A stretch of 44,923 nucleotides of DNA from a virus. The DNA lies in the IMG/VR virus record IMGVR_UViG_3300042946_000505, positions 1-44,923 of that record; one strand, written 5' to 3'. A program made the position numbers and the translations under genes. The notes beneath the pieces are model-generated. The model was not told the origin of the DNA. It saw only the letters and a list, made by a program, of their open reading frames with translations, and searched no databases. Within the stretch, counting starts at the first letter, position 1; every line of letters begins with the position of its first letter. Positions 1 through 44,923 of the stretch are shown here, piece after piece.

Positions 1-127
1 TCCCCTGCGACTCGCCGTGAAGTTGCTTCCGGCAATAGATGGTTCGCTAGACCTCACCGAGCAGGAGAGCCAGGACGTCATGGGCCTCGTTGTCGAGTTT
101 GCGTCAATGATCCGTGAAGCGAACGCC
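1..127. repeat. Left copy of 127-bp terminal direct repeat (circular genome overlap)
   Basis: The first 127 bases are identical to 44797-44923. A gene that starts at 44633 reads straight through the repeat and ends at 154, so the two copies are the same locus seen twice. The length of 127 matches a common assembler k-mer size, so I read this as overlap of a circular contig and not as a physical terminal repeat of the virion DNA. Confidence 0.93.
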
Positions 128-154
128 GTCAACAAAAACTACTCCAACAACTGA
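2..154 (+). CDS. Small early protein crossing the contig join (3' part)
   Basis: This is the 3' end of the gene that starts at 44633. The in-frame codons in this copy run from position 2, and the final residues VNKNYSNN end at the TGA at 152-154. The next gene starts 10 bases later at 165, so the two are probably cotranscribed. Confidence 0.8.
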   Translation, partial: PLRLAVKLLPAIDGSLDLTEQESQDVMGLVVEFASMIREANAVNKNYSNN

Positions 155-164
155 AAGGGCTCCG

Positions 165-971
165 ATGAAATACCGCAGCAAGAAGAGCAAGCGTGTCCGT
201 AACCTACAGCCCATTGGCATCGTCGTGCATCGAGGCACGTCGCCGGGTACGGGCGATCCCTACGTCGTGATCGCGACATTCCATAGCGAGAACGAGAAGA
301 CCGGGAACGTCGTGACAGTGTGGATCGTTCGCGATGACGTCAAGCCGACCCAGGCCAAGTCTCGCGGCGAGGTTCACGCGACCTGTCTCGACTGTGTCCT
401 CGGCATGGTTGGTGGTTGCTATGTCGTGGTGCAGAACGCACCGAACGCCATCTGGCGTGCCTACAAGGATGGACGCTACGAGGAGTACGCGCCAGAGCGG
501 CACGACAGCATGATCGCTGGTCGCGTTGTTCGATGGGGTGGCTACGGCGAGCCTGTGCTGGTTGACCTCGAAATCATCCGGCACTGGTCGCACGACCTGT
601 CGATTGGGTGGTCAGGGTACACGCAGCAATGGCGTCGACCGGAGTTCCAGGCCTACAGGAGTTTCTTCATGGCGTCCGTGCATTCCATCCGACAGGCAGA
701 CCTTGCCAGCACGATGGGGTGGCGGTACTTCCGCGACTGCGCGTCGTTGGAAGACGAGCCGGTGCGTCGTGGCGAGTTTCTGTGTCCAGCCTCATACGAG
801 GGCGGCGAGCGAATGCAGTGCATCGACTGCAAGCAGGGCTGCAATGGGGCAAATCGCCCGGTGGGCGAGATTCAGCGTGCGAGCGTCGTGACGCAGCGGC
901 ACGCCAATGCTGTCGAGACTCTGATTCTCAACAAAGCGATCAGAGAGGGCCGTGTCTCTTTTGACGCTTGA
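165..971 (+). CDS. Conserved phage protein of unknown function, GYTxQW motif
   Basis: 268 residues from the ATG at 165, which has GAAAGGG just upstream; an upstream GTG at 114 would overlap the preceding gene and has no clear ribosome binding site. The N-terminus is basic (KYRSKKSKRVRN). The middle contains GRVVRWGGYGEPVLVDLEII and WSGYTQQWR, and the C-terminal third has Cys-rich segments (CPASYEGGERMQCIDCKQGC) that could bind a metal. I associate this arrangement with a widespread phage and plasmid protein of unknown role; no enzymatic motif is evident. A variant TGTCTC-TTTTGA sequence lies in its last codons (953-966). Confidence 0.8.
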   Translation: MKYRSKKSKRVRNLQPIGIVVHRGTSPGTGDPYVVIATFHSENEKTGNVVTVWIVRDDVKPTQAKSRGEVHATCLDCVLGMVGGCYVVVQNAPNAIWRAYKDGRYEEYAPERHDSMIAGRVVRWGGYGEPVLVDLEIIRHWSHDLSIGWSGYTQQWRRPEFQAYRSFFMASVHSIRQADLASTMGWRYFRDCASLEDEPVRRGEFLCPASYEGGERMQCIDCKQGCNGANRPVGEIQRASVVTQRHANAVETLILNKAIREGRVSFDA

Positions 972-1004
972 TTGACCGTTTTCGGGTATTCTCAGGGCTG
1001 GAAG

Positions 1005-1039
1005 GTGCCGCGACTTTCAGCCTATTCATGTAGCGGCAC
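1005..1039 (+). other. Leader hairpin ending at the ribosome binding site
   Basis: GTGCCGC (1005-1011) pairs with GCGGCAC (1033-1039) across a 21-base loop and runs directly into AGGAGGG, the ribosome binding site of the gene at 1054. There is no T-run, so it is not a typical intrinsic terminator. Its position suggests control of translation or RNA stability. Confidence 0.55.
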
Positions 1040-1053
1040 AGGAGGGCCAAGCA

Positions 1054-1791
1054 ATGGCTCGCGTTTGTGGTGATGGCTATACGGCGACTCGCGCTCAACT
1101 GCGTAAGATCGCAACCCCGGCGGCTACGGCAACGTGGCAGCCAATACCGCACGACTTTGTCGTGCAACAGGTCGAGCAGACGGTGTCCAGCCATTCGCTG
1201 GAAGTCGCCAACGAGCAATACCTCGTTGCCCGCGACGGAAAGCGAATGTTTGGCGTGCTCGACCTGCGGTCACCGGAGGACAAGGACTACGGGCTCACCG
1301 TGGGGATTCGCAACTCCCACGACATGAGTTTCCCGGTCGGCCTCCTGCTGGGTGCAAGGGTGTTCGTCTGCTCCAACCTGTCGTTCAGCGGCGAGGTGAA
1401 GGTGCAGACCAAGCACACGAAGTATGTGTTGGACAGGTTGCCGAAGCTTGTCTGTGGCGCGGCGAGTCGCCTTCTGGAGTCTCGCGGCGTGCAGGACAAG
1501 AGGATCGCAGCCTACAAGGCGACGGAGATCGAGCCGAAGAAGGAGGCTGCATACCTCATGTTGCAGGCCCTTCGCACGGACGTCATCCCGACGCGACTGA
1601 TCGACAACCTCATCACGCGGTGGGAGTTTCCCACTCATGAAGAGTTTGCCGAGTCGTGGTCGGCATGGCGGATGTTCAACGCCGTGACGGAAGTCCTCAA
1701 GGAGGCCTCGCCTCTGCTCCTGGCCGAGCGGACGCAGCGTCTCCATGTCTTGATGGACAATCACTGCGGCCTGCTGGCAACGAAGATTTGA
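1054..1791 (+). CDS. DUF932-like phage/plasmid protein
   Basis: 245 residues; the ATG follows AGGAGGG with good spacing. The central region (about residues 85-135) contains YGLTVGIRNSHDMSF, GLLLGARVFVCSNLSFSGE and a following Lys/His-rich stretch, which resembles the core of the DUF932/TIGR03299 family of phage and plasmid proteins. The biochemical role of that family is unknown; members are common in mobile elements. The C-terminal third is mostly helical with acidic segments. The gene lies in an early plus-strand array and has its own leader hairpin. The family assignment is from motif resemblance only. Confidence 0.75.
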   Translation: MARVCGDGYTATRAQLRKIATPAATATWQPIPHDFVVQQVEQTVSSHSLEVANEQYLVARDGKRMFGVLDLRSPEDKDYGLTVGIRNSHDMSFPVGLLLGARVFVCSNLSFSGEVKVQTKHTKYVLDRLPKLVCGAASRLLESRGVQDKRIAAYKATEIEPKKEAAYLMLQALRTDVIPTRLIDNLITRWEFPTHEEFAESWSAWRMFNAVTEVLKEASPLLLAERTQRLHVLMDNHCGLLATKI

Positions 1792-1802
1792 TTTGGCGTC
1801 TG

Positions 1803-1816
1803 TGTCTCACGTTTGA
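1803..1816 (+). promoter_or_regulatory. TGTCTCA operator-like element 1
   Basis: TGTCTCACGTTTGA, 12 bases after the stop codon of the preceding gene and upstream of a 16-bp hairpin. It matches the genome-wide consensus TGTCTCA-N4-TGA. Confidence 0.6.
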
Positions 1817-1823
1817 TTCGGTG

Positions 1824-1860
1824 TCCGCTGGGCGGCTGCACAGGGCAGTCGCCTAGCGGA
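1824..1860 (+). other. 16-bp leader hairpin
   Basis: TCCGCTGGGCGGCTGC (1824-1839) pairs with 1845-1860, using two G-T pairs, around a five-base ACAGG loop. No T-run follows. It sits between element 1 and the ribosome binding site of the gene at 1887. Confidence 0.65.
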
Positions 1861-1886
1861 TGCCACAACCACGAAGGGTAGTGATC

Positions 1887-2366
1887 ATGAACGGCAAGTT
1901 TTTCCAGAAGAATGGCGTCGATTCGGACAAGGTGGCCGAGTGCCTTGGCGACTTCGATGCGCTGATCGAGAAGGTCGACGAGTGGCGAGACGAGTTGGAG
2001 TCCTACAGGGACGAGTTGGAGACGGCCAAGAGCGACCTTGAGGACGCCGAGTCCCAGGACGAACTCGACAACGTCGTTTCGGCACTGCGTGACATCACGA
2101 TGCCTGACGGGGCCGACACGATGGACACGACGTCCGAAACGCTGGCCGACGCCGCCGATGAGTGCGGCATCGAGGAGAGTGGATACGACGATTGGCAGGG
2201 CAGCATGAACGCATATCTCCTGGCCTTGGAGTGCCGCGTGAAAAATATGTCGCAGGAGCCTAACGCCGCGGAGCGTTACGAGATCGAGCGTTGCGTGTCA
2301 GACGTGCGCAAGACATTCAGCAAGGGCATCGAGCAGATTGACGAGTCGGTCGGAGTGAATCGTTAG
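1887..2366 (+). CDS. Acidic coiled-coil protein, unknown
   Basis: 159 residues. I chose the ATG at 1887 because GAAGGG lies eight bases upstream; an in-frame ATG at 1860 overlaps the leader hairpin. Residues about 20-65 form a heptad-rich acidic coiled coil (EKVDEWRDELESYRDELET and onward), and the rest is also acidic. No catalytic motif is visible. Being small, acidic and early, it could be a host-takeover or DNA-mimic type protein, but that is only a guess. Confidence 0.75.
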   Translation: MNGKFFQKNGVDSDKVAECLGDFDALIEKVDEWRDELESYRDELETAKSDLEDAESQDELDNVVSALRDITMPDGADTMDTTSETLADAADECGIEESGYDDWQGSMNAYLLALECRVKNMSQEPNAAERYEIERCVSDVRKTFSKGIEQIDESVGVNR

Positions 2367-2374
2367 TTGGTGAG

Positions 2375-2388
2375 TGTCTCAAGTTTGA
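2375..2388 (+). promoter_or_regulatory. TGTCTCA operator-like element 2
   Basis: TGTCTCAAGTTTGA, 8 bases after the preceding stop codon. The identical 14-mer recurs at 44270-44283, and in both places it is followed by TCCG. Confidence 0.65.
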
Positions 2389-2391
2389 TCC

Positions 2392-2433
2392 GCTCGCCGC
2401 ACTGTCTGGCGCGTGCCCAGCAGTGCGGCGAGC
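2392..2433 (+). other. 13-bp perfect leader hairpin
   Basis: GCTCGCCGCACTG (2392-2404) pairs perfectly with 2421-2433 across a 16-base loop. It lies between element 2 and the ACAGGAGGAG ribosome binding site of the gene at 2456. There is no T-run. Confidence 0.7.
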
Positions 2434-2455
2434 ATTCACAGGAGGAGTTGCCATC

Positions 2456-2848
2456 ATGGCAAAGCGGTTCTCAGAGTATCGAAGAAGGGATCGGCTCAGT
2501 TGGGCCAACGTGGATAGCGAGATCGTGCTCGCCGTCGCAGGCGTCTGCGATGGTCACACGATCTTCAAGCCGGAGGCGTTCATCGAGACAGGTGCGCCGC
2601 CGGCTCTGATCGCGCAGCACACGAAGTGCTACGAGAGCAATCCGTCAGATCCGAAGGAGACGATTTTTGACGAGGACGGCGACCCGATGAACCAGTGTCT
2701 CGGAGTCTACGGACTGCAGATGATTCAGGTCATGTGCAGCGACCTCGGCGTGGATTACGAGGCCAAGATGGGTCGTGGCTTTCAGGCCGCCGCCTGTCGT
2801 GCAGCGATCATCAAGCACTTCGCCGCGAAGGAGGTGTCGAATGGCTAA
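2456..2848 (+). CDS. Early protein of unknown function
   Basis: 130 residues from the ATG at 2456, which is preceded by an AGGAGG site. The sequence has a mixed alpha/beta character with FDEDGDPMNQCLGVYGLQMIQVMC in the middle and a helical C-terminus. I do not recognise it. Its 3' end overlaps the next gene by eight bases, and that gene's ribosome binding site (AAGGAGG) lies inside it, so the two are probably translationally coupled. Confidence 0.75.
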   Translation: MAKRFSEYRRRDRLSWANVDSEIVLAVAGVCDGHTIFKPEAFIETGAPPALIAQHTKCYESNPSDPKETIFDEDGDPMNQCLGVYGLQMIQVMCSDLGVDYEAKMGRGFQAAACRAAIIKHFAAKEVSNG

Positions 2849-3227
2849 GGCCAAGCCCTGCTTCAACCCCGGCGGTGCTGCGAACTTCCGTCCCGTCAAG
2901 GGCGGAATCGCCGTGCTGCAGGACATCATGGACGAGGCCTTCTCGATGGGGCGGTACGCCAAGAAGAAGGCCAAGAAGGCGTCAAGTGTTCGCCAAGTGG
3001 ACCGCAAGGTCGCTTGGCCCACTGGTCGCACGATCCTCCGTGTTCGTCACATGACGAAGGCGGAACTCGTTCGCGAGGGATGGGGGAGCCGCGGAGGCGG
3101 CATCGCCCTTGACCTCAACGACGGTGGAATCCTGTATGCGTCGCGGGACGACGAGGGCAACGGCCCAGGCGTCTTCTTCGCGATCAGTCCGAAGGGTGAG
3201 GCCGTTCGCGTCCACCCGCTTTCTTGA
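2841..3227 (+). CDS. Basic early protein of unknown function
   Basis: 128 residues; the ATG at 2841 overlaps the end of the preceding gene and follows AAGGAGG. The N-terminal 60 residues are Lys-rich (RYAKKKAKKASSVRQ), which may favour nucleic acid binding. The C-terminal half has a Gly-rich segment (WGSRGGGIALDLNDGG) of predicted beta structure. I see no family match. Confidence 0.75.
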   Translation: MAKAKPCFNPGGAANFRPVKGGIAVLQDIMDEAFSMGRYAKKKAKKASSVRQVDRKVAWPTGRTILRVRHMTKAELVREGWGSRGGGIALDLNDGGILYASRDDEGNGPGVFFAISPKGEAVRVHPLS

Positions 3228-3240
3228 TCCTTTGGTCAGT

Positions 3241-3267
3241 CACCCGGCGGTGCGTTGCCGTCGGGTG
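3241..3267 (+). other. 10-bp hairpin after the 2841 gene
   Basis: CACCCGGCGG (3241-3250) pairs with CCGTCGGGTG (3258-3267) across a seven-base loop, 13 bases after a stop codon. Element 3 follows. Without a T-run it is at most a weak terminator. Confidence 0.5.
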
Positions 3268-3278
3268 GCTGGCCTCTC

Positions 3279-3292
3279 TGTCTCACGAATGA
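3279..3292 (+). promoter_or_regulatory. TGTCTCA operator-like element 3
   Basis: TGTCTCACGAATGA, followed by GCC. The right half TGAGCC is a partial match to the inverted TGAGACA half. It lies only nine bases before the ligase start at 3301. Confidence 0.55.
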
Positions 3293-3300
3293 GCCGAACC

Positions 3301-4122
3301 ATGAAGTACGCAAAGAGAACTCAGAAGTACGTCAACTATGACACGGCCGCAGAGGCTGCGAGTGCGGAGCGGTTTGATCTGATCCAGCCCAAGCACGACG
3401 GTTGGTGGGCCTGCGTGTCCATCAAGAAAGGGGTGGCACGAATCTACTCCAGACAGGCCGTGCTCAAGGCAACCATCGAAGTGCCAAAGGCCACCGACTG
3501 CGTCCTGCTTGGCGAGTATCTCGTCGGCACGCAGAGGGCCAAGCAATCGGATGACGAGTCTCGGCTCGTCGTGTTTGACGTCTTGGAGGTCGAGGGTGTT
3601 CCGGTGACGTCAGAGACATACGAGCGTCGCATGTCCAACTACGGTCGATGCGTCACGTTCGTGGATTGGATGCAGCGCGTCGAGTCTGTGCCAGTGAAGC
3701 AGCACCGCACTGCTTGGTCGAGGCTTGTAGAGAAGGAGGGAGCGGAGGGCCTTGTGTTCCGCCACTCGCTCGATCCCTACGACAGGGGCGTGATTGGCCG
3801 CGTCAAGCAGACGTTCACGATGGACTACGTCGTGATGGGGCTGCAGCCCGGCGAGGGAAGGCATGAGGGCCGGATGGGTGCCGTGATCTGCGGGCTGTAC
3901 GAGGGCAAGAAGTTGGTCGAGAAGGTTCGCGTTGGCGGCGGCTGGTCAGACCAAGAACGCGACGCGATTTGGAAGAGGCCGCAGTCGTATGTCGGGCGCG
4001 TGCTCGAAGTCCGCGGCTATCAGGTGTTCGATTCGGGCTCGATGCGTCATCCGAACGCTGTTCGGTTCCGCGAGGACAAGGATGCCAGCGAGTGCGTTTT
4101 CACGAAGAAAGAGGTGAAGTGA
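3301..4122 (+). CDS. ATP-dependent DNA ligase
   Basis: 273 residues, typical of small viral and plasmid ligases. Motif I is QPKHDGWW, with the AMP-accepting lysine at residue 31. LLGEYLV (Glu 72) is the motif III region, AEGLVFR (around 148-154) is motif IV and RVKQTFTMDYVV (from about 167) is motif V with its lysine. The C-terminal segment ending in SGSMRHPNAVRFREDK is the OB-fold end. It seals nicks using ATP, in phage replication or recombination. I prefer the ATG at 3301; an ATG at 3289 would overlap element 3. The stop overlaps the next start (TGATG). Confidence 0.9.
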   Translation: MKYAKRTQKYVNYDTAAEAASAERFDLIQPKHDGWWACVSIKKGVARIYSRQAVLKATIEVPKATDCVLLGEYLVGTQRAKQSDDESRLVVFDVLEVEGVPVTSETYERRMSNYGRCVTFVDWMQRVESVPVKQHRTAWSRLVEKEGAEGLVFRHSLDPYDRGVIGRVKQTFTMDYVVMGLQPGEGRHEGRMGAVICGLYEGKKLVEKVRVGGGWSDQERDAIWKRPQSYVGRVLEVRGYQVFDSGSMRHPNAVRFREDKDASECVFTKKEVK

Positions 4123-4535
4123 TGGCCGAGGTCAAGATTCGTGATTGCAAGCAGGGCGAGGCCGTGTTCACTGCGTGGAGTTATTTCGACTCCATCACTG
4201 GGGCGGCGAAGGTGTACATCGGTCGTGGCACGGTGCTGATCCCCGAGAGCGCAGTTGTGCTCAAGGAGGACGGCGTCGCGTCTGTCGTGGCCTCGTTCAT
4301 GCGAGTCTTCCTGTCGGAGGATGCGGCGAGGGAGTTCATGGCGAACGAGTTCCGAAGGCTCGGCAAGGAGTATCTGCGCGTGGCGGAAAATCTCGCCTGC
4401 CCAGCGCAGCCGTACTTCGACACGCCAGCCCCAGGCACGACGCAGCCGGAAGGCTATGCGTGCGTGACCTGTGATGCACGGCAGGGCAGTGCGTTCGCGA
4501 TGACGTGCCAGCGGTGCGAGGAGGACAACGACTGA
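4122..4535 (+). CDS. Early protein with C-terminal zinc-ribbon-like cysteines
   Basis: 137 residues; the ATG overlaps the ligase stop codon (TGATG). Residues about 20-85 are mixed alpha/beta. The C-terminus contains CVTCDARQGSAFAMTCQRC, a CxxC...CxxC arrangement likely to bind zinc. The position directly behind the ligase suggests coupled expression. The function is unknown. Confidence 0.8.
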   Translation: MAEVKIRDCKQGEAVFTAWSYFDSITGAAKVYIGRGTVLIPESAVVLKEDGVASVVASFMRVFLSEDAAREFMANEFRRLGKEYLRVAENLACPAQPYFDTPAPGTTQPEGYACVTCDARQGSAFAMTCQRCEEDND

Positions 4536-4696
4536 TGGACCGCACGACTGACAGGCAGTATTCGGAAGACACGATGGAAGCGATCCGTCGGATTAAGCGG
4601 CTCGAGCAGAGGCTGTGGGGCGACAGGTATTCGGTGTCGTGTGACGCTGAACGCTTCACCGTGGATGACGAGCGTAACGAGGAGGATGAAGAGTGA
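4535..4696 (+). CDS. Small acidic protein
   Basis: 53 residues from MDRTTDRQYSEDTMEAI. The start overlaps the preceding stop (TGATG), and the C-terminus is very acidic (DDERNEEDEE). The middle is a short helix. The family is unknown. Support comes from the tight stop/start overlap at both ends. Confidence 0.7.
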   Translation: MDRTTDRQYSEDTMEAIRRIKRLEQRLWGDRYSVSCDAERFTVDDERNEEDEE

Positions 4697-4986
4697 TGAC
4701 CGATCCGCAGTTCACGAAGGAACTGAAGGCTCGCGGTTTCGCAGTGTTGATCCCAGGCAGGGACGATGTGCCGACGCACGGCTACATCGACCTGGGGGAT
4801 GGGCATCGCGTGAATCGCTGGCTTGGAGGGAGCCGGTTGGAGGAGCAGTTGGCGTTTTGCGTTAAGGTCCGCGAGGGCCTCGCAAAGGCTAAGGCCAAGG
4901 TGGCGGCCAAGCCCGCCCCGAAGGTCGCGAAGAAGGTTGCCAAGAAAGCGGCCAAGAAGGTCGCCAAGAAAGGAGGTGCGCGATGA
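4696..4986 (+). CDS. Small protein with histone H1-like Lys/Ala tail
   Basis: 96 residues, starting in a TGATG overlap. The first 65 residues look folded (FAVLIPGRDDVPTHGYIDLG). The last 30 are a repeating KVAKKAAK-type tail like those of bacterial histone H1-like proteins, suggesting DNA or RNA binding. A second Lys/Gly/Ala-rich peptide is encoded at 36210-36407. Confidence 0.75.
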   Translation: MTDPQFTKELKARGFAVLIPGRDDVPTHGYIDLGDGHRVNRWLGGSRLEEQLAFCVKVREGLAKAKAKVAAKPAPKVAKKVAKKAAKKVAKKGGAR

Positions 4987-5210
4987 AGTACCAAGACGGA
5001 GACATCATCGTGGTCGATGATGGTGTGTTGACGGCCTCTCCTCTAAGGGGTCAGGGTGCGGTTCGTGCAGAAGTCCTCATGGACTCCGACGGCCCGCAGG
5101 TGTATGTCGCGTTCATGCGGCCGTGCGTTTCTTCACCGATGTTCGTGTTTGAGAAAGACATCATCGGACGGCCGCAGGTCGAGGTCGTGAAGAAAGGAGG
5201 TGAGAAGTGA
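4983..5210 (+). CDS. Small early protein, unknown
   Basis: 75 residues; the ATG overlaps the preceding TGA (ATGA). Predicted mostly beta, with DGDIIVVDDGVLTASPLRGQ at the N-terminus. The family is not recognised. AAAGGAGGTGA at its 3' end serves as ribosome binding site for the next gene. Confidence 0.75.
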   Translation: MKYQDGDIIVVDDGVLTASPLRGQGAVRAEVLMDSDGPQVYVAFMRPCVSSPMFVFEKDIIGRPQVEVVKKGGEK

Positions 5211-5422
5211 AGATTGCAAACGACGACGCGGTCGTGAAGGAGTGGTTGATGATGATCAAGGTGGCCTGCGATCCCGCCTCCCCGTTCGCGGGAATGGTGG
5301 ACATCTCTGGCCTCATGAAGTTGCCGCTTCCAACGCAGAAGCGGATCTTCGACGCCATGACCGTCGAGGAGCGAGGCCACATGAAGGCCCTGTATGGGCC
5401 GAAAGATGGCGTGACTCCATGA
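5207..5422 (+). CDS. Small early protein, unknown (GTG start)
   Basis: 71 residues. The GTG at 5207 overlaps the preceding TGA and is set by AAAGGAGGTGAGAA directly upstream. The sequence is helical, with a central MVDISGLMKLPLPTQKRIFD. It is the last gene of the plus-strand early run; a hairpin and a TGTCTCA element follow it. Confidence 0.75.
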   Translation: MKIANDDAVVKEWLMMIKVACDPASPFAGMVDISGLMKLPLPTQKRIFDAMTVEERGHMKALYGPKDGVTP

Positions 5423-5428
5423 GTGCCG

Positions 5429-5472
5429 GCGGCTGGCTGCCCCGCGAGTTCTGCTCCGGGGCGGCCTGCCGC
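5429..5472 (+). terminator. Strong hairpin at the end of the early plus operon
   Basis: GCGGCTGGCTGCCCCG (5429-5444) pairs with 5457-5472 with one mismatch across a 12-base loop, then TTTGC. It lies seven bases after the last early stop codon and 22 bases before the end of the convergent integrase gene. A transcription terminator is the simplest reading, although the T-run is short. Confidence 0.6.
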
Positions 5473-5477
5473 TTTGC

Positions 5478-5491
5478 TGTCTCACATTTGC
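5478..5491 (+). promoter_or_regulatory. TGTCTCA operator-like element 4 (between convergent genes)
   Basis: TGTCTCACATTTGC, between the end of the plus operon and the end of the minus-strand integrase. No gene begins downstream in either direction nearby, so this copy is hard to explain as a promoter. Confidence 0.6.
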
Positions 5492-5493
5492 GC

Positions 5494-6360
5494 CTAGTCG
5501 AGGGACGTCGGGGCGGTTCGCGGAGCCCCGATGATGTACGGATCAAGGTAGTGCCGTGCTGCAATCGCACTGCCCGGCGCGTGCCCTAGGTGAACGGCCC
5601 CTGCGCCGGGGCATCCCTTCTCGACGTCAGTTGCTGACGCACGCCGAATCCACTTCCAAGAGCCATTCCGCACGCCTGCCTTGGCGACGATCCGCTTGAA
5701 CTGGGAGCGGAAGGTTTCCGCCGACTTCGCCCACGGACAGATCATCTTGCGTGGGTGGGCCACTAGCGACTCGCGAAGCATCTCTACGGTGGCTGGCGTC
5801 AGCCTGCAGACGATGGCCCTGCCCGTCTTCGATTGCCCTAGAGCCATCACCCCGTCTGGCTGAACCTCGTCGCACCGCAGCCTGAGAATGTCCACAAGTC
5901 TCAGGCCTGTCTCCCAGGAGATCCGCACGGCGAGTGACCACCACACATTGCGAGGCACGTTGCCCTTGCGTGTCCGCTTAAGTTTGGAGGCCACTGCCAG
6001 TAACTGACGTACCTCCTCGACCGTCCACGCCCGTGGTGGCGTGTATGGCACTTTCGCGGGCCTGAGCCTGCGTGGTGGCTCCTGACACAGCCCCTTGTCT
6101 GCGGCTGCCCGCCACAGGGCCAGTAGGTGTCTCCTGCGGTTCGCAACCGTGTTCGGGGCCAGATGGCTCGACTGTATGTCTCGGAGCCAGCGGTTGAACA
6201 GGTCGGGTTCTAGTTCGTGAACCCCTACGGGCCGCTTGGCCCAATCGCTCACCGACTTGGCTGCGTACCGGTACTGACGAGCGGCCTCCTTCGTGAGCCC
6301 CCTCTCTAGGTCGTATGCCTCCACAAACTGAAAGACAGAACTGTCTGCTCGCCGGAACAT
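5494..6360 (-). CDS. int: Tyrosine recombinase / phage integrase
   Basis: 288 residues from the ATG at 6360, which has GGAGG eight bases upstream; an in-frame extension to 6420 lacks a ribosome binding site. The N-terminal core-binding domain spans about 1-100 (FVEAYDLERGLTKEAARQY). Catalytic candidates are Arg154 in ETGLRLVDIL, Lys178 in GQSKTGR, Arg240 in WIRRASAT (where the usual His is replaced), His260 in LGHAPGS and the nucleophile Tyr271 in ARHYLDPY. It would catalyse site-specific integration at the host tRNA-Arg site represented by the adjacent attP-like sequence. Confidence 0.93.
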   Translation of the reverse strand: MFRRADSSVFQFVEAYDLERGLTKEAARQYRYAAKSVSDWAKRPVGVHELEPDLFNRWLRDIQSSHLAPNTVANRRRHLLALWRAAADKGLCQEPPRRLRPAKVPYTPPRAWTVEEVRQLLAVASKLKRTRKGNVPRNVWWSLAVRISWETGLRLVDILRLRCDEVQPDGVMALGQSKTGRAIVCRLTPATVEMLRESLVAHPRKMICPWAKSAETFRSQFKRIVAKAGVRNGSWKWIRRASATDVEKGCPGAGAVHLGHAPGSAIAARHYLDPYIIGAPRTAPTSLD

Positions 6361-6727
6361 GGCACCATCCTCCGTCGCCCGCAAAGCGTGCTTGCTTTCG
6401 CGGCCTCGAGTGAAAGACAACGCAGCACATGCGTTGGTGTTTCACCCCACAACGGTGGCACTACCTTTTCTTCGATTGCGTAGATTCTCAATCGCTTAGA
6501 TGGGGGGTGCGCGCACCCACCATACGAGACTGCCGTTGCAATGCGGCAGACGCCCTGCGATCCTATTGGATACCTCGCGTAGAGCATCGGTCTACGGAAC
6601 CGAAGGTTACAGGTTCGAGCCCTGTGGGGTGTAGTTCGCTTCCTTGCGACTTCCATCGTAACGGTGGGAAACAAGGGGCGAAACCGCTTTCAAGCAGAAA
6701 GCGATCTACACAACCAAAGGGCAAAAC
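6361..6727. other. int-xre intergenic region with attP and inverted repeats
   Basis: A divergent 367-bp region without genes. It holds CGATTG/CAATCG inverted arms (about 6474-6498), a perfect GGGTGCGCGCACCC palindrome near 6506-6519 and the tRNA-Arg 3' half. These are suitable places for integrase arm sites and for the promoters of int and xre. I cannot define -35/-10 boxes with confidence. Confidence 0.6.
6579..6633 (+). other. attP: attP core: 3' half of tRNA-Arg(ACG)
   Basis: The sequence reads as a tRNA from the D-arm end (TAGAGC) onward. The anticodon stem is TCGGT (6587-6591)/ACCGA (6599-6603) with seven-base loop CTACGGA and anticodon ACG at 6594-6596. A five-base variable loop follows, then T-stem ACAGG (6609-6613)/CCTGT (6621-6625) with loop TTCGAGC, then GGGGTGT and A as acceptor strand and discriminator. 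The bases upstream do not pair with the acceptor strand, so this is not a working tRNA. Phages that integrate in tRNA genes carry exactly this 3' portion so that the host gene is restored. Confidence 0.85.
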
Positions 6728-6970
6728 ATGAACCGCAAGTCGCGTTCGTTCCCTACTGACCTTGAAGTCCGCAAACGGATTGCGGCCAACGTCACCAACC
6801 TCCTGGAGGTGCGTGGGCTTTCGCGACGCGACCTCGCCAAGAAGACAGGGGATGCCCCTGCCACCGTTGCTAGGGTGGCCCAAGGGAAGCACACAGCACA
6901 GGCAGGCGTGGTCGTGAGGGTTGCGGACGCCTTGGGCGTGACTGTGGACAGGCTCCTCGTCCCTAGGTAG
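6728..6970 (+). CDS. Small XRE/Cro-CI-family HTH DNA-binding protein
   Basis: 80 residues with AAAGGG ahead of the ATG. Residues about 18-75 form an HTH_3-type domain: ERGLSRRDLAKKTG-like first helices (here VRGLSRRDLAKKTGDAPATV), recognition helix region ATVARVAQGKHTAQ and the closing VADALGVTVDRLL. There is no C-terminal peptidase domain, so it would not be inactivated by RecA-stimulated self-cleavage as CI is. It is the best candidate repressor or Cro and the natural candidate to bind the TGTCTCA elements; that link is inference. Confidence 0.9.
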   Translation: MNRKSRSFPTDLEVRKRIAANVTNLLEVRGLSRRDLAKKTGDAPATVARVAQGKHTAQAGVVVRVADALGVTVDRLLVPR

Positions 6971-7183
6971 CGGCCACTTCCTGCCCGCCTATTATTTTGG
7001 TGCGATAGGGCGACGAGACTCCTGGGAGGCCCTAGGAGGCGAGAAGCGGAGGGAGGGTATGGTCATGCCACCCCATGCCCCAAACGCCCCTAGGATCGCA
7101 CGCCAGGGGCCTCCATGAGCGAGGCCCATCCACGCCCATAGTGGCAAAGTCTCCCAGGCAGAGAAGCGGCCATCTTGCCTTCT

Positions 7184-7202
7184 TGTTTTTGTGGGAGTGT
7201 GG
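7184..7202 (+). repeat. 19-bp dispersed repeat, copy A
   Basis: TGTTTTTGTGGGAGTGTGG, identical to 43183-43201. Both copies lie in the two longest gene-free stretches outside attP and in the same orientation. Confidence 0.75.
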
Positions 7203-7224
7203 CGCGTGCTTCCACGAGCATCCA

Positions 7225-7256
7225 CCAAGCATCCACCAAGCAATGCTCCAAGCATC
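7225..7256 (+). repeat. Iteron-like CCAAGCA repeats
   Basis: CCAAGCATC (7225), CCAAGCAATGC (7236) and CCAAGCATC (7248) are spaced 11-12 bp apart, about one helical turn. The same words occur on the minus strand within the DUF1376 gene (40389-40548); ATGCTCCAAGCAT (7243-7255) is exactly the complement of 40403-40415. Confidence 0.6.
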
Positions 7257-7438
7257 GACGCTGCCCGGCCCAAGTTCTAGGTTCGCGAATCCAGGACGCA
7301 GCCCGGCCCAGATTTCGTCACGACCGCTGAAAAGAAAGTCTTTCGTCCAAAGTGGGTGCTCGCTGGGGAGTCGCCGTGAAAATGAGCCAGGAAGGACCCA
7401 TGCAAGCGGCAGCATCGCAGCATCGCAGCGAGCGGACG

Positions 7439-8059
7439 CTACGCGCCTTCGCGAGCGTCGGTGTCCACCTTGTACATGTAATCATGCGGGCTAGATACGT
7501 CAGACTCGCAGTCCTCGGCCTGATAGACGTCTGTCTGCACCTTGTAGCCGGCGGCTCGAGGATTGGGAGACTTGCCTATGAAGTAGGCATCCATCCATGC
7601 GATGCGGTTGGTAGGCAATGCACACACGTTGCCGTCATCTAGTGCGATCACATGGGCGCACTTGTTCTGCTCTGGCATGAGGATGAGGCCGGTATCCTCG
7701 TTGGAGTTGGGCAGCCAATCCACAGTGAACAGGTACGTCCCTACCGCACTGCTACCACGCATGTAGCAGATGCACTGATGGTCGCGAAGGAAGCCGTAGA
7801 CATGCACTACAGGCTTGTTGGAGAAGCAGTCCCACAGTTGGCACTCACTGAGCGTCCGCGCATCAGTGTCGGGGTGCGTGGCAATGCCATGAATCGGAAC
7901 GCCCCTGTAGTGGGCACCGCTCTTCGTCATGCAGTGGAAGCCTAGAGCCCTGCCGCCAATGCTCTGGATGCCAAAGGCATAGGCTTCCTCAACCCCCTCC
8001 TTGCCGGAGAGAAATGGGAGCCTTACCCAGCAATGGAGCGTCGGTATGTCGGCGTTCAT
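7439..8059 (-). CDS. Conserved phage protein, unknown
   Basis: 206 residues, in an ATGA overlap with the upstream gene. Mostly beta by appearance, with repeated aromatic/Cys segments (HCWVRLPFLSG, CQLWDCFSNKPVVHVYG) and a C-terminal NRIAWMDAYFIGKSP. It is the last gene of the leftward accessory operon; a hairpin (GACGCT/AGCGTC) overlaps its final codons. The function is unknown. Confidence 0.75.
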   Translation of the reverse strand: MNADIPTLHCWVRLPFLSGKEGVEEAYAFGIQSIGGRALGFHCMTKSGAHYRGVPIHGIATHPDTDARTLSECQLWDCFSNKPVVHVYGFLRDHQCICYMRGSSAVGTYLFTVDWLPNSNEDTGLILMPEQNKCAHVIALDDGNVCALPTNRIAWMDAYFIGKSPNPRAAGYKVQTDVYQAEDCESDVSSPHDYMYKVDTDAREGA

Positions 8060-8277
8060 TCAGCCAGCGGCCTTCTCGGGCACTTCTCGCTCAACATCGA
8101 CCGAAGGACCTCCTCGACAGCGTCGAGGTCAGCGTAGTCGCCGTTGCCCCTCATGTACGCGATAGCCTTGGTTACGGCCTCGATCTTCGTCATGGGTGCC
8201 TTGGGGGCCTCGGCCACAGGGGTTGCTTCTGGTTTGGGCTCGCTCATCTTGCTCATCACGGGCTCCTTGGTGCTCAT
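8056..8277 (-). CDS. Small protein, unknown
   Basis: 73 residues. The N-terminal third is low-complexity Pro/Glu/Ala-rich (EPKPEATPVAEAPKAP) and the rest is a helical domain (KIEAVTKAIAYMRGNGDYAD). It overlaps the next gene by ATGA and follows the HTH gene by three bases, so it is part of one operon. The family is not recognised. Confidence 0.7.
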   Translation of the reverse strand: MSTKEPVMSKMSEPKPEATPVAEAPKAPMTKIEAVTKAIAYMRGNGDYADLDAVEEVLRSMLSEKCPRRPLAE

Positions 8278-8280
8278 GGG

Positions 8281-8475
8281 TTACGCCTTTGGCCTACCTC
8301 GACCATAGGGATTTCGCTCAAACGCCTCGGCGGATTTGCGTGCCACTAGGTGAACCTTGCCTATGCGGCACGATCCTAGTTTTCCAGCAGCACACATTTT
8401 ACGGACATACCGTGGGTGGACGCCCATGATCTGTGCGGCGTCGAGTACGGAGATGTATTGGTTTGCGGCTTTCAT
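8281..8475 (-). CDS. MerR/excisionase-like HTH_17 protein
   Basis: 64 residues. ISVLDAAQIMGVHPRYVRKMCAAGKLGSCRIG is a winged-helix HTH_17 pattern as in excisionases and small MerR-like adaptors, ending in a basic tail (NPYGRGRPKA). It could be the directionality factor (Xis) for the integrase, but it lies about 1.9 kb away in another operon, so a different regulatory role is possible. The ribosome binding site is weak. Confidence 0.75.
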   Translation of the reverse strand: MKAANQYISVLDAAQIMGVHPRYVRKMCAAGKLGSCRIGKVHLVARKSAEAFERNPYGRGRPKA

Positions 8476-8490
8476 GCAATCAGTTTGGCC

Positions 8491-8685
8491 TCATCGGGCC
8501 TTTTGGTCAACTTGCTCCTTCCGCTTCGCTTCCAGTGTTTCCACGCCATCAGCAGGACCGCTTTGAGCCACCATGAACGACCTTGCAGAAGCGACCGCAG
8601 CAGCGGCCCTTGCGGGCTCACTAGCAATCCGGCCTGGGTCAGCAGAAAGCCACACCAAGAACGAGACAAACCACCGAAAGATCAT
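8491..8685 (-). CDS. Small membrane protein (holin/lysis candidate)
   Basis: 64 residues from the ATG at 8685, six bases after the YeaQ-like gene's end. The N-terminus MIFRWFVSFLVWLSADPGR is a single membrane segment, followed by an Ala-rich helix and a charged C-terminus. A competing overlapping frame (8472-8669) is less protein-like. The small size, one transmembrane segment and neighbourhood of other membrane proteins fit a lysis role, but nothing proves it. Confidence 0.65.
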   Translation of the reverse strand: MIFRWFVSFLVWLSADPGRIASEPARAAAAVASARSFMVAQSGPADGVETLEAKRKEQVDQKAR

Positions 8686-8690
8686 TGCGA

Positions 8691-8942
8691 TCACTTCGAC
8701 ACCTCGTTGAGCTGCTTCCACACGAACATGCACAGGATCGCGCCAACAACCGACATCACGATTCCTGCTGGAGCGTAGTTCGATCCCGTGATGACCGATC
8801 CTACGATGCCTCCTGCGATGCTGCCTCCTATGCCGATTCCGATGGTTTCCATCGCTCGACGCTGTCGAGCCGGAGGCCACAGGGCATCGGTGATCGAGCC
8901 TGCGATCCAGCCGAATACGATCCACATAAGAAGCGTAATCAT
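8691..8942 (-). CDS. GlsB/YeaQ/YmgE-family membrane protein
   Basis: 83 residues from the ATG at 8942, set by GGAGGG seven bases upstream. Three hydrophobic segments: MITLLMWIVFGWIAG, a Gly-rich GIGIGGSIAGGIVGSVITG and a C-terminal GIVMSVVGAILCMFVW. This matches the transglycosylase-associated/YeaQ small membrane family. In a phage, a small multi-pass protein in this setting could act as a holin; that is inference. Confidence 0.8.
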   Translation of the reverse strand: MITLLMWIVFGWIAGSITDALWPPARQRRAMETIGIGIGGSIAGGIVGSVITGSNYAPAGIVMSVVGAILCMFVWKQLNEVSK

Positions 8943-9214
8943 CACCAACCCTCCCGGTGGCAGATCATAGAACCATCATTCGTGTCGCGACCCTTGTACT
9001 GCACCTCCGGTGCACAAGGTGCTGGCTCGGAGAATACCGTGACCCACAGGCCGATCTTCGCGATCCGCGACAAGAACCGCATGACAGGCCTGTCGTGCGC
9101 GGGCTTGAATGGGTTGAGCGGCTGGAAGCCAGGAGCGTTTGCTGCAAGGTAGCCCGCAATGAGGCAGGCAGCACAAATGGCAATGGCGGTTCGTTTGGGC
9201 ATGGCTTGGCTCAT
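8942..9214 (-). CDS. Small membrane-associated protein
   Basis: 90 residues; the start at 9214 overlaps the upstream stop (ATGA), and an internal ATG at 9202 is the alternative. The hydrophobic N-terminus (AIAICAACLIAGYLAA) and a second weak hydrophobic stretch (IAKIGLWVTVFSEP) suggest membrane association. It has four Cys residues, with a CHREGW end. Unknown; possibly a spanin-like or lysis accessory protein. Confidence 0.6.
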   Translation of the reverse strand: MSQAMPKRTAIAICAACLIAGYLAANAPGFQPLNPFKPAHDRPVMRFLSRIAKIGLWVTVFSEPAPCAPEVQYKGRDTNDGSMICHREGW

Positions 9215-10326
9215 AGGGCAATGAAGTGATTGACCGTCGCGTTCTTCTTGCTGACGTCCTTGGGCGCAGGAGTCATCCATTCGGCGTGCTCAAGGTCGCG
9301 ATACTTAAAACCATCAACGCCACCGATGGCAAAGGAATCGCCCTGCCTCAAAATAGATTCGATGTCGGCTCGCGAGCACCAGAAGCTCCCATCGGGTTGG
9401 TCAGAAGGCCACTTTGGGCCTGTGACCCAGGACCGGCCCCAAGAGTTGACGATGAGGCAGCCATCACGCTTGCCAGGGCCGTCTGCAAAGCGGGTCGCCA
9501 CCACGACCATGCAATGACCCCATTGGCCGCCCCTTGGGAGGAAGCCCATCGAGTCCCTGACGTTGGTGGCGGCGAATCCAACATTGCTGCAGATTGGCAC
9601 GCAATACCCGCAGCCTACGGCTGCGACCAACTCGTCCCATGTATCTACGAGGGCCACCGCAACAGCCCGATGCTTGTTGGCCTCGACTGCCAGTGCCTGC
9701 GGCACGCCGTATGCACCCCACTGCCTTGAGAGCGAGGTGCTGTAATGCGTCAGGTCGATGCCGCCGTAGTTGTCGCGATAGAGGATTCCGCCCTGGCCGT
9801 TCTTGAGGCCCGAGCACCATCTCGCTGCTGCTGCACCGTACGATCCATCTGACCACCCAGCGAAGGCGACGGGAGGCAGTCGTGCAGCAGTCCTGCTTCC
9901 GCCATAAATCGGCTCAGTCGCGACGAACTTGGGAGGGTGCGGCAGTTTGCCCTGCTTCCAATCGACGCACTGGGAGATCCAACTGCCCATGCCCCAGCCG
10001 AACGACACGCATGTTCCGACGCTGCCCTGGTTCCACACCTCGAAGGGCTTTGAGTACACGGCTCGAGAGGCCTCGTCAGCGTAACGCCACAAGAACGTAT
10101 CGACGGGCTTGATCTGATCCATGCACTCCTTGCCCGCCTGGGCGAAGCGAGGCTTATCCAACTCCGACAGGAACTCTGCCGTGCCAACTGGGTTGGGAAC
10201 GTAACCAAAGTTGCTCTCGACGTGGTCTGCTATGCGACTCACATATCGCGAAACAAGCGTGCCAAGAATGGCCGCAAAGGCCACGAACAGGACAGCAGAC
10301 CAAGTCCACCGATCACCTTGACGCAT
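9211..10326 (-). CDS. Membrane-anchored papain-family (C1) cysteine peptidase
   Basis: 371 residues from the ATG at 10326. An N-terminal transmembrane anchor (about residues 10-27, SAVLFVAFAAILGTLVS) precedes a C1A-like peptidase domain: oxyanion Gln100 and nucleophile Cys106 in NQGSVGTCVSFGW, His271 in GGQWGHCMVVV and Asn294 in LIVNSWG. The order Q-C-H-N is the complete papain tetrad. It would cleave peptide bonds, probably at the envelope. In this small-membrane-protein cluster it may aid lysis or modify the host surface. It overlaps the upstream gene by 14 bases. Confidence 0.87.
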   Translation of the reverse strand: MRQGDRWTWSAVLFVAFAAILGTLVSRYVSRIADHVESNFGYVPNPVGTAEFLSELDKPRFAQAGKECMDQIKPVDTFLWRYADEASRAVYSKPFEVWNQGSVGTCVSFGWGMGSWISQCVDWKQGKLPHPPKFVATEPIYGGSRTAARLPPVAFAGWSDGSYGAAAARWCSGLKNGQGGILYRDNYGGIDLTHYSTSLSRQWGAYGVPQALAVEANKHRAVAVALVDTWDELVAAVGCGYCVPICSNVGFAATNVRDSMGFLPRGGQWGHCMVVVATRFADGPGKRDGCLIVNSWGRSWVTGPKWPSDQPDGSFWCSRADIESILRQGDSFAIGGVDGFKYRDLEHAEWMTPAPKDVSKKNATVNHFIAL

Positions 10327-10864
10327 CGCTTGCAGCCCTCCCGACGTCACGGAAAGCGGATACCCATGCTGCACGCTGCTCTGACGTTAGTGGCCCACCG
10401 TCCTCGCCAACGTGCTGGTCGAAATATCCTGCAATGAGGTCGCGAGCGGCTGGCTGGCGATCTCCGATGGAGATGCCCCTGCACCGAAACTGCCTCGCGA
10501 CCTTCCGTAACTCATCTATGGCAATGCCCGTCTTGTAGAAGGGCTGTGTCTGCATTCCGTCCCACTCGATCTCGTCGGCCAGTTCCAAGCACATCGCCCC
10601 AATGACCGATGCGTCCTCACTTGCAGAGGGGCCTACGAAGGAGCCTTTCAGCGAAAGCGGCCCCGCGTCAGGTGCTGGAGTCGGCACTGGGGCCGATCCC
10701 TGGAAATGGGGCATCAGGGCGAACGCCAGGGCCACTAGGAGCAACGCTGCCGCCTTCTTGGCGTCTACCCTCTCCCTGACCCACTTGACCGCTTCTTTAG
10801 CCTTAGAGGCGTCAATGCCGATGAACAGCAAGGCAGCGGCAGCAAGCAGGGCAAGCGACAGCAT
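10313..10864 (-). CDS. Two-segment membrane protein
   Basis: 183 residues with GTAGGAG before the ATG. Hydrophobic segments at the N-terminus (LSLALLAAAALLFIGI) and around residues 38-52 (ALLLVALAFALM) are separated by a charged loop. A Pro-rich linker follows, then a helical periplasmic or cytoplasmic domain. It stands directly upstream of the membrane-anchored peptidase and may work with it. The family is not recognised. Confidence 0.75.
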   Translation of the reverse strand: MLSLALLAAAALLFIGIDASKAKEAVKWVRERVDAKKAAALLLVALAFALMPHFQGSAPVPTPAPDAGPLSLKGSFVGPSASEDASVIGAMCLELADEIEWDGMQTQPFYKTGIAIDELRKVARQFRCRGISIGDRQPAARDLIAGYFDQHVGEDGGPLTSEQRAAWVSAFRDVGRAASDASR

Positions 10865-10873
10865 CGGTATCTC

Positions 10874-11101
10874 CTACAGGATTCCTTGTTCCCACATCCG
10901 CCTCACCGTTGCGACAGAGGTGTTAAGCCTTCTCGCCCAATCCTCAAACACGCCAGCCGGCGGGTGCTTCCTGCTTGTGATCTTTCCCCACGTTGTGTGG
11001 TTCTGGACGGTATTAGCAAGGCTTGTCGCATCGCCAGCATTGCACAGAGGGTCGCGGCCCTTCTTTCCATTACGAAAACAAGTTGTGGCACGAGCGATCA
11101 T
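10874..11101 (-). CDS. Small HTH-like protein
   Basis: 75 residues from the ATG at 11101, with GAGG seven bases upstream. The C-terminal FEDWARRLNTSVATVRRMWEQG looks like a helix-turn-helix. The N-terminal part is basic with two Cys. Its stop lies inside the GTAGGAG site of the next gene, indicating coupling. TGTCTCA element 5 is 50 bases upstream. Confidence 0.6.
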   Translation of the reverse strand: MIARATTCFRNGKKGRDPLCNAGDATSLANTVQNHTTWGKITSRKHPPAGVFEDWARRLNTSVATVRRMWEQGIL

Positions 11102-11130
11102 CTGCACGCCTCATGTGTGCAATATACCGC

Positions 11131-11544
11131 CTATGGCCTCTGCTGAGAATCATTTGTGAGACACTCAAACCAGCAAGCCGCGTAGCCTGCGCAGTCAACC
11201 GGGTTGTCCTCAATGGGCCTTTCCTGATGCCGAGCCATCTTGTCGCACATCATGATCTGAGGCCAATCGCTGACGGTTAGTGGCACTTTGAGTTTGTGGG
11301 CTAGCAATGCGTTGAGCATGCCGATGGTTCTGGCGAAATGCTCCGTCGGAGGCCCATACGTTGCACGCCGACTTGTGATCGTGTCCTTGGTCTTGTCGAG
11401 CATGTCGGCGGCTGGAGGCTGCGCGCTGGTGGCCTTGATGCCATCTCCGACTAGGCGAGACTCTTCTCGCATCTGCCGCCACTGCTTGTCTGCTTCTACG
11501 ATAAATCCGTCGCTCACGGCTCTCTCCTTGAGGTGATGGGTCAA
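11131..11544 (-). CDS. DUF6378-like protein
   Basis: 137 residues; the start overlaps the upstream stop (ATGA). The central stretch TITSRRATYGPPTEHFARTI, followed by KLKVPLTVSDWPQIMMCDKMAR and a C-terminal DCAGYAACW, is the pattern of the DUF6378 family found in phages (helical, related in appearance to MazG-like folds). The function is unknown; nucleotide metabolism is possible. Its last codons contain element 5. Confidence 0.8.
   Translation of the reverse strand: MTHHLKERAVSDGFIVEADKQWRQMREESRLVGDGIKATSAQPPAADMLDKTKDTITSRRATYGPPTEHFARTIGMLNALLAHKLKVPLTVSDWPQIMMCDKMARHQERPIEDNPVDCAGYAACWFECLTNDSQQRP
11150..11163 (-). promoter_or_regulatory. TGTCTCA operator-like element 5
   Basis: Minus strand TGTCTCACAAATGA, inside the last codons of the DUF6378-like gene and upstream of the small HTH gene. 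Confidence 0.55.
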
Positions 11545-12638
11545 CCAGAGGGTGCATGATATGCGTGCCGAACGTCCTTGTCAGCAAAGATTTGCAGGGC
11601 CTTGGTAACGCCGTGCCGCGAGTCCACGACGAGCAGCGTTTGGCTAGGGGGTTGGTATTCAGCACGAATGCGAACGCCGAATGGACTCATTCCTATCAAG
11701 CACCCATTCACCACGAACTTGTACGGCATGTACAGCCATGTATGGAAATGCCCGCAGACGTCCAGATCTGAATGCCGCGACCTATCCCAGTTGGCCTTCG
11801 CCTTGTTCATCGGGATCGTCAGGCCGCCCACACCTGACGAATACTTCACAGCATCGCCATGATGGAACCTGACCGTATAGCCCTGTATGTCCATGTAGTT
11901 CAGATAGCCGTCTGCGATCTGCCACTCAAGGCCCTTCGTGCCGCGAGTCGATTTCTCCAGCCACTTGTACAAGTTGTGCTCGTGGCTGTGCCGAGCTCCG
12001 GTAGCCACGCGAATCTTTGGAGTCGAGCGGCCATGATTGCCGTGCGATGTCACGATTGAAACCCTGCGAAACAGGCCCAGCATCTTCTCGATGCCGCCCA
12101 GTAGCAACTCGCCTGCCTCTCGCGTCGCTTCCATCGGCCCCATCGAGCAAGTCTCTAGCAACTCTTCGTGAATGTGGCCGGAAATGAAATCGCCAAGCGT
12201 CGCGATTACGAGATGGTCTATGTCAACCAACTGCCGCTCGTGGGCGATAAGCCTCTCCGCACGCTCAAACACTTCCGCAACGCGACGCCGTGCGATTGGG
12301 ATCGAATACTCATTCAGCCCATTGACCGACTCCCTAGTGACTGTCTCTTCGATGTGCCAGTCACTCAGCACCAGAACGGCTGTGGCTGGAGCAGACTTCG
12401 CCTTCCTGCCCGACTTCACGGCTCGAGGTTTCATGCCGATCCAGTTGGCCTGTGCATCGGCCCTCTGGTTCGCTGCCTCAAGTTCAGCAATGGCCGCTTT
12501 GTATTTGCGCTGCGAGTCGCCTAGGGACTCTCGCAGTTGCGCGATCTGACGGTCTGCTGCCAGTGCCTGCTGTCTGGCACGCTGTTCGCTTAGGCTGGCC
12601 TCGACCGCATCGACTGCTGACTTTACTTTACGAGCCAT
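11541..12638 (-). CDS. Calcineurin-like metallophosphoesterase
   Basis: 365 residues from the ATG at 12638; a GTG at 12653 is possible. Residues about 5-65 are a coiled coil. The catalytic domain has LSDWHIEE (metal-binding D, H), LGDFISGH, SHGNHGR, RFHHGD and VCGHFHTW in the usual order of the metallophosphatase fold. The substrate could be nucleic acid, nucleotide or protein. The N-terminal coiled coil is an addition to the core. It sits in the accessory operon between structural and lysis genes. Confidence 0.88.
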   Translation of the reverse strand: MARKVKSAVDAVEASLSEQRARQQALAADRQIAQLRESLGDSQRKYKAAIAELEAANQRADAQANWIGMKPRAVKSGRKAKSAPATAVLVLSDWHIEETVTRESVNGLNEYSIPIARRRVAEVFERAERLIAHERQLVDIDHLVIATLGDFISGHIHEELLETCSMGPMEATREAGELLLGGIEKMLGLFRRVSIVTSHGNHGRSTPKIRVATGARHSHEHNLYKWLEKSTRGTKGLEWQIADGYLNYMDIQGYTVRFHHGDAVKYSSGVGGLTIPMNKAKANWDRSRHSDLDVCGHFHTWLYMPYKFVVNGCLIGMSPFGVRIRAEYQPPSQTLLVVDSRHGVTKALQIFADKDVRHAYHAPSG

Positions 12639-12871
12639 CGTTCCACCGCACACTGGGATGGAGCGTTAGGAAGATGCTCCGCCGCAGCCTCCGACAACGC
12701 TTTGGCAATATGGGCGCGAGTGTTTGGGTACTTGCCGTCCTTGAATCGCTTGCGAACTTCCTCAAACTCCGACTGCACAGCAAGCGGCAGGGCGTCGAGC
12801 CATATCTTCTTCTTGTACGGCGACTCTGCCGCTAGACGCTTCTCGATTGCATCAAGCAGTTTCTGCGGCAT
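12623..12871 (-). CDS. Small helical protein, unknown
   Basis: 82 residues; GGAAGGAAA precedes the ATG at 12871. All-helical appearance (KLLDAIEKRLAAESPYKKKI, then a region that could form an HTH, NTRAHIAKALSEAAAEH). It overlaps both neighbours, so it belongs to the same operon. The family is not recognised. Confidence 0.7.
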   Translation of the reverse strand: MPQKLLDAIEKRLAAESPYKKKIWLDALPLAVQSEFEEVRKRFKDGKYPNTRAHIAKALSEAAAEHLPNAPSQCAVERWLVK

Positions 12872-13235
12872 CGGGTTTCCTTCCGGAGGGTAGTCCGATC
12901 TTCTCGCCCAGTTTGTTCAGATACGCCTGCCTCTTATTGCATCCGCAGTCCTGGACTCCCACTGCGCTCGCCGCCGCCTGCGCTAAGTCCTTGGTGATCC
13001 CTACAGACGCAAGCGTGTCGGAAACCATATCGCCAAGGCCCCTCGCGGCGACAGGCACTGCCGCTGGCACTTGTTGTGCTCTAGAGGGCTTGGTGCATAC
13101 GACAAACGGCTTGCCCTTTTGGAACAGGCTCGCCTTCACGCTAAGGCCGCAGTTCGCGCAGACCAGTTGGTCGCCCTTCTCTTCAAACTTGCAGGCCATC
13201 GACTCTGTGATCGGCAAGTATGACGTGTATTGCAT
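12852..13235 (-). CDS. Zinc-ribbon protein, unknown
   Basis: 127 residues; the ATG at 13235 overlaps the preceding stop (TGATG), and an internal MACKF start at 13199 is possible. CKFEEKGDQLVCANCGLSV is a zinc-ribbon-like knuckle, and CGCNKRQAYLNKLGEK near the C-terminus adds a second Cys cluster before a helix. It is typical of small conserved phage proteins at the distal end of structural operons. The role is unknown. Confidence 0.7.
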   Translation of the reverse strand: MQYTSYLPITESMACKFEEKGDQLVCANCGLSVKASLFQKGKPFVVCTKPSRAQQVPAAVPVAARGLGDMVSDTLASVGITKDLAQAAASAVGVQDCGCNKRQAYLNKLGEKIGLPSGRKPDAAETA

Positions 13236-13582
13236 CACTCATCCTTGATGTTGAGGAGTCCGGTGTAGGCAGGAACGGGCTGCATCGGAGTCATGAGGAA
13301 CAGCGTCCAACGCCACTCGCCGAGAGGCATCATCGACGTATCCAACTCCACGCGGACAATGCCGCCCACGGCGTCTGCGATCATGCACGGAAAGGTGCTG
13401 GGCAGGCCTTGCGGCGACGATTGGTCGTACACATACAGGATCACGGATTCGACGTGAGTGAGATCGCGGCCGCACATAACCTCTTCAGACAAAGGAACGC
13501 CTCGCCGCGCAACCCACAACTTCCTCGCTGGACGCTGCACGAACGTGACGCCTGTCGCATTCGGGAAACGAAACTCGGTCAT
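13235..13582 (-). CDS. Small virion-associated protein candidate
   Basis: 115 residues from the ATG at 13582, one base after the stop of the 1174-residue gene. Beta-rich sequence (VELDTSMMPLGEWRWTLFLM). The tight coupling to the giant Cys-rich protein suggests a tail-tip or accessory structural role. I do not recognise the family. Confidence 0.7.
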   Translation of the reverse strand: MTEFRFPNATGVTFVQRPARKLWVARRGVPLSEEVMCGRDLTHVESVILYVYDQSSPQGLPSTFPCMIADAVGGIVRVELDTSMMPLGEWRWTLFLMTPMQPVPAYTGLLNIKDE

Positions 13583-13583
13583 G

Positions 13584-16500
13584 TTAGTAGATGCTCCCTT
13601 TTCTTGCCTGGCCGTCGTCGTTCGCCTGGAACTCAAGCGTTATCGGGCCGTTGCCAAAGTCTAGGTAGAGGGCACTTGGCCCAGTGAATGCCGTGTAGAT
13701 GAATCCCTCGCCATACCACGGCCACGAACCCTGCTCACTAAAGTTTGGGCGTCGATTCACCCAGCAGACCGAGTCGTGCGTGACGGCAGCATGAGGATGC
13801 TCGCACCATGAGCCGTGGTCATACAAGCAGATGTCCTCGCACGGGGTGTATTCGATGGCTGGATTTATAAGGTGAAGCGGTCCATTCGTGCATTTAGGGT
13901 ACAAGTTTCCGCCACCGATCACACTGCCGTCATCTCCGTAGACTAGAGGCGTGTACGCCCACTGCTTGTCGAAACTCTCCTTGGTGATCTGGGTAGGAGT
14001 GTTCGGTTGCTGAATGCCTTCTGCTGGCATCATCATTTCGTATTTCTTGAACAAGTCGTGCGGACAATAGTTGAGCGACCAAAGGTGATCGCTAGGCCGA
14101 GGCCTGCAAGCCTTCATCGGGTCTGGGCATTGCGACGACAGCGAGTCTCCGAAGCACTCTAGGTTCGGCAGGTCGCACAGGTGCGTGCGAGGAAAGGTAT
14201 AGCCGTCGCGATGGATTAAGTTCGGGAACTGCGCGCTAGTGATGTACCCTCCCTCTTTACGGTACATGCCGTAAGAGAAGTTCCAACTCGCCTGAGCAAG
14301 CCACAGGCGGTCGTGTTCGTGGAGGTTATACCACCATCCTTTTCCGTCGCCCCACGTGCCGGGCTCTGGCTCAACTGACGCAACTTGCCCGAAAGTGGAA
14401 CTGTCTATGTCCGTATCTACCTCGGCCTTGGCGTGAGCGTACATATCGTACCTATATCCAGACTTCACGCCGATCCTTAGTCCGTCCCACGCTGATAGGA
14501 CATGCACGCGAAGCGACGGATGTTCGACCCACGCCTTTGCGCTGGCGTCCCACCACGCATACCCAGCACCCGGCTGCGTGACTTCGTAACTCGCAATCCC
14601 TCCAAGCGGACGCGACGAAGGGTACTCAAAGCCTTTCATGACGAGAAATACAACGCCGAGCCAGTAATCAAGGATCGCCTCGTCGCCGCAAGTGACGATG
14701 CCGCCAGCGATAGATCCAGACGGAATGGCCTCGCAACGATCCTCTAGTTCCGACGCCTTCGCGACTGCAAGCAGAGGGGCCTCGTAGCCCGGAGGCGTGA
14801 TCGTCATGGTCACAGCGAGTAAGTCAGGGCCGTTCGCGGAGCCCGCAGGATCTCCAGCAGGAGCCCAGTACATGAGATCGGCCAGGGCAGCGTCCACTTG
14901 CTCCGCAGTCCCTGTAAGAGGTATGGCCTTTCGCCGGGCGCCGGATTCACCGATGGCGACCTCACCATGGGTCACGCTCGCCACCACCGAAACCTTCCAC
15001 TCTCGGCCCACCCTGTCTGGATTTGTTGACACGCCGCTTATATTGAGGCCATCGGCGTCGCCGCTCACTACATCCTCCTGCGGCCCAGGCACTTCCACGA
15101 AGTCGTTGCCGTAAGTAGCAGATGGAACTGAGGGGATCTCTAGCGGTGTCGCCGGCTCGACCTCGTCTGCGGAGATGATCCCTATCGTCACCACATCGCA
15201 CGAATCGAGCGGCTTGACGTCCTGCGGCTGCGTAATGTCCACGCGAAGCCGCGTCTCTACGTCATAAATCTCAAACGTAATCGGTATCGTGTTGATGCCG
15301 CAGTAGTTTGAGAAGCACGCGGAGTCTCCGCCGCAACTGCAATCTTGGTAGAAGCAGAAATAACTGTCGCAGATGTTCGCCGCCCACGCCTCCCGATGAG
15401 CAGACGCACGAAAGCCAACATGGCCTTGGTAGATAATCTTGCACCGCTCGATATTCATGACGTCCGAATACAGTCCGCGGCAGTCGATCGCTGCGAGCGT
15501 CGAGGATGTGCATGTCGGTGCGTTTGGGTGCTCCTCTTCGCACCACAGGTAGTTGCCCGTGTGCTGGTCGTCTCCATCGCCGTGCCGTGCGCCGCGCAGG
15601 TGCCAATCGAGGATGCCGCCTTTTTCGTCCACTTCCGTGACGATGGCGCGTGCTCTGGCGTACTCCGTCGCCCGACCGCCGCCAAGTTCTGGCGGCTGCT
15701 CTACGATCCTCCACTCGATCTGGTCGCCCTCTGAGTAGCCAGAGCCGCGCAAGGCGACTCCGTTTGGGTGGCATAAGAATCGTCCAAAAAACACCCTCTT
15801 GCCTTCCGGCCCGTTTTCCAGAATGACGCGCCGCACCTCTCCGTTCGTCCCAACCTCCGCAACGACGGCAGTCTGCGGCTCTGTAGAGTCCTTGTACTCA
15901 CCACCTCGAGCCGGGCTCTCGTAGAAGTCGATGGAGAACACATCGCCGAGAGACGCGCCAGACCCTGCCGTCTTCACAGACACGCTTGCCACTTGCCAGA
16001 GAGTGTCATTTGGCGTTGATCCTGTTCCTGGCACTGGCTCGATTACGAAGTCGATCTCTGCGCCGCCGCTGCCTTGGCTAGCGCGGAGTTTTGGAGGCAC
16101 AATGCCTCCCGGAGATTTGCACTTATACAGCCAGTTGTTGTAGTAGCCCTGCGCGTCTGGGATGTACTCGCGTGGGTTGCAAACGTAATCGACCGAGAAC
16201 CGCATGGTGCGTCCGTCGAAGTTTGCATCGACAAGTTCATCGCCGTCGCGATCCGCCCACTGCGTCTGAAACGGCCGAAGGTACACATCAAACAGCAAGT
16301 GAGCGTCCGTGAAGACCTCGCCTGCCTGCGGCGTGCGGCTGCGCGTGATGTTTGGGCGCAGGGTAGGGGGCATAACTGCGTCCCTCCTTCGCAGTACCGC
16401 CGTTTGCCCTTCAAGGTCGCCAGCATGCGCCCCAAGGATGTGGCAAGTCGGCACATAGTATTCAAACGTGTATACGCACGACGGAAGTTTTACGGTCCAG

Positions 16501-17108
16501 CCTTTGAGGGCTTGTTCAAACCCCTCGTCGGTCAGCGGCTGAAGATAGTCAATCATCCTCGCCCGCCAATACACGTCTCGTCCGTGAACAAACGAAATAT
16601 TGCCTCCGCAAAACTCGCCGCCCCAAGAGTACGCGCAATCCCAGGCCGAGTTGTTGAAGTAGATCGCATCCACGGATATCGGAGTCGGCGGGTCGCCCTG
16701 CATGCCGGGGAAGAACTCCAGCATCTCAGGATTCTGAATGCACAGTTGCGCTGGCCCTGCGTCAGCCGTGTAAGTAGTCTCCCTCGCCGGATACCACGTT
16801 AGGTCAAGCAGTCCGTCGGCAGTGCCGTTGTACCACGCGCTTCGGAGCGTGGTGAGGCAATCGCCATCATCCGCTCCACGACAGTTCACGCCCGGAAGCC
16901 CCGTGTGCGTGCTGTGGTAGACGCCGCCCCTACGCAGAGCCCACTCACCCCAGAAGCCTTTTAGAGTGACGGTAATCGACTCGGGCATGTCGCACTTCGC
17001 TGCAATACAGCAGCACTGCGGCTCTCCCCACAGGTTGTAGAGATACGACGCAGCGTTATCGCCGTGGTATCCGATCTTGAAATCGTCTTCGATTGTTCCG
17101 TACGGCAC
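13584..17108 (-). CDS. Giant Cys-rich distal tail / adhesion protein
   Basis: 1174 residues, GTG start one base after the preceding TAG. It is strikingly Cys-rich throughout (QCCCIAAKC near the N-terminus; CDSYFCFYQDCSCGGDSAC around two thirds along; several Cys pairs near the C-terminus), which is unusual for a cytoplasmically assembled virion protein. About residues 650-770 resemble a cadherin/bacterial Ig-like repeat (VSVVASVTHGEVAIG and ALADLMYWAP). It has no signal peptide. Its position distal to the tape measure suggests a tail-tip or receptor-binding structure. Confidence 0.8.
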   Translation of the reverse strand: MPYGTIEDDFKIGYHGDNAASYLYNLWGEPQCCCIAAKCDMPESITVTLKGFWGEWALRRGGVYHSTHTGLPGVNCRGADDGDCLTTLRSAWYNGTADGLLDLTWYPARETTYTADAGPAQLCIQNPEMLEFFPGMQGDPPTPISVDAIYFNNSAWDCAYSWGGEFCGGNISFVHGRDVYWRARMIDYLQPLTDEGFEQALKGWTVKLPSCVYTFEYYVPTCHILGAHAGDLEGQTAVLRRRDAVMPPTLRPNITRSRTPQAGEVFTDAHLLFDVYLRPFQTQWADRDGDELVDANFDGRTMRFSVDYVCNPREYIPDAQGYYNNWLYKCKSPGGIVPPKLRASQGSGGAEIDFVIEPVPGTGSTPNDTLWQVASVSVKTAGSGASLGDVFSIDFYESPARGGEYKDSTEPQTAVVAEVGTNGEVRRVILENGPEGKRVFFGRFLCHPNGVALRGSGYSEGDQIEWRIVEQPPELGGGRATEYARARAIVTEVDEKGGILDWHLRGARHGDGDDQHTGNYLWCEEEHPNAPTCTSSTLAAIDCRGLYSDVMNIERCKIIYQGHVGFRASAHREAWAANICDSYFCFYQDCSCGGDSACFSNYCGINTIPITFEIYDVETRLRVDITQPQDVKPLDSCDVVTIGIISADEVEPATPLEIPSVPSATYGNDFVEVPGPQEDVVSGDADGLNISGVSTNPDRVGREWKVSVVASVTHGEVAIGESGARRKAIPLTGTAEQVDAALADLMYWAPAGDPAGSANGPDLLAVTMTITPPGYEAPLLAVAKASELEDRCEAIPSGSIAGGIVTCGDEAILDYWLGVVFLVMKGFEYPSSRPLGGIASYEVTQPGAGYAWWDASAKAWVEHPSLRVHVLSAWDGLRIGVKSGYRYDMYAHAKAEVDTDIDSSTFGQVASVEPEPGTWGDGKGWWYNLHEHDRLWLAQASWNFSYGMYRKEGGYITSAQFPNLIHRDGYTFPRTHLCDLPNLECFGDSLSSQCPDPMKACRPRPSDHLWSLNYCPHDLFKKYEMMMPAEGIQQPNTPTQITKESFDKQWAYTPLVYGDDGSVIGGGNLYPKCTNGPLHLINPAIEYTPCEDICLYDHGSWCEHPHAAVTHDSVCWVNRRPNFSEQGSWPWYGEGFIYTAFTGPSALYLDFGNGPITLEFQANDDGQARKGSIY

Positions 17109-17109
17109 G

Positions 17110-17901
17110 CTAGCACTCCGCAGTAATGAGGACGTTTGTGCCGCCTATCGGAACGAAAGCGCAGTACCTGACGCGGTCGTAGTTGGGCGGGATTACTACG
17201 AACAAGTTCAGAACGCTAGCGGTGGATGGCTGGCCGTTGGAGTACAGCGGAACAGGGACGCCATTGGTGATCTGGAACAGGTTGACCGTAAGGGTCTGGC
17301 CCTTCTCCCATTGCTTGCCTTGGGCTGTGCTGTATGAGCCTAGTTGCACGCTACTCCCGCCGCCGCCGCCTCCAAATCGCACAAGGCCCCACTTCACGCC
17401 GGTGCCGGCCTCCACCCACAGCACCTGCGCGCCCTTCTCGCCGCCCTTTAGGTACGCCACTGAGCCTGCCGCAATGCCCGCGGTCTTTGGGTTTCCTTCG
17501 CTGGCGTTGATCTTGACCTGTACTACCCCGCCGACCGCAACGCGACCAATCGCGCCGTTGGCTATAGGCTCGACCGCCACCACGAACTGCTCTTCTGGAT
17601 TGGAAGGTTGAATGCCGGTGAGGCATGGCATATCCGAGAACGAGTCGAGTTGTGTCGTGCCGGAGGCAGGGTTTACGGAGATGCCAGACACTTGCAGCAC
17701 ACCCCACCGTGGCACTGCGACGCCGCTCATGTTCTTGCAGTAGATCCGCGTGTACGGAGAGCCGCCAAACTCCTGCGCAGGCCCAGACAGCTTCTGCCGC
17801 AGCACGATGTCCGCTGCGTCCTGGGCGCGATTCCACGCGCGAGCGGAGATCGCCGTATCGAGCGATTGCCCCTGCTCGATCCTGTAGTCGCCTCGCGCCA
17901 T
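17110..17901 (-). CDS. Virion structural protein (tail region)
   Basis: 263 residues; the ATG overlaps the upstream stop (TAATG). An N-terminal helix (DTAISARAWNRAQDAADIVL) is followed by a beta-rich body and a poly-Gly stretch (FGGGGGGSS) near residue 180, then a C-terminal beta domain. It lies between the distal tail protein and the giant Cys-rich protein, so a tail-tip or baseplate part is likely. No named family. Confidence 0.75.
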   Translation of the reverse strand: MARGDYRIEQGQSLDTAISARAWNRAQDAADIVLRQKLSGPAQEFGGSPYTRIYCKNMSGVAVPRWGVLQVSGISVNPASGTTQLDSFSDMPCLTGIQPSNPEEQFVVAVEPIANGAIGRVAVGGVVQVKINASEGNPKTAGIAAGSVAYLKGGEKGAQVLWVEAGTGVKWGLVRFGGGGGGSSVQLGSYSTAQGKQWEKGQTLTVNLFQITNGVPVPLYSNGQPSTASVLNLFVVIPPNYDRVRYCAFVPIGGTNVLITAEC

Positions 17902-18734
17902 TACCCCAACCCAAGGCCACTCAAGGCGGCCTTTCGATAGACTTCGTTCACGTATACGCCGATAGGCTTCCTGACGAGCGCGCTCTGCGTGTCATCGCCA
18001 GAGTACCGAACCCACAGGTATTCGTGGCCCTTCTTCGTGACGCCACTGATCCCTCCGACCGTCAGTCCATCCACGTTCTGCGACGCGATGAACTTGTATG
18101 TGAGCGACCAGGGGCCGTCGCCTTTTTCTGAGTCCCACTGCTGAGATCCGCTGCATCCTGCGAACAAGACCTCACCGGGCTGAAACCCTCGAAATCCGTC
18201 ACTGTTCACGCAGCCCGTCAGGCCAGCAACCGCCTTGATATAAGTGTCAGAGATGACGCCACTCGGGACGTCGTAGGTTTCTTGCCACGACAGGGCCGGA
18301 ACGATGATGTCCACACCCTTGACGCTGTCGGAGTCGGCCTCGATTGCGCAGTTCATATTGACTGCAGTAGTTGGATAGCGACGCTCCGCAAAGCCGCACG
18401 TTAGGTGTGTGGTAGCACCTGTCGTGTCAAATGAGCGGCCTCGCTTGGCAGGGGTTGTGCTAGGACCACCGTCTTGGCCCTCGGACTCGTATGTCGCTGT
18501 GACTTCCCAAACGTCACCGCCAAGGTGCGACACATCGTAGGACTTCACCAGCATCGTGATGCCAGCGAGGACGCGCATTCGGTAAGTGTTGAAGAACTGC
18601 ACTGCCTGCGCGTGAACAGCAGTGTCATCCGTGAACCCGGTTGCGCGATACTTGACCTCGCACGTTGACGTGTCTTTCGCACCAAGCCGCTTGATGGTCG
18701 CTGAACGCGATCCACTCTCCTCGTACCATCCCAT
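17901..18734 (-). CDS. Distal tail protein
   Basis: 277 residues, coupled to the tape measure by TAATG. Beta-rich with VSHLGGDVWEVTATYESEG early on, and a C-terminal half with GPWSLTYKFIASQNVDG and WVRYSG. Position immediately after the tape measure is where siphophages encode the distal tail protein; that is the basis for the call. Confidence 0.7.
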   Translation of the reverse strand: MGWYEESGSRSATIKRLGAKDTSTCEVKYRATGFTDDTAVHAQAVQFFNTYRMRVLAGITMLVKSYDVSHLGGDVWEVTATYESEGQDGGPSTTPAKRGRSFDTTGATTHLTCGFAERRYPTTAVNMNCAIEADSDSVKGVDIIVPALSWQETYDVPSGVISDTYIKAVAGLTGCVNSDGFRGFQPGEVLFAGCSGSQQWDSEKGDGPWSLTYKFIASQNVDGLTVGGISGVTKKGHEYLWVRYSGDDTQSALVRKPIGVYVNEVYRKAALSGLGLG

Positions 18735-21712
18735 TACGACTGCACCTTTGCCCCTTCTCGCGGCTTTGTATTTCTTGCTGTTTGCTCTGTTGCCTTCGCC
18801 GTGCGTTCTGCGATGGTCTGCTGGTATCCGATTAGGCCTGCGGCCGCTGCACTGAATGTGCCAGCAGTCTCCACCTTCGCGGCAGCGTCGCCAGCACCCT
18901 TCGCAGCCTTGTCGGTGTCAGACTTGGCCTTGGCTGCCGCCTCGTCCTCTTGCGCCTTGAGGGCGCGAGTCTTGTCGAGTTCCTCGGTCTGGTCGTTGAT
19001 CTTCTGTTCAATCTCTGCGAGCCTCTCGGCACTAATGAGGCCGGCCTCAGCCAGGGCCTGAGCCTCTTCCCATGCGGCACGCAGTTCTTCCGTGGTTGTC
19101 GCTCCTGCGATTTCCCTCATGAGGTCGCTGGACTGCCGCGATCCCGCCGCCCTGTCCCGCGACGCAGAAAGGTCGCCGTTAGCGGCATCAACTTCCGCCT
19201 GCCTCGCAGCAGCGCGCTCTTCGGTGCGCTTCGCTCGTTCGGCTTGGGCTTGCGTGTTTTCGTCTTGGACAATCTGCTTTGCGCCAGCCTCGGTGTCTCG
19301 CGAATCCTGTAGTTGACGGTCAGTTCGCGCAGCCATCTCATCTCTGCCCTGCCGTCGAGCGTCTTTCCGCTGCTTGTTTGCGTCGTCGATCTGGCGTGAA
19401 ATGGCCTCGTAGTCGATGGACTTGTCGAAGAACGACCGTATGTAAGCGATAGCCTTCTGGATTGCGCCAACTGCCGTATCCCAGACTCCCATGATCCCGT
19501 CGATGGACGCCTGCCACGCCATCGACAGCGCACCGGTCATGTGAATCCAGCCACGCTCCACGAGCCCCATGCCACCAAGGATGGAGGTGGAGAGGAAGGT
19601 TACGGCATTACCCCAGACGTTCTGTATGCCTTCTATGAACACGTCTAGGTAGGACATGATTCCCTGTTGCCCTCGCAGCCAAGCGGCCTTTAGGCCTGCC
19701 CACAGGACGTCCATTGCGGCAGTCATGTCGCCAGCCATTAGCGCATCACTGATGCCCGCAAATGTCGTGTTTGCGATGCCCCACAGGTCAGAGAAGACCT
19801 TCGTGGCGTCAGCCAATACGGCATTGAACCCTTCCGACATTGGCCCAAACAGCGCACCAATGGACGAGGCGACGGAACCGCCTTGCGAGAATGCGTACTG
19901 CAGAGCAACGCCAATGCCAGCAATGGCCGAAACAAGGCCAAGTATCGGAGCGATTGGAGCAAGCCAAGCGGCAGCCATAGACGCTGCGCCTGCCAGCGTT
20001 GTCGAAACCATAGCGGCCATGCTTGCCACATACGTTGCTGCGCCCACAACGAACTGGGCCGTGAAGGCAATGGTCGCACGCGCCGCCTCGTTGATCCAAA
20101 AGGCCGCCATAATCCCGCCTTGGGCTATCGTGCGAGCCACCATGAACGACAGCATGCCCGTGTAGTAGGTGATCCTGGCCTTGACCTCTGCTGCGAACGC
20201 GGCGAGCCCGATTGTCGCTCGTATAGCCCAGCCAGCAGCGATAGCAGTCGCCGCCATTGCGGTCTGCCCAACCATTGCGACGAGCGATGCAGCATAGGAC
20301 ACAGCCATAGCGGCAGCGGACGCAGAGAACAGCACCGTACTAACCGAGGCACGGATGAGCAGGCCGCCTAGCGATCCGGCTGTAGCGAGCATGTTGGCGA
20401 ACGATCTCACGACAAGCGACGAGGTGCCAACGAGTAGCCCCATCGGTGCGAGAACTAGCGAGAGGGCTTTCGTGAAACCTCCGAGCGCGAATGCCGCTAC
20501 CTGGAGAGTGACGCCCATTCCTGTTATCGCCACGCCCGCAGCGGACATCGCCGCACCGGCCCTGACGATCGCCACGATCCATTCCTGATTGCGCTGTATG
20601 GCTGCGCCAATGCCGCTCGCCAGTTCCGTCAGGTACTGCAGCCACGACCGAAGCTCCTTCGTGAGCGACTCACCGATGGCGAGAGCAACTCCCTCGACCG
20701 CAGAAGTGAACATGCGCCACGAACCGCCGAGCGTGTCATCCATCTTCGTGGCTACTTCTGCAGCCGAGCCGCCCGACTGTTGCAGTTTATTGTCGAGGTT
20801 CTCTAGGGCATCCCCGGCATTCATCAGTTGCAAAACTGCATTCGCACCAAAGACATCGAAAATCTTTGACAACTTGGCGATGCGGTCAGTGTCGTCCATG
20901 CCCTTCATGGCGACTTTCAGTTCTCCAAGAATCTTCTTGAGCGGCTTGAGTTTCCCGGTCTTTGGGTCTTTGACCTCCACGCCCATTTTCTTGAGTTTGT
21001 CTTGCTCCTGCGCAAGGCCGATCAAGATTCGACGCAGTGCAGTGCCAGCCTCACTGCCGTCCATGCCGCGATCTGCCAGCACTCCAATGGCCGCAGTCAC
21101 TTCCGTGAGCGATGTGCCAGCAGAAGACGCGATGCCGCCGACTGTCGAGAGAGCCTCGCCAAGGCTCTGCACAGAGGCGTTGGATGAGTTGGCGGCCATC
21201 GCAAGTATGTCTGCGACCTTGCCTGCGTCAGACGTCTGCATCTTGAATGAACGAAGGATCGCCACAGCGATGCTCGTGGCGTCACCGAGGTCGAGCATTC
21301 CGGCCCTAGCAAGCAGGAGCGTGCCTTCGATGCCGGAAAGTGTTTCGCTGACCGTGAAGCCGCCCTGGCTCAGGGCTTGCATCCCCTCGGCTACTTCTTG
21401 CGCAGTGAAACTCGTTGACGCACCGAGATCCATTGCCTTCTTTTTGAGGGCGTCAAACTCAGAGCCGGTTGCGCCAGACACTGCGCCAACAGCAGCCATC
21501 GTGTCTTGGAACGCGGCAGTCTGCCTGATCGCGAGCCCAAACGGGGCGGAAACGGCAGCCCCTAGGCCAGCCATCCTCGCCCCCATCCCAGTGAGCGAGG
21601 CCCCTACATTGCGGAGGCGCGCCTGCAGGGCGTTCAGTGTGGCGAAGAAGCGGCGAGCATCTGCGCCGATCTCAATCGCTACGCTGCCACCCCTAATCGC
21701 TCCGCTTGACAT
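18734..21712 (-). CDS. Tail tape measure protein
   Basis: 992 residues. The N-terminal 300 residues show the TP901-type core (FQDTMAAVGAVSGATGSEFD, TAQEVAEGMQALSQGGF, AITGVLADRG-like AAIGVLADRGMDGSEAG). Several hydrophobic stretches lie at about 390-620, and a long charged coiled coil rich in Arg, Glu and Ala at about 770-960. Length sets tail length; at about 1.5 A per residue this predicts a tail near 150 nm. It is preceded by the chaperone frameshift pair, as in other siphophages. Confidence 0.92.
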   Translation of the reverse strand: MSSGAIRGGSVAIEIGADARRFFATLNALQARLRNVGASLTGMGARMAGLGAAVSAPFGLAIRQTAAFQDTMAAVGAVSGATGSEFDALKKKAMDLGASTSFTAQEVAEGMQALSQGGFTVSETLSGIEGTLLLARAGMLDLGDATSIAVAILRSFKMQTSDAGKVADILAMAANSSNASVQSLGEALSTVGGIASSAGTSLTEVTAAIGVLADRGMDGSEAGTALRRILIGLAQEQDKLKKMGVEVKDPKTGKLKPLKKILGELKVAMKGMDDTDRIAKLSKIFDVFGANAVLQLMNAGDALENLDNKLQQSGGSAAEVATKMDDTLGGSWRMFTSAVEGVALAIGESLTKELRSWLQYLTELASGIGAAIQRNQEWIVAIVRAGAAMSAAGVAITGMGVTLQVAAFALGGFTKALSLVLAPMGLLVGTSSLVVRSFANMLATAGSLGGLLIRASVSTVLFSASAAAMAVSYAASLVAMVGQTAMAATAIAAGWAIRATIGLAAFAAEVKARITYYTGMLSFMVARTIAQGGIMAAFWINEAARATIAFTAQFVVGAATYVASMAAMVSTTLAGAASMAAAWLAPIAPILGLVSAIAGIGVALQYAFSQGGSVASSIGALFGPMSEGFNAVLADATKVFSDLWGIANTTFAGISDALMAGDMTAAMDVLWAGLKAAWLRGQQGIMSYLDVFIEGIQNVWGNAVTFLSTSILGGMGLVERGWIHMTGALSMAWQASIDGIMGVWDTAVGAIQKAIAYIRSFFDKSIDYEAISRQIDDANKQRKDARRQGRDEMAARTDRQLQDSRDTEAGAKQIVQDENTQAQAERAKRTEERAAARQAEVDAANGDLSASRDRAAGSRQSSDLMREIAGATTTEELRAAWEEAQALAEAGLISAERLAEIEQKINDQTEELDKTRALKAQEDEAAAKAKSDTDKAAKGAGDAAAKVETAGTFSAAAAGLIGYQQTIAERTAKATEQTARNTKPREGAKVQS

Positions 21713-22381
21713 TGCCGCCTCCGAATATGGCCTGCAGTTCCTCTGCTGTCGGGATGCGGGCGGGTCGCTTTAGGTAGGGATGGAAGTGATAGACGTCAAA
21801 CGGCTGTGCGTGCTGGGACTTGTGGCAGTTTGCGATGAGGGCTTGCAGTGCTGCCGTGTGCGTCCACTCGGCCTCCTGCTTTGCGTCACGCGCTGCTACG
21901 AGTTCCCTGAGACTCCAATCGTCGGGGTTGACTCCAAGGATGCCTGCGGCTTGATAGGCAACATCCCACCATTCACCGTATCCAGTTGGACGCTGTCGAT
22001 GTCTTTTACGGCTTTCTCCACTTGCTGGCTCACGATCACTTCCATGCGATCCAGTAGCCTTTTCATTAGAAGTCGCCGCGTGCTCGGGAAAAAACTTAGC
22101 AGTTCCTCCTTGAGAACTGCGATGGCCTCGGCAACTGCGTCACCGCGCAGGCCGTCGCCAAAGGATTCAAGGTCGATGCCCCTCTTTTCCGCATCCGCCT
22201 TCACGAGCGGCCACGCAACATCCAGCAAGTGCGTCGAGTTGCCGCCGAACATATCTATGGCCTTGCCGTTGGAGATGTCGGCAAAATCGAAGCCTGCGCT
22301 CGCCTGTATCTTCTTGAGCGACGAGCACGAAATATGAACGGTCCACGCCCTGCCCTGCTCGTCTTTGAACTCTCGCGCCAT
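21693..22381 (-). CDS. Tail assembly chaperone GT-type product by -1 frameshift
   Basis: Beyond the stop of the 161-residue protein, the -1 frame is open from well upstream to a TAG at 21693-21695. It encodes a convincing protein stretch: YGEWWDVAYQAAGILGVNP, then WSLRELVAARDAKQEAEW and ending in LQAIFGGGNVKRSD. This frame has no start codon of its own in the overlap. The likely slip is at the GTAAAAG near 22002-22008, where AAA can re-pair with AAA. The fused product is about 229 residues, matching the lambda G/GT arrangement before a tape measure gene, which it overlaps. Confidence 0.8.
21896..22381 (-). CDS. Tail assembly chaperone, short form (G-like)
   Basis: 161 residues, with GAGGTA before the ATG. 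A helical protein starting with MAREFKDEQGRAWTVHIS, followed by an acidic/hydrophobic core and LLDRMEVIVSQQVEKAVKDI near the end. The location between tail tube genes and tape measure, together with the overlapping -1 frame extension, identifies it. It is thought to coat the tape measure during tail assembly. Confidence 0.85.
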   Translation of the reverse strand: MAREFKDEQGRAWTVHISCSSLKKIQASAGFDFADISNGKAIDMFGGNSTHLLDVAWPLVKADAEKRGIDLESFGDGLRGDAVAEAIAVLKEELLSFFPSTRRLLMKRLLDRMEVIVSQQVEKAVKDIDSVQLDTVNGGMLPIKPQASLESTPTIGVSGNS

Positions 22382-22388
22382 GAATACC

Positions 22389-22727
22389 TCAGTATGATGA
22401 GTGACTGCTTTTGGCCGTGACGTTCACCGTAACGACATCGTCAAGCGGCTCGTTTCGCGTAATGTTTGTGACCACAAAACTCCCGCTCGCACCAGAGGCA
22501 CTTATGGTCACTAGGCTGCCATTCGCGAGCGTTGACCACACGCTCGGATCATCCACGAACTCTATATCGACCGTGGTCGTGTGCCCAATGCAGCGAGAGT
22601 ATACCCCTCGCTGCCCAAACGGATGCGACTCCACTTCCTTGGCCGACATGGAAACCGACACGCTACGGACTTGCGTGTTGTTCCCAATGCCGGTGATGGT
22701 GCAGTCCTTCCCTAGGGTGACTGCCAT
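22389..22727 (-). CDS. Major tail tube-like protein, paralogue 3
   Basis: 112 residues. It shares LGKDCTITG, VRSVSV and NEPLDDVVTVNVT with the two genes upstream. Beta-rich throughout, as tail tube proteins are. It is the last of three tandem copies directly before the chaperone gene, the position of the major tail protein in siphophages. Which copy forms the tube cannot be told from sequence alone. Confidence 0.8.
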   Translation of the reverse strand: MAVTLGKDCTITGIGNNTQVRSVSVSMSAKEVESHPFGQRGVYSRCIGHTTTVDIEFVDDPSVWSTLANGSLVTISASGASGSFVVTNITRNEPLDDVVTVNVTAKSSHSSY

Positions 22728-22739
22728 TTGAGTCTCGGC

Positions 22740-23036
22740 TTAGTTCGACTTGAGCGTGATCGTGTAGGTGCGAACGTCATCGAGTGGCTCGTTGCACGAG
22801 ATCGCAGTGACGATCATGCTTCCGGCGGTCGCGCCGACGGACGTGCTGTGGTGCAGGCACTCGATCTCTACGGTCTTTGACGTGAACGACGCAGCGAACT
22901 CCTTGTAGCCACCAGTGCTACCTCGAGCCGTCGTGTCGATCTGCTCGCACTCGTCCGTAATGGTCACGGAACGAATGTCACCGTTCGCGATGCCGGTGTA
23001 CGAAGAAACGATGTCTTTTCCAAGCCCGACGGCCAT
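22740..23036 (-). CDS. Major tail tube-like protein, paralogue 2
   Basis: 98 residues, middle of the tandem triplet. Shared features: GLGKDIVSSYTGI, DIRSVTITDECEQIDTTARG and CNEPLDDVRTYTITLKSN. It resembles paralogue 1 (IDATARGATA) more than paralogue 3 in the middle. The CDCTIT-type Cys of the other two is missing here. Confidence 0.8.
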   Translation of the reverse strand: MAVGLGKDIVSSYTGIANGDIRSVTITDECEQIDTTARGSTGGYKEFAASFTSKTVEIECLHHSTSVGATAGSMIVTAISCNEPLDDVRTYTITLKSN

Positions 23037-23045
23037 GGTCGCTCC

Positions 23046-23375
23046 TTATGTTCCTGTTGCCTGTTTCATCTTGCAAGTCACGTTGTATGTGACGATGTCA
23101 TCGAGCGGTTGATTCTGGGCCACGCTCGTTACGACGAACGACCCAGAAAGGCCTCCAGCCGCAATAGTCAGGGTCGCCCCAGCAGCAGGAGGACTATCGA
23201 CCATCTCGATCTCTACAGTGGCCTCTTTCCAGCCGGAAAGGTACTTCCGTGCTGTCGCCCCGCGAGCAGTGGCGTCGATTTGCGAGCCTTCGGCGGTTGC
23301 CGTCACCGAACGAACGGCAGTGTTCGTTACGCCTGTGATGGTGCAGTCTTTTCCGAGCACGTAAGTCACGGGCAT
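23046..23375 (-). CDS. Major tail tube-like protein, paralogue 1
   Basis: 109 residues, first of the triplet, with AAGGAG before the ATG. VLGKDCTITGVTNTAVRSVT at the N-terminus and NQPLDDIVTYNVTCK at the C-terminus mark the family. A near-palindromic TGTCTCA-type element lies upstream (23403-23416), so the triplet may have its own control point. Confidence 0.8.
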   Translation of the reverse strand: MPVTYVLGKDCTITGVTNTAVRSVTATAEGSQIDATARGATARKYLSGWKEATVEIEMVDSPPAAGATLTIAAGGLSGSFVVTSVAQNQPLDDIVTYNVTCKMKQATGT

Positions 23376-23402
23376 GTCGCAGTCTCCTTAGGGCTCTCGC
23401 AG

Positions 23403-23416
23403 TGTATCACGAGTGA
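23403..23416 (+). promoter_or_regulatory. TGTCTCA-type element 6, near-palindromic
   Basis: TGTATCACGAGTGA followed by GGCA. It has one mismatch to the left half, and the opposite strand reads TGCCTCACTCGTGATACA, so both halves are recognisable. It lies in the 58-bp gap before the tail tube genes. Confidence 0.5.
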
Positions 23417-23433
23417 GGCACGAACGGCAAACG

Positions 23434-24084
23434 TCACGGCCCGCGGATCTGATTGCGAAACTGCGGGGCGATTTTTGCTAAGACCCGCGTAAGGCCCTGC
23501 TGTTGGTACTTTGAGGCCCTAACTTTGACGGTTCGCATGACGTTGATGGCGCGAAAGTTGTTTGTCGTTGGTCGCGGATTCATGAATGTGCCCACATAGA
23601 CCAGATTACTGCGGTTTCCTGTCCTTTTTAGGCCATATGCAACCTGTCTTGGTACTGGCCGCCCTCGATACCGCAAGTACATTCGCTGCGACTGCGAGCC
23701 TCCTTCCTCGTGCAGTTTGTAGAGGGTTGGCGAATAGCCGCTCTGCATCCTCCTTGGGCCAATCACCACGCTGTCCGTAGACTTATCGTAGGCAAAGGCC
23801 ATTGCCGAACGCATAAACCCATCGGAGTTCCTTGAGCTTCGCCAACTGGTGATCCGCCCGCTGGTGGCCTTTCTCTTGCGCCTCTCGATGAGCGGAAGGC
23901 CGCGAAACGTACCTATCGCCCTGTTCGATCCATTCTGCGACGCACGGCCTCGCAGGAACTGCTTCTGTACGCTCCGGTACACAAGCGCACCGGCCTTGGT
24001 TAGGGCTTTGGCCCTGCCCTTGCCGATTTGCTTGATCACGTGCGGCCTGTCGAGAAACCACTTTGTGGTGATTCTGACGCTCAC
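23434..24084 (-). CDS. Tail completion / minor tail protein (HK97 gp10-like position)
   Basis: 216 residues, strongly basic (many Arg/Lys), starting MSVRITTKWFLDRPHVIKQI. The N-terminal helical segment with KALTKAGALVYRSVQKQFL is typical of HK97-gp10-like neck/tail proteins. Position between the tail terminator candidate and the tail tube supports it. It overlaps the upstream gene by four bases. Confidence 0.75.
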   Translation of the reverse strand: MSVRITTKWFLDRPHVIKQIGKGRAKALTKAGALVYRSVQKQFLRGRASQNGSNRAIGTFRGLPLIERRKRKATSGRITSWRSSRNSDGFMRSAMAFAYDKSTDSVVIGPRRMQSGYSPTLYKLHEEGGSQSQRMYLRYRGRPVPRQVAYGLKRTGNRSNLVYVGTFMNPRPTTNNFRAINVMRTVKVRASKYQQQGLTRVLAKIAPQFRNQIRGP

Positions 24085-24509
24085 GGCCCCTTGAGCACCT
24101 TGTATGTGGCTTCGATGGTGGCTCGGTAGATGTTCTGCTCGTTCAGCATCTCGTCGGAGGACAAGTCCATTACCGCAGACAGAAACGCAGCCTGCCCGAC
24201 CTCCCCCGTCGAGAGCGTCAACTTCTGCCGCAGCCCGTCGAGGATCGACTCTGCCATGACGAATACAGCCTCGGCGTCAGCCTCTGTCGCAGCGTACTTC
24301 GCCACGACGATGCCGACTCGGTAGTCCACGATGACCGCCTGCCTGCTTGTGTTCTGGACATCCGCCCCACGCGGCGTAACCGCAATCATTAGGGACTGTA
24401 GTTTGGCTGCGTCCCATTCGTGGTAGTGGCGAACCACGACCGCAGCGTCTGGCACTTGCGGCATGGCGGCAACTTCACGCGCGACGGCGGCGGTAACTTC
24501 TGAAAGCAT
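24081..24509 (-). CDS. Tail terminator-like protein
   Basis: 142 residues. Alternating helix and strand with AVIVDYRVGIVVAKYA in the middle and a C-terminal strand (IYRATIEATYKVL). Length and order (between neck proteins and tail tube) match the tail terminator/completion proteins of siphophages. The assignment rests on gene order. Confidence 0.65.
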   Translation of the reverse strand: MLSEVTAAVAREVAAMPQVPDAAVVVRHYHEWDAAKLQSLMIAVTPRGADVQNTSRQAVIVDYRVGIVVAKYAATEADAEAVFVMAESILDGLRQKLTLSTGEVGQAAFLSAVMDLSSDEMLNEQNIYRATIEATYKVLKGP

Positions 24510-24511
24510 GG

Positions 24512-24955
24512 CTAAATCGTTGCCGCCTCGCGGAACGCTTGATCTATCGAAGCCTCATCAAGCCCAAGAGCCGCCGCGAGAGGCACGAGGAACTGGTGTG
24601 ATCGCTCGACATAAGGCGCGTAGTCCCACTCCACTCGCACTGTTTCGCGAGCGGTGGCGTCGGCAATCGAGTCGATCGCCGCGTCCACGGACGCGAGAGG
24701 AATCCCGTGGGTGACGAGCCAAAGCCGGATCTGCCTCGCGGACACGCTGGCTGGGACTGCGTAGGCGTCAAAGGCCGCCCGCGCAGATTCTGGAACGTTC
24801 GACGACCACGCGAGAGACTGCGTGGCAATGTGCCTGGCTATCGCGGCTGCGTCGCCCTCAGCCATATCGTAAGGTGTTCCCGTTGAAGTGTTTTCGCAGT
24901 TTTCGATAACCGCGAGAATAGTTTTGCTATCGCTATCGTAGATTAGCCGATACAT
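24512..24955 (-). CDS. Fibre-associated protein, unknown
   Basis: 147 residues. The first 45 residues look like a beta domain (MYRLIYDSDSKTILAVIENC). The C-terminal part (SARQIRLWLVTHGIPLASVD, then VRVEWDYAPYVERSHQ) resembles a segment seen in proteins encoded next to tail fibres. It follows the LRR-like fibre gene by one base. It may be a fibre assembly or baseplate component. Confidence 0.6.
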   Translation of the reverse strand: MYRLIYDSDSKTILAVIENCENTSTGTPYDMAEGDAAAIARHIATQSLAWSSNVPESARAAFDAYAVPASVSARQIRLWLVTHGIPLASVDAAIDSIADATARETVRVEWDYAPYVERSHQFLVPLAAALGLDEASIDQAFREAATI

Positions 24956-24956
24956 A

Positions 24957-26312
24957 TTAGTTGGTGGTTAGAGTTACGCCGCGAGTAACCAGCGCCTTCG
25001 CGCTTGCGGCTGCTTTCACAACTGTTGCCGTGCCAGCCCCGGTAGCCGTTTGCGAAGTGATTGCGTAGGTAAACTGATTCGCGTTAACGACGGTGATGAC
25101 CGCATAGCGGTTTGCATTTGTCGCCGTCGTGATGCCGCTTACGCGCAGCACGTCGCCGGTCGCATACCCGTGCGCCGTCCAGTTAACCGTGCAAGTTGTT
25201 CCGGCGCACACGAAACTTGATCCCGCCGTGGTTGTTGAACCAAGGTTAGACGGGGCCGCGGACGTTCCGCCGCTTAGGTTGATAGTTTTTCCCGTGCCAT
25301 AACTTGTAGTTCCGTTCGTGCCGTCTAGGGACGCCATAACTTGCAGAATATGGTCTACGCTCGCGAGCGTCAGTGCGGCGCCTGTTATGGTCACAGTGCC
25401 GCCAACAGTCTTTAGTATGCCGCCCGTGGGAAGCGTGACGTTAGCCAGCGATGGCGAGGCCGTGGCTTGAAGGTTGAACCCAAGATATCGCAACGCTGGC
25501 AAAGACAAAGTTGTTAACGCCGTCATCGTTGTCATTGTAACGCTACCAAGCGGCACGACTTGCAATGAAGGCAGCGATACCGTGGTAAGTGCCGTCAGCC
25601 CGGTTGGGTTGATGCCGTTTCCAGCGTAAGACAGCAACGGGCAAGACAGCGTAGTTAGCGACGCCATACTGCTTGGGTTGAAGGTTGCGCCCACAGCCGT
25701 TAGCGACGGAAAAGAAAGCGTAGTAAGCGCGCCTAAACTGCTTGGACTACAGTTCTGGCCTACATAACTCAATGACGGCATTTCCAACTGCGTGAGCGAG
25801 GGCATGGAAGAAACGCCAAACTGTCCGCCTACATAACTCAACGCCGGAGATGACAGAGAGGTGACTAGATCAAACGCCGATGGAGAAAAGTTGCCGCCAA
25901 CATATTCCAACTGTGGAACGTGATGGCTTGTCAGCGCCGACAGAGCGCCCGGCGCGTAGTTGCCTACCACAGCCTTTAACGCCGGCAGCGACAGCGTAGT
26001 GAGCCCGGTAAGATTGTTTGGGGCTAAGTTGCCAGTGACTCCTTCTAGGTCATCGAACACCAAAGACAATACGCGATCGCCGCCCGTAAAAGACCACGCA
26101 GGTTCACTGTAAATAAAAGTTGCTATCCATTTTCCTGCGTACATAGAGCAAGCGACTCTGCTCGCCGCTCTTGAGATTTGCACTTGTTGCGGATTAACGA
26201 TGAAAAACAACTGCTCAGGAGAACCCGCGTACCAATCGCCGGACTTCCCGATCTTCAAACCGGAGAATCCAATGGGCGCCGGCCTAGAGTTTCCGATGAT
26301 GCCCTTGTTCAC
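24957..26312 (-). CDS. Repeat-rich fibre / receptor-binding protein (LRR-like)
   Basis: 451 residues. From about residue 100 to 300 there are eight or nine repeats of about 23 residues with consensus LTTLSLPSLxYVGxNFxPSS, predicted to form a leucine-rich or beta-solenoid rod. The C-terminal 130 residues form a separate Thr/Ser/Gly-rich domain (SLDGTNGTTSYGTGKTINLS). The DNA is clearly less GC-rich than the flanking genes (about 50% in a sampled line). Low GC and modular repeats suggest a horizontally acquired, fast-evolving host-recognition protein. Confidence 0.8.
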   Translation of the reverse strand: MNKGIIGNSRPAPIGFSGLKIGKSGDWYAGSPEQLFFIVNPQQVQISRAASRVACSMYAGKWIATFIYSEPAWSFTGGDRVLSLVFDDLEGVTGNLAPNNLTGLTTLSLPALKAVVGNYAPGALSALTSHHVPQLEYVGGNFSPSAFDLVTSLSSPALSYVGGQFGVSSMPSLTQLEMPSLSYVGQNCSPSSLGALTTLSFPSLTAVGATFNPSSMASLTTLSCPLLSYAGNGINPTGLTALTTVSLPSLQVVPLGSVTMTTMTALTTLSLPALRYLGFNLQATASPSLANVTLPTGGILKTVGGTVTITGAALTLASVDHILQVMASLDGTNGTTSYGTGKTINLSGGTSAAPSNLGSTTTAGSSFVCAGTTCTVNWTAHGYATGDVLRVSGITTATNANRYAVITVVNANQFTYAITSQTATGAGTATVVKAAASAKALVTRGVTLTTN

Positions 26313-26689
26313 AAATCGGCCCCCATCGCGATTACGTTGAAAGTTTCCGCGTTATGCGTGGACGCCCGAACGCTCCAGGACGAACTTGGTAGCACAAGGT
26401 TGTCGTAAGTTTTCGAAGCACGGTATGCGGCGATAGACCCGCTTGGCGTAATGGGAACTACAACAAACTCATCGAACAGCCTTGTGTTTGTGCCGTCATG
26501 CAAAAACAGACGAACCATTCCGGAGGTTGTGGTCGCGGTAGCCTCTACCACGATTTCGTTAACGCGCGTCCCCGTGGCGCCGGTAAGGATTGTAGCAATG
26601 GTTCCCGTGCCATCGCGGTTCGTGTTTGCGGTCGACACTTGGCCCATGCCAATGCGGGGCGTTACGGCAAATGCTGGATTTGTAGCCAT
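26309..26689 (-). CDS. Small structural protein near fibres
   Basis: 126 residues; ATGA overlap with the fibre gene. Beta-rich, with MVRLFLHDGTNTRLFDEFVV and a C-terminal WSVRASTHNAETFNVIAMG. Such small proteins often accompany tail-fibre genes and may be decoration or fibre-linker proteins. Family not named. Confidence 0.7.
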   Translation of the reverse strand: MATNPAFAVTPRIGMGQVSTANTNRDGTGTIATILTGATGTRVNEIVVEATATTTSGMVRLFLHDGTNTRLFDEFVVVPITPSGSIAAYRASKTYDNLVLPSSSWSVRASTHNAETFNVIAMGADL

Positions 26690-26706
26690 GTAAAAAGTCC
26701 TACTGG

Positions 26707-27915
26707 TTAGCGGAAGTTTTCCCAGAGATAAATCAGGCTTCCGATTGTGTTTGTGCGGTTTTGCAAAATGGCCGATTCAACACTTTGAAAACCAGACGTC
26801 ACATCGTCATCGTCGTTAAATAGTTCAGTTGTGCCGCAACCTATCGCGAGGCTTCCAGACAAAGCCGATGCCGCGATCGTGCCGATTGCAGTAACGTCGC
26901 CTGTCGCGCTCACGGAAAAAACCGTGCTTGCGTCATACGACACCGACAGCGCGATCAAGTCTGCGGGATTACTGCCGTTTGGCACGTTTGGTGGCGATAC
27001 CTCTACACCGGCGGGCGAGATCGTCGTCGCTGCCGCAAGTTTTCCGCCAGTGGTCGTTGTAACGATCCGTCCAGCGGCGGTGCCCACCGTGATCGGGTCG
27101 CTTCCGTTGGATGCGTGCGACGAGGCGTGCTGCGTTGGCGTGCGAGAGTCCGAAAGTCGGCTATCGTTGCCGACGCAGGCAGTCACGGACGTCGTGCCGA
27201 AAGCGACGCTCATGGTACTGCTCGACGCGCCAGTCCCCATGCCAAGACCGGTGCCAACGACAACGCCACCAAGGGTCGATGGAGTGGCTTGCGGTAGCGT
27301 GTACGGGGTGATCGTGGCCCAGGTCTGGTCGCCTCTAAGATATGAGGTCGATGAAGCCGTTCCAGAAGCGAGCCTGTCGGTGGCAATCGTTCCGCTCACG
27401 ATTGCCGATGCAGGGTGAGTGTGTGAAGCACCGGCCTTCGTATCGAACCGCGATGTCAAATACCAGCGTTCCCAGTATGCGTTCGCGTTGGAGTTGGCCG
27501 CAGGCGGCTCAAAGCCGATGCCGAGAACTCCGATTCTTCTCCACATCCGGCCCCTGTGCACAACCACATTGCCGACCGGATACGAGACATCATCAGTCCA
27601 GAAGCCAGCAAAGTCGGAGCCGCCGATCTGTTCGTCAATGGCGATGAGCGCATCATCAAGACTGACGAGCAACTGCGACAAGAACGCGGTAAACGGATTG
27701 TTTACCGCGCACATCTCGACGCCGGACGTGTCGATCTGACCTGCGTCGAGAAGTAGTTCATCCGAGCCGCCGATTACGTGCGTCGCCTTGTGGCCGGTCT
27801 GCCGAACAGCCACCTCAACAGTGCCACCAGAGGAGATGACCGGCGTTCCGCCCGTAACGCCTGCAATCGTGACGTTTCCGCCAGTGCTGGTTACGGTGAC
27901 GTTGATGTCTGACAT
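26707..27915 (-). CDS. Tail fibre protein
   Basis: 402 residues from the ATG at 27915 (TAATG overlap with the gene upstream). The Ser/Thr/Gly-rich shaft includes SYLRGDQTWATI, a typical phage fibre hinge motif, and ASHTHPASAIVSGTI. A Trp-rich segment around residue 120 (GRMWRRIGVLGIGFEPP) and the acidic FNDDDDVTSGFQ end are notable. It is probably a trimeric fibre attached to the head-proximal or tail structure and involved in host contact. Confidence 0.8.
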   Translation of the reverse strand: MSDINVTVTSTGGNVTIAGVTGGTPVISSGGTVEVAVRQTGHKATHVIGGSDELLLDAGQIDTSGVEMCAVNNPFTAFLSQLLVSLDDALIAIDEQIGGSDFAGFWTDDVSYPVGNVVVHRGRMWRRIGVLGIGFEPPAANSNANAYWERWYLTSRFDTKAGASHTHPASAIVSGTIATDRLASGTASSTSYLRGDQTWATITPYTLPQATPSTLGGVVVGTGLGMGTGASSSTMSVAFGTTSVTACVGNDSRLSDSRTPTQHASSHASNGSDPITVGTAAGRIVTTTTGGKLAAATTISPAGVEVSPPNVPNGSNPADLIALSVSYDASTVFSVSATGDVTAIGTIAASALSGSLAIGCGTTELFNDDDDVTSGFQSVESAILQNRTNTIGSLIYLWENFR

Positions 27916-28268
27916 TATGGCCTCGCTACCCTTGCTAGGCCTGACAGGACGGTCCTCGTGTAGCCTGATGGGGAACTCCACCGCAGGAACCAACGCACTC
28001 GCGCCGTCGGCGTGCCCTGCACGGGCGAAGACCCGTCGTAGATCGCAGTTGTTTGCACTTCTGTCAGCGTCATGGTGACCGTACTGGACGCACCGTTCAC
28101 GGAAGTCAGCGTCGGGGTCGCTAGGACGGAATCGTCTGCTGCGTTGAACACCGATGCCGTCAGCGTGTGGCCGGTAAGGTTCTGATCGAACGTAGCGGTG
28201 AACGTGAACTCGTCGCCGGCTACGAGAGCAAGGTCGAGCGTTCCCGGCAGCTGATTGTAGTTAGGCAT
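27915..28268 (-). CDS. Fibre N-terminal-domain-like / baseplate protein
   Basis: 117 residues. Beta sandwich appearance: LALVAGDEFTFTATF, TASVFNAADDSVLA and VRWFLRWSSPSGYTRTVL. It resembles the BppU/fibre N-terminal immunoglobulin-like modules that begin with a 'gD' motif. It is coupled to the fibre gene (TAATG), so it is likely part of the adsorption apparatus. Confidence 0.65.
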   Translation of the reverse strand: MPNYNQLPGTLDLALVAGDEFTFTATFDQNLTGHTLTASVFNAADDSVLATPTLTSVNGASSTVTMTLTEVQTTAIYDGSSPVQGTPTARVRWFLRWSSPSGYTRTVLSGLARVARP

Positions 28269-28277
28269 GGCAAACTC

Positions 28278-28643
28278 TCAGGAAATGGCCTTGGAGTGAA
28301 TGCGAACCGCAGTCCTGCTTGCGTCTGCCCATTTCCATATTGGCGCACCGCGAGGCGCACAGACATCAAACGTAACAGACTCGCCGTTCAGCGTCTCAGT
28401 GATGCGGTCGCCTCGCTGCGGCTCTTCCACAGGCAAGTCGGCCACTGCGATCACGAAGTCGCGGCTCTCCCAACGCTCGATGACGCCCATCTCCGACTGC
28501 GTCTCAAACACGGTCTGCGATGCTGTTGCGATGCAGGGGGCTGTGACGCCGCCGCTGCTGTACGCAACGTATCGCGAAACGTGATTGCGACGCATCCCGG
28601 TCAGCCACAGGGCGGCATCTGCGATGACGTCACCCACGGCCAC
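28278..28643 (-). CDS. Head completion / neck protein candidate
   Basis: 121 residues, starting MAVGDVIADAALWLTGMRRN, with EPQRGDRITETLNGESVTFD near the C-terminus. That 'xGDxI' strand pattern is seen in head-tail connector proteins of the lambda FII/stopper type. Gene order, two genes after the capsid, supports a head-completion role. Confidence 0.65.
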   Translation of the reverse strand: MAVGDVIADAALWLTGMRRNHVSRYVAYSSGGVTAPCIATASQTVFETQSEMGVIERWESRDFVIAVADLPVEEPQRGDRITETLNGESVTFDVCAPRGAPIWKWADASRTAVRIHSKAIS

Positions 28644-28651
28644 CTCCCGCG

Positions 28652-28981
28652 TCAGGGACGCAGCAGAACGAGCACCGTGGCGTCGGCATCGACCGCGGCG
28701 GCCACCGTCTTACCCATAAGGGTATTGCTGGTGGAGGTTTCGGTCGCACGCTGGTTCGTAGCGTCCCAGTACACGGTCTTTCCGGCAGCGATGGCGGTGC
28801 TGGCGCCCGTTGCCTTCGGGAAGGTGAAGATGCCGTATACCGCGAGCGATCCCAGTTTGTTGGCAGGAAGCGGACGGTCCGCGACCCCGACCAGCGTGTT
28901 CTGGACAACCACCGCACCGACAGCGACGTCGGACGAGGGCGTGTAGTCAACGCGAAAGCCAACTGATACGGTCGCGGCCAC
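28652..28981 (-). CDS. DUF2190-like capsid decoration protein
   Basis: 109 residues directly downstream of the capsid gene. VGAVVVQNTLVGVADRPLPA, LAVYGIFTFPKATG and GKTVYWDATNQRAT match the DUF2190 family, small beta proteins often encoded next to the major capsid protein and considered to decorate it. Confidence 0.82.
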   Translation of the reverse strand: MAATVSVGFRVDYTPSSDVAVGAVVVQNTLVGVADRPLPANKLGSLAVYGIFTFPKATGASTAIAAGKTVYWDATNQRATETSTSNTLMGKTVAAAVDADATVLVLLRP

Positions 28982-29019
28982 GTTACGTTCTCCTTACCGA
29001 ATGGGTTGTGGGACTAGGA

Positions 29020-30906
29020 TCAGGCACCGGCCATCTTCACCGCACCACGAGGCTCGACCTTGGCGACGCCGAAGTCGAAGTAGCCTCGCATCTGGATGCC
29101 GAGCAACGAGAAGTCGAGGTCGGCCTGCTCCACCGTTGGCTGTTGCACGCCGTTGAGGAACGCCACCTCGATGGTGGACAGGTCCGCTGGCGAAGCCAGG
29201 AGGTAGTAGGCAGACGACGAGTTGCCGGTGAACATCGCGTTGGAGAGGTACGGACTCGTGAGAATCTCGTACTTCCCGGCGTGCGGGTTCGCGGTCGGGT
29301 ACTTCGTGCTGCTGGTAGTGTCACGAATCTCGGTGCTGTTCATGAGTTGAAGAGCACGGGCGTTGAGTGCGGTCGGCACCAGCAGGATCTGGGGCGATAC
29401 GGCCAGCGGGAAGCCGTCATCGTCCGTCTGGTTAAGGAACAGGAGTTCCGCAGCCGTGATCCCGTCAACACCGAACGCAGTCCCAGCACCGCTGGAGAAG
29501 TTCTTATTGCCGCTAGCAAAGAAGGACGAGTTGTTGAGGAACTCGGCCCAGAAGACTTCGTTCAACTTGAGGGCCGCACCCCGCCCGATTCTGGTCGGTA
29601 CCGCGGTGAGGGCCGACAGGTCATCGTTGATGATGTCTTCGCGGCTCAGGTTCGTGGCGATTCCGTAAGTCCGTGCGGCGTTCTGGTACTTGACGTTGCC
29701 AGCGCTCGCCATGCGGAACTCGGACTTGCCGCTCATCTCCTCAAACTTGAAGCCGCCGGTGAGGCGGTACGAGTTGACGGTCTTGAAGTCCTGCACAGAG
29801 CGAGTCGTGCTGATCCGCGTCCACGACGTGTCTACGGTCGTGAAACCCTGCAGAAGGAACTTGTTGACCGTGGCCGACAGGATGTCCGCGATGTCGTGCG
29901 TGGCGAACGCTGCACGAAGGATCGGGCGGCTGTACGAATCGTCGCGGAACGTGGTGCGACCCTCGTAGCCGTTGGCCCGAGCGGCCTCGATCAGCATTTC
30001 GCCGAGGCCGATGCCGCCTTTGTACTTCTTGTGCGCGGCCTCGAGGATCGCAGGCGAGAACTGCTTCTCGACGTCCGGCAAGCGACCGCTCTGGCAGGCA
30101 GCCGCCATGAGCACATCGCTGAACGACTCGCGATCTTGCTCGACATGCACGGCTGGAGCAGACGGGCGCGATGCTCGCACTGACGCGACGGCCTGTTCGG
30201 CCTGGGCGGCGATCACCTTGGCGGCGATGCGCTCGACTAGCGCGTCCTCGTTGATCGTCGGGGTTGCCGGGGTGGCAGCAGCGACGGTTTCGGTGGCATC
30301 GACAGTCTCGCGGCTCTCGTCCGACATGGAACCTTCCTCCGGGTGTACCGCCGAAGCGGCAAGAGAAGCAGACGTGTTATCGTCCGCACCTAGGGTGACT
30401 ACCGAAACCTCACGAAGCCTGGAAGCACGGATAATCCGAGCAGGCCCCGTGACCGATTGACCGTTGACCATGGCCGTTTCGCCTTGCGGCAACTTCTCGC
30501 TGCGGACAACGTCCGCGCCGATGGAAGCCTGCCACTGGAAACCGCGTTCAGCCAGGGCGATTACCTTGTCTGCACTTGCGTTGCCACCGATCATCTCGGC
30601 TTCGACAACGAGATTGCGGCCCTCGACGCGGATGTCGGTCGTTTGACCAAGGATCGCGTCGAGTTCGTAGGAGTGCTGGAGCAGGATCGGCCGACGCTTG
30701 TTGGCCCACGACAACCCCTGCAAGTCTACGATCACCGGCTCTCGCGACCACTCCTGACGAATGATTCCGCCCGTGTAGGCGTTGACCTTGAATCGACGCG
30801 GGCCTTGCGGCTGTAGCACCCCCGTAGAGGTAGCACTGGCCGCGGCCTGCACAGAGTCAGGGCCTTCAAGGTAGATGTCAGCGGTGAGCGAGAACTGATT
30901 GCTCAT
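29020..30906 (-). CDS. Prohead protease-major capsid fusion protein
   Basis: 628 residues from the ATG at 30906; no strong ribosome binding site is visible. Residues about 40-190 resemble a phage prohead protease (WANKRRPILLQHSYELDAIL, AERGFQWQASIGAD, ASRLREVSVVTLGAD, in which the His and Ser of the catalytic set can be proposed). A Thr/Ala/Glu linker follows at about 200-270. The C-terminal part from about 270 is a major capsid protein: FRDDSYSRPILRAAFATHDI, LLVPTALNARALQLMNSTEI and DLDFSLLGIQMRGYFDFGV. Self-release of the capsid domain would be expected. Confidence 0.88.
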   Translation of the reverse strand: MSNQFSLTADIYLEGPDSVQAAASATSTGVLQPQGPRRFKVNAYTGGIIRQEWSREPVIVDLQGLSWANKRRPILLQHSYELDAILGQTTDIRVEGRNLVVEAEMIGGNASADKVIALAERGFQWQASIGADVVRSEKLPQGETAMVNGQSVTGPARIIRASRLREVSVVTLGADDNTSASLAASAVHPEEGSMSDESRETVDATETVAAATPATPTINEDALVERIAAKVIAAQAEQAVASVRASRPSAPAVHVEQDRESFSDVLMAAACQSGRLPDVEKQFSPAILEAAHKKYKGGIGLGEMLIEAARANGYEGRTTFRDDSYSRPILRAAFATHDIADILSATVNKFLLQGFTTVDTSWTRISTTRSVQDFKTVNSYRLTGGFKFEEMSGKSEFRMASAGNVKYQNAARTYGIATNLSREDIINDDLSALTAVPTRIGRGAALKLNEVFWAEFLNNSSFFASGNKNFSSGAGTAFGVDGITAAELLFLNQTDDDGFPLAVSPQILLVPTALNARALQLMNSTEIRDTTSSTKYPTANPHAGKYEILTSPYLSNAMFTGNSSSAYYLLASPADLSTIEVAFLNGVQQPTVEQADLDFSLLGIQMRGYFDFGVAKVEPRGAVKMAGA

Positions 30907-30925
30907 ACGATTTGGTGTACCGTAT

Positions 30926-30939
30926 TGTCTCAAATGTGA
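30926..30939 (+). promoter_or_regulatory. TGTCTCA operator-like element 7, dyad form
   Basis: TGTCTCAAATGTGA, extending to ACA, is a near dyad (TGTC.CA..TG.GACA). It lies between the capsid gene start and the end of the small gene at 30930-31064, overlapping that gene's stop codon. Confidence 0.6.
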
Positions 30940-31064
30940 CAAACGCTTTTTCTTGTGCAAGCAGTCGTGCATTGCCTTGTGCGGCTTGGTCCATCCACGA
31001 ACTCAACGCCAAGAACGTCTTCGTCATCTTCGCCGTCGCTAAAAAGATCCTCAGAACTCAGCAC
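30930..31064 (-). CDS. Small acidic protein between portal and capsid genes
   Basis: 44 residues with a GTG start at 31064. A perfect AGGAGG lies seven bases upstream, inside the end of the portal gene, and the portal stop is two bases before the GTG. The sequence starts MLSSEDLFSDGEDDEDVLGV, is very acidic at first and Cys/Arg-containing at the end (CTTACTRKSVCHI). Unknown function; possibly a small head assembly factor. Confidence 0.6.
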   Translation of the reverse strand: MLSSEDLFSDGEDDEDVLGVEFVDGPSRTRQCTTACTRKSVCHI

Positions 31065-31066
31065 GG

Positions 31067-32863
31067 CTATGCCTCCTGAGAGTTGAGTTTCTTTGCGACC
31101 TTGTTTGCAAAAGACCTACCAGCGTCGCCGCCCCACATTGCCCATGCGATTCGTCCGTTGCTCGGATAGCCGTCTTGGCCTGGCGACCAACCCTTGCCCT
31201 GCTTGTCCACTTCGTGGCGGGCGAAGAACGAAACCATTCGCTTGATCGTGTCTGCCGAAAGATTTCGGCCTGCAGCGATGTCCCTGGCGCGTGCGATCCC
31301 GACCTCAGTGCCGCCACGCCCAAACTCTCTGCGCCACTCCAATCCACGCGCGGCCTCTTCCATAGCGGCACGCGGCGGCTTGTAGCCGTCGGAGGCAAAA
31401 ACGTCATCTTCCTCTTCGTATTCCGGCTCCTCTGCCTCTGTCTCGTCCTGTGGCTTGCCGGCGACCGGCTCAGACTGCGGCGATTGGATGATGCCCAGTT
31501 CACGCATCAGAGCGAGTTCCCTCGCCCGCTGCGTCAGTTCGACCTCCCAGTCCTTGCCAAGCGCCGCATACTCGGCAGCAAGCGTCGTGGTGTTTGCGTC
31601 GAGGCGAATCTGCTGTGCCGAGGCTTCCGACTGTGGGTCGATGTGCTCGCTTCCATCCCAGACCCACGACCACTGCCAGCCGACAACAGGGCCCGCGCCG
31701 TCTGGAATCATGCCACGAATGAGCGTGGCCTCTTCGGCCCAGGCCTTGAAGAGGCGATTGAGGATGCGGGACTTCAAGCCCTCGCGGTCGATCTTGATCG
31801 ACTTGAAGTATGTCTGGTGGTCAAGGCGGCCACTGCTGTAGTTGTACGAACTGCTGTTGCACGCGGCCACGTTGAAGGGCATGTTCAAGCAACGAGCGAT
31901 CTCGTTGAGGATCTCCGACTTGAAGTTGCCGTAGGTGGTCGTGGGCTGTTCGCTCTGCATTTGGCCCAACTGCCAGCCTTCCGGCAGTGCCATCATGGAG
32001 CGAGGCTGAATGTTCAGCGGCACGAACGGCTCAACGTCTGGCAGTTCGTTCGCAGGAGCGTTGGTGAACAGCACTGCCGCAAAGTCTGCCGCAGTTTCCG
32101 CCGCCGCCAGCGTCGCCAACGTGTAGCGGCGAAGCATGGCAAATAGCGGCAGGGCTGGCGTCAACTCCGGGACACCGCGATTCTCGTTCGGCCTGCAAGC
32201 GCGGAACGTGTGCATCATCATGGATGCGTCGATGCGGTCGTACTCCATCGTCGGGAGGTTGTACAACGCACCGGGATGCTTCTTGAGCAGATGGTAGAAG
32301 TTTGGGTTTCCCGCCGCATCAAACTCGATGCCGTCAACCTCGCGAAGGAGCCAGGGAGTTGGCGATGCGACCTGATCGGCTTCGATGAGGCGGAGGTCGA
32401 GTTGCACTCCCTCGAGCCGGGGATTGCTGACCATCATGGCGAACGCCTCGCCGTCTACGCACTGAGCGTGACGCATCGTCCGAAGCTTGTCGGCAAGCAG
32501 AATCGCTTCCATCCATGCGTGAAAGTTCTGCTCGATGACGCGGTCGGCCTTGGGGCTCGCGCTGTTTACCTTGATTCGCGGACCTGTGCCAACAACGTCG
32601 TTCGCCAGAGTCAGGACGATTCCGCGACAGTACGAGTTATTGGCCGCCTCGTATCGCGACCTGTTACGCAGCACTCGGCGAACCGCCGGCGTCATGCCAG
32701 CATCTGCCGACAGCGAGTCGGCCATAGCCCAGTGGTTGAAGTTGTCCTGCGTAGTCTGCGCGGCGTCGTAGCGGGCTTTCACCCGCCGAACCGGCATCTG
32801 AACGGCTTTTCGTGCCTGTAAGTCTGCTTTCTTGCGGCCGAAAACTCGGCCGAGCAGTCCCAC
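31067..32863 (-). CDS. Portal protein (lambda gpB-like) with C-terminal extension
   Basis: 598 residues. I chose the GTG at 32863 (MGLLGRVFGRKKADLQ), which lies one base after the upstream TAG and nine bases after GAAGGT. The lambda portal core is visible: ANNSYCRGIVLTLANDVVG, DLRLIEADQV, CRPNENRGVPELTPALP and MALPEGWQLGQMQSEQPTTT. After an acidic linker (about 490-505) there is an extra domain, WRREFGRGGTEVGIARARDI and SFFARHEVDKQGKGWSPG, found in various phage head proteins. The portal forms the dodecameric DNA channel of the head. Confidence 0.92.
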   Translation of the reverse strand: MGLLGRVFGRKKADLQARKAVQMPVRRVKARYDAAQTTQDNFNHWAMADSLSADAGMTPAVRRVLRNRSRYEAANNSYCRGIVLTLANDVVGTGPRIKVNSASPKADRVIEQNFHAWMEAILLADKLRTMRHAQCVDGEAFAMMVSNPRLEGVQLDLRLIEADQVASPTPWLLREVDGIEFDAAGNPNFYHLLKKHPGALYNLPTMEYDRIDASMMMHTFRACRPNENRGVPELTPALPLFAMLRRYTLATLAAAETAADFAAVLFTNAPANELPDVEPFVPLNIQPRSMMALPEGWQLGQMQSEQPTTTYGNFKSEILNEIARCLNMPFNVAACNSSSYNYSSGRLDHQTYFKSIKIDREGLKSRILNRLFKAWAEEATLIRGMIPDGAGPVVGWQWSWVWDGSEHIDPQSEASAQQIRLDANTTTLAAEYAALGKDWEVELTQRARELALMRELGIIQSPQSEPVAGKPQDETEAEEPEYEEEDDVFASDGYKPPRAAMEEAARGLEWRREFGRGGTEVGIARARDIAAGRNLSADTIKRMVSFFARHEVDKQGKGWSPGQDGYPSNGRIAWAMWGGDAGRSFANKVAKKLNSQEA

Positions 32864-32864
32864 G

Positions 32865-33146
32865 CTATACGAACCTTCGGTTAAGCCACATGAGTTCAAG
32901 TTGATCCATCGCGTTCAACTCACCGTGAGCAAACGCAGCACCAGCAGGACGCAGGGCGTTCATCCGCAGCCCACGGCTGTGCGGGTTAGAGGCGGCACGC
33001 ATAGAAGCAACGAACCGCACTGCCTCGATCATCTCGTTGACGCTGCGGGCAGTCATGCTGCCGGTGTCATTGCTCGCGCTGGCTGGGCCTGCCGCATTCG
33101 CCAGCAGCGCACTGACCAGCGTGTCCATCTGCTCTTGCGTAATCAT
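32865..33146 (-). CDS. gpW-like head-tail connector / small head protein
   Basis: 93 residues. I prefer the ATG at 33146, which has GAGGTG six bases upstream; an ATG at 33167 overlaps the terminase stop (ATGA) but has no such site. Helical start (QEQMDTLVSALLANAAG) and MTARSVNEMIEAVRFVASM. Location between terminase and portal is where lambda has gpW. Called from size and gene order. Confidence 0.7.
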   Translation of the reverse strand: MITQEQMDTLVSALLANAAGPASASNDTGSMTARSVNEMIEAVRFVASMRAASNPHSRGLRMNALRPAGAAFAHGELNAMDQLELMWLNRRFV

Positions 33147-33163
33147 TGGCGGCACCTCACAGG

Positions 33164-35491
33164 TCATCGTACAGAATCAAGGCCCGATCCTCCAAACGCC
33201 TCCTTTCCGTATGACTTCCTAGTGGACGGCGTGTTTAGTTCATTTGTTCCGTATTTCTTACGGGGCCCGGCCTGGGGCTCGACTCCTACTGTACGAACGC
33301 CACACACTGAGGCCGAGACGCAGCACCCCACTAAGCAGTCGAGCCAGTGGTTGTCCTGGCCGACTATCTTGGTCTTCCATTCATCCACCACCCTGCCCCT
33401 CGCCTCCGTCCTGACCGGGGCCTCTGCGAGAAGGTGGTCGATGAGCAGGCCGTGCTCGTAGTCGCTAAACACAGCCAAGCACCCAGGCTCCCCGACAACC
33501 GTCTGGAATCTCGCGGTGGCGAACGACTTCCAGAAGTTTGTGTCATATACGCAGTGCCGAACCGCACGCTTTCCGGCAGTGCCTGGGATTCGCCAGTTTG
33601 GCCCAACGCGGTCGCCCAGCCGCTTGGCGTATTCGGAGAATGGCAGAGAAGAGGCCCCGACGTACCGGCCGTGCGACGGCATGACGAGGCTCGCCATCGG
33701 CGTAGTGCGGCAAAACTGGTACACGATGTCAGTGGACGCGCCCCAGTTCGCGTCAATCATCATCTTCTCGATGCGCTGCGGCGTTCCATCATCGAACCTG
33801 TATTCGCGTGTCAGGAGCATGGTGACGCACTTATCGAGTGCCGCGTACAGGTTTGCCTCAAAAGCCGACTCTCGGTGCTCGATCTGTATGGTTTTCTTGG
33901 CGTCCCTCATCGTGAAGTAGCCACGGCCCTGCTCTGGATGCGTCCCGTAGTCGATGATTGAGCCGCTAAAGTTGTCCTCCCACGCACAGACCATCCAGTA
34001 CAGGATCGTCTGCTGGACGTCGATGAACGCGGTGATTCTGGTGGTCTTGGCCGGAATCACGCCTCGCTTGTAGCCGTTTCGCTTCTTGTTAATGACCTCT
34101 GCCGACAGCACCTCCATGTGGTCTGTCAGCGACGGCAGCGGCTCGTTCTGGTATTCGGCGTAAAAGGCGTTGTCGCCGCGGTCGCAGCGAATGTTCATCG
34201 CGTGCTGGATCGCGCTGAGTTCGCTTGGGTCGTGCCGTGCAGGCCATGAAACCTCTGACCCCTCGTCCATCGCCTCGCGGTTAGTTTCGTAGAACTTTGT
34301 GGCGACCATCGTGCCAGTGCCTTCCGCTTGGCCGGCACGACGCAAGTCGAAGTACGAAGCCCACAGGGCCTCATTCTTTGGAAACGCATACACCATCCGC
34401 GTGCGCTCGCCCTGCCACGCAGGGTGCTTCGTGCGGTCGAGCATCCTGTCGGCCATATCGTCCTGCTGAACGACAGTGACCGTCATCAAGCCTGCGATCT
34501 TCTTGCCTGGGCCTGCGAGGCCGAGGATTGCACCAGACAGGATTGCTTCGCGTGTCGCGCACTGGCTGGGCGACTTGGCCGACTCATCGGTCTGCGGATC
34601 GTCCACGAGGATGAGCGACGGGCGAACGCTGCGGCCATCTGGCCTTTTGAACTTCATGCCACGGATTCGGCCAGTGATGCCGCCGACGCGGATGATCCCG
34701 CCGGACGCCATCGAGCCAGGAATGGTCGGCAGCACGATTTCGCCTGACGTCCACCCAATGTGCGTGCGCTCGCCGCTGAACAACTGGCCCTTCGCCCTCT
34801 GGTGGATGCCCTCCAGAGCGCGAATCGGGCCGGTAATCTCTGACCAATCCTCGTCTAGGAGGTCGTTGTTCTCTAACTCGCTCTTGATCGAGTCGAGCAT
34901 GTCGGCTGCATGGCCTTCGTCAGATCCGATCAGCGTCACAAACTCATGAGCACCGATGATTAGGGCCCACAGGCAGCCCATTTCACACAAGGTCGTTTTG
35001 CCGCTTCCGCGAGGCATCGCCATCGCGAAAAGCTCGCCTTCGAGCACCGCCCTCTCGATCTTTGAGATGACGCGAAGGTGATCTTCTGACCACGGCAAGT
35101 GGAACAGCATCGGAAAGTACGCATCGCAGAACGCCCGGAAACTCATGGTCGCGGAGTCTTTGCGTTGCTGGTCTTTAGCGGGGCGAACCCATTCCTCTTC
35201 GGCTATGTCTCTGCCAGCCTCAGAGATATTCCTGGCACGCTTGGCCGCAGACGCCTTGACCTTCTCGTAGTCCGACCGTTCGCTGCCGGGCTCGGGCCTC
35301 GCCTCGCCCCGGACGTTGAAAAGCCACGCGGCATACCTGACGAGGTGAACCGTCCTGCCGTCGCCAACCTTTAGGCCAGCCCTATTGAGGTGCCGGTAGA
35401 CCACTCGCGGTGCGATCACCTCCCCCACTGGCGTGCTGTTCAGCACGCGGGCCACTTCTGGCACGGAGAGTTTCTGTAGGTCGAGTCTCAA
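33164..35491 (-). CDS. terL: Terminase large subunit
   Basis: About 775 residues. I favour a TTG start at 35491 overlapping the small subunit stop (TTGA); a GTG at 35524 is the alternative. Residues about 1-60 form an N-terminal domain (PEVARVLNSTPVGEVIAPRV ... YAAWLFN). The ATPase has Walker A AMPRGSGKTTLCE and Walker B SLILVDDPQ. A nuclease-like C-terminal half includes TAFIDVQQTILYWMVCAWED and MMIDANWG. It packages DNA into the prohead through the portal. The length is greater than most terminases because of the N-terminal domain. Confidence 0.92.
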   Translation of the reverse strand: MRLDLQKLSVPEVARVLNSTPVGEVIAPRVVYRHLNRAGLKVGDGRTVHLVRYAAWLFNVRGEARPEPGSERSDYEKVKASAAKRARNISEAGRDIAEEEWVRPAKDQQRKDSATMSFRAFCDAYFPMLFHLPWSEDHLRVISKIERAVLEGELFAMAMPRGSGKTTLCEMGCLWALIIGAHEFVTLIGSDEGHAADMLDSIKSELENNDLLDEDWSEITGPIRALEGIHQRAKGQLFSGERTHIGWTSGEIVLPTIPGSMASGGIIRVGGITGRIRGMKFKRPDGRSVRPSLILVDDPQTDESAKSPSQCATREAILSGAILGLAGPGKKIAGLMTVTVVQQDDMADRMLDRTKHPAWQGERTRMVYAFPKNEALWASYFDLRRAGQAEGTGTMVATKFYETNREAMDEGSEVSWPARHDPSELSAIQHAMNIRCDRGDNAFYAEYQNEPLPSLTDHMEVLSAEVINKKRNGYKRGVIPAKTTRITAFIDVQQTILYWMVCAWEDNFSGSIIDYGTHPEQGRGYFTMRDAKKTIQIEHRESAFEANLYAALDKCVTMLLTREYRFDDGTPQRIEKMMIDANWGASTDIVYQFCRTTPMASLVMPSHGRYVGASSLPFSEYAKRLGDRVGPNWRIPGTAGKRAVRHCVYDTNFWKSFATARFQTVVGEPGCLAVFSDYEHGLLIDHLLAEAPVRTEARGRVVDEWKTKIVGQDNHWLDCLVGCCVSASVCGVRTVGVEPQAGPRKKYGTNELNTPSTRKSYGKEAFGGSGLDSVR

Positions 35492-35718
35492 TGTCCCAAT
35501 GCCTGAGCCGCCTTGGCAAGCCACGCAGCATAGGCCAAGAGGTTTAGGTTGCCGTCGGAATCAACAGGAGCCCCATCCTCGATGTCTTTTTTGATTTGAC
35601 TTATGTCAACTCCGCGGCCGCTCGCTTTAGCGAGGATTTCAGCCATCTGCAGTGGAGTGAGGGCGGCTAGGTTTACCGACTCGTTTTTTTCGTGTTGTAA
35701 GGTGGTCGATTCTTGCAT
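35488..35718 (-). CDS. Terminase small subunit-like protein
   Basis: 76 residues directly before and overlapping the large subunit. LAALTPLQMAEILAKASGRG followed by DSDGNLNLLAYAAWL looks like a short HTH recognition module. The end, LAYAAWLAKA, parallels RYAAWLFN in the N-terminus of the large subunit, suggesting that the two share an ancient domain. It would recognise packaging DNA. Small for a full TerS, so an accessory is possible. Confidence 0.7.
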   Translation of the reverse strand: MQESTTLQHEKNESVNLAALTPLQMAEILAKASGRGVDISQIKKDIEDGAPVDSDGNLNLLAYAAWLAKAAQALGH

Positions 35719-35769
35719 GGGTTACAATGGGGCCTTTTCAGGCCATTACCAGGAAGGAGGATGGCGACT

Positions 35770-36156
35770 ATGAGGCACATACGGCAATACAACGAGTTTG
35801 ACTGCGGGCTGGCGGTAGCGGCCATGATCTGCGGCAAGAAGTGGCAGGACGCGGCAGATGCCGATACGCATCCCACAAAGGCAGACGGCCTGACCACGAA
35901 AGAGTTTCTGGTGATGTGCAGCGCGCTTGGGTCGCGAATCGGCATGATCAAGGCAAGCGGCAAGATGCACCTCAAAAACGCCACGCCGCCTGATCGGTGC
36001 TGCGGCATGCTCATCCATCGCTTCGGCGCAAGGGTGGGCCACTATGTGGCCTTCGACGGCAAGTACGTCTATGACCCTGACTGCAAGCGTCGCGTTCGAT
36101 GGTCATCGTACCGCCGCCGCCCGTGGAAGATTTGCCGCTGGTTCGTGGCTTGCTAG
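35770..36156 (+). CDS. C39-like cysteine peptidase (lone plus-strand gene)
   Basis: 128 residues. The start at 35770 is chosen because AAGGAGG is nine bases upstream; an ATG at 35761 would be too close. RQYNEFDCGLAVAAMI carries the C39-family pattern with Gln6 and Cys12, and VGHYVAFDG with YDPDC supplies His91 and Asp103. C39-like domains cleave after double glycine in leader peptides or act as other papain-like hydrolases. The gene runs against its neighbours and is bounded by a hairpin, so it looks like a moron acquired separately. Confidence 0.83.
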   Translation: MRHIRQYNEFDCGLAVAAMICGKKWQDAADADTHPTKADGLTTKEFLVMCSALGSRIGMIKASGKMHLKNATPPDRCCGMLIHRFGARVGHYVAFDGKYVYDPDCKRRVRWSSYRRRPWKICRWFVAC

Positions 36157-36164
36157 CGTTCGCG

Positions 36165-36192
36165 CCGCCCCGGCGGTTGTCCACCGGGGCGG
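36165..36192. terminator. Hairpin between convergent genes
   Basis: CCGCCCCGG (36165-36173) pairs with CCGGGGCGG (36184-36192), with an inner GG/CC and a TTGT loop. It lies between the end of the plus-strand C39-like gene and the end of the minus-strand Lys-rich gene. A bidirectional terminator is likely although there is no clear T-run. Confidence 0.6.
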
Positions 36193-36209
36193 GCGAGACG
36201 CTGTTGCTG

Positions 36210-36407
36210 TTACTTCTTCTTCTTCTTGGCGGCCTTCTTCTTGGCCGGGGCCTTCTTCTTCGCAGTCTTCTTCTTCGCGGTCCGGCCGCCCTTCTTCGCT
36301 CCACCCTTCTTGGCCTTGCCCTTGCCGCCCTTGCCCTTGCCGCCCTTGCCCTTGGAACCGCCGGCCTTGCAGCCGATCAGTTCGTCGCCCTGGATAGAAA
36401 CGCTCAT
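36210..36407 (-). CDS. Lys-rich histone H1-like peptide
   Basis: About 65 residues. The start is the ATG at 36407 (or at 36410), with GAGGTG just upstream. After MSVSIQGDELIGCKAG the rest is a repeating Gly/Lys and Ala/Lys tail (KGKGGKGKGGKGKAKKGG, then KKKAPAKKKAAKKKKK). Such tails bind DNA non-specifically. The repetitive DNA makes slippage likely. The tail of the protein at 4696 has the same style. Confidence 0.7.
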   Translation of the reverse strand: MSVSIQGDELIGCKAGGSKGKGGKGKGGKGKAKKGGAKKGGRTAKKKTAKKKAPAKKKAAKKKKK

Positions 36408-36475
36408 CATGCACCTCAAGTCGGGCAGTAAGTTCAACCAGCGACGCGCCCGCGATCATCGCTGGTTGTTGTGTC

Positions 36476-37729
36476 CTAAAAGAGGCCCGCGTCTTTCCGA
36501 GCCTTGTGATACGAATCGAACCAAACGTACTTCGGCCCCTTGGGCAGATTTGGCTCAAGCCACGTCCTGTTCTCGCCGCCGTAGATGATGATCTTTGCCG
36601 TCTTGATTCTTTCGCACCATTGGTGCATGCCACGGCAGAACAACTGCTTGCCCTTTTCATCATCCCTGTATGTCCTGCACTGCACCATTGCGCACGGCAC
36701 CTCTTTCGGGATGCCAATGAAAATCCATTCCCAACTCGCTTCGTCCGCGATGTTGATGTTTGGGATTATCTTGTGTCCAGCCTCCTGCCAGTACCGAGAG
36801 CACCACCTCGCTCGATAGGTGTTCCAGATATTGAATGCTGCTGGCTCGTCGGCCCAGGTCGAGAAGTCGGGCATCACTAGAGCGCCCGGCTTGATAACGC
36901 GCATCTTGTCGAGGAAGTTTGCGGACTTCTCCCAGATCGCGGACTCAAACCGATCATCGCTCGCGTAGAAGTTGATTACGTGGCCGGTCATTCGCTGATC
37001 GACGCCAACAGAACTCCAGCAGATCATCTGCGTCGGGGCTTCGTCGCCGTCCTTGATGTATATCTTGCGAATGTCGCCGTCCCACAACATGCTCGGTATC
37101 AGGTCTGGAAAGCCGAGCCAGTTGCTCGATGAAAAAATCGCGTCTTCGCGAAAGGTCGTGATCGAGTCCTGCTCGACGTTCGGCTCCTCTGGCTCCTCGT
37201 CATCCTCGATCTCTTCTTCGAGGTAGTTCTTGACCGGCTCGTCGCCTCGCACTGTTGGGGCTAGTTCTGGGGCCTGAGTCTCGGTCGCACTCGCCAGCGT
37301 TGGCCTGTCTGCCTCAAAGACCTTCTCGGCTAGCGGCGACAGCAGGGCATCCACCTCGTGCGTGTCGAATGCGAGGCCGCTGAAATCATTCCAGCCCATA
37401 TCGGACAGGGCCTTGAGTTCCGCCGAGAGCAGGCCAACGTCCCACTCTGCGATCTCGTTCGTTTTGTTGTCTGCGATTCGATACGCGGCGACCTTGTCTG
37501 CCGTCAGGTCTTTTGCCACCAGCACCGGCACCTTGTCTTCGCCTAGTTTGATGGCGGCAAGGTATCGCGTGTGACCAACGATGATGACCTTGTGTTGGTC
37601 AACGACTATCGGCTGACGCCATCCGAACTGACGAATGGATGCCGCGACGGCATCGACTGCCTTCTCGTTGCGTCGAGGGTTCTTGCCATACGGCGCGATC
37701 GCGTCGAGCGCGAGCATTTCCACTTTCAT
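36476..37729 (-). CDS. ParB/Srx-domain protein fused to DUF4417
   Basis: 417 residues. Residues 1-100 are a ParB N-terminal-like domain (APYGKNPRRNEKAVDAVAAS, RQPIVVDQHKVIIVGHTRYL with the GHTR motif, and IADNKTNEIAEW). An acidic linker (EEEIEDDEEPEEP, about 170-185) leads to a C-terminal DUF4417 domain (INFYASDDRFESAIWEKS, MPDFSTWADEPAAFNIWNTY, ARWCSRYWQEAGHKIIPNIN, IIIYGGENRTW). In many phages a ParB domain is instead fused to a DNA methylase. The joint function is unknown; DNA cleavage or modification is possible. Confidence 0.85.
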   Translation of the reverse strand: MKVEMLALDAIAPYGKNPRRNEKAVDAVAASIRQFGWRQPIVVDQHKVIIVGHTRYLAAIKLGEDKVPVLVAKDLTADKVAAYRIADNKTNEIAEWDVGLLSAELKALSDMGWNDFSGLAFDTHEVDALLSPLAEKVFEADRPTLASATETQAPELAPTVRGDEPVKNYLEEEIEDDEEPEEPNVEQDSITTFREDAIFSSSNWLGFPDLIPSMLWDGDIRKIYIKDGDEAPTQMICWSSVGVDQRMTGHVINFYASDDRFESAIWEKSANFLDKMRVIKPGALVMPDFSTWADEPAAFNIWNTYRARWCSRYWQEAGHKIIPNINIADEASWEWIFIGIPKEVPCAMVQCRTYRDDEKGKQLFCRGMHQWCERIKTAKIIIYGGENRTWLEPNLPKGPKYVWFDSYHKARKDAGLF

Positions 37730-37746
37730 ACGGATGAGTCTAAGCG

Positions 37747-37760
37747 TGTCTCATATGTGC
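37747..37760 (+). promoter_or_regulatory. TGTCTCA operator-like element 8
   Basis: TGTCTCATATGTGC, in the 38-bp gap between the RusA and ParB-DUF4417 genes, upstream of the latter's start; its strong half points against the transcription direction. Confidence 0.55.
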
Positions 37761-37767
37761 GCCAACA

Positions 37768-38220
37768 CTAGCGGACAAAAACTACCGTGTGCGATTCGAT
37801 GGCGCGACCCACGTACCGCTTCCGCACGCGCGAGTCCACCACGACAACGTCATCGCTCCACACGCCAGCATCGGTGAGCGCGTCCATCACGCCCTTCAAG
37901 AGATTATCGACGTCTGGTCGCGGTACTGCGGGTGCTTTTGCGTTGGGCAGGCCTGACGCCAGGAGGTGCGATTGCGGCCTCTGGAACACGCACCAGAGTT
38001 CCATCTTGACCCGGCTGCGGAGTCGCTCCTTCCACTGCTTCTTGGTCAGCACGGCGAGCGCGGACTGAACGACTGATCGGCGGTACTCGACAACCGGGTG
38101 GTCGGCTGGCGTGTACGCTCGTGCGAACCCGCCGTTCATCGAGATGCGTGGCCGGGGCTGCGGGGCCGGCGTCCCGTAGAACATGAACGACACCGGCACT
38201 GGGAGGATCACCTTCCCCAA
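37768..38220 (-). CDS. rusA: RusA-family Holliday junction resolvase
   Basis: 150 residues. FMFYGTPAPQPRPRISMNG near the N-terminus, and RPDVDNLLKGVMDALTDAG with WSDDVVVVDSRVRK, carry the catalytic Asp residues of RusA. It resolves four-way DNA junctions made during recombination or replication. The product fits with the RecT/YqaJ and ligase genes of this phage. It overlaps the gene upstream by 13 bases. Confidence 0.92.
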   Translation of the reverse strand: MGKVILPVPVSFMFYGTPAPQPRPRISMNGGFARAYTPADHPVVEYRRSVVQSALAVLTKKQWKERLRSRVKMELWCVFQRPQSHLLASGLPNAKAPAVPRPDVDNLLKGVMDALTDAGVWSDDVVVVDSRVRKRYVGRAIESHTVVFVR

Positions 38221-38435
38221 AACAATCTCCTGACGAGCCGCATGAGGATTCGCACCTCCGACTCCAGCGCGTCTCGCTCTTCCTCCAGTTGCCGGATCTC
38301 TTCGCGGTACTCCGCGTCTGCTTGGTCTGCTGCCGCTCGCAGTTCCTCAAGGGCTTCAATCTCAGCGTGCATCCGGCGTTCCTCCGGAGTGCAATCGCAG
38401 TTCATTATTTTCTGATCGCAAATCGGGCAACGCAT
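38208..38435 (-). CDS. Zinc-knuckle coiled-coil protein
   Basis: 75 residues. The N-terminal MRCPICDQKIMNCDC provides four Cys for metal binding. From about residue 20 the sequence is a charged coiled coil (IRQLEEERDALESEVRILMR). Overlap with rusA suggests a shared transcript. The function is unknown; it could be an adaptor for the recombination proteins. Confidence 0.75.
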   Translation of the reverse strand: MRCPICDQKIMNCDCTPEERRMHAEIEALEELRAAADQADAEYREEIRQLEEERDALESEVRILMRLVRRLFWGR

Positions 38436-38459
38436 GCGGCTAGTCTCATGAAGGCGCCT

Positions 38460-38495
38460 CGCCGGCCGCCGACCGTGAGTGATCGGCGACCGGCG
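38460..38495. terminator. 13-bp hairpin between 38435 and 38506
   Basis: CGCCGGCCGCCGA (38460-38472) pairs with 38483-38495 with one mismatch across a ten-base loop. It lies downstream of the secreted SCHG-protein gene and upstream of the zinc-knuckle gene. It probably reduces read-through. A TGTCTCA-like half site (AGTCTCA) occurs at 38442-38448. Confidence 0.6.
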
Positions 38496-38505
38496 AAGCC
38501 ATTGG

Positions 38506-38769
38506 TCACTGGCAATCGCACGCAGCGACTACCTCGCCGTGGCACGAAGCCTTGGCGGCACGCTTGGCAGCGCGTGCATCCTGCCGAGCGGTCTGCCTTG
38601 CAGCCATCCGCTGGGCCACCGTCTGCCTGCCGTGGCACGAGGCGGCAGGAGCCGCTCCGTGGCACGACGCGACAGCGACAGGCTCAGGCGACGCACCCGC
38701 GAGGGCAACGCCGACGAGGCCAAGGAATGCAACGAGCGACAGGCACAGAATGAAACGAACCACGATCAC
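38506..38769 (-). CDS. Secreted small protein with SCHG repeats
   Basis: 87 residues with a clear signal peptide (MIVVRFILCLSLVAFLGLVGVALA, about 1-24). The mature part has three SCHG motifs (ASCHGAAPA, ASCHGRQ, ASCHGE) and a terminal ACDC, separated by an Arg/Ala-rich helix (RMAARQTARQDARAAKRAA). The repeated Cys-His suggests binding of metal or haem; CxxCH, the usual c-type haem motif, is absent. It has no match I recognise. Being secreted from a replication-region operon, it may act in the envelope during lysogeny. Confidence 0.75.
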   Translation of the reverse strand: MIVVRFILCLSLVAFLGLVGVALAGASPEPVAVASCHGAAPAASCHGRQTVAQRMAARQTARQDARAAKRAAKASCHGEVVAACDCQ

Positions 38770-38790
38770 CGTCCTTTCTGGAGTGAAGAA

Positions 38791-39108
38791 TCAACGACCA
38801 TACCGGCGACACGCGAACCAGCGGCCGTGGCCGAAAGCCACGCCCTGGTCGATCACGGGCCACCCGTTTCGCGAGTAGCAGCAGTTGGCAAGTGCGGCCT
38901 CTGGAGTCGGGCCACTTCCGCAGCCCTCGTAGCCACGGTTTCCGCCGTGATGCCCTACGCGACCCTGCCGTGCCTGAATCTCTGCCACGCCCTGCGCCGT
39001 CGAGTTGTCGCTGAACGACACGGGCCGCGTGCAGTTCACGCACTCCCTTGCCTCGACGCCAACGACGGCGACGAGCGATAGGGCAACTGCCATGAAGAAT
39101 CCATTCAT
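38791..39108 (-). CDS. Secreted small Cys-rich protein
   Basis: 105 residues from the ATG at 39108, with AGGAG seven bases upstream. Signal peptide MNGFFMAVALSLVAVVGVEA. The mature domain (CVNCTRPVSF, GYEGCGSGPTPEAALANCCY, GVAFGHGRWFACRRYGR) resembles small secreted domains common in planctomycetes; this resemblance is from memory. It stands next to the SCHG protein, so the pair may form an envelope module. Confidence 0.75.
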   Translation of the reverse strand: MNGFFMAVALSLVAVVGVEARECVNCTRPVSFSDNSTAQGVAEIQARQGRVGHHGGNRGYEGCGSGPTPEAALANCCYSRNGWPVIDQGVAFGHGRWFACRRYGR

Positions 39109-39128
39109 CTCGTTTCTCCTAGGAACCA

Positions 39129-39404
39129 CTAACCGCGATCCTCGCCACGCTGGTCTGGATCGAGTCCTCTTGTCCTTCGCTCGATTTCGCGTTGGACATA
39201 CCACGCGGCCTTGCGAAGGTCTTCGACGGAGTCTCCCTTGAGGCCTGCCCGCCAGATGTACTTGATCGCATTACCAAGGTTGAAGTTGAAATGCTCGGTG
39301 ATGTCGATGCACTCAACTCCACTTGGGTGCTGTGTGTAGTGCGGCGGATGGTTGACAACATCCCGCTCCACAGCCTCGTTCGTCGGCCTAAAGAATCTGT
39401 GCAT
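39129..39404 (-). CDS. DUF3310 protein
   Basis: 91 residues from the ATG at 39404, with AGGAG ahead. NHPPHYTQHPSGVECIDITE and FNFNLGNAIKYIWRAGLKGD, then DLRKAAWYVQREIERR, is the DUF3310 signature, widely found in phages and sometimes labelled nucleotide kinase. The true function is not established. Confidence 0.88.
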   Translation of the reverse strand: MHRFFRPTNEAVERDVVNHPPHYTQHPSGVECIDITEHFNFNLGNAIKYIWRAGLKGDSVEDLRKAAWYVQREIERRTRGLDPDQRGEDRG

Positions 39405-39412
39405 GGTTTCTC

Positions 39413-40042
39413 CTACTTGGATGCAGCCCACTGATCGAGAGATACCGCCTGCGACACGCACGACTCTGCGATGAGCGCGATGTCGGCGTCGACAGTTCCG
39501 CTGGTGCATGACGTCCTGTCGGTCGGAATCCTGACGTCGCTGATGGAGTTGTAGATCGGAAGGTCGCCCTTCTCGGTCATGCCCTTGTATCGCAGTTGTG
39601 CCTCGCGACAGGTGCATGCTCGAGCCGAGCGGTGGAGAGCGTTCGCCATGAACTTTCCCTTCCTGACTAACTTGACGTCGCCACCGTGGAAGACGTCGAT
39701 GATTCCTGTGTCGTGACAGTCACGGCACGCAAAGGTTTCCTCGCGATCAGCATCCGGTAGCGTGAATGTGCGTCGGGGCTTCGCCTCACGTTTGAGACAC
39801 TCGGCGTGTTCGGTGACAAATCTAGGCATATCGTGCCAGTTTGTGAACCTCACCAGCGGCTCCGTGCCACGGATCATGCGAAGCGTGGCCTCGTCGGCAT
39901 GGGCCTTTTCCACCCACCGCAGCACCTCGAACCAGATCGACAACGTGCCTTTCTGGTCTGGTAGGCCTGCGAACCAGTCCGCGAGTGCGGGATATGCCTT
40001 CTGGTGACGCTGCAGCCATTCGTTGAACTCATTCTTGTCCAT
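39413..40042 (-). CDS. Possible replication accessory protein with zinc motif
   Basis: 209 residues from the ATG at 40042, with AAGGAG. The N-terminal helical domain (FNEWLQRHQKAYPALADWFA, TLSIWFEVLRWVEKAHADEA) looks like the winged N-termini of phage helicase loaders such as G39P-type proteins. CRDCHDTGIIDV with CTCREAQLRYKG is a zinc-binding module. Location directly after the DUF1376 initiator fits a loader or helper role. Element 9 is inside this gene. Confidence 0.65.
   Translation of the reverse strand: MDKNEFNEWLQRHQKAYPALADWFAGLPDQKGTLSIWFEVLRWVEKAHADEATLRMIRGTEPLVRFTNWHDMPRFVTEHAECLKREAKPRRTFTLPDADREETFACRDCHDTGIIDVFHGGDVKLVRKGKFMANALHRSARACTCREAQLRYKGMTEKGDLPIYNSISDVRIPTDRTSCTSGTVDADIALIAESCVSQAVSLDQWAASK
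39786..39799 (-). promoter_or_regulatory. TGTCTCA operator-like element 9 (in coding sequence)
   Basis: Minus strand TGTCTCAAACGTGA followed by GGC. It matches the consensus fully but lies inside the gene at 39413-40042 (codons for ECLKREA), so it may be a chance match or an internal site. Confidence 0.4.
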
Positions 40043-40053
40043 CGCGGATCTCC

Positions 40054-40881
40054 TTAGAGTGTTGCCAGAACCTTCTTGCTTGGCGTGACCGGCTTCGGCG
40101 CGGTCATCGCATTTGCCAACCAACTACCTACGAACCTACGCATCCCCTTCGGCGTCTTACGCCTGCTGGGATTGTCTACAAGCCACTGCCGGGCTCGCCT
40201 CAACTGTGCATGGACGTCGAGGTCTGGATACGTCGCCTTCCACTCTGCGACCATCTCGCGTGTCGGTATCCAGTTGCCCTTGTCGCACGGGAACGAAGGA
40301 AGCGGCACCTTCTCGAAGGAAGAAGAAGGTAGTGTTTCTTCTTTCTTATTTGATGGAGATGGAGATGGAGATGGAGGGCATTGCTCAAGCATTGCTTGGC
40401 GCATGCTTGGAGCATCGCGAGAAGCGGTTTTCTCGACGTTTCCTTGTGGGGCCTTGGTGCGACCGCTTCCAGCCTGGGAGGCCTCCCCATGCTCACGCAT
40501 GGACTCATGGGATGCTCTAGCATTGCTTGGGGCATTGCTTGGAGCATCCTTGCCCCATCGGGCTTGGGCCGCTTTCAGTGCCTTGTCGGCGCGGGCCTGC
40601 TTGAGATCGCTGGCCTTGCGGCGATGCTCCTCTAGCCTCCGATTACGCCTCAGGCCGTCTTCCCAGATGGGGAACTTGGCCTCCAGCCTTCCCCACGATC
40701 CTGAGCATCCCTGCGAAACCAGTTCAAGCCGCTCGATCTCGCTAGGGATATGGCCCTGCTCCCATTGGGTAATGAGCAGCACCACATAGTGGCCGCGTTC
40801 CTCCGCAGTCCACCCCATCGTTGCTGTGAGGAAGTCTCTGCCAAAGAGCGGGATGTACGAATCCACGTTCTGTCTCGTCAT
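40054..40881 (-). CDS. DUF1376-type phage replication initiator
   Basis: 275 residues from the ATG at 40881, with GGAGAA upstream; the extended frame to 40923 crosses element 10. The N-terminal DUF1376 domain is clear: DSYIPLFGRDFLTATMGWTA and EERGHYVVLLITQWEQGHIP. A low-complexity middle (PSNAPSNAR and a PSPSPSPS tract from a 6-bp DNA repeat) links to a C-terminal domain with REMVAEWKATYPDLDVHAQL typical of initiators. The linker DNA carries four GCAT(T)GCTTGG repeats. In lambda-like phages the origin lies inside the initiator gene. Confidence 0.82.
   Translation of the reverse strand: MTRQNVDSYIPLFGRDFLTATMGWTAEERGHYVVLLITQWEQGHIPSEIERLELVSQGCSGSWGRLEAKFPIWEDGLRRNRRLEEHRRKASDLKQARADKALKAAQARWGKDAPSNAPSNARASHESMREHGEASQAGSGRTKAPQGNVEKTASRDAPSMRQAMLEQCPPSPSPSPSNKKEETLPSSSFEKVPLPSFPCDKGNWIPTREMVAEWKATYPDLDVHAQLRRARQWLVDNPSRRKTPKGMRRFVGSWLANAMTAPKPVTPSKKVLATL
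40352..40377 (+). repeat. (GGAGAT)n hexanucleotide repeat
   Basis: About four copies of GGAGAT in tandem on the plus strand, coding for alternating Pro-Ser on the minus strand in the DUF1376 linker. Such a microsatellite can change length without shifting frame. Confidence 0.8.
40389..40548 (-). repeat. Iteron-like repeats inside the initiator gene
   Basis: On the plus strand GCATTGCTTGG (40389), GCATGCTTGG (40401), GCATTGCTTGG (40520) and GCATTGCTTGGAGCATC (40532) form two pairs, members of each 12 bp apart. On the coding strand they read CCAAGCAATGC. The same words occur in the gene-free region at 7225-7256. Confidence 0.6.
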
Positions 40882-40919
40882 GCGCTGTTCTCCTTGCGCG
40901 ACCTTGCCGATGCGGGGCC

Positions 40920-40933
40920 TCATATTTGAGACA
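40920..40933 (-). promoter_or_regulatory. TGTCTCA operator-like element 10
   Basis: Minus strand TGTCTCAAATATGA, followed by GGCC. It lies in the 75-bp gap between the RecT gene and the DUF1376 gene, 39 bases before the latter's start. Confidence 0.65.
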
Positions 40934-40956
40934 CCCGCACCGGCAGGCCTGTGTCC

Positions 40957-41769
40957 TTACTTGTCGTTGGCGACCGCCGCCAACTTCTTGACCACCTCTG
41001 CCACACGAGTGGCACCCTCGACCTCGATCTCGCCGTCATCCTCGACCTCGTCGGTCGCGAGGATGTCCAACTGCTGCGGCACGCTGGCCTCAGCCTGCTC
41101 GTCCAGGGTCACCGCCCTGGCGAGTTCCGGCGACGTTGGGAGGAGTTTGCACAGCCTCCGCAAAGCGGTCTTCTTCGCCATCTCGTCGTAGTGCGTGACC
41201 CAAGGGCCACTGTTCCCGGCTCGAGAGGACGCACGAATCGAATCGACCTCTCGCTTCCACAGCCACTCAAACTGTGCACCGCCATCGCGAAGCCTTGCGA
41301 CAGCGTAGACAGCAATCATGTCGCCTGGGTCGCCATCGGTCGGAGTGTGAGTCAACTTCGGGTCGAGGCCGAAGCAGAACTCCCACTCGTCGTTCGCATG
41401 AACGACCTGCGCGTAGATGGTGCTGATCTGACTCGACCGCCGAGCCAACTCGATCAGGCCCTTGTAGCCAGGAATGAACTGACACTCGACCTTGCCCGTC
41501 TTCCGGTTGTTGAACGGAATCAGGTACGCATGGCCCAGCGTGCCGTCAGGCTCAAGTCCCAACTGGCTAGCCTGCACGATGGCACCGATCAGACTTCGCG
41601 GCTCGCAGTCGAGCAGTTGCGGAGTCTTCTGGACTGCCGTGTTGCAGACACGCATCATCCTCTCTGCCGTAAGGTGTCGAGGGAGTGCGGCCTGAATCTG
41701 CGCCTTGCTGCGCTCGATCAGCGTTCGCACGTTCGCCACCTTGTCCTTGATGGAAATAGCGGTACTCAC
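40957..41769 (-). CDS. recT: RecT-family single-strand annealing protein
   Basis: 270 residues with a GTG start at 41769 overlapping the exonuclease stop (GTGA) and AAGGAG nine bases upstream. RecT features: RMMRVCNTAVQKTPQLLDCE, SLIGAIVQASQLGLEPDGTL, GHAYLIPFNN, CQFIPGYKGLIELARRS and WVTHYDEMAKKTALRRLCKL. It anneals complementary single strands exposed by the neighbouring exonuclease. The acidic C-terminus (EVEDDGEIEVEG) is typical. Confidence 0.93.
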   Translation of the reverse strand: MSTAISIKDKVANVRTLIERSKAQIQAALPRHLTAERMMRVCNTAVQKTPQLLDCEPRSLIGAIVQASQLGLEPDGTLGHAYLIPFNNRKTGKVECQFIPGYKGLIELARRSSQISTIYAQVVHANDEWEFCFGLDPKLTHTPTDGDPGDMIAVYAVARLRDGGAQFEWLWKREVDSIRASSRAGNSGPWVTHYDEMAKKTALRRLCKLLPTSPELARAVTLDEQAEASVPQQLDILATDEVEDDGEIEVEGATRVAEVVKKLAAVANDK

Positions 41770-42659
41770 TTCTTTACGCTCCTTGTGAATCGCCGCGAGT
41801 AAGCCGTTCTGGCCTCCTGCGACTTGTAGTGAACTTCGGACCCCTTCCACGAATACTTCACGCCTTGGGGGGTCAAACCGCCGGCGTGTGTTCCGATCCA
41901 CAACTTCAACTGACTCTCGATCTGCTCACGGCGTTCCGCGAGTTCATCGAGCCTGCTTCGCACCTCCTGCAACTCTGCGTCGAGATCATCTGCCTCTGGA
42001 GAGAGAGCGGTGACGTCTTCGATCTCGACCTTGGGGAACAACGCCTTCACCGTTTCCGCACTGTGCGGCCCGGCTGGCGGTGCTGTCTCTGTTTCGACCT
42101 TGTGCCAGAAGTCTCGCTCGATCTCGATGATGCGAGCCGCAATCTCTGGCGTCAGGTCACGCTCATAAGCCCTAAGGTTCTGGCCGCGATGCAACGCGAC
42201 GAGAACGCCACGGGTTGCCCCGGCGACGATCATTTCGTGCTGCAACTGAACCTCGTAGTGGACAGGCAGTTGCTCGGCCCATACATCGGCGTGGTATGAG
42301 GTGTTCTTGATTTGAACCACCACAAGCTCGCCGTCACGATCTTCCGTCGCGTCCAGTGTGGCACACATGAAGTGATGCTCTGGATGGCGACGAATGACGA
42401 ACGGTTCCGCGAGAGTGACGTTCCGCTTGAACTTGCGGCCGTACCACTCGCCAATCGTTCGCTCTAACACGATCCCTGCCTCTACGGCCTCGTTGTCAGA
42501 GAGGTCATCACCCTCCAACAGGCCCACCTTCTGCGACCAGACCGTCAGGGCATCTCGCCACGGATCTACTCCGCACACTGCCGGTGCATCGCTTCCGCCG
42601 ATACCCTTCTTTCGCTCTTCCAGCCACGCTGCCCGCTTGGCCGCATCAACGATGCTCAT
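41766..42659 (-). CDS. YqaJ-family exonuclease (viral recombinase)
   Basis: 297 residues with AAGGAG before the ATG. ERKKGIGGSDAPAVCGVDPW is the conserved opening. The catalytic core of the PD-(D/E)XK type includes MCATLDATEDRDGELVVVQI with KNTS and HYEVQLQHEMIVAG. A coiled coil (DDLDAELQEVRSRLDELAER) precedes the C-terminus. With RecT it makes a two-component recombination system like lambda exo/bet. Confidence 0.92.
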   Translation of the reverse strand: MSIVDAAKRAAWLEERKKGIGGSDAPAVCGVDPWRDALTVWSQKVGLLEGDDLSDNEAVEAGIVLERTIGEWYGRKFKRNVTLAEPFVIRRHPEHHFMCATLDATEDRDGELVVVQIKNTSYHADVWAEQLPVHYEVQLQHEMIVAGATRGVLVALHRGQNLRAYERDLTPEIAARIIEIERDFWHKVETETAPPAGPHSAETVKALFPKVEIEDVTALSPEADDLDAELQEVRSRLDELAERREQIESQLKLWIGTHAGGLTPQGVKYSWKGSEVHYKSQEARTAYSRRFTRSVKK

Positions 42660-42864
42660 CGCTGCTCCTTACTTGGTTGGTGTTATCCCGCCGGTAATCC
42701 CTCGCCGTGAGGTCATCCAGCAACTCCTCGCGGAAGACATCGAATCCGTGCGGGGCCTCAAACCCCAACTTCACTCGATTGCCGTCGATCCGCGTGACGG
42801 TCACTCTGATCAGGGCTCGCGGTATAACGACCGCTTCACCCTCCTTGCGCGTCAGCACAAGCAT
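42646..42864 (-). CDS. csrA: CsrA-family RNA-binding regulator
   Basis: 72 residues from the ATG at 42864, with AAAGGAG upstream; longer in-frame extensions have no such site. MLVLTRKEGEAVVIP at the N-terminus, VTRIDGNRVKLGFEAP in the middle and VFREEL at the end match CsrA closely. CsrA dimers bind GGA in hairpin loops or at ribosome binding sites. It is the first gene of the leftward recombination operon, so it could regulate phage or host mRNAs early. Confidence 0.93.
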   Translation of the reverse strand: MLVLTRKEGEAVVIPRALIRVTVTRIDGNRVKLGFEAPHGFDVFREELLDDLTARDYRRDNTNQVRSSDEHR

Positions 42865-42999
42865 GGGAACTCCTTTCCTTGGGTAACGGCCAGCGTCAGT
42901 CCATCGACGCTCGACCTCGACTCCTAAACATGCCCACATCCTTCGCGGGCTCCTTTCCCACTCCATCCATCGAGTGGGCATCCTTGATGGGGAAGCGTA

Positions 43000-43013
43000 T
43001 CGAATGTGAGACG
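43000..43013 (-). promoter_or_regulatory. TGTCTCA-type element 11
   Basis: Minus strand CGTCTCACATTCGA, one mismatch in each half, upstream of csrA in the divergent region. Confidence 0.5.
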
Positions 43014-43041
43014 ATTGGTCTACGAGCCTAAACCGCTTCTC

Positions 43042-43055
43042 TGTCTCGCTTGTGA
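43042..43055 (+). promoter_or_regulatory. TGTCTCA-type element 12
   Basis: TGTCTCGCTTGTGA, one mismatch in the left half, 28 bases from element 11 and pointing to the plus-strand genes. Confidence 0.5.
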
Positions 43056-43182
43056 TTTCGCGTCGATTGCGTGGCAGGATGGGAAGCGGCCTGTTTGACG
43101 CATGCACCACAGGCCCCACCAGGGCACGCCCCCCCCATGGGGGAGGCCACAGAATACCCCTCTTTGTGGGGTGTTTTGGGGG

Positions 43183-43201
43183 TGTTTTTGTGGGAGTGTG
43201 G
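43183..43201 (+). repeat. 19-bp dispersed repeat, copy B
   Basis: TGTTTTTGTGGGAGTGTGG, identical to 7184-7202, within a G/T-rich stretch of the divergent control region. Confidence 0.75.
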
Positions 43202-43239
43202 GGTAGTCGGGAATGGCCCCATGTGGTCTAATAGAGGGA

Positions 43240-43260
43240 GTCAGGAAAGCGTTTCCTGAC
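43240..43260 (+). other. Perfect 9-bp leader hairpin
   Basis: GTCAGGAAA (43240-43248) pairs with TTTCCTGAC (43252-43260) with a GCG loop, 34 bases before the ATG of the first rightward gene. Confidence 0.65.
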
Positions 43261-43294
43261 GCGACCGTGATTCCTGCTACTGAAAGGCAGACCG

Positions 43295-43648
43295 ATGTCC
43301 CACTCCTACCAAATGATGATTCGCAAGGTTCGCAGCGAGGCCGCCAAGAAGGCTGCTGCGAAGAGGAAGGCCAAGCCGCTGTCCGACCGCTTTCTTGCAA
43401 CCGTTGATTCTCAACTACGCATCTGCACCTTCGGCCTGCCCGCATGGGTGGACACGCGATCTGGCCGCGTTCACGGATTTCTTTGCCGCATCGGATGCCC
43501 GAAGCGTGACCGCAAGGAAGCGATGCTCATCACCTCCATGACCGTTGACGAGCATGGCGACCGCAAGCAGACCTACAAGGTTTACCCGTGGCACCGCATC
43601 AACTGCCCTTCGCTGTTCCTTGAGAACGGCGTTGTTCGTCCGCTTTGA
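43295..43648 (+). CDS. Early protein of unknown function (first rightward gene)
   Basis: 117 residues; CTGAAAGGCAGACCG precedes the ATG. Basic N-terminus (RSEAAKKAAAKRKAKPLSD), then a beta-rich domain with VHGFLCRIGCPKRDRKEAML and a C-terminal VYPWHRINCPSLF. I do not recognise it. The leader word CTAC(T/A)GAAAGG is shared with the genes at 43694 and 44313, so this block has a common translation-start pattern. Confidence 0.75.
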   Translation: MSHSYQMMIRKVRSEAAKKAAAKRKAKPLSDRFLATVDSQLRICTFGLPAWVDTRSGRVHGFLCRIGCPKRDRKEAMLITSMTVDEHGDRKQTYKVYPWHRINCPSLFLENGVVRPL

Positions 43649-43649
43649 C

Positions 43650-43663
43650 TGTCTCACATTTGA
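43650..43663 (+). promoter_or_regulatory. TGTCTCA operator-like element 13
   Basis: TGTCTCACATTTGA followed by CC, two bases after a stop codon and 31 bases before the next ATG. Confidence 0.65.
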
Positions 43664-43693
43664 CCGCAACCCATTGCTACAGAAAGGCAAACC

Positions 43694-44266
43694 ATGACCA
43701 CCGTCGAACTGATCCGCAGCAACCCCTACCGTGCCGTCAACGCCGAATGCTGGATGGCGACCTACTCGACCGAGGACACGAAGGGCGGAAATCGCATCAT
43801 CCGCCCGAAGGTCTACAAGGTGACGTTCCTACACCTCCGCGTCACGCAGGACGGCCCGACCGGGGAGGTTGTGGTACAGGCCAACACCGGAGGCCGCTGC
43901 ATCTACTTGCCGGACAGCGACCTTCACGATGACCGTGAGTCTGCGATGCGGCACGCTGTCGCCAAATGCTCCGAGATGCACATGCGACCGCTACCGTTCA
44001 GTAACGCCGTCTACGTCTACAACGAGCCGAAGCCCAAGAAGGTCGAGGTCGAGTACCGAGCCCGCCGCCTCGACTCCAAGAACTGGACCGTGGACTATCG
44101 CGACCCGGAGTCGCGCCGCTGGAAGCCCGTGATCGGCCTGTTCCTGCTGACGAAGTGGAAGGCCGCCGATTGCGTGAAGCGTCTGTATGCCGGGGACGAA
44201 ATCCCCGGCTACTGGCAAGCAGGCCAGACGATGGAGTTCATCGAGTTGGCCGACAACGTCGAGTGA
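43694..44266 (+). CDS. Early protein of unknown function
   Basis: 190 residues; CTACAGAAAGGCAAACC precedes the ATG. Beta-rich N-terminal half (KVYKVTFLHLRVTQDGPTGE, GGRCIYLPDSDL). The C-terminal half includes VEYRARRLDSKNWTVDYRDP and a helical end with KAADCVKRLYAGDEIPGYW. I see no catalytic motif and no family match. Confidence 0.75.
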   Translation: MTTVELIRSNPYRAVNAECWMATYSTEDTKGGNRIIRPKVYKVTFLHLRVTQDGPTGEVVVQANTGGRCIYLPDSDLHDDRESAMRHAVAKCSEMHMRPLPFSNAVYVYNEPKPKKVEVEYRARRLDSKNWTVDYRDPESRRWKPVIGLFLLTKWKAADCVKRLYAGDEIPGYWQAGQTMEFIELADNVE

Positions 44267-44269
44267 TTG

Positions 44270-44283
44270 TGTCTCAAGTTTGA
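44270..44283 (+). promoter_or_regulatory. TGTCTCA operator-like element 14
   Basis: TGTCTCAAGTTTGA, identical to element 2, three bases after a stop codon and 29 bases before the next ATG. Confidence 0.65.
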
Positions 44284-44312
44284 TCCGTTCCTAACCTACA
44301 GAAAGGGTGACC

Positions 44313-44555
44313 ATGTCCGTGTTCGTAATGATTGTTCTCCGCGACAACTGTGTCGAGAAGTGCCGCGTGTTCGATGACTACGACTCCGCCGGCTATGCCG
44401 CCGGGAGTCTGCTCCGTCAGATGATGACCGAGCAGCAGTGGTTTGAGTTTGTCCAGAGCGATTCGATGCCAAACTTCGCCGCTGGCGAGTGGTATTCGCG
44501 CGATGGGCTCAGGATCGGCATCGAAGGGCCGATCACGTCGGAAGTGTTTATCTGA
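44313..44555 (+). CDS. Small early protein, unknown
   Basis: 80 residues from the ATG at 44313, with AGAAAGGG upstream; a GTG at 44307 is possible. Strands and helices alternate (SVFVMIVLRDNCVEKCRVFD, AGYAAGSLLRQMMTEQQWFE). Family not recognised. Its stop is followed after one base by element 15. Confidence 0.75.
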   Translation: MSVFVMIVLRDNCVEKCRVFDDYDSAGYAAGSLLRQMMTEQQWFEFVQSDSMPNFAAGEWYSRDGLRIGIEGPITSEVFI

Positions 44556-44556
44556 G

Positions 44557-44570
44557 TGTCTCATATATGC
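44557..44570 (+). promoter_or_regulatory. TGTCTCA operator-like element 15
   Basis: TGTCTCATATATGC, one base after a stop codon and running into the left arm of the hairpin at 44569-44612. Confidence 0.65.
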
Positions 44571-44612
44571 GGCACGACCCTCGCCTGCTCGTCGTGGGCG
44601 AGGGCGTGCCGC
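44569..44612 (+). other. 16-bp leader hairpin
   Basis: GCGGCACG (44569-44576) pairs with 44605-44612, and CCCTCGCC (44578-44585) with 44597-44604; a single A is bulged. It is followed by ACAACGC without a T-run and precedes the gene at 44633 by 20 bases. Confidence 0.65.
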
Positions 44613-44632
44613 ACAACGCAAGGATGCGAACG

Positions 44633-44923
44633 ATGTCTATCAACGTGGATTGGCTCGGTGACGGTTGGACTTACTACACAAACGAGGAGCGGCAAGCGAT
44701 GGAAGCGAAGAAGAACCAGCAGGAAGCAGAGCAGCGGCGACAGAAGGCAATGAACCAACTGGCCGTGGAGTGCGTGGCGTGGTCGTGCGTACCCATTCCC
44801 CTGCGACTCGCCGTGAAGTTGCTTCCGGCAATAGATGGTTCGCTAGACCTCACCGAGCAGGAGAGCCAGGACGTCATGGGCCTCGTTGTCGAGTTTGCGT
44901 CAATGATCCGTGAAGCGAACGCC
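44633..44923 (+). CDS. Small early protein crossing the contig join (5' part)
   Basis: ATG at 44633. The frame is open to the last base (97 codons) and continues at position 128 of the window for eight more codons to a TGA at 152-154, giving a 105-residue protein. The N-terminus is MSINVDWLGDGWTYYTN, followed by a charged Glu/Lys/Gln-rich helical segment (about residues 18-40) and a hydrophobic, helical C-terminal half. I do not recognise the family. It is the fourth of a run of small plus-strand genes, each preceded by a TGTCTCA element; here the element and a 16-bp hairpin lie in the leader (44557-44612). Confidence 0.8.
   Translation, partial: MSINVDWLGDGWTYYTNEERQAMEAKKNQQEAEQRRQKAMNQLAVECVAWSCVPIPLRLAVKLLPAIDGSLDLTEQESQDVMGLVVEFASMIREANA
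44797..44923. repeat. Right copy of 127-bp terminal direct repeat
   Basis: Exact copy of 1-127. It shows that the molecule is circular or circularly permuted, with about 44796 unique bases. Confidence 0.93.

Follow-up and report, generated by a model that had tools for sequence, protein, structure and literature searches.

Why should the same short repeat words lie both in a gene-free region of a phage genome and inside the coding sequence of its replication initiator? Some lactococcal phages have intragenic origins with short repeats. In the window analyzed here, a viral DNA of 44,923 nucleotides (IMG/VR record IMGVR_UViG_3300042946_000505), an earlier note had suggested that two clusters of such words could be either a split origin or an origin plus a control (handcuffing) site.

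One repeat word at two places in a phage genome

The record ends carry a 127-bp terminal repeat, so the window represents a complete phage genome, whose circular map has 44,796 bp. Its genes include those for terminase, portal, head, and tape-measure proteins, and its early operon combines a RecE-like nuclease and RecT with a DUF1376-like replication initiator gene (40054–40923, minus strand). The early operon also encodes a CsrA-like RNA-binding regulator (42646–43119; Pfam CsrA E=1.2e-16), and a ParB N-terminal domain is fused to DUF4417 in one protein (36476–37729). Next to the integrase gene (5494–6420) lies the 3' part of a tRNA-Arg(acg)-like gene (6580–6638), probably the attP core; a full tRNA-Arg that it matches is present in locus L014 (4406–4480).

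The word CCAAGCA occurs on the plus strand at 7225, 7236, and 7248, with spacings of 11 and 12 bp, and on the minus strand at 40536 and 40524 (12 bp apart) and at 40404 and 40393 (11 bp apart). Pairs of the form CCAAGCA-N3-6-CCAAGCA number four in the window, whereas 100 dinucleotide-preserving shuffles give an expectation of 0.00; two lie in 7225–7254 (plus strand), one in each of two sub-arrays in the initiator gene's linker (40393–40410 and 40524–40542, minus strand), and none elsewhere in the window. These counts confirm the 11–12 bp phasing that the earlier note described for both regions, at the positions it gave. The 13-base word that it found in common, ATGCTCCAAGCAT, is indeed exact at 7243–7255 (plus strand) and 40403–40415 (minus strand), and a search of the window for ATGCTCCAAGCAW with at most one mismatch returned copies otherwise in the linker only. 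The linker copies are inverted relative to the window, as had been claimed, but this orientation carries little weight because the iteron word is nearly palindromic, with the core AGCAWTGC.

Phased arrays in the linker of the initiator gene

The initiator gene has a longest ORF of 289 residues, and the ATG at 40881 yields the 275-residue protein named in the earlier note. The AlphaFold model consists of an N-terminal domain, a disordered linker, and a C-terminal domain, with confident residues at about 11–110 and 190–260. The protein matches the PHROG 'primosomal protein' (E=1.5e-9), and in a viral structure library its fold and domain layout match those of DUF1376 phage proteins (E down to 1.9e-8). 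However, it misses the Pfam DUF1376 (PF07120) cut-off, at 18.2 bits against a gathering threshold of 30.1 (relatives reach up to 28.0), so the earlier assignment as a DUF1376 initiator rests on fold and we call the gene DUF1376-like. A fold search of the PDB returned weak, non-significant matches, some of them to winged-helix domains, and no prophage with the initiator profile was confirmed in bacterial genomes.

Both sub-arrays map to the disordered linker between the two confident domains. Sub-array 1 (ATGCTCCAAGCAATGCCCCAAGCAA; 40523–40547, minus strand) has a 12-bp period, and sub-array 2 (ATGCTCCAAGCATGCGCCAAGCAATGCTTGAGCA; 40382–40415, minus strand) has an 11-bp period with an inverted copy at its end; this ending (QAMLxxC) recurs in many relatives. 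Directly after the iterons lies a hexamer tract, (CTCCAT)n (40352–40376, minus strand), with no other exact copy in the window. It falls within a putative DNA unwinding element (40310–40376), which is among the genome's two least stable 60-bp stretches.

We compared this arrangement in two sets of relatives: 80 loci of a close group, gathered by protein similarity alone, and 80 loci of the classical DUF1376 group, for which the query alignment came from word-bearing loci and was therefore not fully word-blind. A phased 11–12-bp array, defined as one whose score is reached by no more than 5 of 100 codon shuffles, is present in 57 of the 66 close-group genes scored, nearly always in the linker, and 52 of the 66 beat synonymous shuffles as well. 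The best period upstream of the hexamer tract reaches a score of at least 12 in 58 genes, among which 32 have a period of 11 and 26 a period of 12; no other value came up in a scan from 7 to 20. As a control, 472 other ORFs of the same contigs yielded 59 repeats, 46 of them with periods that are multiples of three, and a period of 11 was seen only once. Classical DUF1376 genes show a period of 11 or 12 in 49 of 66 distinct genes and the window's word type in 43 of 66, the query having been built from word-bearing loci. One locus (L073) encodes an 11-residue repeat that is a single 11-bp word read in three frames.

The iteron words are clade-specific (AGCAAACG, ATGCGAnnGCAT, ATCGCAAA, CCAAGCAATGCT). 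Free variation among related phages, which the earlier note held against its own reading, is thus seen in the words, which differ between clades, but not in phasing and position, which are constant. The iteron arrangement is common in DUF1376 phages, not universal; several cultured members, including Rac ydaU, have no clear array. Some classical DUF1376 phages carry an extra inverted iteron copy about 170–180 bp upstream of the linker array (L124 near 6680 and L160 near 602), apparently within the coding sequence of the N-terminal domain.

In relatives, a median of 11.5 bp separates the array from the hexamer tract on its downstream side, which is built of (CTCCAT)n, (GTCAAC)n, (CCAACA)n, or (TCCATG)n, depending on the clade; the motif changes across clades while the six-base period and the place near the array stay. 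On the 3' side of the array the DNA melts unusually easily, with a median rank of 1.7% of the locus across 58 loci, compared with 36% on the 5' side and 21% for random positions; the associated p-value of 3e-24 overstates the evidence, as the loci are related. In the window and in relatives alike, easily melted DNA lies directly beside the iterons, on one side only.

It could be argued that selection on the linker repeats concerns the flexible peptide of low complexity that they encode and not the DNA, the distal copies being a coincidence or a relic. Both the hexamer tract and the arrays with a 12-bp period are in frame, with simple peptides as their translation, and only 37 of 67 hexamer tracts beat synonymous shuffles. 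However, 32 of the 58 arrays have an out-of-frame best period of 11 bp, which other ORFs hardly ever show, and 52 genes score above their synonymous shuffles. The distal copies, moreover, lie in non-coding DNA, and none would be expected there by chance, so that we regard this explanation as very improbable. Since an 11-bp out-of-frame period cannot arise from a short peptide repeat, the constraint is on the DNA and its helical phase; as judged from these sequence comparisons, selection on the linker arrays acts at the DNA level.

The proposal that lambda-type iterons lie inside the initiator's own gene is supported in about 100 relatives by helical phasing, out-of-frame selection at the DNA level, a one-sided melting element, and a disordered linker. 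It is highly probable that the linker of the initiator gene is the replication origin, in the style of lambda.

The distal cluster and its possible roles

The distal cluster (7220–7256, plus strand), made up of the three CCAAGCA words with their 11- and 12-bp spacings, is located between transcription units, in a region (6971–7438) kept as non-coding DNA in relatives. Two opposite-strand ORFs overlap this region; they have no recognizable products, and a coding ORF at 7.2 kb was rejected in view of the conservation as non-coding DNA. The description of the region as gene-free therefore stands, in that it contains no credible gene. Beside the cluster is a conserved non-coding block (7320–7403), 83.5% identical to positions 2604–2687 of a related phage, G001, and also aligned in a second one, G007; its core pattern occurs in no other IMG/VR contig. 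Further blocks that the window shares with G001 and G007, including CCTAGG-rich stretches, lie within 6971–7438. We found no relatives of the gene at 7439–8059.

A counterpart of the distal cluster is present in G001 (2768–2792), at the corresponding place near the conserved block and in the opposite orientation. A 19-bp double word, exact at 7236 (plus strand), recurs there at 2773 with one mismatch; among 29 word-bearing records, the only further matches at a distance from the gene, in G011 and G018, differ at three positions, and a reversed control gave none. That the cluster is kept in place but flipped fits maintenance of a binding site rather than copying. A period-first search for second clusters in 58 relatives placed the window's cluster at the top of 338 candidates; the swapped control was uninformative, as related phages share words. 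The distal cluster lies 11.6 kb from the linker in the window, compared with 10.6 kb in G001. We rejected an origin of the cluster as a duplicated fragment of the initiator gene, no similarity being seen beyond the words. G007, whose iteron word differs, has the non-coding block, but its own word forms no cluster there; members of the group can therefore do without the distal site, and a distal site covarying with the linker word was accordingly rejected for G007. The region is covered by only three phages, and the cluster is known in two of them, the window and G001. The link drawn between the two clusters is thus supported in part, by a word shared beyond chance and kept in G001, but not by G007.

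Based on the shared words, the distal cluster is likely to be bound by the same protein as the linker, and the question becomes what such binding would do. A second origin that operates conditionally, such as in the prophage or at a late stage, or one half of a split origin, would account for the same word and phasing and for the conserved gene-free setting. However, the linker carries both a hexamer tract and a melting element, and alone has the complete set, whereas the window's distal cluster has no hexamer tract and neither it nor that of G001 has an unusual melting stretch; moreover, the cluster is absent in G007. The distal site also lies at the maximum, not the minimum, of cumulative GC skew. 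The skew has no break at 40.3 kb, which counts against the linker as origin; both observations are confounded by gene direction. The split origin of the earlier note is not supported by this distribution of elements, and we consider a second or split origin improbable. An operator, at which the initiator would repress or activate a promoter or small RNA with no involvement of replication control, would suit a conserved, non-coding region between transcription units. Against it, we found no sigma-70-like promoter or terminator in 6400–7600, although the host's promoters may differ, and no known RNA or Rfam family in the gene-free region; this role is unlikely.

With neither a hexamer tract nor a melting element in the distal cluster, we consider a control site more probable there than a second or split origin. 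Control by handcuffing or titration is also the better of the two readings that the earlier note offered, although the absence of the cluster in G007 weighs against it. Whether the distal cluster serves control, rather than an origin or a promoter, stands about evenly balanced in our assessment, and the reading as a whole, an origin in the linker and a distal control site made of the same words, is the one we favor on balance. The following steps, from binding of the protein through unwinding and helicase loading to control, are inferred. The initiator would bind the 11–12-bp phased iterons on one face of the helix, probably via its N-terminal domain, and the hexamer tract and the easily melted stretch on one side would then open for helicase loading. 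At 7220–7256 the initiator probably binds but would be unable to open the DNA, so that the distal cluster would titrate the initiator or, with rising copy number, be paired with the origin by the bound protein.

More tentatively, DUF1376-type initiators may mark a widespread, unrecognized class of origins with out-of-frame 11–12-bp iterons, a hexanucleotide tract, and a one-sided melting element within the coding linker, some lineages having a distal cluster that limits re-initiation. Belonging to this same speculative reading is the possibility that the hexanucleotide tract, at its near-fixed distance, is read single-stranded by the initiator or the helicase loader. DUF1376-type genes are common in phages, and in one open-access full-text library we found them mentioned in passing only, with no description of DUF1376 origins. 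If the hypothesis is correct, such origins would be readable from sequence and the family would gain a function. The coding region would be under two codes, peptide and iteron, amenable to synonymous recoding, and the distal cluster would exemplify in a phage the off-origin initiator control that is usually discussed for plasmids and chromosomes.

Comparison with known origins and control sites

In lambda and Stx phages, ori-lambda lies in gene O: its iterons occupy the central part of this initiator gene, and a melting tract follows them on one side (PMC7466680). The window shares iterons inside the initiator gene and melting DNA on one side, but differs in its DUF1376-like fold, shorter iterons at 11–12 bp, hexamer-repeat tract, and distal cluster. 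The initiator was not found to belong to the lambda O family; it matches DUF1376-type and 'primosomal' phage families, so that the window would work like ori-lambda without its initiator being a lambda O member. For the hexamer tract, the closest parallel is plasmid Rep binding, in which TrfA binds single-stranded repeats of the unwinding element at oriV, which has 13-mers (PMC4081077). Both systems have a repeated element beside the iterons at the melting region, whereas the repeats here are 6 bp, less AT-rich, and within a coding linker, and their single-stranded reading is putative.

The distal cluster, which has the origin's words off-origin and no unwinding element, fits the layout expected for titration or handcuffing. 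On Vibrio cholerae chromosome 2, off-origin RctB sites (a datA-like titration locus and ori2-inc) bind the initiator and restrain initiation (PMC6090056). The likeness lies in extra initiator words away from the origin, with binding predicted in our case; here, however, there are only three words, in a phage, and they are missing in one close relative. Phage lambda is arrested by ectopic ori copies, so extra initiator-binding DNA can block initiation (PMC4488673), but those copies were artificial and carried on a plasmid, whereas the extra sites described here are native to the phage genome.

Follow-up and report, generated by a model that had tools for sequence, protein, structure and literature searches.

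A membrane-anchored papain-like peptidase as a candidate lysis enzyme in phages of Planctomycetota

RESULTS

A peptidase cassette at the end of the late operon

The window, by which we mean the whole stretch of DNA that was analysed, is a 44,923-bp IMG/VR virus record with a 127-bp direct repeat at its ends. Gene calling based on codon usage, performed with a custom script instead of a standard program (here as well as in the distant loci and the maps of terminase kin discussed below), gave 65 genes. The late operon occupies the (-) strand and comprises a terminase, a lambda-type portal (Phage_portal_2), a capsid with a fused protease, head-tail and tail genes, a tape measure and a metallophosphoesterase; it ends in a cassette that contains a papain-like peptidase. 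The peptidase gene (9211-10326, (-) strand) encodes 371 aa, with a predicted membrane helix at about residues 9-37 and a catalytic domain of C1A fold at about residues 70-340, as delineated by an AlphaFold2 model and a fold search. Its start is overlapped by 14 nt by the 3' end of the gene for U2 (10313-10864, (-) strand), an anchored protein of 183 aa in which an N-terminal hydrophobic hairpin is followed by a proline-rich linker and a C-terminal helical bundle. Behind the peptidase, on the same (-) strand, lie small genes for membrane-associated proteins. The nearest (8942-9202) encodes an 86-aa protein with one N-terminal hydrophobic segment, which has blastp homologues in five of the seven compared records and no family match. 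It is followed by a YeaQ/Transgly_assoc-like protein of 83 aa with several hydrophobic segments (8691-8942), a candidate holin whose matches to Transgly_assoc (E 0.019) and NF007771 (E 1.5e-5) both fall below the cut-off, and by a 67-aa protein (8491-8694), likewise with homologues in five of the seven records, that has an N-terminal hydrophobic segment and a 'WLSADP...EPARAAAAV' motif. The latter is weakly similar to the N-terminal part of thioredoxin-like proteins found at the same place in distant loci.

An integrase (5494-6360) and, beside it, a tRNA-like stretch (6570-6633, (+) strand; 28.4 bits against an Rfam gathering score of 29, anticodon read by eye as ACG) suggest a temperate phage, with the tRNA-like stretch probably serving as the attachment site. 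Of 392 Planctomycetota genomes, 7 contain a 34-base part of this stretch with 1-3 mismatches, a pattern that is weak evidence for the host because tRNA genes are conserved. A CsrA-type regulator is encoded at 42646-42864 on the (-) strand (Pfam CsrA, gene assignment by eye), and CsrA is also present in the distant prophage set.

Fold and active site of the peptidase

The peptidase ORF is intact, giving 371 aa from its ATG, or 387 aa from a GTG located 48 nt upstream. A single N-terminal helix spans about residues 7-30 by hydropathy and residues 9-37 in the AlphaFold2 model. The sequence contains what we take to be the papain motifs, namely NQGSVGTC with Q100 and C106, WGHC with H271 and NSWG with N294; it is the fold and the conservation that were tested here. 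The model, built from 42 sequences, consists of a single long helix and a globular domain (pLDDT 85.0, pTM 0.80), and 204 PDB chains match it at E 1e-3 or better. The best match found with Foldseek and VIA-align is xylellain (3ois; Z 22.0, 2.9 A over 243 residues), followed by procathepsin B, Der p 1 and papain with Z 18-20, and Cwp84 with Z 17.6. The model thus indicates that the peptidase has the C1A papain fold with its L and R domains. Similarity to the C1A family (xylellain, cathepsin B, papain) covers the fold over residues 28-338 and the Q/C/H/N active site, but sequence identity is below 20%, Pfam Peptidase_C1 (PF00112) gives no match to the peptidase at either E 1e-3 or E 1, and the enzyme of the window differs further in its membrane anchor and phage cassette. 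Searches of Pfam, PHROGs, NCBIfam, PADLOC and PDB sequences returned no useful match; those to PDB sequences (antibody chains, E 0.018 and worse) are due to chance.

All four active-site residues, Q100, C106, H271 and N294, are retained in 80 of 80 sequences (the window, one MAG contig and 78 viral loci), the conservation of C and H being partly built in, since the IMG/VR search patterns preselect C or H and leave Q and N free. Two loci with an incomplete ORF (L075 and L085) were left out of this count and of later ones. Among 21 divergent sequences Q, C and H are each present in all 21 and N in 19, with Q in its place in L123 and L124. The dN/dS ratio lies at 0.085-0.155 for five pairs with the window, in which synonymous sites are near saturation, and at 0.09-0.14 for three other pairs; a fourth such pair is nearly identical, with almost no change. 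With these ratios and 150 relatives in IMG/VR, the ORF is well past anything chance would produce, and the peptidase looks like an active enzyme under selection. C246 and C272 also co-occur (14 of the 21 divergent sequences have both and 7 neither), a pattern that would fit a disulfide, but it essentially reflects one split in the tree and we do not propose one.

The initial annotation had described a complete C1-type peptidase with an N-terminal anchor beside small membrane proteins, and this description holds: the ORF is whole, the helix is predicted, the C1A fold and the Q/C/H/N set are there, and the neighbours are membrane proteins.

Relatives of the peptidase and their hosts

Relatives are plentiful in IMG/VR, where 163 stretches matched the search pattern and at least 150 encode a peptidase relative; the best 80 of these 150 were kept for the locus counts. 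Among 50,697 phage records there was no relative of the window's enzyme, of three divergent homologues or of U2, and a search of 72,556 plasmids with one divergent homologue gave no match. A single relative, on a Planctomycetota MAG contig, was found in 84,980 bacterial and archaeal species genomes by a scan that depends on exact short peptides and therefore detects close relatives only. Within Planctomycetota, the one phylum searched with profile-level sensitivity, the peptidase is present in 13 of 392 genomes according to a broader profile and in 12 according to the first profile. The carriers have mostly one copy, mostly beside phage genes, several copies being on contigs that are 0.9-7.8 Mb long. 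In the surroundings of eight such loci (Pfam, 99 genes, best 25 of 43 families), Phage_portal_2 occurs in four genes and Phage_portal in one, together with at least four capsid families (Phage_capsid_4, Phage_capsid, SU10_MCP and GP7) and several terminases. Judged by this distribution, the peptidase family is one of phages whose host group is poorly sampled, and wherever a host was seen it was a member of Planctomycetota.

Partners of the peptidase

The constant partner of the peptidase is U2, which lies directly upstream of it and overlaps it in 75 of 80 loci. The U2 model is all helical (pLDDT 86.9); its best fold match (Z 7.4) is within the range of unrelated helical bundles, so that no fold is assigned. 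Another small membrane protein, X5, is encoded slightly farther upstream; it is present in 60 of 80 loci, although many loci end early. When X5 is taken as the starting point, the peptidase follows at 0.9-2.2 kb in 65 of 80 X5 loci; in the other 15 the sequence breaks off within 0.3-1.9 kb of where X5 begins. X5 was not found in any frame of the window, which is of the kind that has the YeaQ-like protein only. When the 37 of 80 loci too short for the comparison are left out, 43 have enough flank, 23 of them with X5 only, 13 with both proteins, 7 with the YeaQ-like protein only and none with neither. Such a distribution would be expected if the two were small membrane proteins able to stand in for each other, like holins. 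The YeaQ-like protein, put forward earlier as the partner of the peptidase, remains a plausible one, but it is not universal, being present in 20 of the 43 evaluable loci.

In profile scans against known holin families, X5, the YeaQ-like protein and U2 had no match above chance; the best match to a PHROG holin (E 0.2) belongs to a neighbour in a distant locus. PADLOC likewise gave no family match for the cassette except for a chance-level one (0.021) to one 67-aa protein. The peptidase sits with membrane proteins that are holin-like by hydropathy and place only, in a module common to phages of the same hosts. Genes resembling DNA methyltransferases were seen by eye inside the cassette, behind X5, in two loci (L159, 5715-6635; L167, 4756-5907), and may explain the longer distances from X5 to the papain gene there.

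Distant loci in Planctomycetota genomes

In 12 distant loci the gene order is broadly kept, with small membrane proteins, an anchored or lipoprotein-like proline-rich protein, the peptidase and then usually a membrane or secreted protein. The exceptions are L123, whose upstream side is lost to the contig end, and L128, which is without a clear membrane protein behind the peptidase. The U2 profile is significant in L120, L121, L122, L124 and L125 (as well as in L008) and marginal in L128 and L130; in L123, L126, L127, L129 and L131 the U2-like partners were recognised by eye only. An N-terminal hydrophobic segment is missing from five of the 12 distant peptidases (L123, L124, L125, L128 and L130). 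The start is firm in four of the five, where the start codon lies in a 4-nt overlap with the gene before it. Soluble and anchored forms occur within one peptidase family, much as they do among endolysins. Phage lysis enzymes come in two forms, soluble ones, which need a hole, and anchored ones, which need none.

A thioredoxin-like protein is encoded downstream of the peptidase in six distant loci, assigned by Pfam in L120, L122 and L124, by close similarity in L121 and by motif in L125 and L126. In L120 (10610-11182), L121 (10661-11185), L122 (8215-8775) and L124 (8192-9028) it has an N-terminal hydrophobic segment, and its gene is the next, or almost the next, one after the papain gene. A protein of this kind could serve as a partner for an extracytoplasmic cysteine enzyme. 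Thioredoxin is not a general partner, as a [WFY]CxxC motif occurs in the downstream ORF of only 1 of 80 near loci, and the subfamily of the window does without it.

Other features of the distant loci are noted here in their own right. The gene after the peptidase in L124, L125, L127, L129 and L131 encodes a secreted or proline-rich protein with a CxxxxC cysteine pair near the C-terminus (e.g. CRGGRC, CEGGQC), the proteins being otherwise different. In L127 (10778-11701), L129 (8021-9124) and L131 (21-1133) a holin-like membrane part, a proline-rich linker and a C-terminal helical domain appear by eye to be fused into one protein directly upstream of the papain gene. No clear structural gene of a phage lies in the 10 kb or so around the chromosomal papain cassettes of L128 (9616-11356) and L130 (9564-12021); these cassettes could represent remnant prophages or a host-owned lysis system.

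Exchange of the cassette between unrelated phages

Three podovirus-like records (G002, G006 and G009) have structural genes that differ from those of the window, G006 having matches to P22/SU10-type portals. The only genes with blastp matches between the window and these records are the integrase gene, those of the cassette and one tail-adhesin-like gene. Nonetheless, the peptidases of the window and G002 are 76% identical and are sisters in the tree (FastTree support 0.989), whereas G422, whose terminase (TerL) is 71% identical to that of the window, has a peptidase with only 41% identity. The combination of gene content and tree indicates that the cassette is transferred as a whole between virion types, one with a lambda-type and the other with a P22/SU10-type portal. 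Such exchange among phages of one host kind is expected of lysis genes and not of head proteases.

We also looked at terminase kin of the window, where the peptidase is present in 1 of 32 records and Amidase_2 in 0 of 32 as well. The three kin maps inspected (G430, G442 and G452) end, or run out of phage genes, shortly behind the tail genes, and the fragment of G421, judged by where its terminase is, lies mostly upstream of them, so the absence of the peptidase from terminase kin says little.

Search for other wall hydrolases

It had been noted initially that no lysozyme, amidase or transglycosylase is recognisable in the genome, and Pfam bears this out: no endolysin family was found in any of the 65 called genes, searched as 10 proteins, 55 ORFs and the last 7 called genes. 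For the 55 ORFs the best 25 of 51 families were inspected, the other 26 being at E 7e-4 or worse. An alternative hydrolase was likewise not seen in 64 of the 75 genes of podovirus-like G006 (best 25 of 29 families). The carrier records were searched one by one for five families; Amidase_2 was found in 0 of 30, NLPC_P60 in 0 of 29, Phage_lysozyme in 0 of 30 and Peptidase_M15_4 in 0 of 30 records, and SLT above the cut-off in 0 of 29, with one sub-threshold match in G005 (E 0.0019, in-frame stop). Most of these records, for which completeness is not stated, may be fragments, so that each absence alone is weak and the missing endolysins are no proof.

The window does contain a further papain-like ORF (35770-36156, (+) strand), located beside the terminase on the strand opposite to the late genes, which matches Peptidase_C39 below the cut-off (E 0.0026). 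It could be a hidden hydrolase. Its relatives were found only in 4 of 328 loci searched (L212/L311 and L213/L301), which come from two records.

DISCUSSION

Based on these comparisons, we consider it likely that the peptidase is the lysis enzyme, equivalent to an endolysin, of a temperate Planctomycetota phage and that it works together with its cassette. This reading is favoured because of the host phylum, a cassette common to unrelated phages, the lack of a canonical endolysin in the carriers and the existence of both soluble and anchored forms. The suggestion of a lysis enzyme made at the outset is therefore well supported by comparison, while the function itself is something that we infer.

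Papain-superfamily domains are known to serve in phage endolysins, as CHAP, NlpC/P60 and the N4/N5 domains of mycobacteriophage LysA (PMC3314691 and PMC10318531). In comparison with papain-fold endolysins, which are of the CHAP, NlpC/P60 or C39-like kinds, the window's enzyme would be a full C1A-type, membrane-anchored protein in which no wall-binding domain was seen. SAR endolysins such as those of phages P1, 21 and N4 are lysozyme-type enzymes that are not known to be homologous to the papain enzyme. The likeness is in working only, since in them an N-terminal anchor holds a lysis enzyme outside the membrane, and the corresponding helix of the window is a predicted one. Holin-endolysin-spanin cassettes offer a parallel in layout, as they too are compact runs of small membrane proteins by one hydrolase that are exchanged between phages. 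However, the papain cassette has no holin or spanin family match in our scans, and its type of hydrolase was not found described for lysis.

The computation establishes which parts make up the cassette, the fold of the peptidase and the pattern across genomes; we infer the topology, late expression, triggering, the roles of U2 and the holin-like proteins, and the substrate as follows. A C1A papain-fold cysteine peptidase would be produced late and exported by its N-terminal helix, which would leave the catalytic domain outside the cytoplasmic membrane, tethered and restrained. A small multi-helix membrane protein, YeaQ-like here and X5 elsewhere, would act as a holin-like trigger, and U2, the tethered helical protein and constant partner, as a regulator or bridge that may restrain or position the enzyme. 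Depolarisation or perforation of the membrane would free or activate the enzyme, which would then cleave peptide bonds of the wall. The usual substrates of C1A peptidases are proteins, and we know of no member that cuts peptidoglycan. Cross-links or stem peptides of peptidoglycan seem somewhat more likely as the substrate than a wall protein.

The nature of the wall has a bearing on this issue. For the species tested, PMC4432640 describes Planctomycetota sacculi that survive boiling in SDS and are cut by lysozyme, and cells that contain diaminopimelic acid. Since planctomycete peptidoglycan is lysozyme-sensitive on this evidence, ordinary endolysins should work, which makes their absence more telling. 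The initial annotation had made the lysis role conditional on a host with a proteinaceous or otherwise unusual wall. The idea of a host with an unusual wall was a good one, as the relatives have Planctomycetota as their hosts, but a proteinaceous wall is unneeded and, for the species tested in PMC4432640, out of date. With peptidoglycan present, a protein wall is not required for the lysis reading, and peptidoglycan and protein are both possible substrates. It is tempting to go further and speculate that phages of the whole phylum lyse their hosts by proteolysis. The C1A protease would then destroy a load-bearing envelope protein or a protein-peptidoglycan link, instead of or along with peptidoglycan, and in the distant branch its thiol would be held ready by the extracytoplasmic thioredoxin of the cassette; we regard this as rather doubtful.

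The usual preference of C1A enzymes for proteins could also point to an accessory envelope protease, one that strips outer-layer proteins or cuts a receptor against superinfection, while another enzyme that escaped recognition, for instance the C39-like ORF or a portion of the 1174-aa tail protein, opens the peptidoglycan. Xylellain and the surface-layer protease Cwp84 are indeed among the fold matches, and the C39-like ORF is present in the window. Yet relatives of this ORF were found in only two records among the 328 loci searched, and blastp gave no homologue of the 1174-aa protein in any of the seven compared records, all of which have the papain cassette (they were chosen for the peptidase, not for U2). 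Together with the lack of another hydrolase in the inspected part of G006, this makes an accessory role appear unlikely.

Phage heads are matured by proteases, and in some loci the cassette is near structural genes, so virion maturation might be considered as well. However, a head protease/capsid protein is already encoded in the window (phrog_4523 'major head and protease', 1e-61), the papain enzyme carries a membrane helix, and it occurs with at least four capsid families at varying places relative to the head genes. A head protease is thus highly improbable. Only slightly less remote, in our estimate, is a toxic membrane protease belonging to a defence, abortive-infection or other prophage cargo (moron) module. 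The cassette is mobile and sporadic (13 of 392 genomes) and is surrounded by membrane proteins, and L128 and L130 are without clear phage genes nearby. Against this, PADLOC found no defence family apart from the chance-level match of the 67-aa protein, and the cassette resides in contigs of viruses with at least two kinds of virion and, in the window, at the end of the late operon.

We think that there is probably a lysis cassette, with a class of hydrolase not known in that role, across phages of one bacterial phylum. In the literature we found no paper on planctomycete phages, nor on such phages with a papain-type lysis enzyme, and no description of a full C1A-type endolysin; how phages leave Planctomycetota seems to be unstudied. 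A full C1A protease acting as an endolysin would, if true, be a new enzyme class for lysis. The papain cassette also provides a sequence marker for phages and prophages of Planctomycetota in metagenomes. Finally, the enzyme with which phages came to break the planctomycete cell would offer a test in the long argument over what holds that cell together.

Follow-up and report, generated by a model that had tools for sequence, protein, structure and literature searches.

Phage tail tubes are textbook stacks of homohexameric rings, and a tube made from a single gene is the usual arrangement without being strictly defining, as T4-like and SPP1 tails already bend this rule. The locus described here raises the question of how a virus uses three related tail tube-like genes that lie side by side. 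The window, by which is meant the whole stretch of DNA that was analysed, is a 44,923-bp virus contig (IMG/VR record IMGVR_UViG_3300042946_000505) with an exact 127-bp direct repeat at both ends (window 1-127 and 44797-44923), which suggests that the contig is essentially complete, or a circularly assembled genome. A first-pass annotation had described the three genes as tandem paralogues of a tail tube-like protein sharing an LGKD...VRSV...PLDD framework, and had suggested that they could build a hetero-oligomeric tube or provide decorating or alternative subunits.

The three genes, referred to here as A, B and C in the order of their transcription, are adjacent, with spacers of 9 and 12 nt (Table 1). 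In the alignment, the other two proteins are 40 and 48% identical to the one listed first, and when the whole contig is searched with B only these three genes are matched, with values of 1.4e-62, 1.9e-16 and 5.5e-9; the similarity between A, B and C is therefore far beyond chance, and no fourth copy is found by sequence. The LGKD and PLDD motifs are present in all three proteins, the VRSV motif is found in A and C and reads IRSV in B, and a segment of about 10 residues of A and C is absent from B. Clearly, as established by these computations, A, B and C are tandem paralogues, and the framework described in the first-pass annotation holds with the IRSV variant of B.

Table 1. The three tube paralogues of the window and the genes next to them.
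Feature	Position	Strand	Basis
Paralogue A, 109 aa, predicted tail-tube fold	23046..23375	-	ORF with TAAGGAG site; model, Foldseek, hhalign
Paralogue B, 98 aa	22740..23036	-	phrog_1407 major tail protein; hhalign
Paralogue C, 112 aa, predicted tail-tube fold	22389..22727	-	Model, Foldseek, hhalign
142 aa, probable tail terminator, distinct from the triplet	24081..24509	-	PHROG matches of the family, fixed position
216 aa, probable tail-completion protein	23434..24084	-	Pfam match of the family, fixed position
161 aa, tail-assembly-chaperone position	21896..22381	-	Flanked by the tube genes and the tape measure in nearly all loci
Tape measure protein, 992 aa	18734..21712	-	phrog_1533 E 5e-79, PF10145 E 2.5e-48
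277 aa, distal-tail (Dit) position, independent anchor	17901..18734	-	After tape measure in related loci

In single-sequence scans against PHROG, the E-value is 4.1e-6 for B against phrog_1407 and 6.9e-4 for A, and the best major-tail match (8.3e-9) is that of a relative of C; in such scans none of the three proteins reaches the curated Pfam cut-offs. Class profiles built from 52 triplets have also been compared by hhalign with a profile of the single-copy tubes of isolated phages (R4C, RcRhea, CRP-406, HTVC111P, MED4-184, phi3LM21 and DSL-LC06), giving probabilities of 96.7% (E 3.9e-10) for class A, 93.2% (E 3e-7) for class B and 96.7% (E 3.1e-10) for class C; the neighbouring gene families reach 0.1% against the same profile. 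Class B is linked to classes A and C with a probability above 99%. The AlphaFold2 models of A and C (pLDDT 69.7 and 74.8, respectively) both have solved tail tubes as their best Foldseek matches (E about 2e-5 for both). The top match of C is the R4C tail tube (PDB entry: 8gtb; E 2e-5), against which C has a VIA Z of 8.6 and A one of 7.9. The fold matches of the two models include the tail tubes of R4C, monocin, RcGTA, phage 812, lambda and SPP1, and also baseplate and neck tube-like proteins. This beta-sandwich fold is common to Dit and hub domains, and hence the fold alone cannot assign a protein to the tube body. A sequence search of the PDB returns weak, unrelated matches only. Two relatives of A (L042:5671-5985 and L018:4873-5190) have sub-threshold matches to PF05354, the lambda FII head-tail attachment family, perhaps reflecting an old link between the stopper and tube folds.

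The order of the genes in related loci is 142 aa, 216 aa, A, B, C, 161 aa, tape measure, 277 aa and 263 aa, apart from end-of-contig genes that are cut off, such that the triplet sits between the neck/terminator genes on one side and the chaperone position and tape measure on the other. The assignment of the 142 aa family as a probable terminator comes from phrog_123, matched by 2 of 15 members (8.6e-4), and phrog_179, matched by one of the 15 (1.8e-3), and that of the 216 aa family from PF05069 (Phage_tail_S), matched by one of 12 members (5e-4); the window's own 142 aa and 216 aa proteins do not match the PHROG terminators and PF05069, respectively. The 161 aa protein has no convincing family match in profile searches, and profile comparison did not show chaperone identity for it; likewise, the 277 aa protein has no informative family match. 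Tape measures of about 500 to 1175 aa occur across the lineage alongside a fixed tube triplet, and tail length is therefore independent of the three subunits.

Thus, tube-type sequence for A, B and C and the tube fold for the models of A and C are established computationally, and the profile matches of all three, the fold matches of A and C and the synteny together support the tail-tube identity that the first-pass annotation had put forward.

Some other genes of the window, all on the minus strand, deserve mention. A 650 aa protein (29020-30972) matches families of both head maturation proteases and major head proteins (phrog_4523 and phrog_133) and is probably the product of a fused protease-capsid gene. 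A 121 aa head-tail joining protein (28278-28643; PF25138, 1.2e-25) is encoded upstream of the tail genes, several genes away. Inside the head-tail cluster, a 451 aa protein (24957-26312) has regular leucine-rich-like repeats (LTTLSLPAL motif) with sub-threshold LRR matches, and it might be an adhesin or a decoration protein. The hub or tail-tip position is occupied by a 1174 aa protein (13584-17108) without a PHROGs or Pfam match, and a 417 aa ParB-like nuclease (phrog_940, 5e-72) is encoded at 36476-37729.

The constancy of the triplet has been studied in three overlapping sets of IMG/VR loci, anchored on relatives of B, on relatives of A and on the 277 aa Dit-position protein. The B-relative set has three copies in 76 loci (in one of them, L064, A is truncated by the contig start) and two copies in 7 loci, all 7 being cut at a contig edge, and in the A-anchored set there are three copies in 73 loci, with 3 loci cut. 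For the 277 aa protein, 557 relatives are reported in IMG/VR; the third set comprises the best 80 of them and is unbiased because the tube genes played no role in its selection. Exactly A-B-C is found in 50 of these contigs, and the other 30 start inside or after the tube genes, meaning that the arrangement is present in 50/50 of the site-spanning loci reached via this gene. In every site-spanning IMG/VR locus examined there is exactly A-B-C in the same order, with no copy lost, gained or reordered, and all examined contigs with fewer than three copies lose them at a contig edge. The invariance of the triplet is thereby established by computation. Pooling gives 116 distinct triplets, or 70 when clustered at 90% identity and 31 at 70%; the copies in them are single-domain proteins, mostly of 97-125 aa, and no tube-tube fusion is seen. 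The gaps are 8-62 nt between A and B and -1 to 29 nt between B and C, and a Shine-Dalgarno match, somewhat weaker on average for C, is recognisable for nearly every gene; the tight spacing and these matches suggest coupled expression. No member of the lineage is found in INPHARED when A, B, C or the Dit-position protein is the query, scans of bacterial and archaeal genomes find no relative, and a described phage with three tube paralogues was not found in databases or in the open-access literature. The three tube genes are kept by a whole lineage of uncultivated siphophage-like viruses, and they belong to the tail-tube superfamily, of which the three-gene arrangement would be a variant.

In a tree of all 348 proteins from the 116 triplets, B and C are each monophyletic (support 0.949 and 0.979, respectively) and A forms the rest of the tree, with 108 of 116 members in one clade. 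The monophyly of B and C places the triplication before the lineage, and a recent local duplication is excluded, since the paralogue classes predate the lineage and do not mix on the tree. This goes beyond the first-pass annotation: the triplet is ancient and is fixed throughout the lineage. The classes also differ in architecture, as the strand-forming segment of the A and C models is missing from B and most B members have a longer hinge loop. When residues are mapped to R4C via a remote alignment, in which positions are approximate, essentially every A, B and C protein retains the aspartate mapped to the lumen (R4C D108). At the inter-layer plug position of the same mapping (R4C M38), every B has Arg and every C has Phe or Tyr; A has mostly Phe or Leu outside the window clade and Arg within it. 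The contact residues are most distinct in class C.

The single-copy tubes of R4C (vB_DshS-R4C, a Dinoroseobacter phage), RcRhea, CRP-406, phi3LM21 and HTVC111P resemble the triplet in fold and in size class (about 130 aa, without a decoration domain), their tube gene also precedes the chaperone and tape measure, and their profile matches A, B and C; however, in these phages a single tube gene is annotated at the place that is occupied by three here. The R4C tube consists of homohexamers, 120 copies in 20 rings, in which strand 5 joins strand 2 of the neighbour, a long loop plugs into the next ring and acidic residues line the lumen (PMC10276861). The RcGTA tail tube (PDB entries: 6tba and 6toa), among the top matches of A and C, has the same bare single-domain fold and is built of five hexameric rings of a single protein type (PMC8718954). 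T5 pb6 and phiCbK deviate, like the triplet, from six identical single-domain subunits per ring, having two tube domains fused in each chain and trimeric rings (PMC8718954), in contrast to the three separate single-domain proteins here. SPP1 shares with the present proposal that more than one tube polypeptide is used per tail, gp17.1 and gp17.1* having one domain in common, to which a frameshift adds a C-terminal domain in one of the two forms, at about 3:1 (PMC8718954).

The likeliest use of the triplet is a three-component tube, with mixed rings as the likeliest form. There is about an even chance, in our judgement, that A, B and C are obligate, non-interchangeable tail-tube subunits, derived by triplication and co-assembling most likely as mixed rings. 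A single short tail-tube gene would have been triplicated before the lineage diversified, after which the copies would have specialised; being encoded in one tight gene cluster, the three proteins would probably be made in similar amounts and would co-assemble around the tape measure as heterohexameric rings, the simplest of which would have two copies of each subunit, with A and B as the likeliest adjacent pair. That each ring is a fixed A-B-C-A-B-C heterohexamer in an obligate three-component polymer is a more tentative proposal, with the balance somewhat against it. Of the mechanisms suggested in the first-pass annotation the hetero-oligomeric tube is the best supported, while presence in the virion, similar amounts, mixed rings and their composition and stoichiometry are what we infer. 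A precedent for paralogues of the tube superfamily in one ring is given by the Hcp proteins of type VI secretion, which have the same fold superfamily as tail tubes and form heterohexamers, as in Hcp2-Hcp3 of Bacteroides fragilis (PDB entry: 9vne; PMC13323088). That entry has two paralogues of a secretion system, tied to effector loading and not to a DNA conduit, and it is proposed that the triplet works like the heterohexameric Hcp tubes without being classed within that system.

Covariation between the subunits, calculated from 61-65 loci with about 30 effective sequences and with errors from the resampling spread rather than a phylogenetic null, is as strong for A-B as within A or within B. 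Without the window clade it is 2.95 for A-B, 1.52 for B-C and 1.14 for A-C, compared with 0.51-0.76 for the tube-nontube controls (tube-to-chaperone-position and tube-to-277 aa blocks), and the ranges are 2.5-2.95, 1.0-1.5 and about 1.15, respectively; with the window clade included, only A-B is clearly above the controls, and B-C and A-C do not clearly exceed them. In mean-field couplings, the within-protein controls failed to recover the expected hairpin contacts. These values hint at direct contact between subunits, strongest for A-B, although the A-B signal may partly be entropy or linkage; like the class-specific contact residues, they would fit two or more paralogues in one ring. If the A-B, B-C and C-A contacts of mixed rings were equal, their covariation should be equal too, and the clear excess of A-B counts against such rings.

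The main rival to the three-component tube is a division of labour in which one of the three would serve as major tube subunit, with the others making single specialised rings, at the baseplate end (initiator) and at the head end, the initiator being presumably comparable to T4 gp48/gp54 or Afp5/PVC5; we consider this unlikely, albeit a serious contender. T4 (gp19, gp54 and gp48) and eCIS (Afp1 and Afp5) particles also have several tube-fold proteins, but the extra ones are single baseplate rings, reportedly including Afp5 of Afp, and not the products of three short adjacent genes. Contractile systems are known to have initiator rings of the tube fold, gp48 and gp54 being hexameric hub rings (PMC8718954), and in agreement with end rings baseplate and neck proteins are among the fold matches, profiles did not show Dit identity for the 277 aa protein, and the lower B-C and A-C covariation fits one copy acting apart. 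Invariance is equally expected wherever all copies are essential. On the other hand, terminator-like and completion-like proteins have genes of their own, which favours the three-component tube, the lumen aspartate is kept by all three classes, and start signals and spacing are similar even though ring counts would differ tens of fold.

It is rather improbable that A and B form the tube body, in mixed or alternating rings, with C as a special ring or minor component. The excess of A-B covariation in the set without the window clade, the distinct contact residues of C and its weaker average Shine-Dalgarno match point this way, but the effective sequences are few, the A-B signal has the possible other sources given above, C equals A as a tube by fold and the best PHROG major-tail match comes from a relative of C. 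That the extra copies are redundant, mutually replaceable subunits, used for example under different conditions or hosts, is very improbable, since the common fold and gene cluster are outweighed by three ancient, non-mixing classes with class-specific near-invariant residues that always occur together in one order, without a site-spanning locus in which a copy is lost, gained or moved. A decorating role, also raised in the first-pass annotation, finds no support and is rejected, as A, B and C are bare tube-size single domains without an extra domain.

The presence of three related tube genes, compared with one in well-studied long-tailed phages, suggests a DNA-delivery tube made of three different building blocks. 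If the A-B-C-A-B-C ring is correct, it would be, to our knowledge, the first DNA-conducting phage tube that is asymmetric by gene content, and the tube ring would be divisible into distinct positions, as with Hcp in type VI secretion. This would raise the question of the benefit, which may lie in symmetry matching to a trimeric tape measure and hub, in defined bending or in ordered assembly.

What the first reader, a model, noticed from the sequence alone, without database searches (positions are those of the whole stretch)
36476..37729. ParB-domain protein fused to DUF4417
A ParB/Srx domain with GHTR is joined by an acidic linker to DUF4417, in the place where many phages have a ParB-methyltransferase fusion. 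DUF4417 lacks a known activity; this architecture suggests it acts on DNA or nucleotides and might be part of a modification or anti-defence function.
Basis: partly seen in the sequence, partly recalled or inferred. Interest (0 to 1): 0.7.

Follow-up and report, generated by a model that had tools for sequence, protein, structure and literature searches.

The report
ParB joined to a transglycosylase-fold domain
This phage gene joins a ParB-type nucleotide-binding domain to DUF4417, a domain of unknown function that is predicted to fold like enzymes that swap bases in tRNA or DNA, and in many phages the DUF4417 gene sits next to genes whose proteins share one short start sequence, GGRG.

Summary
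ORF 36476-37729(-), 417 aa, is a ParB/Srx domain (GHTR at aa 52-55), an acidic disordered linker, and DUF4417 (Pfam E 1e-35). The architecture is not new: PHROG_940 spans it and Kaljevic et al. (PNAS 2025) list it as a phage-enriched fusion of unknown function.

New here: (1) AlphaFold models of DUF4417 best match tRNA-guanine transglycosylases (Z 9.7-10.1). Two Asp are (nearly) invariant, but the TGT nucleophile is not conserved and sequence profiles do not match significantly. (2) ParB genes overlap or lie close to dpdA in several phages, and Dpd systems pair DpdA with ParB-like DpdB, so the fusion resembles that pair. (3) DUF4417 genes are linked to genes for proteins starting GGRG (31/60 loci; 59/61 in the reverse search; 0/80 control loci), as MGGRG or behind a Prp cleavage motif, so both could mature to one free N-terminus. 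Many bodies are effector-like.

The window has no GGRG gene; a Gly/Lys-rich ORF and a C39-peptidase-like gene take that place. Preferred mechanism: a DNA-directed TGT-fold factor acting with a Gly/basic partner before packaging. Chemistry unproven.

The parts
36476..37729 (-). ParB-DUF4417 fusion gene, 417 aa
37280..37729 (-). ParB/Srx NTP-binding fold (aa 1-150); GHTR (P motif) at 37565-37576
   Evidence: Pfam ParB_N; fold match to ParB/Noc CTPases, Z up to 14.6
37115..37279 (-). acidic, disordered linker (aa 151-205)
   Evidence: pLDDT under 50 at aa 152-191; D/E-rich
36479..37114 (-). DUF4417 domain (aa 206-417), predicted TGT-like barrel; D258 (36956-36958), D288 (36866-36868), R306 (36812-36814)
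36210..36410 (-). small Gly/Lys-rich basic ORF (66 aa, 25 K, 15 G), in the position taken by GGRG-tagged genes in relatives
   Evidence: ORFs of similar make-up at the same place in L008, L011, L001, L018 and other loci
35713..36156 (+). C39-like cysteine peptidase ORF, convergent with the fusion gene
   Evidence: Pfam Peptidase_C39 E 0.003, below cut-off; conserved on the opposite strand after the small ORF in L008, L009, L011, L001, L018, L014
37768..38220 (-). RusA-like resolvase, upstream neighbour
33164..35524 (-). terminase large subunit (GpA type), downstream

Best explanation
The protein pairs a ParB-type NTP-binding, DNA-associated module with a compact TGT-fold domain, the same two kinds of parts as DpdB (ParB-like ATPase) and DpdA (TGT-like) of DNA 7-deazaguanine systems, here in one chain. 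It is encoded between recombination and terminase genes, so it probably acts on phage DNA late, before or during packaging. It works with the product of the next gene: in most relatives a protein with an N-terminal GGRG tag, in this lineage a small Gly/Lys-rich protein. I think it brings that partner to the DNA, or treats DNA and partner together, so that the partner is packaged or injected. Shown: the two domains; their predicted folds; the ParB-dpdA gene pairing; the gene linkage to GGRG-tagged proteins. Inferred: the DNA substrate, the partner interaction, and the timing. Unknown: the chemistry, or whether it is still catalytic.
For: Fold: the window model and an independent relative (pLDDT 94.7) both have TGTs as the best DUF4417 matches (ArcTGT 1iq8 Z 10.1 over 187 aa; 1j2b Z 9.7, 161 aa, rmsd 3.1; one non-TGT row in that top 50, a designed TIM barrel at 8.1). 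In the viral library the first named hits outside DUF4417 include four phage queuine tRNA-ribosyltransferases (E 0.02-0.09). ParB pairing: ParB genes overlap dpdA by 4 nt in Godines, Saguaro and phiFN37 and lie within a gene in Typha, Rinkes and StAugustine; they match the ParB domain of the fusions (E 9e-14 to 3e-45). DpdB as ParB-like ATPase with DpdA: PMC12839542. Partner: GGRG genes in 31 of 60 nonredundant DUF4417 loci, all 164 MGGRG hits on the DUF4417 strand, 88 loci within 60 bp of its stop; reverse search from a GGRG family finds DUF4417 in 59 of 61 loci; GTDB replicate 53 of 77, 79 same strand and 1 opposite; 80 ParB-methyltransferase control loci hold none, only terminase P-loops. 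Basic partner in the window lineage.
Against: Foldseek on the single domain gives no PDB hit below E 0.001. The sequence profile against phage DpdA is not significant (probability 1.9%). The residue at the TGT nucleophile position is Asp/Glu in 28 of 53 fusion rows and 10 of 49 others. No preQ0 pathway Pfam hit in the window. The window gene lacks some consensus residues (position 257 is S where 95 of 102 have D; 327 is I where 90 of 102 have W). It has no GGRG gene. The reverse search used one tag family whose loci were dereplicated only by identical protein, and the control loci were not matched by host.
Confidence: 0.4

Rival explanations
1. A DpdA-like DNA base-modifying enzyme: the TGT-fold domain exchanges a base in phage DNA and the ParB domain supplies DNA binding and NTP use; the neighbouring tagged genes are only cargo.
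For: TGT-like fold; ParB next to dpdA; ParB-methyltransferase fusions beside DUF4417 genes; invariant D258 and D288 in 97 of 102.
Against: Nucleophile position not conserved; no preQ0 genes in the window; does not explain why GGRG genes occur with DUF4417 in 59 of 61 loci.
Confidence: 0.25
2. A chaperone, adaptor or antitoxin-like partner: DUF4417 is a non-catalytic TGT-fold domain that binds the N-terminal GGRG tag of diverse effector proteins; its acidic pocket holds the Arg guanidinium as TGT holds guanine.
For: One tag on about 59 groups of unrelated bodies, with deamidase, ADP-ribosyltransferase and nuclease families among DUF4417 neighbours; tag reached by two routes, MGGRG and LQFF-GGRG; nucleophile position not conserved.
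Against: Does not explain the ParB fusion; the window lineage has no GGRG gene; binding untested.
Confidence: 0.25
3. The ParB domain is a nuclease or NTPase and DUF4417 only an accessory fold, for example in DNA processing before packaging.
For: ParB-like domains with nicking or NTPase activity are reported (reviewed in PMC5512222); the gene lies close to terminase.
Against: DUF4417 matches very many phages without the ParB part, including 369 Mycobacterium phage records, and holds the invariant residues.
Confidence: 0.1

Closest known systems
ParB-CTPase fold fused to DUF4417 (Kaljevic et al. 2025, PMC12704722; PHROG_940)
   Same: Same two domains in the same order; phage-borne; function unknown.
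   Different: Nothing essential; the window gene is a divergent member. That paper gives no fold or partner for DUF4417 in its main text.
DpdA (TGT-like) with DpdB (ParB-like), DNA 7-deazaguanine systems
   Same: TGT-like fold plus ParB-like partner; split ParB-dpdA gene pairs in phages.
   Different: Not detectably homologous in sequence; nucleophile Asp not conserved; no preQ0 genes in the window; shorter domain.
ParB-DNA methyltransferase fusions of phages
   Same: Same ParB domain family, similar gene neighbourhood, sometimes side by side.
   Different: DUF4417 replaces the methyltransferase; no SAM-binding domain found by Pfam.
Head-packaged phage effectors (ADP-ribosyltransferases, polyvalent proteins; PMC9503650, PMC5512222)
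   Same: Several GGRG-tagged bodies are effector-like and encoded near terminase.
   Different: Defined by a short shared N-terminus and a DUF4417 neighbour; the tag is not mentioned in the passages of those papers that were searched.

Membership tests
ParB/Srx NTP-binding superfamily | ParB_N fold with GxxR P motif | tested here: met
   Pfam E 2.3e-8; GHTR; ParB/Noc fold match Z up to 14.6
Canonical ParABS ParB | HTH domain, C-terminal dimer domain, ParA partner | tested here: not met
   Only ParB_N and DUF4417 found; no ParA family among the window ORFs scanned with Pfam
DUF4417 (PF14386) | Pfam profile over its cut-off | tested here: met
   123 bits against cut-off 28.9
TGT/DpdA family | TGT-type barrel fold | tested here: inconclusive
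   Best matches in two models, but predicted and close to designed TIM barrels
TGT/DpdA family | sequence profile similarity | tested here: inconclusive
   hhalign probability 1.9%, E 0.026; path pairs FLDDYQF with FLDSGAF
TGT/DpdA family | conserved Asp nucleophile on the last strand | tested here: not met
   Position 207 of L147: E 27, P 26, K 17, D 11 of 102, as placed by eye against DpdA
TGT/DpdA family | base exchange activity | not testable with these tools
   needs assay
DUF4417 / GGRG-tag gene pair | adjacent GGRG-tagged gene | tested here: not met
   No MGGRG in any window frame; Gly/Lys-rich ORF instead

The most novel reading that the evidence does not exclude
DUF4417 joins the free N-terminal glycine of GGRG-tagged (or Gly/Lys-rich) proteins to phage DNA at a base position, in a TGT-like reaction with a protein amine as the incoming group, so that effector proteins are packaged and injected while tethered to the genome; the ParB domain holds the enzyme on DNA.
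Probability: 0.05. Interest if true: 0.97.

Novelty: new variant of a known kind. Interest (0 to 1): 0.6.

Why it matters
DUF4417 is found in hundreds of phage records with no known function. A predicted TGT-like fold gives a first testable biochemical idea, and the linkage to GGRG-tagged proteins points to a two-gene system in which one conserved factor serves many different, often effector-like, proteins. If the partner proteins are packaged with DNA, this would be a general delivery route in phages of Firmicutes and Actinobacteria.

Tried and rejected
PDB sequence search finds only ParB relatives for the whole protein and nothing credible for DUF4417. PADLOC hits only the ParB part of a methyltransferase model. 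NCBIfam ParB models are all below cut-off. The idea of a plain replacement of ParB-methyltransferase was dropped because both occur side by side. The idea that GGRG is just a feature of the slot near ParB-methyltransferase and terminase genes was tested with ParB-methyltransferase loci and not supported. A GGRG gene in the window was sought in six frames and not found. No such start gene was seen in the DpdA loci either (one VGGRGA inside L411). Literature searches for DUF4417 (3 papers) and MGGRG (no phage paper) found no earlier report of the linkage in the held library. Supplementary files of the Kaljevic paper could not be read, so the outcome of its DUF4417 fusion proteins is not known beyond the main text.

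Full report
What is there. The ORF at 36476-37729(-) codes for 417 aa. Pfam places ParB_N at 2-86 (E 2.3e-8) and DUF4417 at 225-388 (E 1.2e-35); PHROG_940, annotated 'nuclease', covers 2-412. AlphaFold (82 sequences) gives mean pLDDT 83 with one disordered stretch, 152-191. The ParB half matches ParB and Noc CTPases (Z up to 14.6) and sulfiredoxins. The record is a 44,923-bp virus contig with integrase, lambda-type portal, GpA-type terminase, RecT, YqaJ and CsrA families.

Is the architecture new? No. tblastn finds 848 phage records with a match to some part, eight with one place over 80% of the query, among them Streptococcus and Gordonia phages. Kaljevic et al. [quoted passage not shown] the text names no nucleotide for them. 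DUF4417 alone also matches 369 Mycobacterium phage records, often as gene 1 or 2.

Fold of DUF4417. Two models were made: the window fusion, and L147, a standalone relative (102 sequences, pLDDT 94.7, pTM 0.89). For both, the best PDB matches of the DUF4417 part after VIA-align are tRNA-guanine transglycosylases: Z 10.1 (1iq8) and 9.7 (1j2b). Designed TIM barrels score 9.1 and 8.1, so the margin is modest, and the TGT rows are many because the PDB holds many TGT entries. Foldseek alone gives no PDB hit under E 0.001. In the viral library the first named hits outside DUF4417 include phage queuine tRNA-ribosyltransferases of Mufasa8, Sonali, Bella96 and ctKHH22 (E 0.02-0.09). A profile comparison with ten phage DpdA proteins is not significant (probability 1.9%, E 0.026), although its path pairs HFFLDDYQF with IFLDSGAF and GMTVIPTVSW with GVRPLPCFH. 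In 102 sequences D68 of L147 (window D258) is invariant, D95 (window D288) is in 97, and P94, F96, S97, G146 are invariant; the last-strand position where DpdA has its conserved Asp is E 27, P 26, K 17, D 11, and Asp/Glu in 28 of 53 fusion rows against 10 of 49 others. I read this as a TGT-like fold with the base-binding acids kept and the nucleophile not conserved; the placement of these positions is by eye.

ParB and DpdA. In Mycobacterium phages Godines and Saguaro and Fusobacterium phage phiFN37 a ParB-like gene overlaps dpdA by 4 nt; ParB lies within a gene in Typha, Rinkes and StAugustine. These ParB proteins match the ParB profile of the DUF4417 fusions. A recent survey states that Dpd systems use DpdA with DpdB, a ParB-like ATPase (PMC12839542). 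The fusion therefore resembles such a pair in one chain. The window shows no GTP cyclohydrolase, QueC, QueD or QueE family.

The neighbour. In 31 of 60 nonredundant DUF4417 loci a same-strand gene begins MGGRG; over all loci 164 such starts lie on the DUF4417 strand and none opposite, and 88 loci have one within 60 bp of the DUF4417 stop. The tagged proteins fall into 59 groups by body, one of them terminases whose P-loop resembles the tag; Pfam recognises glutamine deamidase, ADP-ribosyltransferase and Ntox24 families and others among downstream neighbours. Some carry the tag behind LQFF or LQLF, the Prp cleavage motif of ribosomal protein L27 and of the phage 80alpha capsid and scaffold proteins (PMC9405229). 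Removal of Met from MGGRG and Prp cleavage would give the same N-terminus, GGRG; this is inference. Reverse test: from a GGRG protein family, 59 of 61 loci carry DUF4417 within 8 kb; in one of the two exceptions the tagged gene starts 220 bp from the end of its locus. Control: 80 ParB-methyltransferase loci (767 kb) show no such start, only four terminase P-loops, and one has DUF4417. GTDB replicate: 53 of 77. Limits: the reverse test covers one family, the control is not host-matched, and many loci are related.

The window lineage. There is no GGRG start in the window. Directly after the fusion lies a 66-aa ORF with 25 Lys and 15 Gly, and ORFs of the same make-up follow the fusion in L008, L011, L001, L018 and others. 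Then comes a C39-like peptidase on the opposite strand, conserved in six relatives including two with a fusion only about 30% identical. C39 peptidases are known for cutting after Gly-Gly (general knowledge), so it could process the Gly-rich ORF; this is a guess.

Judgement. What is added is a predicted TGT-like fold, the parallel with DpdA/DpdB, and the GGRG linkage. The preferred mechanism, a DNA-directed TGT-fold factor that works with its tagged or basic neighbour before packaging, has confidence 0.4; base modification without a partner and non-catalytic tag binding are live rivals.

Noticed in passing
window 35713-36156 (+): C39-like cysteine peptidase ORF (QxxxxDCG motif) on the strand opposite to its neighbours, conserved next to the fusion in six related loci.
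   Followed up: partly
window around 42650-42864 (-): Phage-encoded CsrA-like protein (MLVLTRKEGEAVVI...), Pfam CsrA E 1.2e-16 for one window ORF.
   Followed up: no
L236, L211, L230, L221: Several GGRG-tagged genes in tandem, up to four, beside one DUF4417 gene.
   Followed up: partly
L211:3520-4440 and L215:1-885: Related radical SAM proteins encoded near ParB-DUF4417 genes in two loci.
   Followed up: no
L107:1040, L071:1066, L120:1076: Mycobacteriophage-type loci: an MGGRG start followed by a long Gly-rich stretch right after the DUF4417 gene.
   Followed up: partly
L214, L218, L237: ParB-DUF4417 and ParB-methyltransferase genes side by side in one phage.
   Followed up: partly
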